The position numbers and the translations under genes are program-made. The notes below the pieces were generated by a model, which ran no database searches, was not told where the DNA came from, and saw nothing but the letters and a program-made list of their open reading frames with translations. Positions 1 to 34,922 of a stretch of 34,922 nucleotides of DNA are shown here, piece after piece. The stretch's first letter is position 1; each line of letters opens with the position of its first letter. This DNA comes from a virus. The stretch covers positions 1 through 34,922 of IMG/VR virus record IMGVR_UViG_3300025849_000106; one strand, given 5' to 3'.

Positions 1-1
1 T

Positions 2-469
2 GAAGATTTAGGAAAAATGGGAGACAGTAATATATTAAATAATGTAGTAGGTGGAGGTTTAATGGAACTTTTTGGTGGACCACAAGGAGGGCAAGTTGCT
101 CAAGCATTTTTAACAGGTGAATCTACTGGACAGTGGCACTTAACAGTTGGTAATCCATTGAATCCAGTTGCTGTAATTGGAAACTTAGGATGTACCAAGG
201 CTGACTTTTCATTTGAAGGACCTCTTGGATATGAAGACTTTCCTACTAGATTAAAGGTAGTGGTTGAATTACAACCTAATAGACCAAGAGATAAAGCAGA
301 TATCGAATCAATGTTTAATGCAGGTAAAGGTAGATTATATTTACCTGAACAAGGCGTATTTGACGTTGGAGAAGATTCATATGACGTTAGTGCGTATGGT
401 AATAAAGATTTTAAAGGTAAAAGTAAAGCAGAATTTTTAAGAAAGGCTGCAAAGATAGCGAATGGATAA
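2..469 (+). CDS. C-terminal part of a phage virion structural protein (5' end outside window)
   Basis: The reading frame is open to the left edge of the window, so the ATG at 17 may be internal and the gene is treated as partial. The visible part (about 155 residues) has a Gly-rich stretch at its start and a conserved-looking core that runs from a WHLTVGNPLNP motif through a GPLGYEDFPT motif to RPRDKADIESMFNAGKGRLY. I associate this pattern with structural proteins of T4-like and other large myoviruses, but I cannot give it a T4 gene number. The next gene starts inside its stop codon (TAATG at 467-471), so the two are probably translationally coupled. Its place directly before baseplate genes fits a tail or baseplate role. 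Function beyond 'virion protein' is inference. Confidence 0.75.
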   Translation, partial: EDLGKMGDSNILNNVVGGGLMELFGGPQGGQVAQAFLTGESTGQWHLTVGNPLNPVAVIGNLGCTKADFSFEGPLGYEDFPTRLKVVVELQPNRPRDKADIESMFNAGKGRLYLPEQGVFDVGEDSYDVSAYGNKDFKGKSKAEFLRKAAKIANG

Positions 470-1422
470 TGAATTTTAAAACGGTTATAGATAAAATAGT
501 AGAAGGAGGTAAGCTTATTTTAGCTCAGCCTACATTTATGTTTAAAGATAAAAAAAATGTGCCATTTAGTGAGTACATTGTCAAAGACACTGATATTGGT
601 AGAATAGATTTAATAGCCGAAGAACGATATGGAAGTAATACTGATATTGAATATATTTTAAAATTTAACGGAATATCTGATCCTTTTTCAATTAATGAAG
701 GAGACGTTTTAAAGATACCTATTGATGGATCTACTATTAAAAAATTAGAAAGACCAGTAGTTGCAATAAGTAATATAGTTAGACAAGAGTTTATTGAAGG
801 CAAAAAACTTACTAAAAAGGATAAACGAAGAATTGATTTTCTTAAAAAGAAATATAATATTAAAGAAGTACTTCCACCTAATATGTTAAAGTCTGGATTT
901 AAAAACTTTGAATTAAAAAAGGAAAACGGTGAAGATGTAATTAAAATGGGTATGGGTGCATCTACTCCAGAATCTTCATTTTCTGCACCTAAGAAGAAAG
1001 CCAAGAAAGTTTCAGTTAATGAGTCTGAAGCTGATTCAATTTCTAAAAAAATTAAAAGCGGTGCTAATGAAGAATTAACAGATGCTGAAATTGCAAAATT
1101 AGAAAATAGTGGAATTAAATCTTCTAATATTTCTAATATTTCTAATATTTCTACTAATATTTCTAAAAAGGCGTCTAAGTTAGCTACTACATTTGATGGA
1201 AAAGAAATAGGAAACCGAGGAAATACTTCTTCTAATTTCACAGCCAATATGTCAGACGCATTAGATGATGATGGTAACAAGGTAGGAAATCAATCAGTAA
1301 CTCAATCTGAACAAATTGAAGGTGATAAAGTTACAAAAACTGTTACAAAAACTATTGTAAAACCGGACGGCTCTTCTGAAACTACTCAAACTGTTACTTT
1401 TTCTAAATACGAGTCTAAATAA
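469..1422 (+). CDS. LysM-like baseplate protein (gp53-type wedge candidate)
   Basis: A protein of 317 residues. Residues about 40-87 form a LysM/tail-protein-X-like module: DIGRIDLIAEERYG, then an ILKFNGISDPF segment, ending in INEGDVLKIP. This 'D-x-I-A-x-x-x-Y-G ... N-x-I-x-x-P ... G-x-x-L-x-I-P' pattern is typical of small baseplate proteins (T4 gp53, P2 gpX) that lock onto the hub or wedge. The rest is Lys/Ser/Asn-rich and low in complexity, including an iterated SNIS stretch near residues 219-232, and probably forms an extended linker. The last about 50 residues are Thr/Val-rich and may form a beta structure. The gene starts within the stop codon of the previous gene and is followed 17 bp later by the hub gene. 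The LysM domain is seen in sequence; the gp53 role is inferred from domain and position. Confidence 0.7.
   Translation: MNFKTVIDKIVEGGKLILAQPTFMFKDKKNVPFSEYIVKDTDIGRIDLIAEERYGSNTDIEYILKFNGISDPFSINEGDVLKIPIDGSTIKKLERPVVAISNIVRQEFIEGKKLTKKDKRRIDFLKKKYNIKEVLPPNMLKSGFKNFELKKENGEDVIKMGMGASTPESSFSAPKKKAKKVSVNESEADSISKKIKSGANEELTDAEIAKLENSGIKSSNISNISNISTNISKKASKLATTFDGKEIGNRGNTSSNFTANMSDALDDDGNKVGNQSVTQSEQIEGDKVTKTVTKTIVKPDGSSETTQTVTFSKYESK
1123..1164 (+). repeat. In-frame 9-bp tandem repeat (TCTAATATT) coding SNI units
   Basis: Three perfect copies of TCTAATATT at 1123-1149 are followed by an interrupted copy with a 3-bp insertion that ends at 1161. They encode an SNI/SNIS run in the linker of the LysM-type protein. 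The 9-bp unit keeps the frame, so slipped-strand changes would alter linker length without breaking the gene. Confidence 0.85.
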
Positions 1423-1439
1423 TTTAGATAAATAATATA

Positions 1440-2957
1440 ATGGAGTTAAATAATAATATACTATCGTTAATAGAGCCTAAAATTAGACCAACTAATATTG
1501 AGCTTACAGGAGGTACTGAATCTGGTGATGGTGAAAAAACTTCTAAGTCATTTGGTACAGACTTGCCTAGAATATTGATTAACGATTATCTATTTGAAGA
1601 GTCAGATTTACTTTCATTTAAATTAAGTACAGGAATCAATAAAAAATATCCAACTGTTTCTGTCACTGTTAAAGATACTGCAGGTGTTTTTGATATTGAT
1701 CAGTTTCCAAGAGATGGTGATGTTATTACAGTTTATATTAATTCTAAAAACACAGATACTTTTAAAAGTATTCATATGGATTTTAATATTACATCTATTT
1801 CTTCACCACCAAAGGGTATACCGATGAGTGAAATGCAATACTCCTTTCAAGGTACATGTAAAGTACCTGGGCTGTTTAGTGAAGACTGTGTTGCATATTC
1901 TGAAAATAATAGTTTAAGTCATTTAGAGGAAATAGCAACCGATTTAGAATTAGGATTAGCATCTAACATTGATAATACTGACGATATTCAAAATAGACTA
2001 CAGGCTTATATTACTGCATTGGATTATATTAAAGAAACTGTAAACTCTTCTTATATTAATGAAGAAAGTTTTCAAACCTTTTATATTGATCAATATTATA
2101 ATCTAAACTTTGTAGAGATGAATAGGATTTTTAATTCTGAAAACGTAAGCATAGAGAGTATGCAAAGTAATTTTGCATCTCTAGCTAAAAGTTATAGCCA
2201 GGATACAGGTAGTGAAGATAATGATAATATGGAAAGTAAATTATTTTTAACTAATAATATACAATTTGATAAGAGTAATCTTAAAATATCTCAATTTGCA
2301 TTAAAAAATAATTCAAGTAAAATATCATTATTAAATGGATATAGAAGAGTACTTCAAATGTGGGATGAATTGGAAGATAGTGAACCCACTGCATGGGATG
2401 CTGAACGTTTAGTAGAATTCGATGTTGAAGCCTTTACAAGTAAAAATATTAGAGACGTTGAAGAACCATTAAAGGGTAGAAGAGGAGAGGCTGAATATGA
2501 TAATCATTCTAAATATAAATGGGTAGGTAGAATGCAAGACTATTCATTAGAAGGAAATGTACACCTTAATCATAAGTATTCTATATTAAATAATTGGCAA
2601 AATTTACAAGAACTTGAAAAATTAAAATTAATAGTTGAATTAGATTCTTTTAATCCTAGTCTTTATTTATGTCAAAAAATACCAGTAATGATGTACATGT
2701 ATGAAGAAAAGAAATCGGCCGCTATCGATAAAAAAGAAGAACATTTAAAAAATAAAGGTGGTAATACAGAAGACAAAGCATTTGAAAGTAAACTAGAAGG
2801 AGAATCGGAAGAAGCTCCTATCAGACAAGATGATTTTACAACTGGCCATTATATTATTGGTGGAATAGAATATATATACTCAGAAGGCAATCAAGCACTA
2901 ACTCAAAGATTAACGCTGTTAAGAAGAGAATGGCCAACAAGAGCAAATAACTTATAA
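1440..2957 (+). CDS. Baseplate hub protein, gp27/gpD-like
   Basis: A protein of 505 residues. After a disordered N-terminus, residues about 40-120 (FGTDLPRILINDYLFEESDLLSF, then PTVSVTVKDTAGVFD and a DGDVITVYI strand) look like the first beta-barrel of gp27/VgrG-type hubs. The middle (about 150-330) is helical and Asn/Ser-rich. The C-terminus returns to beta structure with a second barrel-like part (YSLEGNVHLNHKYSI, then KLKLIVELDSFNPSLYLCQKIPVMMY) and ends with GHYIIGGIEYIY and RLTLLRREWP, a terminal pattern I associate with phage hub proteins. A charged Lys/Glu insertion lies near 425-465. In T4, gp27 forms the trimeric hub that carries the gp5 spike, and a gp5-like gene follows two genes downstream. 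The hub assignment rests on family recognition and synteny. Confidence 0.72.
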   Translation: MELNNNILSLIEPKIRPTNIELTGGTESGDGEKTSKSFGTDLPRILINDYLFEESDLLSFKLSTGINKKYPTVSVTVKDTAGVFDIDQFPRDGDVITVYINSKNTDTFKSIHMDFNITSISSPPKGIPMSEMQYSFQGTCKVPGLFSEDCVAYSENNSLSHLEEIATDLELGLASNIDNTDDIQNRLQAYITALDYIKETVNSSYINEESFQTFYIDQYYNLNFVEMNRIFNSENVSIESMQSNFASLAKSYSQDTGSEDNDNMESKLFLTNNIQFDKSNLKISQFALKNNSSKISLLNGYRRVLQMWDELEDSEPTAWDAERLVEFDVEAFTSKNIRDVEEPLKGRRGEAEYDNHSKYKWVGRMQDYSLEGNVHLNHKYSILNNWQNLQELEKLKLIVELDSFNPSLYLCQKIPVMMYMYEEKKSAAIDKKEEHLKNKGGNTEDKAFESKLEGESEEAPIRQDDFTTGHYIIGGIEYIYSEGNQALTQRLTLLRREWPTRANNL

Positions 2958-2960
2958 AAA

Positions 2961-4265
2961 ATGGGCTTACTAGGAAATAGAAACAAATTTGTAAAATCTA
3001 AAGGTAGAAGTGCACATGCATATGGAGATCCAACCTTTCTTAGTTTCTTTTTATTATTTGATTGGTATGGCCCAGGGTCCCCTTTATTTAATGGAGAAGC
3101 TGCTACTTTTTTAAAAGACGTTTATGGAGATGATAAGAGAGCAGAGCAGCTTGAAAAATTTACAAAATATTTAAAAAGAATAAATCAAGAAATGCCTTGG
3201 TTTTTTCAATCAATTACAGGTTTACAAGATGCGTATGACTATGGTAAATTGGACGATGCTTTAGTATTTAAACAAGGAGCTCAGATAGAAATAGGCTGTT
3301 TAGAAACTTTAGACTTTACAATGGCTGGTATTTTTAATATGTATCAATCAATTGTATTAGATACTGATAGATATGTAAAAGTCTTACCCGATAATTTATG
3401 TTATTTTAATGTATATGTACATGTTCAAGAAATAAGAAACATCGTACCATTTGTTGGAAGTGCTAGTAGTTTAGAAAAGTTTGGAGAACAGGCGATGGGC
3501 GCTGCAAAGGATATTGCTAAGTTTAAATCACTAAGTGGAGCCGGAAGAAAAATGCTTTTAGCTCAAAAAGGAGGAGATGTTTTAGGTAAAATAGAAGATA
3601 GACTTAATTCAGATCAACTTGATTGGAAGTCAAAGGGCTTAGGTCCTAGGTTTATAACTAATTTAGGAAAGTGCATGTTTAGTTATGATAACGGTTCTGA
3701 AATGTTTAGTGAAATAACTAATAGCGAATTAGGTAATCAAGTGCAACATAAATTGAAATTTACATATGAAACAAGTAAAGTGTCTGAGGTAGAGTATTTA
3801 ACCGCATTTAATCACCAAGATCCAGACCCTCTTAGCCCATTTGATAATCAAATAATGAACGATCTAGCGAATGCAGGAATGGCAGCTGCAACTGCTATTG
3901 GAAATCAAGCCGTGACCGCTGGAACAGCAGTTGTTAAAAGAGCAGTTGAAAATTTTAAAAATAAATTATTATTAGGAAATGTATATGGAGCAAACACCTT
4001 GTCTAAAATGCAAGATGTTATGAGTGCAGGTTCTATTAACGCGCTTGGACCATTGGTAAAAGGTGAAGATCCAAGTAGAGAGCCCGAAAACGTCGGAAGG
4101 CCTATTGGCGATAATATTAATCCAGTAAGCCCACCTAAAGAAGTTGCATTAGAGTCTACTAAAATTTACGAAGATACTTCAGAAGAACAACCATTAACAA
4201 GTACAAATGCTATTAATATACCTCCACCTGAGAGTCCACTAGATAGCAGTAATATTTACGATTAA
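2961..4265 (+). CDS. Conserved virion structural protein, possible tube-fold/baseplate-tube junction protein
   Basis: A protein of 434 residues. The N-terminal half is rich in aromatic residues (GDPTFLSFFLLFDWYGPGSPLFNGEAA..., then RINQEMPWFFQSITGLQDAY). At about residue 106 comes QIEIGCLETLDFTMAGIFNMYQ, followed by a strand pair near YVKVLPDNLCYFNVYVHVQEIR. The ETLDFTMAG/VHVQEIR part resembles the strand order of the tail-tube (gp19/gp54) fold, but that is a weak call. Residues about 290-330 are Ala-rich and probably helical. The last 80 residues are Pro/Ser/Asn-rich and probably disordered. It lies 3 bp after the hub gene, which suggests a hub or tube-junction role (gp48/gp54 type). Beyond 'conserved structural protein' the function is inferred. 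Confidence 0.65.
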   Translation: MGLLGNRNKFVKSKGRSAHAYGDPTFLSFFLLFDWYGPGSPLFNGEAATFLKDVYGDDKRAEQLEKFTKYLKRINQEMPWFFQSITGLQDAYDYGKLDDALVFKQGAQIEIGCLETLDFTMAGIFNMYQSIVLDTDRYVKVLPDNLCYFNVYVHVQEIRNIVPFVGSASSLEKFGEQAMGAAKDIAKFKSLSGAGRKMLLAQKGGDVLGKIEDRLNSDQLDWKSKGLGPRFITNLGKCMFSYDNGSEMFSEITNSELGNQVQHKLKFTYETSKVSEVEYLTAFNHQDPDPLSPFDNQIMNDLANAGMAAATAIGNQAVTAGTAVVKRAVENFKNKLLLGNVYGANTLSKMQDVMSAGSINALGPLVKGEDPSREPENVGRPIGDNINPVSPPKEVALESTKIYEDTSEEQPLTSTNAINIPPPESPLDSSNIYD

Positions 4266-4273
4266 AAATAAGA

Positions 4274-4420
4274 ATGGAAGAAAAACTACAATTAAAAATT
4301 GGAGCATTTGCAAGAAGCATTGTATGTGGAAAAGTTATGGATTCACCAGAAGACATTCAATTTTATTTAAACTATAGAGTAGAAATCGAAGAAACTCTAT
4401 TAAGGTGGTCTAAGGATTAA
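4274..4420 (+). CDS. Small hypothetical protein (48 residues)
   Basis: A short open frame fills the gap between the structural gene ending at 4265 and the spike gene starting at 4436. The protein begins MEEKLQLKIGAFARSIVCGK and ends RWSKD. It is predicted to be mostly alpha-helical with a charged N-terminus. It starts 8 bp after the previous stop, stops 15 bp before the next start, and has the same A-rich start context as its neighbours. Without it, the otherwise fully packed cluster would have a 170-bp hole, which is the main argument that it is real. Small baseplate chaperones and assembly factors (T4 gp26, gp28, gp51) sit in comparable places, but no similarity can be claimed. Confidence 0.6.
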   Translation: MEEKLQLKIGAFARSIVCGKVMDSPEDIQFYLNYRVEIEETLLRWSKD

Positions 4421-4435
4421 AGGAATATATAATAT

Positions 4436-5158
4436 ATGAAGGCTGAAGAATTATATAAAGATAATTTAAGGGATACTCATTGGTTGGGAAAGGTTGTTGA
4501 TACAGCTGATCCTTTAATTGAAGGTAGATGTCGAGTGATGGTATATGGTAAGTTTGATAAAATACCAACTGAATCTATTCCATGGGCAACATCTTCTAAT
4601 AGTAACATGATAGGCAGTTATTCTACTCCAAAATTAGGAGATATTGTTTCGGTCAGATTTGATAATGGAGATATTTACCATCCTGAATATACTTATACAA
4701 TTAACAGCAACGATAGAAATACATTTAAAACAGAAATATTAGAAGCAATAGGAGCTGAGGAAGCTGTTAAAGCACAATCAATTGTATATGATGTTGATAA
4801 TAAATTTAGAATCTATTATGAACCGAATGAAGGTTTAATAGTTTCAATGGGTGATGGAATTAAAACAGAGCCTTTTATAAATGTAAAACAAACGGGTGAA
4901 ATACACATTCATACTGATCAAGAAGGTAAGGTTGAAGTATTTACAGATGGAGACGTTGAGGTCAAAGGTAAAAAGGTACATGTTAATAGCCCAGCAGTTG
5001 AGCTTGGTGAACTTGCACTTGAACAAGTAATTAAAGGAAATACTTTTCAAGCTTTATTTAACACACATACTCACACTGGAAATTTAGGACTACCTACGAC
5101 TCCTCCTATGGTACCATTAACAGGAACAGAATTAAGTAAGATAACTAAAACAGAATAA
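4436..5158 (+). CDS. Baseplate central spike protein, gp5-like (OB fold plus beta-helix, no lysozyme domain)
   Basis: A protein of 240 residues. Residues about 15-95 form an OB-fold of the gp5/gpV type: WLGKVVD...DPLIEGRCRVMVYGKF, IPWATSS, then PKLGDIVSVRFDNGD. Residues about 145-205 are short alternating beta-strands (TGEIHIHTDQEGKVEVFTD, GDVEVKGKKVHVNSPAVELG), as in the intertwined beta-helix needle of phage spikes. At about 209-214 an HTHTG motif is followed by a Pro-rich tail; such His-rich tips can bind metal in phage spikes (established for P2/phi92-type tips; inferred here). T4 gp5 (575 residues) has a lysozyme domain between OB fold and needle; there is no room for one here. The gene lies downstream of the gp27-like hub gene, as expected for a hub-spike pair. 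Confidence 0.82.
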   Translation: MKAEELYKDNLRDTHWLGKVVDTADPLIEGRCRVMVYGKFDKIPTESIPWATSSNSNMIGSYSTPKLGDIVSVRFDNGDIYHPEYTYTINSNDRNTFKTEILEAIGAEEAVKAQSIVYDVDNKFRIYYEPNEGLIVSMGDGIKTEPFINVKQTGEIHIHTDQEGKVEVFTDGDVEVKGKKVHVNSPAVELGELALEQVIKGNTFQALFNTHTHTGNLGLPTTPPMVPLTGTELSKITKTE

Positions 5159-5159
5159 A

Positions 5160-5645
5160 ATGTTAATAGATTTAGATTTTGAAATAAGACTAAGAGCTTT
5201 AATTAAATTAAAGGAGAAGGATTTACAAGACAGACTTGCAGGCGGAGACTTAACAAATGTAAGAAGAGACGACTTTATAACAACTGATTATAAAGATGAA
5301 GAGCTTGTTACACCGCCTGGCGGAATTTATAATGCCCAAAAGAATTTAGAGGAATGGATGAAAGCAAATAGGCCAGCTCCTGGAGAAGATGTAGATAAAA
5401 TTAAAAAGAAAATGTGGAGACAATTTTCTAAAGAAATGGCTAGTGAAATTTCTAAAAACGTAGTAGATTGGCTAAACAAAGATGTAATGGGCGGGCTAGC
5501 TAAAGAAATCAATGATCAGATTAAATTAGCTGATGTAACAATAACTGTTCCTACAACTTCTGTTCTTATACCGGTTCCTAGTTCTTCTCCAATTCCTACA
5601 ATTACAGGAACTCCTATTCCTCCAGCAAATGTTACAATAAGTTAA
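5160..5645 (+). CDS. Hypothetical protein of the baseplate cluster
   Basis: A protein of 161 residues that I do not recognise. The N-terminal 60 residues are helical and charged and begin MLIDLDFEIRLRALIKLKEK. A central helical part (about 65-120) contains IKKKMWRQFSKEMASEIS and ends in DVMGGLAKEINDQIKL. The last 40 residues are Pro/Thr/Ser/Val/Ile-rich (TVPTTSVLIPVPSSSPIPTI), with no charged residue, and probably form extended strands on a virion surface or a trimeric tip. It starts 1 bp after the spike gene and is the last structural gene before the S1-like gene. A spike accessory or baseplate assembly role would fit the position, but nothing in the sequence proves it. Confidence 0.55.
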   Translation: MLIDLDFEIRLRALIKLKEKDLQDRLAGGDLTNVRRDDFITTDYKDEELVTPPGGIYNAQKNLEEWMKANRPAPGEDVDKIKKKMWRQFSKEMASEISKNVVDWLNKDVMGGLAKEINDQIKLADVTITVPTTSVLIPVPSSSPIPTITGTPIPPANVTIS

Positions 5646-5647
5646 TT

Positions 5648-5658
5648 AGATATATAAT
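5648..5658 (+). promoter_or_regulatory. AGATATATAAT motif upstream of the S1-like gene (putative phage promoter element)
   Basis: AGATATATAAT lies 30 bp before the ATG at 5689, in one of the few real gaps of the cluster. The same GATATATAA core occurs before four other genes (near 6909, 21019, 32159 and 33306). A T4-like late promoter (TATAAATA at -10) is the closest known analogue. The promoter role is inferred from recurrence and position. Confidence 0.4.
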
Positions 5659-5688
5659 TCATAAGATTTAACCTTTAAAAAATAAAAA

Positions 5689-6888
5689 ATGATAGAAAAA
5701 CAAAATGCTGACTTTTTTGATAAAGATGGCAATTTCGACTGGGATGGATATGAGTCAACGTGTCCAAAAGTTTTAAGAACCCCAAACCCACACATAAAAG
5801 TAGTAAACGATAAGCATAAAGTATATAGTAGAGAGCCATATGCTCAGGAAATGTATAATAAGCTCATAGGTCACATTGAAGAAAATGACATTATTACTCA
5901 TATTAAATATGGATCTGCTTATAATGGTAAAGTGTTTGCAGTTGCAGACATGACTGCAAGTATTGACATTGGCTACAGGCAGCTTGTTTACGTTAATTTA
6001 GAAAAAGAAGATGATGAGTTTAAAGGTATGCAATCTGGAGATGAGGTTAGCGTTATTATTACATCATTAATGGAAGATGATAGGCAACCTATAATGGGCA
6101 GTGTTAGTGAAGGAACTAAACAGGCTACTTTCCAGGAAATGCTAAGTGCTATTGAAGAACAAGATACGGCATGGGTTGGTACAGTTAATAGAATGTTGTC
6201 TGCTGCTGGCTATATGGTTAATGTTAAAGGCATAGAGTGTTTTATGCCAGGTAGTCTTGCAGGCATTAATAAATTACATGATTTTGAAAGCATAGTAGGA
6301 CAAGAAATCTATGTTGTGCCAGTTAGTTTTTCTAAAGAAAGAAAAATAATGGTAGTTTCTCATAGAGCATATCTTAAAACATTAATTCCAGGTGCTATTG
6401 AAAAATTAAAAGAAACTGCAGGTGAATATATTACTGGAAGCGTTACAGGTTCTGCTAAATATGGAGTTTTCTGTGAATTCTCACAATGTTTAACTGGTAT
6501 GATTCATGTCAATGACTTAGATGGAGATACATTGGCTAGACATAAAAATAGAGAAATCGAACCAGGTGAAGAGATTAAGTTTAAAGTAAAAGATATTGTA
6601 TCTGATACTAAAATAACCTTGACTCAAAGAGACGATGTCGAATTAAATCCATGGTTAGAAATTAATAAGAAATTTAAAGTACCTTCTGAGGTTGAGGCTA
6701 CTGTAAAAACTTGTAAAGATTATGGTTTATTCGTAGAGTTAGAAGAAGGTGTAGTTGGACTATTACATGTTAGTGAAATTGGCGAGGATAATATTAAAAA
6801 ATACAAGCCAAAACAAACTATCAACGTTTTAATTACTAAAATAGAAGAAGATACTAAGAAGATATTCTTAAAATTGCCTAAGGAATAA
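5689..6888 (+). CDS. Phage-encoded ribosomal protein S1-like RNA-binding protein (four S1 domains)
   Basis: A protein of 399 residues. The two C-terminal S1/OB domains are clear: residues about 247-315 (ITGSVTGSAKYGVFCEF..., GMIHVNDL, FKVKDIVSDTKITLTQRD) and about 334-398 (VEATVKTCKDYGLFVELEE, GLLHVSEIG, INVLITKIEEDTKKIFLKL). Both carry the usual G-x-V...YG-F-V-...G-hHVS pattern. Two more divergent repeats can be made out at about 65-140 and 160-225 (AWVGTVNRMLSAAGYMVNV). The architecture is that of a shortened ribosomal protein S1, which binds single-stranded mRNA and helps its entry to the 30S subunit. The gene has its own upstream gap with a promoter-like motif and ends in a hairpin. It is the first of three non-structural genes inside the baseplate cluster. 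Likely role: directing host ribosomes to phage mRNA, or RNA protection; this is inference. Confidence 0.85.
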   Translation: MIEKQNADFFDKDGNFDWDGYESTCPKVLRTPNPHIKVVNDKHKVYSREPYAQEMYNKLIGHIEENDIITHIKYGSAYNGKVFAVADMTASIDIGYRQLVYVNLEKEDDEFKGMQSGDEVSVIITSLMEDDRQPIMGSVSEGTKQATFQEMLSAIEEQDTAWVGTVNRMLSAAGYMVNVKGIECFMPGSLAGINKLHDFESIVGQEIYVVPVSFSKERKIMVVSHRAYLKTLIPGAIEKLKETAGEYITGSVTGSAKYGVFCEFSQCLTGMIHVNDLDGDTLARHKNREIEPGEEIKFKVKDIVSDTKITLTQRDDVELNPWLEINKKFKVPSEVEATVKTCKDYGLFVELEEGVVGLLHVSEIGEDNIKKYKPKQTINVLITKIEEDTKKIFLKLPKE

Positions 6889-6898
6889 TTTAGGTAAT
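6873..6898 (+). terminator. Hairpin over the stop codon of the S1-like gene (weak terminator or processing signal)
   Basis: ATTGCCTAA (6873-6881) can pair with TTAGGTAAT (6890-6898), giving a 9-bp stem with one G-U pair and an 8-nt loop that contains the stop codon (6886-6888). There is no T-run afterwards, so it is not a classical intrinsic terminator. It may slow or stabilise the 3' end of the upstream message. A promoter-like motif follows 10 bp later. Confidence 0.3.
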
Positions 6899-6907
6899 AA
6901 ATAAATG

Positions 6908-6920
6908 TGATATATAAATA
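6908..6920 (+). promoter_or_regulatory. TGATATATAAATA motif upstream of the amidoligase gene (putative promoter element)
   Basis: The site contains both the GATATATAA core found before other genes in this window and a perfect TATAAATA, the T4 late-promoter consensus. It ends 20 bp before the ATG at 6941, leaving room for a short leader. Together with the hairpin at 6873-6898 it suggests that the amidoligase/acyltransferase pair can be transcribed separately from the S1-like gene. Confidence 0.42.
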
Positions 6921-6940
6921 AATAATTTATTTTATATTGC

Positions 6941-8254
6941 ATGCTAACATATCAAATTACAAAACATAAAGGTAAAGAAGATATTTTACAAGATTCTCTT
7001 GTCGGAATAGAGTTTGAATTTTATTCCGATAAGAGTCTTGAAGATACTCAAAAGGAGCTTGCTCAATTATTAGGTAAAAAGATTAGACTAGAGGATAAAG
7101 CACATAGTGACTTTGTGCCAACTGATAAAGAATTTAAAATTGAGCCAGATATGAGCGGGGGTAAAGGTCTTATAGAACTTATTACTGGTCCTATTCCATA
7201 TAACGTTGCAAGAAATATAATAATTAAAGCGTTAGGCTGGATTCAAGAAAATGGATATACTACTGAAAAAAGTTCAATTCACTTAAACTTAAGTTTTGAT
7301 CCTAAAAAGACTGGTAAAAGTAACCTTATTTCTAAAATGGATTCTCTTAAATTTGTTTTAGGATTTAATGAAACTGAGGTTTACAAACTATTTCCAAATA
7401 GAAAAGATAGTGTGTATGCAAAGTCTGTAAAATGGATAATGCCTAAAATTGACTATAATTATTATGAAGGTCAAAACATTAATTCGCATGTTTTTCATTT
7501 TGCTAAAGAAAAATACTATGGAGTTAACTTTGAAAAATTACAACAAGGTTATTTAGAATTTAGATATATTGGTGGTAAAGACTATGAAAAGAAAACTACT
7601 AATATTTTATATTTACTAGATCGTTTTCTACTACAACTTTGGTCAATTGCTAATCAAGCTAAATATACTGATTTAAATTATATAGAACTTAAAAAAATTC
7701 TTAATAGGAATCACAAGTTTACTGAAATATTAAAAGATTGGAGAAAGTTAAAAGACTATTATCCTGAAATTAATTTATATGTTGATTTAAAAGATAATGA
7801 AAAAATAATTGACATGTATTGGCCGAAGATATTAATGGAAGTTGTTAGATTAATTAGTCACGGTGGATTAAAAGAAGGAGACATTAATTATGATAGCGAT
7901 GTTAGTAGGGTGCAAGTAAGTGGTGGTAAATTGCCATATTGTTTTGGATTAAGTAATTATGATTTTGTTGACTGTGAACTTGCAGGTTCATTAAGTTTTT
8001 GTGATATTTTTAGAAGTCAAGTTAGCAATGCTACCCTATTAAGGTGTAATTTATACCAAGGCACCTCTGTCGAGGGTAGTAAAGTAGAATCATGTTATGT
8101 TAACAAAACATGCGAAGTTAAAAATAGTTACGTGTTTCAGTGGGATTCTGTATTTAAAGGTAAAATGATTGGAGGAATATTTAGACATGGTCAAATAGGT
8201 AGAGAAGCAGAATTTGACGGTACTGAAATAATAACAAGTAAAAAAATTAACTAA
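6941..8254 (+). CDS. Putative amidoligase (COOH-NH2 ligase family) with C-terminal beta-helix-like domain
   Basis: A protein of 437 residues. The N-terminal two thirds match the amidoligase (Amidoligase_2, glutamine-synthetase-fold COOH-NH2 ligase) pattern. It has GIEFEF at residues 22-27 with the two metal-ligand acids E24 and E26, then FKIEPDMSGGKGLIELITGP at about 65-84 (E68, E79), SSIHLNL with H114, and YLEFRYIGG near 204-212 with the EFR element. Such enzymes use ATP to form amide bonds between a carboxylate and an amine in peptides, amino acids or small molecules. Residues about 325-437 are a different domain of short Cys/Ser/Val-rich strands with roughly five-residue periodicity (DFVDCELAGSLSFCDIF...), like a pentapeptide or beta-helix fold. 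An acyltransferase gene follows after 1 bp, so the two probably act in one pathway. The substrate is unknown. Enzyme class is a confident motif reading; biological role is inference. Confidence 0.78.
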   Translation: MLTYQITKHKGKEDILQDSLVGIEFEFYSDKSLEDTQKELAQLLGKKIRLEDKAHSDFVPTDKEFKIEPDMSGGKGLIELITGPIPYNVARNIIIKALGWIQENGYTTEKSSIHLNLSFDPKKTGKSNLISKMDSLKFVLGFNETEVYKLFPNRKDSVYAKSVKWIMPKIDYNYYEGQNINSHVFHFAKEKYYGVNFEKLQQGYLEFRYIGGKDYEKKTTNILYLLDRFLLQLWSIANQAKYTDLNYIELKKILNRNHKFTEILKDWRKLKDYYPEINLYVDLKDNEKIIDMYWPKILMEVVRLISHGGLKEGDINYDSDVSRVQVSGGKLPYCFGLSNYDFVDCELAGSLSFCDIFRSQVSNATLLRCNLYQGTSVEGSKVESCYVNKTCEVKNSYVFQWDSVFKGKMIGGIFRHGQIGREAEFDGTEIITSKKIN

Positions 8255-8255
8255 G

Positions 8256-8849
8256 ATGATAATATGTAACATAAAGGAAGATAATAATAATTTTAGAAAA
8301 AACAATAAGACTAATAGTCCTGTAGAATATTCAGATCCATGGCTAGTTAGTATTACTTCTCTTAATAATGGAGATACATCTATTGCTTCTAAAGTTTATT
8401 GGATGAAAAGTTTTCCAGATACAAAACTAGTATTTGGTAAGTATGTTTCAGTTTCTTTAGGTGTTAAGTTTTTATTATCAGTAGATCATGCAAATAACAT
8501 ATCCGGATATCACTATTGTGGACCTAGTAACGTTTCTAAAGGAAACATAGAAATAGGTAATGATGTTTTAATAAGCATGGACGCTAAAATACTTTCCGGA
8601 GTTAAAATAGGAGACGGTGCTGTAATAGCAGCAGATGCGGTAGTAACAAAGGATGTAGAACCTTATTCTATTATTGGAGGGAATCCAGGAAAACATTTAA
8701 AGTATAGATTTAGTAAAGAAGATATTGCGTTTTTATTAGACTTACAGTGGTGGAATAAAGATAAAACGTGGATAGAAAATAATAAAGATATTTTGTTTAC
8801 TAAAAACGGTAATATAGATAAATTAAAAAAATTAATTAAAAATGAGTGA
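8256..8849 (+). CDS. Hexapeptide-repeat acyltransferase, CatB/XAT-like
   Basis: A protein of 197 residues with left-handed beta-helix (hexapeptide) repeats: KLVFGKYVSVSLGVKF, then NIEIGNDVLISMDAKILSGVKIGDGAVIAADAVVTKDVEPYSIIGGNPGK over residues about 60-148. A DH pair at 77-78 supplies the conserved catalytic-type histidine. The tail (RFSKEDIAFLLDLQWWNKD...) matches the C-terminal helix of the CatB/XAT subfamily, which is about 210 residues long. These trimeric enzymes move acetyl (or other acyl) groups from CoA to hydroxyls of sugars or small molecules. The N-terminal 45 residues are specific to this protein. It starts 1 bp after the amidoligase stop and overlaps the next gene by 8 bp, so it is cotranslated with both. 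Chloramphenicol resistance should not be assumed; a glycan or metabolite target is as likely. Confidence 0.85.
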   Translation: MIICNIKEDNNNFRKNNKTNSPVEYSDPWLVSITSLNNGDTSIASKVYWMKSFPDTKLVFGKYVSVSLGVKFLLSVDHANNISGYHYCGPSNVSKGNIEIGNDVLISMDAKILSGVKIGDGAVIAADAVVTKDVEPYSIIGGNPGKHLKYRFSKEDIAFLLDLQWWNKDKTWIENNKDILFTKNGNIDKLKKLIKNE

Positions 8850-9687
8850 TATTAGAAGCGGCGATAATATAGATTTAAGTCAAGGTAGAGACTATGGCAC
8901 TGATTGTTTAACTGAATTCTTAAATGAAATTGGTTCAGAAATAACAGGAGCATGTATGGTACCTCTTAATTTGCCACAAGCTGAAATAATAAACATTATA
9001 AAAAGAGCAGTAAAATGGTTCAGAAAAAATTATGAATATAGTCTTAGAGAAAACTATTTTCATGTACCTAATGGAGTTTTTAGTAGTCAAAGTTTTAAGA
9101 CAACTAGAACTTTAAACTTTCCAAAGGAAAATGCAACATCAGGTGCTGGTGAAGTCTTTTCAATATATGGAGTGTATGACCTTGCTTCTGGTTGGAATAC
9201 AGGTGGAAGTGGATTAGATTTAAGATTTGCAGGTGGAGCAGATTTTAATATTGAAAAAATGTTTTTTAGTAATTCATTTGCAGGAACGGGAGCAGCAGAA
9301 TCTGCAGAAGAACTTCAATATTATGTAATTAATCAAAGTTATTTTGATATGGCTCGTCAAATCCTAGAAAACCCTTTAAGTTTTCACTATTCACAACTAA
9401 CAGGTCAGCTTAAATTTATGGGAGATACACCTAAGGGAGATGTGATTATTGAATGTTATGAAAGTATAGAAAATTGTGCACTGTATAATGATGAGATATT
9501 TTTTAGATATGTCGCGGCTAAAGTAAAACAAGCGGTTGGTGCTAAATTAGGAGTCTTTAAATTCTCTTTACCAGGTGGTGTTGAAATTGATTATGATGGC
9601 ATTAAAGGTATGGGTGATGAGGAAATGGAAAAAGTACTTGAAGAAATTAAAGGAGATGAAGGAGTAGACTGGATGTTTCACTCATAA
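8842..9687 (+). CDS. Virion structural protein of the baseplate/neck type
   Basis: A protein of 281 residues. Residues about 45-80 carry NLPQAEIINIIKRAVKWFRKNYEYSLRE followed by a short aromatic strand. This 'EI..II..A..WF...Y' helix is, as I recall it, conserved in structural proteins of large Bacteroidota phages and cyanophages. A Gly/Ala/Phe-rich insertion (about 125-155) is followed by a second alpha/beta part (NQSYFDMARQILENPLSFHY, then GDVIIECYESIENCALYNDEIFFRYVAAKVKQAVGAKLG). The acidic tail ends near EGVDWMFHS. The ATG overlaps the stop of the acyltransferase gene by 8 bp, and gp25 follows 19 bp later. The position next to gp25 and gp6 suggests a baseplate-wedge component, but a neck protein cannot be excluded. 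No T4 gene number is assigned. Confidence 0.65.
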   Translation: MSDIRSGDNIDLSQGRDYGTDCLTEFLNEIGSEITGACMVPLNLPQAEIINIIKRAVKWFRKNYEYSLRENYFHVPNGVFSSQSFKTTRTLNFPKENATSGAGEVFSIYGVYDLASGWNTGGSGLDLRFAGGADFNIEKMFFSNSFAGTGAAESAEELQYYVINQSYFDMARQILENPLSFHYSQLTGQLKFMGDTPKGDVIIECYESIENCALYNDEIFFRYVAAKVKQAVGAKLGVFKFSLPGGVEIDYDGIKGMGDEEMEKVLEEIKGDEGVDWMFHS

Positions 9688-9706
9688 AAAAACGGATAAA
9701 TAATTA

Positions 9707-10063
9707 ATGGAACTATATATTAAAACATTAGGCGATCCTAACTATGACCCAAAAAGCGTAGATGTTGAGAATGAATTAAGTCAACTTTTAATTCAAATCG
9801 AAACTATTCTTTTTACAAATACTGGAGATGTATTGGGAAATAGTAGATTCGGCGCTGATTTAGAAAAATTAATATATGACTTTCAATTTAATGAATTTGA
9901 AGTAAAAAGAGCAATAGAAGATCAAATAGAAGAATATTGTCCAAATGCAGGCAAGTATAAAACTAAAGTAGATATTAATTTTACAAGAGGTGAAGTAAGA
10001 GATATTGCTCAAATAAATATAACAGTAGACTCTAAGTATTTGATTGGAGTTTATGTAAATTAA
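9707..10063 (+). CDS. 25: Baseplate wedge protein gp25 (GPW/gp25 family)
   Basis: A protein of 118 residues, close to the size of T4 gp25 (132). It shows the family order: an N-terminal helix (VENELSQLLIQIETILFTNTGD), the VLGNSRFGADLEKLIYDF element at about 40-60, then helix EFEVKRAIEDQIEEYCPNA and two closing strands (KVDINFTRGEV, QINITVDS). In T4 and related contractile systems gp25 is the wedge core that contacts the first sheath ring and binds gp6 and gp53; it is among the most conserved baseplate proteins. The adjacent gp6 gene, 11 bp downstream, fits. The usual EPR motif is replaced by YCPNAG. No enzyme activity is expected despite older 'lysozyme-like' labels for this family. Confidence 0.93.
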   Translation: MELYIKTLGDPNYDPKSVDVENELSQLLIQIETILFTNTGDVLGNSRFGADLEKLIYDFQFNEFEVKRAIEDQIEEYCPNAGKYKTKVDINFTRGEVRDIAQINITVDSKYLIGVYVN

Positions 10064-10074
10064 AAGATTAAAGA

Positions 10075-11928
10075 ATGGCAGATTTTAAATTTTTAGATAA
10101 GGCTAGAGTAACTGCTGGAAATATAGTAGAAGACTCTAGATCATATTTAAGTAGAGTCTATAAAAAGGCTGGTAATTATTTTACAACAGCTTCACCGTTT
10201 TCTCAAATACTTGAGGTAATGGCTGAAATGAATGAGATGCTCATGTTCTATATAGAGGACTCTACCGTAGAGCAGAATATTTATACAGCTCAACAGCCTG
10301 AATCTATTCACGGACTTGCAAGACTTGCAGGGCATGATGCTACTAGAGGTTTCGCGGCAACTGGAGAAATTCGTTTTAGATGGAAGCCAGGCGTGACTGA
10401 TGATGTTGCTGGAAGTAATTTAATAATTGAGCCAAATACTGAAATTCAATATGATAACAATGGTTTAATTTATTTTTTAAGAACTGATAAAGATGAGTTC
10501 TTATTACCAAAGAGTAGTAACGATTGGGTTAGAGCAAATATCATACAAGGTAAATTAGAGTCTCAAACCTTAACAAGTACAGGTGAAAGTATGCAAAGCT
10601 TTAATATTCAATCTAAAGGAACGACTGACCACGCTTTAGTAAAGGTAAGTGTTAATGGAGAACAATGGACAAAGTTTAATTCATTATACGAAATGTTAGC
10701 CACTGATAAAGGTTGTTTAGTAAAGACTGGAATTAGTGGAGGAATAGATGTTTATTTCGGAACTGGTAACTTTGGTATAATTCCACCAAGTGGAGCTACT
10801 ATCGAAATAGAATATATTAAATGTGATGGAGCAGCAGGAAATCTTAACCAAGCAGGAGATCTTACATTTAAATGGTTAGGTGAAGGTAAGGACTCAACCG
10901 GAGATACACATGACCTAAACGAATTATTAGAAATGGAGACTTCAACTTCTCCTTTTATGGGAGCAGATCCTGAGAGTACTGAATTTACGAAGTTAATGGC
11001 ACCGCTGGCAAGCAAGAGTTTTGTACTTGCAAATCCAGATGCATATGAATATTTCTTAAGTAGGTATGCGCAGTTTAGTTATTTAGATGCATATAATACT
11101 ACGAACGATGGTTATTTAGATGATGACAATGTTATTTATATTTTTGCAATTCCAGATTTAGAGAAAAGATTATTAAAAGGGACAGATTATTTTTCAGTTG
11201 ACGAAAGCGAGTTTTTCTTTGGAAAAGACGAAACTGATAGAATGCTTGGCGTAATTGAAGATAGTGGGCAGCAAATGGTTACAAGTGAAGCAATATTTGT
11301 AGAGCCGGAAGCTGTTAAATATAGAATGGATATTTCTATTAGATGGTTTGAAGGATTTAAGCAACAAGATATTTTCAATGACATTAGAGCGGCTATCTCA
11401 AATTATCTAATAAAAATTGTACGAAGAGATAAACTACCTAAGAGTGATATTATTGCAATCATAGAAGGTATCGAAGGTGTAGATGCGGTAAATGTACAAT
11501 TTGTATCAAGTATTGAGGAGCAAGCAAGAAAGGATGGATTTTATAATTATACTGAAGTTACTGTAACGCCATCAACTCCGGAATTAGAAGGAGCAGATGG
11601 AGATCAAAAAAGACTTGTATTTTTTAAGAGAACTGAAGAAATTAAGAAGATAGTATTAGAAAATCCTGACTTATTAATACCAGTTACTGGAGATAAGCAA
11701 ATAGAAGACTGGTATAATAAAATAGGACTTGACAGATATGGTGATATTATTTTAGACAAGCAAGAAGTTGCAATATTTAGAGGAGGCTGGGAAGATAGAG
11801 ATGGAGAACTAGTAAAAGATGAGCCATCGATTGGAGAAATGGCTTCAATGTCTTTATACTTTGATAACCCACCTGTGCCAAGAACTATTTATAGTAGAGT
11901 ACAAGCAGGAAATAGAAGCGATTTATAA
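10075..11928 (+). CDS. 6: Baseplate wedge protein gp6 (gpJ-like)
   Basis: A protein of 617 residues, close to T4 gp6 (660). Near residues 73-90 lies QPESIHGLARLAGHDATRG, the signature helix of gp6/gpJ proteins. After it come beta-rich parts (TGEIRFRWKPGV, NGLIYFLRTDKDEF) and the region GIDVYFGTGNFGIIPPSGATIEIEYIKCDG, which is diagnostic of the gpJ-like core domain. The segment VKYRMDISIRWFEGFKQQDIFNDIRAAISNYL is the conserved C-terminal part, and a variable end follows. In T4 gp6 dimers form the ring that holds the six wedges together, with gp25 and gp7 as direct partners; both are represented on either side here. The stop codon overlaps the next start (TAATG at 11926-11930), which couples translation. 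Confidence 0.92.
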   Translation: MADFKFLDKARVTAGNIVEDSRSYLSRVYKKAGNYFTTASPFSQILEVMAEMNEMLMFYIEDSTVEQNIYTAQQPESIHGLARLAGHDATRGFAATGEIRFRWKPGVTDDVAGSNLIIEPNTEIQYDNNGLIYFLRTDKDEFLLPKSSNDWVRANIIQGKLESQTLTSTGESMQSFNIQSKGTTDHALVKVSVNGEQWTKFNSLYEMLATDKGCLVKTGISGGIDVYFGTGNFGIIPPSGATIEIEYIKCDGAAGNLNQAGDLTFKWLGEGKDSTGDTHDLNELLEMETSTSPFMGADPESTEFTKLMAPLASKSFVLANPDAYEYFLSRYAQFSYLDAYNTTNDGYLDDDNVIYIFAIPDLEKRLLKGTDYFSVDESEFFFGKDETDRMLGVIEDSGQQMVTSEAIFVEPEAVKYRMDISIRWFEGFKQQDIFNDIRAAISNYLIKIVRRDKLPKSDIIAIIEGIEGVDAVNVQFVSSIEEQARKDGFYNYTEVTVTPSTPELEGADGDQKRLVFFKRTEEIKKIVLENPDLLIPVTGDKQIEDWYNKIGLDRYGDIILDKQEVAIFRGGWEDRDGELVKDEPSIGEMASMSLYFDNPPVPRTIYSRVQAGNRSDL

Positions 11929-12197
11929 TGGGACTATACGACGACTTATACAGATATAAAAGAGAAAAGATCTATGACATAAAAAAGTCTGCCAAAGATG
12001 ATAAAAAGTATTTAGGCTATGATTATAAAAATGACTTAATAACCAATAGGGTTTCTAGGCATATTATGAGAAATCAAACTATTCTTGATTTTGTTAGGTT
12101 TTGTACTGACTATTATTACAATACTATTAAACAAATTCGTGTAATGAAAAATTGGAAAAATTACACAGCAAATAAAGATGATAAAAATATAAGATAA
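11928..12197 (+). CDS. Small basic protein between gp6 and gp7-like genes
   Basis: A protein of 89 residues, rich in Lys, Tyr and Asp (MGLYDDLYRYKREKIYDIKK at the start, YYYNTIKQIRVMKNWKNYTA near the end). It is probably all-alpha, with no signal peptide or membrane segment. It shares one base with each neighbour's frame: its ATG lies in the gp6 stop (11928) and its stop overlaps the ATG of the gp7-like gene (12197). Such tight coupling on both sides indicates a protein made in fixed ratio with the wedge proteins. I do not recognise a family. It may be a wedge component or chaperone. Confidence 0.65.
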   Translation: MGLYDDLYRYKREKIYDIKKSAKDDKKYLGYDYKNDLITNRVSRHIMRNQTILDFVRFCTDYYYNTIKQIRVMKNWKNYTANKDDKNIR

Positions 12198-14944
12198 TGT
12201 CAAAGTATTCATATTTAAGATTTTTTAATGGAGTTGAGAATGAATTAAACCTTAACTATGATTCTACAAACGAAAAGTGGAGCGGGGTAGTTTATTTACC
12301 TGAGGTATCGGTTGGCCTTTATGAAACTTTAAACTTATTTATATTGGAGGAGCTTGTAGATACTAATGGCCAAATAGTATATGGTAGACCTGTTTCTGTA
12401 GATAGTAATGGTAGTAATTTTAAATTTAGTTGGAAAGATGATAGGTATATTAGTAAAGATATTTTTATATATGGTACAATTTTAGAAAACAATACTGTAA
12501 AAATACAAAACCTAAATGGACTAAATATTCAAGTATTAGATCATACAGATGTTGTTTCAGTAATTGCAGGTTTAAAAACTGTAAATGATTTTACAAATGA
12601 TGCAATACAGGCTAACATTGCACTTTCATCTAAGGCTGAACAAAGACATCAAAGAACTTTATTAATTACAGATGACAGTGATGGACATGAAGTTGCTGAA
12701 ATAATAATATATGGTGAAACTGTTGGAGAAGATGAAAGAATGCATGACCTATTACAAAATATGGGTGCTACTCTTGATGATGGTGATTTTATAATTTTTA
12801 AAGAGCATGATATTAATGAAATGGGAATCGACTGGAGACTCATGAATCAAAAAAGAAGAGAGCTACTTTTAGAATTACACAATATTAAACCATTTATTGG
12901 AACTTATAAAGCTGTATTAAATGCAATTGATTTTTTCGGCTATAATAATATTACACTTAAAGAATATTGGCTAAATATAAATCAAGATAGCGATAGCTTT
13001 GGAAAACTAAAAGCAGTTTCAGTTCCAGATAAAAATGCTGGATTTAGTTATAAGAAAAGAAAGCAATTTAATTTGCCTTCTACTACAATGAAAAAAACAA
13101 GCAGATTTTCATTGGTTTATAAATTAAACGAACCTAATGGATCATTTGATTATTGGGACATTCCTAATGTCGATGAGGTATTTGATTTTACGCCGGAAGA
13201 GATTTTAATAAAATTATACGGTCTTAAGAATAAACTACAAAAAGAATACCTTCCACTTCAAGCAAAAATTGTAGATATTGTAGGTGAGGGAAGTTATTTT
13301 GATCAAAAGAATTTAAACGTTTGGAATAATCAACAACCTATTGTTTCATTCAATGAAGGTAAAGATGTTGAATTTAAGGTTTATCCGGAAGGTAAACAAC
13401 TTTACGTTGAAGATTATGCATTGGTATCAAATAATAATATTTTAATTGACAATGTAAATTTTGAACCTATTCCACTAGATGGTTTTGGAAATCTTAACGA
13501 AACTGAATATGAAACTTTATTATCAGATTTTGAAACATTTTACAATAACTACTATATAAATAAAAAGGAAACTTTTAACAATGACACAGATGGAGAGCAC
13601 TCAATTCCTGTAGGCTGTCCAATAATCTTAGAATGTACTTCACTTCCACAAGAATGGGAATTTGCAAACTTTACATGGTTTGATGCGTTAGATTCAACAG
13701 TTACTTGGGATAACTGGTGGAAGCAGCATGTTTATGAATTAGAATGGGTAGTTACTGGACCTAAAGGATATTCACAAAGTTTTAGAGGCAGTATTGGTTA
13801 TTATGAAACAGATGGCACATTCCATCCTGGATATTTAAGGTTTCCAATAATTGTACCCTTTGAAGGAGACTATAGCGTAGAGCTAAGAATGTATGACCTT
13901 CAAGGAATTATGAGTTTTAGAAAAGAGTCAGACTTCTTTAACGTTAAGGTAAAGCCGCTTGAAATATATGGAATTTATCAATGGAAAGAAGATAATAGAT
14001 GGAAAGATTGGAAAACTGATTGGAATAAAACAGGAGGTTATTGGGAATTGCCAACTGAAAATTTACAAAAGGTTGAAGATAGTTTCCAGTCTTTATACTT
14101 AACCATGGATAGAGCTAATTATGTACACGACGAAAGTCAAGGTAAAGTTTTTAGTACGGTTGAAAGATATGTAGACACAGATCCTGTTAATTTAACGGGT
14201 TATAGCGAAACTACTGGACCTTATGTTTGGAATGAAATGGATCCAGTCAGATGGGTAGATGGAAAATATAACTGGTGGGACGCTACTAGAATTGGTGCTG
14301 ATTTGACGGCAAGTTTTAAAATAAATACAATTCAACAAGGCAGTGTTTTAACTATTGCACATAAAAACCCTACTACTCATTTAATTGAAACAGGAACTCA
14401 CACTTTAGTTGCTGCAACTCCTACTAATAACTCAGATCTTCTAGGTTGGCAAGCAATTGCTGATGAATTAAATGCATCTACAGATTCTATTATTAGTAAG
14501 TTTAATTATAACCCAGTATTTGAAGATACTGATAATGATGATACTAATGACATATTTAAATTCTTATTATGTGTTGGAAAAGATTATTCTTTTAAATATG
14601 ATTTTGAAGAGGTGACATTAACTAATGGAACAATTTATGGTAAAACAAAATATGTTAGGTACAATCCTACATTTGATACTGTAAGAATTATTAACGGAAG
14701 TGCAGAGGTAGAAAGATCAACCCATGTTACGTTTGCTTTAGATAAAACGCAAATGCCTGGTATTAAAAAGCCAGTTTGGAGAATATATAAAGATAGTAGC
14801 CAAGAAGAACATGATATATATTATGATAATATGTGGATGACATATATCTTTAAGGAAGCTGGAAACTATAAAATTTCGGCTGAAATCGAAGATACAAATG
14901 GTAATAGAAATAAAACCATTAGAAACATGATAATAGTAAAATAA
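12197..14944 (+). CDS. Baseplate wedge protein, gp7/tail-protein-I-like
   Basis: A protein of 915 residues (T4 gp7 has 1032). Residues about 217-258 (NQKRRELLLELHNIKPFIGTYKAVLNAIDFFGYNNITLKEYW) match the conserved helical core of P2 gpI/T4 gp7-type wedge proteins. The N-terminal 190 residues are beta-rich, ending in a run of acidic strands (LLITDDSDGHEVAEIIIYGE). From about 385 onward there are several Ig/PKD-like beta-sandwich stretches with many Trp residues (WEFANFTWFDALDSTVTWDNWW near 490). The last 60 residues again look Ig-like and close on GNYKISAEIEDTNGN. These extra domains probably sit on the baseplate rim and bind fibres. The gene follows gp6 and the small protein, matching the T4 order 6-7. 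The gp7 identity is inferred from the gpI-like core and synteny. Confidence 0.72.
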   Translation: MSKYSYLRFFNGVENELNLNYDSTNEKWSGVVYLPEVSVGLYETLNLFILEELVDTNGQIVYGRPVSVDSNGSNFKFSWKDDRYISKDIFIYGTILENNTVKIQNLNGLNIQVLDHTDVVSVIAGLKTVNDFTNDAIQANIALSSKAEQRHQRTLLITDDSDGHEVAEIIIYGETVGEDERMHDLLQNMGATLDDGDFIIFKEHDINEMGIDWRLMNQKRRELLLELHNIKPFIGTYKAVLNAIDFFGYNNITLKEYWLNINQDSDSFGKLKAVSVPDKNAGFSYKKRKQFNLPSTTMKKTSRFSLVYKLNEPNGSFDYWDIPNVDEVFDFTPEEILIKLYGLKNKLQKEYLPLQAKIVDIVGEGSYFDQKNLNVWNNQQPIVSFNEGKDVEFKVYPEGKQLYVEDYALVSNNNILIDNVNFEPIPLDGFGNLNETEYETLLSDFETFYNNYYINKKETFNNDTDGEHSIPVGCPIILECTSLPQEWEFANFTWFDALDSTVTWDNWWKQHVYELEWVVTGPKGYSQSFRGSIGYYETDGTFHPGYLRFPIIVPFEGDYSVELRMYDLQGIMSFRKESDFFNVKVKPLEIYGIYQWKEDNRWKDWKTDWNKTGGYWELPTENLQKVEDSFQSLYLTMDRANYVHDESQGKVFSTVERYVDTDPVNLTGYSETTGPYVWNEMDPVRWVDGKYNWWDATRIGADLTASFKINTIQQGSVLTIAHKNPTTHLIETGTHTLVAATPTNNSDLLGWQAIADELNASTDSIISKFNYNPVFEDTDNDDTNDIFKFLLCVGKDYSFKYDFEEVTLTNGTIYGKTKYVRYNPTFDTVRIINGSAEVERSTHVTFALDKTQMPGIKKPVWRIYKDSSQEEHDIYYDNMWMTYIFKEAGNYKISAEIEDTNGNRNKTIRNMIIVK

Positions 14945-14958
14945 AAAAATAAAATAAA

Positions 14959-15507
14959 ATGGCGGTTACAGAAATTTTAGGAACAGATTCGCTTTCATCA
15001 TCAAGAATTACACTTAATGATAACTTTACTTCAATTGAAGATGAAATAACAAGCTTAAAGGGATATTTAGACCCAACAGCTTTAACTCTTTCAGGGGTTA
15101 CTATTTCGACTAGTCAAATTGCAATTGATGGAGGAACAGCAGTAAATGCTAGTTCAGCTACCTTTGGAGTTGCTAGTACGTTTAGTAATGAAGTTAATAT
15201 TAGTGCAGGTATTACAAAGGATGGAATTAATGGAACATCTTCAGCAGGACTTACATCACTTCCTGTTAATCTTTTTAGTTCTACTTATTTTGTTGATACA
15301 GCAGATGGAGCTACTCCACTGGTTTTATCAACAAGTACTGTAGTAGGTAAAGAAATTACATTAATTGCAACATCGGCTGGTGATATTGAAGCTACTAATG
15401 TTGCAGGTGCAGCAAGTATTGCAATAGTGCAAAATGGAACACTTACTTTAAGATCAGATGGTACATCATGGTATATCATTGGTTCTTATGGAACAACGAT
15501 TGCGTAA
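14959..15507 (+). CDS. Fibre-like virion protein
   Basis: A protein of 182 residues. The N-terminus (LGTDSLSSSRITLNDNFTSIEDEITSLKGYL, residues about 7-37) is a motif often seen at the attachment end of phage fibre or whisker proteins: a short loop followed by a trimeric coiled coil. The rest is Ser/Thr/Ala/Val-rich with short strands (ALTLSGVTISTSQIAIDGG, ITLIATSAGDIEATNV), typical of beta-helical fibre shafts. It ends in a compact WYIIGSYGTT tip. It follows the gp7-like gene by 14 bp and precedes the large fibre/structural genes. It is likely a small fibre or a connector between baseplate and long fibres. Function is inferred from composition and place. Confidence 0.6.
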   Translation: MAVTEILGTDSLSSSRITLNDNFTSIEDEITSLKGYLDPTALTLSGVTISTSQIAIDGGTAVNASSATFGVASTFSNEVNISAGITKDGINGTSSAGLTSLPVNLFSSTYFVDTADGATPLVLSTSTVVGKEITLIATSAGDIEATNVAGAASIAIVQNGTLTLRSDGTSWYIIGSYGTTIA

Positions 15508-15524
15508 AAAAATTATAAGAATAA

Positions 15525-17453
15525 ATGGCTACATCATTAGTTAGAATACCTCAAATCCAAGGAGGAACAATGTACGCTTTTGCGAGTGGGACTAGAGATT
15601 TGACAAGAGCTTTCAATAACCCAGATATTAAATTTGAGTTTAGTAAATATGCTCTTTTAGATATTCCTAATTTTGAAACTGCAGTTTCCGGTAAAAATAC
15701 AATGGACTTTACAAATATGCTAGATTATTCTGGTCTATCATATGTTTTAAAAGGAGATGCTGGTCACGATTTTGCTAACACTTTCCAAAATTATGCACTT
15801 AACTTAGAAGAAGAACTTTTACAAGATGATGATTTTGATAGCACGTTATATGGTTCAGATGCAGAAAAAATATTTTTTAAATGGCTAAATAATATAGGCG
15901 CAATTAGATTTAAAACCGCTGATTCTAATGAGTCTGTAAATCCTGGCTTTTATACTGAAGAGCCTAACGCCGCTGGCACTGGAACTGACTATGATAGAGT
16001 AGTTAAGTATTTAGGCAGTATCGATGTAGGTAATGATATACAATATAAAGGTAATGCATACCACGAGGTATATATTAATGTTCCCTCAAGCGTAGGATAT
16101 ACTCCAGCAGTATTATTTAACAATTCTCTTTATAATGCCTCTGGTAACAAGACTTACACGGAAGCTGAAATTAGTGGTAGAGCAAGCCAAACACACCCTG
16201 ATCCTAATATGGATTTAGAAACTTTAGTGGATGTTGCGGGCGTAACTCCTTATTACGACGTTGATTCTAATACTACTTCTAATTTTGGAATTGATTGGAA
16301 CATTGCTAATTATAATGCAGTTGCTAATAATTCAGACATAAATAGTTTACAAGATTATGCTAAGCAAGGAGGAGACTTTAGGTTTAATGCAGTTCTTGTT
16401 TATTATGATTTATATAGTGATTCAGTATCTGCAAATAGAGAAACTAATCTCTATGGCATATTAATATTGGATAATCCTCAAGATAATCCTGGTGCAGCAA
16501 ACAGTTCTTATATTCCTGAACTTATTAAATATAAGCCAAATGAAATTACTGGCTTAAATGGAAATGCATTTGGTCTTAAATTAAATATTAAATTTAATTC
16601 ATCTCTTGATAATGTTGGTGTTGAAGTTAACATTAATGACTTTACAACATTCTCAATGGATTTATTTATGGATACGACAAGTGCCCTAGAGAATGCTGCC
16701 AAATTATTATCAGATGCGAATGCAAGATATACTAGAATTAAAGGCAGAGTTGATGACCTAGAAAACTTAGTAATGTCGATGGATTCAAGTGCTGAAATGC
16801 TAAGCAGAATAAGTTCATTAGAAACAGATTTTCAAAATGCAAGTGCAAACCTTGCAGATAGCAACAGTTTATTAGAATTAATTACAAGCGCCAATGGCAG
16901 AATTAATCAACTTATTGATGGTACAATTCCATCTGAAGTACAATATAATACTGACATTTTATTTAATGGACCTGGTATATTGGTTGACAAAACAGTTCCT
17001 AATAAAATTAAAATTAAAAACGATTTAAAAACATATGTATTTGGAAAGCCATTCTTATGGAACGAAAATACATTAAGTGTTTATAATGAAATTACAGATA
17101 CTAATCAGTTTAACCCATCAAATGCAACAGGTTTTGGTATCTGGGCAAGACTTAAAGAATTCTCAAATCAACTTAGACTTGTTGGTAAAACATTAGACCA
17201 GGGTGCTGATAATAATATTAATATATACATAGATGACAAACTTATAAATTGGAAAGATGGCCAAAGTTATAAGATTGTTTTTGAAAACTTAAATTTAAGC
17301 GGGAATAACATTAACGTTTATACTAATTGGAAAGCTGGATATGATAAACTAATTGGAAGTATATCAAACACACAAGTTGGAAACAATCCATATTTCGAAA
17401 TAATTTGTATAAATGCTGCGATGTTTGAATTTGAAATAGATGTTATAAGATAA
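15525..17453 (+). CDS. Large virion structural protein with central coiled coil
   Basis: A protein of 642 residues. The first 370 residues are mixed alpha/beta and Asn/Asp-rich; the N-terminus begins MATSLVRIPQIQGGTMYAFA. Residues about 385-455 form a heptad-like coiled coil (ALENAAKLLSDANARYTRIKGRVDDLENLVMSM, then RISSLETDFQNAS...). This would make the protein a trimer or dimer. The C-terminal 170 residues form a beta-rich domain (GPGILVDKTVPNKIKIKNDL, then KIVFENLNLSGNNINVYTNW) and end FEFEIDVIR, like a receptor-facing or connector domain. It lies between the small fibre gene and the FN3-containing gene and is 3 bp from the latter. I recognise it only as a phage tail structural protein. Confidence 0.65.
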   Translation: MATSLVRIPQIQGGTMYAFASGTRDLTRAFNNPDIKFEFSKYALLDIPNFETAVSGKNTMDFTNMLDYSGLSYVLKGDAGHDFANTFQNYALNLEEELLQDDDFDSTLYGSDAEKIFFKWLNNIGAIRFKTADSNESVNPGFYTEEPNAAGTGTDYDRVVKYLGSIDVGNDIQYKGNAYHEVYINVPSSVGYTPAVLFNNSLYNASGNKTYTEAEISGRASQTHPDPNMDLETLVDVAGVTPYYDVDSNTTSNFGIDWNIANYNAVANNSDINSLQDYAKQGGDFRFNAVLVYYDLYSDSVSANRETNLYGILILDNPQDNPGAANSSYIPELIKYKPNEITGLNGNAFGLKLNIKFNSSLDNVGVEVNINDFTTFSMDLFMDTTSALENAAKLLSDANARYTRIKGRVDDLENLVMSMDSSAEMLSRISSLETDFQNASANLADSNSLLELITSANGRINQLIDGTIPSEVQYNTDILFNGPGILVDKTVPNKIKIKNDLKTYVFGKPFLWNENTLSVYNEITDTNQFNPSNATGFGIWARLKEFSNQLRLVGKTLDQGADNNINIYIDDKLINWKDGQSYKIVFENLNLSGNNINVYTNWKAGYDKLIGSISNTQVGNNPYFEIICINAAMFEFEIDVIR

Positions 17454-17456
17454 TAG

Positions 17457-20400
17457 ATGGACACACAAAACTCATTTTCAGGAATAATTAAGCAATTCAC
17501 ACAGATGAATGCCAATGCGTTAGAGACTTTTGAACGCATTAACGAGGCAATGACTAGCGAAAAGGATGCTATTACAGTTTCAGTAGACTTATTCGGTACG
17601 CCAGACGATGATGGCGTAACTACAATTAAAACTTATCAAATACCTTCGTTTGGGTTTATTGATAGAGAAATAAAAAGATTAGAAAATAATATTAAAGCAT
17701 TGAGTGGCGTTGGAACCGCAGATGCAACTGTGCAAATGCCTGACGGTAGCTTTAAAAAGATTATTGCAAGAAAACTTAAAACTCCTGCAAGTGATTTAAC
17801 TTCAATTGCATTACCTACACAATTCGTAACTACGGATAATGACTTTTTTGAAGATTATTTAAATCCATTGTTAACTGTTAAATTTGATGTTAGTAATCAA
17901 ATTGCAGTAGATACTGAAAGAGTTTTAGTAAAAAGATATATTTTTCAAGCAAACGATGAATTTGCTGCAGCTTATTTTGATGACACCTATAATAATGTTG
18001 ATGAGATTAATTATCAAACATTTGTAGAAGACTTAATAAGTAGTGGGGCAAATGCAACAATTGATGAACAGGTTAGAGACCTTCCTTTTAAATCAACTCA
18101 ATACTATGGTGATTTTGATGCATTAGCAGTTGAAAATGCAGAAAGAGAATTTGTAGTAGACGGAACTCCAGTTATAAAAACAGTTAAACTATATACTTTA
18201 AATAAATTAACTTATACTGATGGAGATAAATCTTTAAATGATACTGAATTTTTATCAGTTGGTGATGAGCTACTTGTAAATAGCGGCAACAATAATACAA
18301 GATATAGAATTGAAAATGTATATAACGGTACTAGTCAAATTGAACTAAGATTAATTGAAGGATTTGACAGTATTAAAATTGGAACTAGCCAACTTAGGAT
18401 TTATAAATCTTTAGAAAATAAAGTAGATTTAAGTATTAATGTAGGATTTGATGAGAGACAAGTTGTATTCTTTAAAGCAATTGATCCTGATTCTAAAATT
18501 ATTGCAGAAAACTGGTCACCTGGCGTTGGTTTTTATTCTAATGATTTAACAATTGAAAACGAAGCTGGAGGAACTCAAACATTATCTGCTTTCTATAGAG
18601 ATAGTGTTTCTGACTTTGGTCAATTTATTAAAGCCTTAAAAGAAGACTTTATTCCACCTGCAAACGTTGGTATTATACCAGATCCAGTTGAATTAAATGT
18701 AGATAATTTTCAAGTCGTACAGGTTAATACACACTTAACTGAAAATGACGCATTAGATAATATTAAAAAATTAAACACTGATAAAATAACAGTTAGTGAA
18801 AATTTAAAGAAATTAGATGACACTATTTCTAGTAAGAGAAGTGAAATTGCCACTAAGAAATATAGTTCACAAATACAAAAAAATAAAGATAAAAATACTC
18901 TAAACACTCTTATTGAAAAAAGAAGTAGTGAAGCTAAATTATATTCTTCAGTTGTTAATCAAATCCAAAGTATTAGCACAGATCAGAATGTAAAAGATAT
19001 TAAGCCTAAATTTAGAGTTAGAGGTTTTTGGAAAGTGCCTGAAGCAAAAACAAATGCAGATACACTTCCACAAGAAATTGTTAAATTTAGTATTCAATAT
19101 AGATATGTTTCTGCAAGTGGTAAAACAAGTAACATTGAACAAATACCATTTACACAAGATAATAAAACTACAACTGCAAGTTTTTCTAACTGGAATCAAC
19201 TAGATACTCCAACTAGAAAGAGATTAAAGGATGTGACTACGGGTAAATATATTTGGACAACTGAAAGTATAGAAGATGGACAAGAAGTTAATTTTAATCA
19301 GTTAGATCTTCCTATTAATTTAGGTGAAAATATTGAAATTAGAATAAAGGCATATTCAGAAGCTGGTTTTCCATCAACTCCTGTAACTTCAGATTGGAGT
19401 GAACCTATATTAATAGAATTTCCACAAGGCATGTTAGATACCTCTGATGTAATTAATCTTGTTGAGGAAAATAGCAAAGAAACTACTTATGTAAAACTCG
19501 TTGAGGAATTAGATTCTAAAGGAGTTTACACACATATTGCTGATAGTTTTATTGCAAATGAAAAATATTTTACACATGGAGCTGGTAATATCGCTTCAGG
19601 TTTTTTATCTTCTGAACAAACTCCAATTAGTTTATTAGATAAATTAATAGATCTTCAAAAGGAAATAGATAGTCTTAAAGAACAATTAGAAAATGCAGAA
19701 GGTGAATTATTAGTAACTATAGTAGATGAGGAAGGTAGAACAACTCAGGTTGAGGCAAACACTACTACTAAATTATTTGCAGGATATTATGTAGATGAGG
19801 TAGCTGACTTAAATATTAAGAAAGGAACAATTGTAACTAAGACTTTTAAATTATTATTAGAAAATAGTAAAGCAACTGACTTAGAATTAGCTGCAAGAAT
19901 AATAGGAAATAGAAATGATGCAGTTTATCCATCTTCTTCTTCGGGAGACGAAGTTACTTTTGAAATGGGTACGCATGATTATAGCACAGGTACACCTGCT
20001 CTTGCTTCAAGAATTGAAAACGATACATATTACACAGTTGAAGGAAAATATGATTTAGTTCCTATTCAATATCAGAATATGACTACTATAGAAGCTAACG
20101 CTGAAATATTTAACAATAAAGCTGCTATGCAATCTGCACAGCGTAAAGGTCAATTTATATATGGTAGATATATGGATGTTACTGGTGAAAATCCATTATA
20201 TTCAACATTGCCTCTAGATTATTTAACAGGAGATGATACTAGTTTGACAAACGGTACTAATAGATTTGAATATTTTGGAAAGGCTGCTACAGGTACTGAC
20301 GGTACTTCAACAAATGACTTCATATGGAAAGGTGTAAACGCTGAGGTAATTCAATTATCAAGTTTAACAAGTGGAGATTATGATGACTCTATTTATGTAC

Positions 20401-21005
20401 ATGTTGATCACCCTACTGTATTTACAGGTACAACCTATCAGGCTACCTGGAACAACATCTCTCAATTTGCAACATTATCAACTGATGATAATTATTCTAA
20501 TCTACAGACACCTTACAGGTACGATAACAGTCAATTTTATCAGAGAACTATGAAAATGTCGTTTAGTGATAATGATCAATTTTTATTAGGAGGTAAATCT
20601 TGTGGAGCATATTTATTTATGTCACCTGCTAGAATCGGAAGTTTAGTAGTTGATGGAGATAATAAATTTGGAAAAAAGACAATAGGTAAAGTAGATAGTA
20701 AGCAGGTTAATTCCCAAGTTGCAAAATCCCCTAACATTACAGTTGATCTTGTTTTCCAATATAGAATGACTGATTATTTTGGAGTTACTGCAAGTGGAGG
20801 AGTTGATACTTCAACTGGTAGGGTTGCAGGTAAGAATACAAATCCTGTTTCTAATTTAACATATTCTAAAACAATTGGTTTAGATATATTTGATTCTAAT
20901 GAAAATCAATTTTCTTTTGATTTAGAAGTGTTTGCTAAATATAAGCCACAAGGATATAACTTAAACAATACTAAAACAGTTACTCTTACTAAAGCAGTTA
21001 GTTAA
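17457..21005 (+). CDS. Large tail/baseplate structural protein with coiled coils and FN3-like domain
   Basis: A protein of 1182 residues. The N-terminal 70 residues contain a helix followed by IPSFGFIDREIKRLENNIKALSG, probably a particle-attachment region. Residues about 425-505 are a long coiled coil (DNIKKLNTDKITVSENLKKLDDTISSKRSEI...). About 520-656 form a fibronectin-type-III-like sandwich (FRVRGFWKVPEA..., FSIQYRYVSASGKT, then IEIRIKAYSEAGFP and SDWSEPI). A second short coiled coil sits at about 725-752 (LLDKLIDLQKEIDSLKEQLENAEGEL). The C-terminal 400 residues are beta-rich. No signal peptide or membrane segment is visible. Gene size and domain order suggest a major baseplate-attached structure such as a fibre-holding protein. 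The next gene starts after a 59-bp gap with a promoter-like motif, so this gene probably ends a transcription unit. Confidence 0.68.
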   Translation: MDTQNSFSGIIKQFTQMNANALETFERINEAMTSEKDAITVSVDLFGTPDDDGVTTIKTYQIPSFGFIDREIKRLENNIKALSGVGTADATVQMPDGSFKKIIARKLKTPASDLTSIALPTQFVTTDNDFFEDYLNPLLTVKFDVSNQIAVDTERVLVKRYIFQANDEFAAAYFDDTYNNVDEINYQTFVEDLISSGANATIDEQVRDLPFKSTQYYGDFDALAVENAEREFVVDGTPVIKTVKLYTLNKLTYTDGDKSLNDTEFLSVGDELLVNSGNNNTRYRIENVYNGTSQIELRLIEGFDSIKIGTSQLRIYKSLENKVDLSINVGFDERQVVFFKAIDPDSKIIAENWSPGVGFYSNDLTIENEAGGTQTLSAFYRDSVSDFGQFIKALKEDFIPPANVGIIPDPVELNVDNFQVVQVNTHLTENDALDNIKKLNTDKITVSENLKKLDDTISSKRSEIATKKYSSQIQKNKDKNTLNTLIEKRSSEAKLYSSVVNQIQSISTDQNVKDIKPKFRVRGFWKVPEAKTNADTLPQEIVKFSIQYRYVSASGKTSNIEQIPFTQDNKTTTASFSNWNQLDTPTRKRLKDVTTGKYIWTTESIEDGQEVNFNQLDLPINLGENIEIRIKAYSEAGFPSTPVTSDWSEPILIEFPQGMLDTSDVINLVEENSKETTYVKLVEELDSKGVYTHIADSFIANEKYFTHGAGNIASGFLSSEQTPISLLDKLIDLQKEIDSLKEQLENAEGELLVTIVDEEGRTTQVEANTTTKLFAGYYVDEVADLNIKKGTIVTKTFKLLLENSKATDLELAARIIGNRNDAVYPSSSSGDEVTFEMGTHDYSTGTPALASRIENDTYYTVEGKYDLVPIQYQNMTTIEANAEIFNNKAAMQSAQRKGQFIYGRYMDVTGENPLYSTLPLDYLTGDDTSLTNGTNRFEYFGKAATGTDGTSTNDFIWKGVNAEVIQLSSLTSGDYDDSIYVHVDHPTVFTGTTYQATWNNISQFATLSTDDNYSNLQTPYRYDNSQFYQRTMKMSFSDNDQFLLGGKSCGAYLFMSPARIGSLVVDGDNKFGKKTIGKVDSKQVNSQVAKSPNITVDLVFQYRMTDYFGVTASGGVDTSTGRVAGKNTNPVSNLTYSKTIGLDIFDSNENQFSFDLEVFAKYKPQGYNLNNTKTVTLTKAVS

Positions 21006-21017
21006 TAAAACTAATAG

Positions 21018-21028
21018 AGATATATAAT
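21018..21028 (+). promoter_or_regulatory. AGATATATAAT motif upstream of the giant calcium-repeat gene (putative promoter)
   Basis: The site is identical over 11 bp to those at 5648-5658 and 33305-33315 and lies 36 bp before the ATG at 21065, in the largest gap for 14 kb. A 30-nt A-rich leader follows. It would give the fibre genes downstream their own transcription start. Role inferred from recurrence. Confidence 0.42.
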
Positions 21029-21064
21029 CTTAAGTAATATTAAACTAAAAATAAAAACACAAAT

Positions 21065-24000
21065 ATGTTTGAAGGTGGAGATGACCCAATATTAGGTGGA
21101 GATGACACTGACTCAGGTTCTGGAGACGGCCCAACTGATTTTAACGACACTGATTCGGGTGACGGTGGAACCCCAATAGGAGATGGTGGAGATGACACTG
21201 ACTCAGGTTCTGGAGACGGTGGAGATAGTGGTGGAGACACTGATGGGGATGGAGTAGCTGATAATAAAGATGCTTTTCCAAACGATCCAACTGAAACTGC
21301 TGATACAGATGGGGACGGTGTAGGTGATAACACTGATGACTTTCCAACAGATCCTAACGAAGACACAGATTCAGATGAAGATGGTGTAGGTGATAATGCT
21401 GATGACTTTCCAACAGATCCTAGCGAAGATACTGATACCGATGGGGACGGTGTAGGTGATAACGCTGATGACTTTCCAACAGATCCTAACGAAGATACTG
21501 ATACTGACGGGGACGGTGTAGGAGATAACACCGATGCATTTCCAAATGATTCAACTGAAACTTTAGATTCTGATGGAGATGGTGTAGGAGATAACACTGA
21601 TACATTTCCAACAGATCCTAACGAAGACACTGATTCAGATGGAGATGGTGTAGGAGATAACGCTGATGCATTTCCAAATGATTCAACTGAAACTTTAGAT
21701 TCAGATGGAGACGGTGTAGGAGATAACACTGATGCATTTCCAAATGATTCAACTGAAACTTTAGATTCTGATGGAGACGGCGTAGGTAATAACGCTGATG
21801 CATTTCCAAATGATTCAACTGAAACTTTAGATTCTGATGGAGATGGTGTAGGTGATAATGCAGATGATTTTCCAACAGATCCTAATCAACAAGTAGCACA
21901 AATTAATCCTAATTTAATACAACAGGTAGCTGAATCTTTAGAAAACTTAAATGGAACGTCTGATGGAAGCGATCCTTATAGTAGTTTAACTCCTTTTAAA
22001 ATTAGAACAGATATAGAAAATAATGGAAGATATGACAACATTTCAAAACCATTACTTAGAACAAATCCTAAAATAAGTACTAATATAAAGTTAATAGTTG
22101 AAAATGATCAAATGTATTTAGAAAGTTTTAATGCGACTGATCAACTTGCTGCTTCTAATTATAAAAAATATTTAGTTAAAGAAACTGGATCATATTCATA
22201 TGATGTTGCTAAATTTTGGAATAAAGATTCTACACCAAATGATTTAGTTTATAAAGTAAAAAGAGATAATTCAGATTTTTCAGTATTAGATAGTTATGAA
22301 AAACAATTAGAAGAAACTTATAATTATGGTACTTCTATAAATTATAATAAACTATATGATAGTGAATTTGCAATGTTAGCTCCAATTTGGCTAGATAAAA
22401 AAGTACCTTCTAAGTTTTTAATCTATAGGGTTAAAGATCCGATAAACACAAAGAATTATTCTAATTCTGAAAATTTAGATAGAATTAATGAAATGCTTAA
22501 AAATGCAACATTAATAAAGACAATTGATCTTTCTAATGACTCTGCTATAGGTAAATATATTAGAAATTATGTAAATGATGATAGTTTTCCAGACTCTCCA
22601 TTAACTGTTTCATTTAATAAAGATGAACAAACTTTTTATAATGGTATAGATTTAGAAAAAGGCGGCTTCACTAGTAAAGGAGAATTTCACTATAAAGATA
22701 CTATTAAAACAGATAAACCTATTATAGAATATAATGATTTTATAACTGAAGGTTTTTCTAGAAATAATTTAGCATGTGCAAACTTAGTTAATTTAGAATT
22801 TTTATTTGATGATGAAGAAGCTGAAGAGTTTTCTATAAACAGGTATTTTGGAATTTATGTAGATGAACATAAATTAGGAGGAGGATCTGTTGATAATATT
22901 AAAAACGATTTATTTACATTTAAAAAAGACACACTAATCAGTGAAATGGATTTAAGCGATGTTGGTTCCGGAACTTATGTGTTACCTCATACTGTGTTTT
23001 ATCAAAATATGCCAATGTTAGGTTGGATTAAAAGTTTTTCAAATTATCATAATATTAAAAATGGAGTATATTGGAATCGTAAAAGTTATGAATTAAGAGC
23101 AGATACTAATAATACTGATTATAGTTTATTTACAGGAATTAAAAAGACTAATAAAAACATAGAGGTTATTGTTAATACAAGCGCAGCTTCTGATTTTATT
23201 AAAATTAAAATAATAGATAACCCATTAAATGGAGATGAGTTTAGACTTTTAAAATTAAAAAAACAAAGATTCACAATAAAGGTTGTAGTTAATGAAAATA
23301 CAGGGTCAGTAACATTAAATGATAATACTGGATTTGGTTATACAAGACCTTCAGGCGCAACTGAATATGACACTCTTCTAGATTTAGTAAACAATTGGCC
23401 TATCAGTGTAGGTAATACTTTTGAAAAGTATGAACCTTCTTTAATTCAACGTGGCAATAAATACTTTATAGAACTTGTAGAAAAGCAATATAATTTTGAA
23501 GAAAACCATAGTATTTTTTGTTTAAATAACAACTTAACAATATTAGATGTTAAAAAAACATACACTCATATTAATGTTGTAGAAAATACATTTATAGCCG
23601 ATAACAACGTTGATAAAGGTAGATTTGAAAATAATAGATTCTCAAATCAAGGTACTTTAAAGAATGTTGCAGATTCAATAAGTTCACTAATTAATAATTA
23701 TACTTTATTTAGTTCTATTGTTTTAGAAAATGAAATTATAATTTATTCAGACGTTGACGGTTATAATAGAGAATTAGGAATTTTTGTTAAAAATTTATCT
23801 TCTTCTAATTTCATAGAAATAAATGAGGAATCCTCTAATAAAAACATAACTTCTAACTTTTTATTAAATAATGAAGTTTGGTATTTAAAAGGAGGAAGTA
23901 ATGTAAATTCTTCAATTTATATTAATGAAGATGATGAAGATGAAATCAGTATAGGTGAATATTTATTAGATATTGAAAATAGATTTAATGAAGTATTAGA

Positions 24001-26800
24001 CATAGTAGATGATCCAAGAGAGATAAATTCTAATTTTAAAAGAGTAATTCTTAAAGATAAAAACAATGGTATAGAAAATATTGTTAATGTTTATAAAGAC
24101 TTTAAAATTGAATGGGGAATGTTTAGTGCATATGATATTCATGATATGGATTTTGATTTTTATGATGAATCTAATTCTGATTTAAAAGAATTAGATTTAG
24201 AAGATGACATACTTTACCCATTTTCAAATGCAATTGATGAACCTACTGGGCCTAATGGAGAAATGCCTTTAGATGCATATGCTGATGTTGAAAGGTTAAA
24301 GGAAGATTCTAATACTTATTTTTCTAATTTAATAAACATATTAGAAGATGAAAACAGTTTACCTGAAGGAAACACAATGACTAGAATATCTAGTGAATTT
24401 GAAAGACTACAAGAAAATAATACAACGGAATTTGCTACAATCTCCAGAGTAGTTCCATATATTAATAAATGGTCTCTAAAGGATAGCTTAAATGTTAGAG
24501 AAAACCCATACTTTCTAAATTTAAATGAAGCATTTGGTGAAACTAATTTTGCTGCTTCTCTAGAAAGTTTAGATAGAGACGAAACTAAAATGACACATGA
24601 ATGGTTCTATATAGACGAATACCCTACATACTTAGAGTATTTTGATGTCGATAATACTTTTAGTTATTTAAAACCTTCACCCAATATTGAATTTAGTTTA
24701 GATCATTTTAAAGATATAAATTTTGATTATTTTAAAACATATTTTGTAGGGACTGGGGCAATGGTTGGTTCTGATGAAACATTTGCTCAAACTTCATTTG
24801 GAAAATCTAGAACTTTTAAAAAGTATACAATAATAGAAGATGGAGGAGGTGAATCATTTGCCTCAACAATATTTAAAGGTATTAGATTTATACCTAAAAC
24901 TAGAAAAAAAATTGAAAATAACATAACTAAAGAATTTATTAAAAATAGTGAATTTAATGGTTATAGATTTTCAACCGTTTTAAAAACATCCTTTGATGTA
25001 AATTCTCCAAATGAATTAAAACTTAGAATAATTCAAAATAAAAAATTTAAATTTGTTGTTTTAATTTTAGATTTAAATTTATCAGATGATAACTTTAGAT
25101 GTTTAAATAGAAAATTATTATATGAACTAGATCATAAGTTACAAGATCTTTATAACTATTCAAATAGTATAGTTTCAGGTGCATTAGATTTAAGTTCAGT
25201 TAATTTAAGTCAAGGTCAAAGCACTGTAATAGATGGAATTACTCACAGCAGTGGTAGTGTTCCTTCATTTACTTCACAAATACTTAAAGATCCTATAACT
25301 GGTTCTTATGGTATTTTAGAAGTTGAAGTTGCTGGAATAACATATGAACTAAACATAGACAATGTAATAAATGATAATAAAATTTCAGTTACTGGGGAAA
25401 TGACAATAAATGGTGTTCCTCAACCTACTCAATTTTATACATTAAATCAATATAAGTCTGCAAGCTATTCATATAGAGGTGGAGGTATTTTTGCACATTC
25501 ATCTTTATTAAATTTATTATCTGCTGGAAATGTTGCAAATATTTTAAATACTACTAACAATGCTGAATATTTAACAGTTAATGCCGATGGAAGTATTGTT
25601 GAAAATACATTTTCTTTAGAAATGCAAGACGGTGTTGAAATAGTTAAAACTTCTAACTTATATCCTGAAATAGACATTAATAAACCTAAAGCGTTTGGAT
25701 TAACAAATGAATCTATTGGATATAGTATAGAATCTAGAAACGAATATTTTGCTCTTTTAACTAGACAAAATGGAAAATATACCGTAAATACTAAACCTAT
25801 TATTACATTTAGTGAACCTTTTTCTATGCATAAAATTGAACCGGGTGACGGATATGACTGGAGTGATGTATATAGAACTCCAATTGGATATGTTTATAAT
25901 TATAACATTGGTAATACTAATGAAAATAAACTTGCAATAGAATTATATAAAAAACTAAACGGGTGTGGGGTATTATTTAACATAGGTGAAGTTAAATCAC
26001 CTTTACATGATAGCCAATGGGGAACTATTAAAAATCATTTTTTCCATAAAGTAAATGACATAGACACTAGTGGAGTTATAAAACTTTCAGAATCAGATGA
26101 TTTATTACCTAAATATAATTTAATAAATGAAATTGCTATTGAAAAGAAAAACAAAAATGTTTTTATGTCAAGATGGGAAGATACTTACTACGTTAGATCA
26201 ACTAGCAGGGGAGGAATTCAATATATTCCAGGAACTAAAAATATTGTTGAAGAAAAAAGCTATATGAGTTCGAGCGCTATAAAATTAAATAAAGAATATG
26301 AAGTATTTGATTTTACACATGGAAGGTATGAGACTATTGAGGAATTAAACAATATTAAATTATTAGGTGAGTCTCAAAATGATATTAATTATATAGAAAC
26401 TGAGAGAGAAGTAATAATGGATTTTTATATGAGGGAGGCCGTTGTTAAAAAACTAAGTAGTTTAGGTTTAAGTTATACAATGAACAGGTTAGTAGAGGTT
26501 GAAAATAGTTTTGGTAGAATTGACACGTTAAGTGATGATATTAATGGATATGTTGCTGAAAATATAATACCTGCATTTTCAATAGATTCTATTAGATTAG
26601 CGGTATATGAAGGGAAAAAACAAATAACTACAATTGATATTATTTCTGATCCCTCTAATTTAAATGTAAATGGATATATCTCAGATGGTAATTTTACTTA
26701 TAAATTAGACCCTGTAAACCCTCTCAATTTTAGATTAATATATAATAAAAGAATAGGCTACTCTTATAAGATTAGACCTTTAATAAAAATAAAGTCATAA
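21065..26800 (+). CDS. Giant virion protein with N-terminal thrombospondin type 3 calcium-binding repeats
   Basis: A protein of 1911 residues. Residues 1-59 are a Gly/Asp-rich low-complexity lead. Residues 60-279 are ten 22-residue thrombospondin type 3-like repeats (DGDGVGDNTDAFPNDSTETL type), each with the D-x-D-G-D-G-V-x-D-N calcium loop. The remaining 1600 residues are large, beta-rich and Asn/Asp/Glu-rich, with a conserved-looking start of the main body (TNIKLIVENDQMYLESFNAT near residue 340) and KFWNKDSTPNDLVYKVKR near 395. No signal peptide or transmembrane segment is seen. It probably sits on the tail as a fibre or adhesin whose N-terminal stalk is stiffened by calcium. TSP3 repeats are common in outer-membrane and adhesin proteins of marine Bacteroidota and may have been acquired from a host. 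The body of the protein is not recognised. Confidence 0.75.
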   Translation: MFEGGDDPILGGDDTDSGSGDGPTDFNDTDSGDGGTPIGDGGDDTDSGSGDGGDSGGDTDGDGVADNKDAFPNDPTETADTDGDGVGDNTDDFPTDPNEDTDSDEDGVGDNADDFPTDPSEDTDTDGDGVGDNADDFPTDPNEDTDTDGDGVGDNTDAFPNDSTETLDSDGDGVGDNTDTFPTDPNEDTDSDGDGVGDNADAFPNDSTETLDSDGDGVGDNTDAFPNDSTETLDSDGDGVGNNADAFPNDSTETLDSDGDGVGDNADDFPTDPNQQVAQINPNLIQQVAESLENLNGTSDGSDPYSSLTPFKIRTDIENNGRYDNISKPLLRTNPKISTNIKLIVENDQMYLESFNATDQLAASNYKKYLVKETGSYSYDVAKFWNKDSTPNDLVYKVKRDNSDFSVLDSYEKQLEETYNYGTSINYNKLYDSEFAMLAPIWLDKKVPSKFLIYRVKDPINTKNYSNSENLDRINEMLKNATLIKTIDLSNDSAIGKYIRNYVNDDSFPDSPLTVSFNKDEQTFYNGIDLEKGGFTSKGEFHYKDTIKTDKPIIEYNDFITEGFSRNNLACANLVNLEFLFDDEEAEEFSINRYFGIYVDEHKLGGGSVDNIKNDLFTFKKDTLISEMDLSDVGSGTYVLPHTVFYQNMPMLGWIKSFSNYHNIKNGVYWNRKSYELRADTNNTDYSLFTGIKKTNKNIEVIVNTSAASDFIKIKIIDNPLNGDEFRLLKLKKQRFTIKVVVNENTGSVTLNDNTGFGYTRPSGATEYDTLLDLVNNWPISVGNTFEKYEPSLIQRGNKYFIELVEKQYNFEENHSIFCLNNNLTILDVKKTYTHINVVENTFIADNNVDKGRFENNRFSNQGTLKNVADSISSLINNYTLFSSIVLENEIIIYSDVDGYNRELGIFVKNLSSSNFIEINEESSNKNITSNFLLNNEVWYLKGGSNVNSSIYINEDDEDEISIGEYLLDIENRFNEVLDIVDDPREINSNFKRVILKDKNNGIENIVNVYKDFKIEWGMFSAYDIHDMDFDFYDESNSDLKELDLEDDILYPFSNAIDEPTGPNGEMPLDAYADVERLKEDSNTYFSNLINILEDENSLPEGNTMTRISSEFERLQENNTTEFATISRVVPYINKWSLKDSLNVRENPYFLNLNEAFGETNFAASLESLDRDETKMTHEWFYIDEYPTYLEYFDVDNTFSYLKPSPNIEFSLDHFKDINFDYFKTYFVGTGAMVGSDETFAQTSFGKSRTFKKYTIIEDGGGESFASTIFKGIRFIPKTRKKIENNITKEFIKNSEFNGYRFSTVLKTSFDVNSPNELKLRIIQNKKFKFVVLILDLNLSDDNFRCLNRKLLYELDHKLQDLYNYSNSIVSGALDLSSVNLSQGQSTVIDGITHSSGSVPSFTSQILKDPITGSYGILEVEVAGITYELNIDNVINDNKISVTGEMTINGVPQPTQFYTLNQYKSASYSYRGGGIFAHSSLLNLLSAGNVANILNTTNNAEYLTVNADGSIVENTFSLEMQDGVEIVKTSNLYPEIDINKPKAFGLTNESIGYSIESRNEYFALLTRQNGKYTVNTKPIITFSEPFSMHKIEPGDGYDWSDVYRTPIGYVYNYNIGNTNENKLAIELYKKLNGCGVLFNIGEVKSPLHDSQWGTIKNHFFHKVNDIDTSGVIKLSESDDLLPKYNLINEIAIEKKNKNVFMSRWEDTYYVRSTSRGGIQYIPGTKNIVEEKSYMSSSAIKLNKEYEVFDFTHGRYETIEELNNIKLLGESQNDINYIETEREVIMDFYMREAVVKKLSSLGLSYTMNRLVEVENSFGRIDTLSDDINGYVAENIIPAFSIDSIRLAVYEGKKQITTIDIISDPSNLNVNGYISDGNFTYKLDPVNPLNFRLIYNKRIGYSYKIRPLIKIKS
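21242..21901 (+). repeat. Ten tandem 66-bp repeats coding TSP3 calcium loops
   Basis: Ten in-frame 66-bp units run without interruption, each coding 22 residues with the DxDGDGVxDNxD calcium-binding core. Two unit types alternate: FPTDPNEDTD and FPNDSTETLD. Several neighbouring units are nearly identical at the DNA level (21600-21840), which points to recent duplication. The repeats also create long antisense open frames that are not genes. Confidence 0.95.
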
Positions 26801-26801
26801 A

Positions 26802-28787
26802 ATGGCAATAAATATAAAAGAATTATTCGATGCTGACTCAAATAATATCAAGGTTGAAAAGACAAATTACAACTTTGATCAAGTTTTAGCAAATGGTGGA
26901 GGGCCAATTGGTCCTAAAGGAGTTCAAGGAACTACCGGAAACGTAGGACAAAAAGGAGACGAAGGTGATAAAGGTGATAAAGGTGATGGTGGACAAAAAG
27001 GAGAACAAGGTGTTTCTTTAAATATATGGGACAGTGATGTTAATTCATCCGGAACAGATTTTAGAGTATTGAGACCTTTTAATGAGCCTGGAACTATACC
27101 TAGTGCAGCTCTTACTTCTAGAATTATATTAGGAGACGACACAAGTGTCTCTACTGCTCCTTCATATTCTCCAACTGCATTATTAAGTATGTTGTTAAAG
27201 ACAGATGATGCTCCAAACCATATTGAGCTAAAGGTAGATAATAGTAATGCTGCAATTTACAATATTAGAAGTGAATATTCTAACGGTACTGGTACTACTT
27301 TAAAAATAGTAGGAAGCGCTGCTGCTGTTCAAGGGGAAACTGTTAATATGACAATAAACCCTGGAAATAATATTAAATTATTAGGTTCTACTTTAAATTT
27401 TGAAGGAAGTGGAGCTATTGAAATATTGTCTAATGGATCTGCAATACAGATAGAAGGAAATCAAGGAGTGACGATCGATGGTCAGGATGGAGACATATTA
27501 ATTGACAACACATCGGGAGACGGTAACATTGATATAAATTCTAATGAGGATTTAAACTTAGATGCTTCTGCGGTTAATATAATAGCAAATGGAGGTGGAG
27601 ACAATGTAGATATTGCTATCACAGCAAATGATGGAGAAATTAATATTAAGGCTTTAAATGATAATGATGTTTTAATTGGAAATACTGCCGGTACGGATTC
27701 TATTTATTTGGCGGCGAAAAGCTTAATAAGATTAAATACTCCTATTTTTCGAATAAATGCGACAACTAATGTTGATATTAATTCACCTGTATTAGATATT
27801 GATGTTTCAAATGCGACTAATATTACAACGGCGAATACTAACGTAATTAACGTATCTAGTGCTTCTGGTTTTAATGATCTACAAGTACAATCTGCATCTA
27901 AACTTAAAATAGAAAAGGAATTAATTACAGCTGACAAATCATTATTTTTTAGTGATAGTGATGGAGACCATGATGGCGATACTGATGGGGCTATTGATCC
28001 TACTGAAGTAAGTTCAGGCGATGGTATTAGATTTAAAGGAGGTGCAGCAGCAACTGGTGGGCCTGCTATAGGCTCTGCAGCTGCAGGCTTTCATCCTGCT
28101 CCGAATAATGGATCAACTGACGATAAAAGAACTCTTAGCGATTATTTCTTTGAAGATAATTTAGTAGATCCTATTACTGCAAATAAAAGATCAGATGCAG
28201 CAAGTGGAACTCTAAGCAGTGAACCCACTGGTAGCACATTTGACTCATTGCCTCTAGGTTCTGGTGGAAGTAGTAGCGTTGTATCGTATGTAAAAATTGG
28301 AAATTCAATTAGTGTAAATGGAAGGTTTACGTGTAGATCTCATACCTTATGGGCACTATATGATATTAATGGTAGCTTTAATAATAATTATTTTGTATTA
28401 AGATTTGATGAAACTTTTCCATATTTAAATAGTGGAACTTCTCCTGTATATGCAAATATTGCTATCTCTACACAATTCGGTAGTGATCTAAACCTAGCGG
28501 TAGGCCCAGGTACATCTGTTGATGTTTATTTTGGATTTGTAGGAGTAATTTATCCTAATTCTAATACTATTCATTTTTATAAAAATGGTGTAAGAACAGT
28601 AAATGGTCAAAATCCTATAACTCCTATACCATTGTCTCCTAAAGATTTAAGTAGAAATGCTTCAACGACATCGGATCAAAGTATTGACATTTCATTTTCA
28701 TTTACCATGCCTACTATTTGGAATTCATACAATAGAGAATATCAAGGTAGTACTGTTATCAATAATGATGGTATAGGTAATGGATAA
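26802..28787 (+). CDS. Tail fibre protein with collagen-like stem
   Basis: A protein of 661 residues. After a 33-residue head, G34 to G70 follow a perfect Gly-X-Y spacing (GPIGPKGVQGTTGNVGQKGDEG...), a collagen-like triple-helix stem. Residues about 130-375 are short repeating strands with Asn/Asp/Ile/Val (GAIEILSNGSAIQIEGNQGVTIDGQDGDILID), typical of a trimeric beta-helix shaft. Near 385-400 a calcium-loop-like DSDGDHDGDTDGAIDPTE precedes the tip. The last about 170 residues contain strands and Gly/Ser loops that probably form the receptor-binding tip. It starts 1 bp after the giant TSP3 protein gene and is likely cotranscribed with it. A tail-fibre role is well supported by composition; the receptor is unknown. 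Confidence 0.82.
   Translation: MAINIKELFDADSNNIKVEKTNYNFDQVLANGGGPIGPKGVQGTTGNVGQKGDEGDKGDKGDGGQKGEQGVSLNIWDSDVNSSGTDFRVLRPFNEPGTIPSAALTSRIILGDDTSVSTAPSYSPTALLSMLLKTDDAPNHIELKVDNSNAAIYNIRSEYSNGTGTTLKIVGSAAAVQGETVNMTINPGNNIKLLGSTLNFEGSGAIEILSNGSAIQIEGNQGVTIDGQDGDILIDNTSGDGNIDINSNEDLNLDASAVNIIANGGGDNVDIAITANDGEINIKALNDNDVLIGNTAGTDSIYLAAKSLIRLNTPIFRINATTNVDINSPVLDIDVSNATNITTANTNVINVSSASGFNDLQVQSASKLKIEKELITADKSLFFSDSDGDHDGDTDGAIDPTEVSSGDGIRFKGGAAATGGPAIGSAAAGFHPAPNNGSTDDKRTLSDYFFEDNLVDPITANKRSDAASGTLSSEPTGSTFDSLPLGSGGSSSVVSYVKIGNSISVNGRFTCRSHTLWALYDINGSFNNNYFVLRFDETFPYLNSGTSPVYANIAISTQFGSDLNLAVGPGTSVDVYFGFVGVIYPNSNTIHFYKNGVRTVNGQNPITPIPLSPKDLSRNASTTSDQSIDISFSFTMPTIWNSYNREYQGSTVINNDGIGNG
26901..27017 (+). 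repeat. Collagen-like Gly-X-Y repeat region
   Basis: Thirteen glycines at exact three-residue spacing (residues 34-70 of the fibre protein) with many Lys/Asp/Glu/Gln/Pro in the X and Y positions. The later half is a near-repeat of AAAGGTGAT-type codons, so the tract could expand or shrink in 9-bp steps. Confidence 0.9.
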
Positions 28788-28806
28788 TTAATAAAATAAA
28801 AAATAA

Positions 28807-29604
28807 ATGTTTAAAAGTTTAGAAATAAAGCCAATTCATTTTATAGCAACTATTTTATTGCTTATTATTTTATTAATGCATCAATGTAATAGGACTTCTA
28901 AAATAAAGGCTATTAATAAAGGCTTAGAGGTTAAAGTAGAAAGAGCGGGTCAAAATATTATCGCTAGCCAAGATAGTATAAAATATTATAAAAATGAAAA
29001 TGACTTCTTAGTTAGCGAAATTACAGCATATGAGTTTACTGCAGAAGAATTAACAAATGACGCAAATGACTTATATGCAAAATACGAAAATGCACTAGGA
29101 GATATTAAAAAACTTAAAAAGGTAAATCAATTGTTAAGTGCAGAAATTAACATTAAAGAAGTTGATACAGTTTACGCTTTTATAGAAAGTGATTCAGTTT
29201 TATATTTTAATGATTCTACCGTTTATGGAGATGGCAATTGGAGAAAATGGAATAGTAAGATTAGTCTGTTCGAAAAGGATAATAAATTAACAGGTGCATT
29301 AAATAGTTTTAGTTATGAACAAGGAATTAAACTATACTCAAGTGTTGAGGAAATTGATGGCATTAAAAAAATTAATATTGCTACAAAATATCCGGGCTTA
29401 ACATTTAATAGTATTGAAGGAATTAGTCTCATTGAAGATGAGATAAATAAAGCAAAGGAAGAATATAAAAGTAGAGTTAAATTAGGTCTAGGAGTTGGCT
29501 ATGGCTTAACTTTTACAAAAGACAATAGAGTTTATCATGGACCTCAACTTGGTTTATTTTTAACATATACTCCAAAGTTGTTCAATTTTAAAAGAGATAA
29601 ATAA
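28807..29604 (+). CDS. Membrane-anchored coiled-coil protein, spanin-like
   Basis: A protein of 265 residues. One hydrophobic segment lies at about residues 10-26 (IHFIATILLLIILLMHQC) with Lys before and Arg/Lys after it, so an N-in inner-membrane anchor is likely. Residues about 35-125 are helical with many heptad-like Leu/Ile/Lys/Glu positions (coiled coil). The end (KLGLGVGYGLTFTKDN, GPQLGLFLTYTPKLF) has alternating strand residues like an outer-membrane or periplasmic beta-hairpin. Single-anchor proteins of this plan are common in Bacteroidota phages and are often taken as i-spanin-like lysis proteins. No holin or endolysin lies next to it, so a tail or envelope role is also possible. Not a lipoprotein: C27 lacks a clear lipobox. 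Confidence 0.6.
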   Translation: MFKSLEIKPIHFIATILLLIILLMHQCNRTSKIKAINKGLEVKVERAGQNIIASQDSIKYYKNENDFLVSEITAYEFTAEELTNDANDLYAKYENALGDIKKLKKVNQLLSAEINIKEVDTVYAFIESDSVLYFNDSTVYGDGNWRKWNSKISLFEKDNKLTGALNSFSYEQGIKLYSSVEEIDGIKKINIATKYPGLTFNSIEGISLIEDEINKAKEEYKSRVKLGLGVGYGLTFTKDNRVYHGPQLGLFLTYTPKLFNFKRDK

Positions 29605-29607
29605 ATT

Positions 29608-31608
29608 ATGGCAGAAAGTTCAAGATATTACAAAATAGATAATGATATACTTTTAGAGTTTATCTATCACGATCAAGCAGATACTGCTCCTTATGAGATA
29701 GACGTTGATGATAACGGCAGTGAGATGAAAATACTAAGTACCGATGAATCAAATCCTGCATTAACTAGACATCTTATAAATGAACTAGGCAGTGATGTTG
29801 TGAATTTCGATGTTACTGAAGATGGAGCTTATATATCAATTGAAGGATTTGCTGCAAGAACTCTGTTATTAGAAGTTGGAAAAACATATAAATTTAATTT
29901 AAGTGCTCTTACTATTGCTGCTAACTTTGCAATTACTGGAACGAATAATGCTAGTGGATTAAGTGGAAACATATTCACATACATTCCAGCAAATACAGGA
30001 AATTTTGAATATTCTTTAACTAATTTCATAGGTGGCAAAGTTACAGTTGGAAATGTTGCAAACCCATTATTTGCTACACCGGATGAAGAAACTGGTAATA
30101 GTATCATAACTGGTTCGGGAAGTATCGAAAGATACCATGCTGTAAATGTTAATGAAAATAAATATGCTCTTTTAGATAGTACTGAAGGATTTATAGATAG
30201 TGTAGAATGGACAGGTACTGATTCTACTGAATTATTAGCAAGTCAAACAAATGCTACAAATAATATTACTAAAATAAAATATGATAAAGTTAGACTTCAT
30301 TTAAGAAGTGGTTTTAGTTTTGCAGCAAGAGGTTATGAGGGTTTTTTATTCGAAGTAAAAACTAATAGAACATCAGGAGTTCAAAACTTTTTAACTCAAA
30401 TAGTTTATTTAAATACTTCAAGTTTTGAAATTAAAAATCCAAGACCCTTTATATTAAGTGAAACTCTTTATAGTAATTTTATAGAAGTTAAACTACCAAC
30501 ATTAAAAGATCAGTTTGTAGATTTTAACAATTTATTTTATGACAATGGTTCTGGCTCTAGTGACTTAGACCCTACTTCAAATTATGAAGTTTCTTTAAAA
30601 TTAGTTGATGTTTTAGAAGATACTAATGGGACTGACTACATTTACACAGGAGACGAAACTAATTTCACAATTGCTAAAGAAGATGAATTCCAAGATTTTA
30701 CAGTAGTTGTAGAAGAGGCAACCGATGGAGACTACTTTAAAATATATGGAGAGAAAGATAATAGTGCAGCAGACTTTGAGTCCTATATAATAAATAGAAT
30801 AGCGACAAGCTCAGATGACATTAGCGTTATTTATGATATTATAGTAAATGAACAAATAGGCACAAGTTATATTGAAACATATTCAACCTCAATTACGCAA
30901 ACTCAAGATTTTGAAGAGCCAATTCAATTTAGACCAATTATACAAAATGCAAATAACGCTGCAAGTTTTATGATTGATGTGACTATGAGAATTTACAATC
31001 AAACAGATAATACTCAAATTGTAAAGAGAGGAAGTTTAATCGGTAACAACGCACCTAAATATGGTAAGAGAATGATGCAAGTAAATATAGCATCAAGTGC
31101 TAATTTAACTAGAGTATATAATACTCTTCCGGATTTACAAGCTTCAAGGAATGTTGCACAAGTAATTAATTCTAGTTTACCTAAAGCTCAAGTAAAATAT
31201 GCACCTGCCTTTATTGAGAGATTAAATGTTGTGGTGAATGTAGGAAACGTAACAATTGATGATGGACAAATAAGTTCTATTAATAATGAAACTGGTTTAG
31301 AAATATCACCATTTGATATGTATGTTAAATTTAGTATTTCTAAAATCGACAATGGTGAAAGAAAGGCAATATCTTTTACTAATTTAAAAAATATAAAACT
31401 TAATTTTTCAGATGGCATTTATTTTAACAATGTTACAAGTTTTAAAGATGTTGATTTAAGCAATGGAGAAGTCCTATTTAAGATAGATAAAGCAAATGCT
31501 AGTAAATTGCAAGGTAAAGGTGGTCTAAAAGATAAAAAATATTATATTTCAATCGATAACGGAAGTACTGAAACTATGGTGTTTAAAGGTAAATATACAA
31601 TAGTATGA
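29608..31608 (+). CDS. Virion structural protein with degenerate cupredoxin-like segment
   Basis: A protein of 666 residues, almost wholly beta-rich. Residues about 82-150 (TLLLEVGKTYKFNLSALTIA..., then FTYIPANTGNFEYSL and GGKVTVGN) follow the strand pattern of the cupredoxin-like domains often found in marine phage virion proteins, but the His/Cys metal ligands are missing. The rest contains several sandwich-like stretches (RLHLRSGFSFAARGYEGFLFEVKTN, YEVSLKLVDVLED, SIDNGSTETMVFKGKYTIV). It starts 3 bp after the spanin-like gene. Its stop overlaps the next ATG (ATGA at 31605), so it is coupled to the tube-like protein gene. A tail or fibre-linked structural role is inferred. Confidence 0.62.
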   Translation: MAESSRYYKIDNDILLEFIYHDQADTAPYEIDVDDNGSEMKILSTDESNPALTRHLINELGSDVVNFDVTEDGAYISIEGFAARTLLLEVGKTYKFNLSALTIAANFAITGTNNASGLSGNIFTYIPANTGNFEYSLTNFIGGKVTVGNVANPLFATPDEETGNSIITGSGSIERYHAVNVNENKYALLDSTEGFIDSVEWTGTDSTELLASQTNATNNITKIKYDKVRLHLRSGFSFAARGYEGFLFEVKTNRTSGVQNFLTQIVYLNTSSFEIKNPRPFILSETLYSNFIEVKLPTLKDQFVDFNNLFYDNGSGSSDLDPTSNYEVSLKLVDVLEDTNGTDYIYTGDETNFTIAKEDEFQDFTVVVEEATDGDYFKIYGEKDNSAADFESYIINRIATSSDDISVIYDIIVNEQIGTSYIETYSTSITQTQDFEEPIQFRPIIQNANNAASFMIDVTMRIYNQTDNTQIVKRGSLIGNNAPKYGKRMMQVNIASSANLTRVYNTLPDLQASRNVAQVINSSLPKAQVKYAPAFIERLNVVVNVGNVTIDDGQISSINNETGLEISPFDMYVKFSISKIDNGERKAISFTNLKNIKLNFSDGIYFNNVTSFKDVDLSNGEVLFKIDKANASKLQGKGGLKDKKYYISIDNGSTETMVFKGKYTIV

Positions 31609-32156
31609 TTTTAAATAGTAGAAATAATTTATTTGATTTTAGATTTAATAAGAATTTTATACCTAAAGAAATCGTAGAAAAGTATAAACCTTATTTAAAT
31701 AAAATACCAGGAAATCTTTTTGAAGAGCCTATTGATTTTATTAATTATGGTATTCAAGGAATCAATTTACCAGGAACTACATTTGATCCAGTATCACAAC
31801 AAGATAATGATGGAACTACTCGTTATTTTAGAGGAAAAATTCCAATACAAAATACTATTACTAGACAATTTACAGTTACAATGCAGTTAATGGATGGTTA
31901 TATTAACTATTGGATGATGAATGACATTTTATTGCATTATTATGCACCTACTACTAAACAAAAACATTTAGATGATTTAAAACTTAGAGTCTTAGATGCA
32001 GAAGGATTAGGAATAGCTAGTATTACATTTGGACAACCTATATTAAATCAAATAAGTGAATTAACATTAAACATGGCTGAAAACATTTCTGAATTTAGCA
32101 CATTTGATTTAAACATTTACTATAATAGATTTGAAATTAAAATGGACATAGATTAA
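31605..32156 (+). CDS. Tail-tube-fold-like structural protein
   Basis: A protein of 183 residues. The order of segments, NYGIQGINLPGTTFDPVSQQ, then RGKIPIQNTITRQFTVTMQLMDGYINYWMMNDIL, then KLRVLDAEGLGIASITFGQP and SELTLNMAENISEFSTFDLNIYYN, resembles the small one-domain tail-tube (gp19) fold with a long hairpin. The size fits too (T4 gp19 has 163 residues). It is coupled by ATGA overlap to the structural gene before it and lies far from the first structural gene of this window, so it is more likely a tube-terminator or baseplate-tube junction protein than the major tube. Fold call is by eye. Confidence 0.6.
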   Translation: MILNSRNNLFDFRFNKNFIPKEIVEKYKPYLNKIPGNLFEEPIDFINYGIQGINLPGTTFDPVSQQDNDGTTRYFRGKIPIQNTITRQFTVTMQLMDGYINYWMMNDILLHYYAPTTKQKHLDDLKLRVLDAEGLGIASITFGQPILNQISELTLNMAENISEFSTFDLNIYYNRFEIKMDID

Positions 32157-32157
32157 A

Positions 32158-32168
32158 AGATATATAAC
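32158..32168 (+). promoter_or_regulatory. AGATATATAAC motif immediately before the capsid-targeted protein gene
   Basis: This is the same core as at 5648, 6909, 21018 and 33305, but it lies only 2 bp before the ATG at 32171. A -10 element here would start RNA inside the codons. It may be a leaderless-type start, serve the gene at 32540, or show that the motif is not purely a promoter. Confidence 0.3.
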
Positions 32169-32170
32169 TT

Positions 32171-32533
32171 ATGAAAACATTTATAGAATATTTAGAAGAA
32201 AACAAAGTTACAGAAAATGAATTAGAGCTTTTAACTGAAGGGCTTCAACAGGAATGGACTCTTGAATTAGAAGAAAAAGTAGATCAAGCGGTTGATTCTT
32301 TTTTAAACGAATATAGAGATGAAGATGGAAATCTAGATATTAATAGATTTAATAATGAAATGACTAATGAAGGTCTTTTTGGGTCTATTATCGGAGGGTT
32401 AGCTGGTTTTGCTTTAGGAAAATCTATGGGCAAAATGATAGCCAAGGTATTAGGAGTTCAAAAGGGTATTTTATATGATTTATTAACTTCACGACTTGTT
32501 GGTACTGCAATAGGTGCTTCACTAGGTAAATAA
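32171..32533 (+). CDS. Putative capsid-targeted internal protein with glycine-zipper tail
   Basis: A protein of 120 residues. The first residues, MKTFIEYLEE, closely resemble the capsid-targeting sequence of T4 internal proteins (MKTYQEFIAEA). At residues 21-24 comes LTE-G, which fits the T4 gp21 prohead-protease site (L/I-x-E before G/A/S) and would free the remaining 97 residues inside the capsid. The C-terminal 55 residues are Gly/Ala-spaced and hydrophobic (FGSIIGGLAGFALGKSMGKMIAKVLG, then GTAIGASLGK), a glycine-zipper pattern that could insert into membranes. In T4 such internal proteins are packed with the DNA and injected early. This assignment rests on motif and composition only. An inner head or core protein is the alternative. 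Confidence 0.6.
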   Translation: MKTFIEYLEENKVTENELELLTEGLQQEWTLELEEKVDQAVDSFLNEYRDEDGNLDINRFNNEMTNEGLFGSIIGGLAGFALGKSMGKMIAKVLGVQKGILYDLLTSRLVGTAIGASLGK

Positions 32534-32539
32534 TATATA

Positions 32540-33196
32540 ATGAATTTTATCACAATTGATTTTTCTTTAAACTCTCCAGGTATTTGTTTATTTAATGACA
32601 ATACTAATCAATATCATTTTATTTCTTATTTAAAAAGATCCGGTACAAAAAAGGCTATTAAGACACAAGAAGACTTAGCTTTAATGGAGGGTGTTACTCT
32701 TGTTTTTCAACCAGATTGGGAAACACATGTTGATTATTCTAGTATTGAACTTGCTAAGATTAAACGTTATGATATTATGTCAAATGATATTATCGAACTA
32801 ATTACAAAACATATAGATAAAGAAGACTCATTTAAGATAGCATTTGAAGGAGTATCTTATGGTAGTTCTGCTGGAACTAATAATATTATTGACATGGCAG
32901 CGGCTGCATCTATTCTTAAGATTAAACTTCTCAAATACTTTAAGCCTGAAGATATTTTAACAATAGCTCCTTCAACAATTAAAAAACATGCAGGTAAAGG
33001 TAATATGAATAAGCTTGCTTTATGGGATGTCTTTATAAATAACTCTACTGGTGAAAAATTTCTCGAGGAGACAAAATTCTGGAAGTTCGCTAAAACCGTT
33101 GAATTCGGTAAATCTATCCCAAAGCCCTTTGATGACCTTGTAGACGCTTTCTACTTAAACTCCTTAATGAGAACCTTAGAACCTAATCTTCCCTGA
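32540..33196 (+). CDS. RuvC-like Holliday-junction resolvase
   Basis: A protein of 218 residues with the RNase-H/RuvC fold signature: FITIDFSLNSPGICLF with D7, then KIAFEGVSYGSSAGTNNI with E103, a helix DMAAAASILKIKLLKYF, then APSTIKKHAGKGNMNK, and FDDLVDAFYLNSLM with D198, D199 and D202 as the closing acids. RuvC-type enzymes cut four-way DNA junctions in a Mg2+-dependent way. In T4-like phages this work, needed for branched DNA before packaging, is usually done by gp49 (endonuclease VII), so this would be a functional replacement. It begins 6 bp after the capsid-targeted gene and is the last gene before the regulatory gap leading to the replication module. The class is a strong motif reading. 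Confidence 0.82.
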   Translation: MNFITIDFSLNSPGICLFNDNTNQYHFISYLKRSGTKKAIKTQEDLALMEGVTLVFQPDWETHVDYSSIELAKIKRYDIMSNDIIELITKHIDKEDSFKIAFEGVSYGSSAGTNNIIDMAAAASILKIKLLKYFKPEDILTIAPSTIKKHAGKGNMNKLALWDVFINNSTGEKFLEETKFWKFAKTVEFGKSIPKPFDDLVDAFYLNSLMRTLEPNLP

Positions 33197-33280
33197 GGCT
33201 TAAATACTTAAGTTATATAGCCCGTTCTCTCTTTTGTTTCAGAAAATATAAAAAAAAATTAAAAAAAGTTTTTTAGCCTA

Positions 33281-33305
33281 TTTAGTTGAAACTATTTCAA
33301 CTAAA
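33281..33305 (+). promoter_or_regulatory. Perfect 11-bp inverted repeat (possible operator or RNA hairpin)
   Basis: TTTAGTTGAAA (33281-33291) and TTTCAACTAAA (33295-33305) are perfect reverse complements around the 3-nt spacer CTA. The right arm runs straight into the AGATATATAAT motif. The near-perfect two-fold symmetry fits a dimeric protein site next to a promoter, or a hairpin that ends upstream RNA. No T-run follows, so a standard terminator is less likely. Confidence 0.6.
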
Positions 33306-33315
33306 GATATATAAT
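33305..33315 (+). promoter_or_regulatory. AGATATATAAT motif upstream of the small ORF (putative promoter)
   Basis: Identical over 11 bp to the sites at 5648 and 21018, and part of a longer TATATAATATT also found at 33462-33472 before gp32. A TTGAAA lies 18 bp upstream of the TATAAT in this site, so it also resembles a sigma70-type promoter. It ends 7 bp before the ATG at 33323. Confidence 0.42.
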
Positions 33316-33322
33316 ATTGTAT

Positions 33323-33454
33323 ATGGAAAACGATAAACTAAGTTCATATTTGAACACTAATTATCGGACCCTGTCTGAAGCAAACATAGGTGCAATAGCA
33401 CAAACTAAGTCGGTTAGACGCGCAAACAAGGTTCATATTATGAAACTATTTTAA
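33323..33454 (+). CDS. Small basic hypothetical protein (43 residues)
   Basis: An open frame of 43 codons begins MENDKLSSYLNTNYRTLSEA and ends VRRANKVHIMKLF. It is net basic, probably with two helices (about 16-28 and 31-42), and could be a small nucleic-acid-binding or regulatory protein. It is clearly richer in G+C than the DNA around it (for example 33361-33430), which argues that the stretch is under selection, as a gene or as a structured RNA. It sits just after a perfect inverted repeat and promoter-like motif, ahead of gp32. No family is recognised. No Shine-Dalgarno sequence is present, as for the other genes. Confidence 0.5.
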   Translation: MENDKLSSYLNTNYRTLSEANIGAIAQTKSVRRANKVHIMKLF

Positions 33455-33476
33455 AGTTGACTATATAATATTATAA

Positions 33477-33533
33477 GTTTAAAGTATAAACGGTAAATTA
33501 AAGTAAATTAAAGATTAAAAGTAAATTAAAGTT
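33477..33533 (+). promoter_or_regulatory. gp32 mRNA leader: hairpin plus TTAAA repeats (putative autogenous translational operator)
   Basis: A small stem-loop (GTTTA-AAGTA-TAAAC, 33477-33491) is followed by four TTAAA units at 33498, 33508, 33515 and 33526, embedded in GTAAATTAAAG repeats that run up to the ATG at 33534. In T4 the gene 32 leader has a pseudoknot and UUAAA repeats to which gp32 binds cooperatively to stop its own translation. The order and distance from the start codon are alike here. Self-regulation is inferred by analogy. Confidence 0.55.
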
Positions 33534-34460
33534 ATGGAAGATTTTAACATTTTTAGCATTGGTGTCGAAGACATCAACACACATGAACAAGAGGTAAATA
33601 CAACTGGAAACATGATGTATAAGCCTTCTGCCGATGACGGCAAAGACGGAACGTATAAAGCATTAATTAGATTCGTTCCTAATATTGAAAACCCAAGAAA
33701 TTCATTAATTAAAAAATACGTAAACTGGCTAACAGGTCCAAACGGCGATTCTAAGTTGATTGATTCTCCAACTACAATTGGTGAACACTGTCCAGTTTCT
33801 GATGCATTTTTTAGATTAAGAAAATCAGAAAGCGCAGTTGATAGAAAAGCGTCTGATAAATTAAAAAGAAGAGAATCTTATGTAGCTCTTGTAAAAATTA
33901 TCAAAGACCCTCAACAACCTGAATTAGAAGGTACTTATAAAATATTTAAATTCGGTTACAAAATCAAAGAAAAAATCGATGCGGAATTAAAGCCTAATTT
34001 TGGTGAGCCAACTCAAGTATTTGATTTATTTGAAGGTAAAAACTTTGAATTAGTAATTACAAGACAAAACGATTATAATAACTACGACACTTCTAAATTC
34101 TCATCTTCAACATCTGCGGTCACTGTTAAAGGTAAAGCAGCAGAAAGAACTAAAGAAGATATGGATGCTATTAAAGCTGAATTAGAAGGAGCCCCTTCAA
34201 TGAAGCAGTTTGAATACAGACCATGGGACGAAGACACAAGAAATTTCGTAAATAGCGTTCTTAAAATGTATTTAAACCCTGGTGAAGCAATAGATGCTGT
34301 AACTAATCAGTTTGAAGCAAGCACTCCGGTACCTAAAGCTGAAAAAGCTGCTTCAACTCCTAAAGCTGAAAAGGCTACTTCAACTCCTAAAGCTGAAAAG
34401 GAAGCTACTCCAGCAGGCGGTGATGATTTAGAATCTTTTTTGAATGATCTCGAACTCTAA
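33534..34460 (+). CDS. 32: Single-stranded DNA-binding protein gp32
   Basis: A protein of 308 residues (T4 gp32 has 301). The order of motifs matches T4: YKALIRFVPN (about 41-50), KLKRRESYVALVKIIKDPQQPELEG followed by KIFKFGYKIKEKID (about 109-149), FDLFEGKNFELVI then YNNYDTSKF (about 163-189), and an acidic end, DDLESFLNDLEL, like T4's terminal DDLLNDL. gp32 coats ssDNA during replication, repair and recombination, and its acidic tail contacts polymerase, helicase loader and primase. In T4 zinc is held by H64, C77, C87 and C90; here the matching region is GEHCPVSD with only H85 and C86, so the zinc site seems lost. A spacer of PKAEK repeats precedes the tail. The leader carries operator-like repeats. 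The primase gene overlaps its end. Confidence 0.93.
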   Translation: MEDFNIFSIGVEDINTHEQEVNTTGNMMYKPSADDGKDGTYKALIRFVPNIENPRNSLIKKYVNWLTGPNGDSKLIDSPTTIGEHCPVSDAFFRLRKSESAVDRKASDKLKRRESYVALVKIIKDPQQPELEGTYKIFKFGYKIKEKIDAELKPNFGEPTQVFDLFEGKNFELVITRQNDYNNYDTSKFSSSTSAVTVKGKAAERTKEDMDAIKAELEGAPSMKQFEYRPWDEDTRNFVNSVLKMYLNPGEAIDAVTNQFEASTPVPKAEKAASTPKAEKATSTPKAEKEATPAGGDDLESFLNDLEL

Positions 34461-34922
34461 TACAGAATTAACATTAGAATTAAAGGAAAAGATTAAAGTA
34501 CTAGTAAAAGAAATAGTAGTAAAATCTCATTCTAACCACTCTAAGCACATGATAAAGGATATGTCAGATAGATTAAATCTGGCATGTCCCTATTGTGGTG
34601 ATTCAAGCAGAGATGATTCTGCAAAAAGAGGTAACTTATTTTGGAGCACATTACAGTATCATTGTTTTAATTGTGAATATCACACAAATATCTATTATTT
34701 TTTAAAAGACTTCGGTATTCAAATGCCAGATAAAATGGATGCTATAACATTGATTGACTATGTTAAAAGTAGAAAAAATACAATAGACACCTCTGAAAAG
34801 TTTACACCATTCGTATATGAAAAAATATTAGAACTATCAATAAGTGTAGAAGCCTTTTCAAAAGCAACTGGTGCAAAGCCAATTCAAATCGGAGATTGGA
34901 TATGGTTTAAATTAAAGGAAAG
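34444..34922 (+). CDS. 61: DNA primase, gp61-like, N-terminal part (runs off the window)
   Basis: The frame from ATG 34444 stays open to the window's end and gives about 159 residues. A zinc-binding module is plain: LACPYCGDSSRDDSAKRGNL, then YHCFNCEYHTNIYYFLKDFG, that is CxxC-(x)n-CxxC with His residues. It matches the T4 gp61 start (RCPVCGDS ... HCYNCNYH) closely. In T4, gp61 makes RNA primers on the lagging strand together with gp41 helicase and gp32. The start overlaps the end of gp32 by 17 bp, which suggests coupled expression. A later ATG at 34549 would shorten the N-terminus but keep the zinc finger. The catalytic TOPRIM part lies beyond the window. Confidence 0.9.
   Translation, partial: MISNSNTELTLELKEKIKVLVKEIVVKSHSNHSKHMIKDMSDRLNLACPYCGDSSRDDSAKRGNLFWSTLQYHCFNCEYHTNIYYFLKDFGIQMPDKMDAITLIDYVKSRKNTIDTSEKFTPFVYEKILELSISVEAFSKATGAKPIQIGDWIWFKLKE

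Follow-up and report, generated by a model that had tools for sequence, protein, structure and literature searches.

Amidoligases are a known enzyme family, and their presence in phages is known as well. For the amidoligases of phages phiEco32 and Marvin, roles on the cell wall or on metabolites have only been suggested in the portions of the literature available to us (PMC10580990, PMC11318856). One described phage cassette combines an amidoligase with a GATase and an ATP-grasp enzyme. Other phage proteins belong to the Amidoligase_2 family (PF12224), including those of the LUZ24/UFV-P2 type and AUZ94978.1 of the cultured jumbo phage Atu_ph07. The latter, encoded at 155929-157431 (L366 9930-11432), matches PF12224 with 30.2 bits and is annotated only as hypothetical. 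This more distant gene is separated from the portal gene by one other gene, on the opposite strand. Moraphages are large aquatic phages of Bacteroidota with mostly Flavobacteriia-like hosts, and the neck gene gp13 and the genes gp25 and gp6 are among those they share (PMC12619734). A protein named "glutamine synthetase" was reported in nine moraphages, and the word amidoligase is absent from the available text of the same paper (PMC12619734). In the titles, abstract openings, and passages retrieved on phage amidoligases in connection with tail, baseplate, virion, pentapeptide, or jumbo phage, no report of a tail-operon amidoligase was found.

We analyzed a 34,922-base stretch of viral DNA (the window), which is an entire virus record and consists mostly of tail genes. 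Its gene w08 shares with the phage Amidoligase_2 proteins a glutamine-synthetase-like fold and the EPDxS..ELV, HxN, KY..NF, and EFR motifs, and it differs from them in its predicted C-terminal beta-helix, its constant place in a tail/neck operon, and the lack of GATase_6 in the 17 records searched. The catalytic-domain fold is also common to w08 and the glutamine synthetase family (PF00120; GS, GmaS), whereas sequence identity was only 9-17% in the rows listed. The beta-helix architecture of the amidoligase and its fixed tail/neck placement look new.

The Tail Locus

The earlier note on this DNA had described two enzyme genes separated by 1 bp between spike and wedge genes. Both genes, w08 and w09, were recovered as open reading frames with this spacing (table 1). 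The spike side of the placement held: the spike-type gene w05 lies 5' of w08 and is followed by a small gene and the S1-domain gene w07. On the 3' side, the next gene is not a wedge gene but the T4-like neck gene w10, and the gp25-like and gp6-like wedge genes come after it. The site of w08 and w09 is between the spike and neck genes.

The best match of the AF2 model of w10 (pLDDT 69.5) was to a chain of 308 residues in the T4 portal-neck-tail complex (E 9e-11), and its fold matches to 9mkb and 9lu6 had E values from 9e-11 to 1e-9, with a TM-score of 0.55 at best. We read w10 as a T4-like neck protein, probably gp13, the gp13 identity being taken from the chain length. Upstream, w07 matched the rpsA profile at 2.5e-43, which is under the cut-off of that profile. 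Among eight other proteins of the window, the only Pfam match at 0.001 was that of w05, and w07, w08, and w09 had no match in PADLOC at 0.01.

Table 1. Genes of the tail locus and conserved motifs of w08, with positions in the window
Feature	Position	Strand	Basis or remark
w05, spike-type OB protein	4436..5158	+	PF04717 29.6 bits, cut-off 23.8; phrog_430
w07, S1-domain protein (rpsA-like)	5689..6888	+	PF00575 3e-25
w08, amidoligase, Amidoligase_2 type, 437 aa	6941..8254	+	AF2 model, PF12224 in orthologues, hhalign
w08 motif E24-F-E26	7010..7018	+	E24, E26 in 137/137 rows
w08 motif E68-P-D70-M-S72 ... E79-L-I-T82	7142..7186	+	D70, E79 in 137/137 rows; S72, T82 in at least 99%
w08 motif H114-x-N116	7280..7288	+	H114 in 137/137 rows; N116 in at least 99%
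w08 motif K191-Y-Y-G-V-N196	7511..7528	+	K191, N196 in 137/137 rows
w08 motif E206-F-R208-Y-I-G-G	7556..7576	+	E206, R208 in 137/137 rows
w09, Vat/CatB-like hexapeptide acetyltransferase, 197 aa	8256..8849	+	PF00132, VatA; accessory, between w08 and w10
w10, predicted T4-like neck protein, probably gp13	8842..9687	+	AF2 model match; phrog_211 head-tail adaptor
w11, gp25-like baseplate wedge, weak match	9707..10063	+	phrog_43 E 0.0045
w12, gp6-like baseplate wedge	10075..11928	+	phrog_219 1.5e-29

Family and Fold of the Amidoligase

We found that w08 is an Amidoligase_2-type enzyme with a glutamine-synthetase fold. Its AF2 model, built from 47 sequences, reached pLDDT 90.7 and pTM 0.83, and residues 11-242 took the glutamine-synthetase fold, with Z 12.2 and rmsd 3.5 over 184 aligned residues (VIA-align). 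Foldseek matched the model to glutamine synthetase as well (E 9.9e-5), with a TM-score of only about 0.3, which is low because the match covers one domain. In the layout of the model, the ligase domain (about 11-242) is followed by a helical linker and by a predicted C-terminal beta-helix (about 309-437), where the residues are mostly in strands. The viral structure library BFVD contained one full-length match to w08 and many matches to phage proteins named "amidoligase enzyme."

The window protein itself had no Pfam match at E <= 1. At the same threshold, PF12224 matched 12 of 22 aligned orthologues, and its curated cut-off (22 bits) was passed by half of the 10 orthologues scanned (L022, L051, L062, L071, and L069; 22.1-31.2 bits, L022 scoring best). 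When genomes were searched with PF12224 in six frames, none of 20 records exceeded the cut-off, although w08-bearing records were included, and the window likewise gave none; this profile is thus at its limit here. Alignment of the w08 family with the PF12224 protein of Atu_ph07 by hhalign gave 97.9% and an E value of 3.2e-13 over 201 columns, with the motifs aligned, and the same comparison with Escherichia coli GlnA alone found nothing. The amidoligase class that the earlier note had read from motifs was therefore borne out by the fold of the model, by PF12224 in the orthologues, and by the hhalign match to the Atu_ph07 protein. Similarity of the C-terminus to pentapeptide repeats was weak: PF13599 matched 6 of 22 orthologues at E <= 1, a pentapeptide match reached E 5.6e-6 in one of the 22, and the best score in 10 orthologues scanned was 22.5 bits (L083) against a cut-off of 38.

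Conservation was measured on open reading frames of 400-520 aa, 235 of which were obtained from 236 w08 loci before identical ones were removed. The resulting alignment of 137 rows holds 136 distinct sequences, the window's own sequence being present twice. The motifs named in the earlier note were found in w08 as E24-x-E26, ELITGP (79-84), I113-H114, and E206-F207-R208, and the invariance of the core residues puts them beyond chance. In total, ten catalytic-type residues show no variation across the 137 rows (E24, E26, D70, E79, H114, R154, K191, N196, E206, and R208). Glutamine synthetase has an ExE metal motif that E24-F-E26 resembles and to which it presumably corresponds, and we take E24/E26, H114, and E206/R208 to be the counterparts of the metal and catalytic residues of that enzyme. 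In the predicted beta-helix, N316 and R415 are kept in at least 99% of rows. The gene is under purifying selection (dN/dS 0.07-0.12 in five pairs). Based on its fold and residues, w08 is very probably catalytically active.

Taxonomic Distribution and Placement of w08

The distribution of w08 was studied in contigs collected by scans in which the best 80 matches were kept (of 198, of at least 560, of 125 for w10, and of at least 484). The 236 w08 loci come from three of these scans and include contigs fetched more than once, and some of them seem to represent one virus recovered from different samples. In the first scan, in which loci were chosen by w08, w07 lay upstream and w10 downstream in all 80 loci; the gap between w07 and w08 was 509-964 bases in 8 of them. 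The w10-anchored set was chosen without regard to w08, and there w08 lay directly upstream of w10 in 79 of 80 viral contigs. The 80th contig (L177) starts 47 bases before w10 and hence falls outside the 79; in two of the 79 (L181 and L220) only the 3' part of w08 is visible. The w10 matches in this set of 80 were all 63% identical or more, so this fixation was tested among close kin only. In the marine branch, the S1-domain gene, the amidoligase, and the neck gene are a conserved unit.

Outside this branch, homologues of w08 with 33-44% identity were found in six records of huge phages, which represent five distinct genomes of 462-735 kb because two records coincide in length and in match figures, and among the best 80 of at least 484 matches they also occurred in IMG/VR contigs of up to 508 kb. 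Gene order was mostly reshuffled in the third scan (L272-L314), which mostly covers the huge-phage branch. Another gene of the window type was present in the same stretch in 37 of its 43 loci, and in 36 of these it was one of w01-w05 or w10-w12. Five of the six loci where no such gene was seen cover at most 3 kb on one side. A scan of the w08 alignment against genome contigs yielded 27 pattern matches and no relative.

We found no convincing homologue of w08 in Lak-C1, Lak-B5, PTm5, pT24, MaF61, and PAU, all of which have related baseplate or tail genes; PTm5 gave a single weak, partial match of 13.6 bits. Tails of this kind can therefore be built without w08. Taken over these genomes, w08 belongs to the core genes of a single broad phage group and is not required by contractile tails generally.

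These data bear on the proposal that w08 serves the neck or baseplate structurally or as a chaperone and has no more than the fold of a ligase. Its constant place between the spike and neck genes would suit such a part, as would the C-terminal beta-helix with its conserved N316 and R415, and for 78% of the virion proteins of Atu_ph07 no function is assigned according to the part of the virion study available (PMC6102473). However, a pure scaffold would not need ten invariant catalytic-type residues, and six related tails do without w08. We regard a structural role of this kind as quite improbable.

Phages of Prevotella, Tenacibaculum, Flavobacterium, and Chryseobacterium carry relatives of the tail genes, as do phages labeled Klebsiella, Sphingomonas, and others. 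The host of the window phage is likely a member of Bacteroidota. Moraphages resemble the phages carrying w08 in being aquatic and in having neck gp13, gp25, and gp6, as far as the available text describes them (PMC12619734), and possibly belong to the same lineage as the window phage.

Salicola phage SCTP-2 encodes gp125, a weak relative of w08, together with gp124 (L087 10960-14720 for both). At 647 aa, gp124 is as long as one unnamed viral structure match, so the two may form a tandem pair near a ClpP-like gene. Neither protein had a Pfam match at 0.1, and profile A1 found nothing in the SCTP-2 genome at E <= 1.

The Acetyltransferase w09 as Accessory Cargo

The reading of the second gene as a hexapeptide acyltransferase of the CatB/Vat type stood. 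PF00132 matched w09 with 36.9 bits against a cut-off of 27, and VatA matched it at E 7e-29, with the DH motif and the C-terminal tail aligned; the His of this motif we assume to be catalytic. While w09 has the hexapeptide family, the DH motif, and the tail in common with VatA and CatB, it is 13 residues shorter around and after DH and scores under the NCBIfam equivalog cut-offs (120.9 vs. 300 bits for Vat, 104.9 vs. 350 for CatB). We do not class it as a resistance gene. In the scan for cellular relatives, the best by E value was from Flavicella sediminum (48% identity over 117 residues), and another relative sits among genes read as glycan genes.

The earlier note had proposed that the two enzymes form a joint modification system. 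Such a system would agree with the single base between w08 and w09, with their equal G+C (0.285), and with the intactness of both genes in the two viruses that bear them, between which dN/dS was 0.115 for w08, 0.219 for w09, and 0.026 for w10. The acetyltransferase is thus kept under purifying selection in both carriers. However, it was present at the w08-w10 junction in only 2 of the 79 contigs and absent in the other 77. In the 236 w08 loci it was seen four times, representing two contigs each fetched twice: 3300009507_000012, where w08 and w09 are identical to those of the window, and 3300017783_000083. In LR756501 and the contigs of L143 and L144, related acetyltransferases are encoded tens of kb away from w08. 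What is conserved among relatives is the adjacency of the amidoligase and the neck gene; that of w08 and w09 is not maintained, which is an outcome that the earlier note had named as refuting its proposal, and we therefore reject the joint system as extremely improbable. Comparison of filled with empty junctions (L003, L004, L007, L010, and L014) revealed a clean insertion of w09 edged by a short AT-rich near-repeat.

We read w09 as separate accessory cargo, whose most likely acceptor would be a glycan or another small molecule. Adjacency in one genome does not make a system, and the acetyltransferase is passing cargo in this operon.

Possible Partner Genes

GATase_6 was found in none of 17 huge-phage records, some of which are fragments, and in all 14 control genomes; it was rejected as a close partner of w08. 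In this respect the w08 group differs from the cassette of amidoligase, GATase, and ATP-grasp enzyme, since the glutamine amidotransferase partner is missing. GGACT (gamma-glutamylcyclotransferase), possibly a remover of gamma-glutamyl groups, was present in 4 of the 17 records (LR756501, LR756502, LR745206 with two copies, and the contig of L307) and lay at least 24 kb away from w08 in each of them, so that it was rejected as a close partner as well. Genes of the glutamine synthetase type (PF00120) were detected apart from w08 in 5 of the 17 records (the L289 and L285 contigs, LR756501, LR756502, and LR745206). We rejected the idea that w08 is a misread true glutamine synthetase, as PF00120 genes occur as separate genes. 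In the third scan, 28 of 43 loci had a member of one protein family no more than five genes from w08, and the one member scanned had a weak DHH-phosphoesterase match (20.6 bits, cut-off 28.1).

If the target of the amidoligase were a small metabolite, a host protein, or a peptide of the cell wall, the position of the gene in the tail operon would signify late expression only. The roles suggested for the phiEco32 and Marvin enzymes in the accessible parts of those reports (PMC10580990, PMC11318856) point in this direction, as does the carriage of GGACT by huge phages. Against this, GATase_6 is missing from all 17 records, GGACT is not close to w08 in any of the four that have it, and metabolic cargo would not usually keep to one spot next to a neck gene. 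We consider a substrate of this kind rather unlikely, though it is the main rival to the reading that follows.

A Candidate Substrate in the Neck or Tail

Because w08 stays between the spike and neck genes and GATase_6 is lacking in 17 of 17 records, a structural protein of the phage is our first choice of substrate. We propose, tentatively and at slightly less than an even chance, that w08 is a fixed late-operon ligase forming an amide bond on a virion protein, of the neck or the tail, before or during assembly. In this mechanism, the N-terminal glutamine-synthetase-like domain would use ATP and a metal to activate a carboxylate, which would then be coupled to an amine, as in Amidoligase_2 chemistry, and the C-terminal beta-helix would hold or position the substrate. 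The substrate would be a structural protein, from the neck or baseplate, that is produced at the same time; while still in the cytoplasm, either ahead of assembly or in its course, it would receive an amino-acid or isopeptide amide. As the step requires ATP, it would be cytoplasmic, and an extracellular substrate is therefore unlikely. Gene position alone does not reveal a substrate, and the virion-protein target is a guess.

To our knowledge, no enzyme-made amide bond has been described in a contractile-tail virion. A bolder and rather doubtful reading is that the huge aquatic phages of an entire clade rely on a dedicated, beta-helix-guided amide ligase for the covalent modification or cross-linking of a protein of the neck or tail during assembly. 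Since w08 keeps its place by the neck gene in many related phages, only a handful of late proteins need to be considered first as its substrate, and the proposal can be tested by mass spectrometry of virions.

Other Proteins of the Tail Region

The protein w07, which precedes the amidoligase in the marine branch, resembles a shortened ribosomal protein S1. According to PDB titles, a T4 neck complex was assembled with Hfq, another RNA-binding protein; a link between the S1-domain protein and Hfq in the T4 neck would be speculation. Farther downstream (21065-26800), the window encodes a tail-region protein of 1911 aa that has no Pfam match at 0.001. Near its start it has many D-T-D-G-D-G-V repeats, which resemble calcium-binding repeats.
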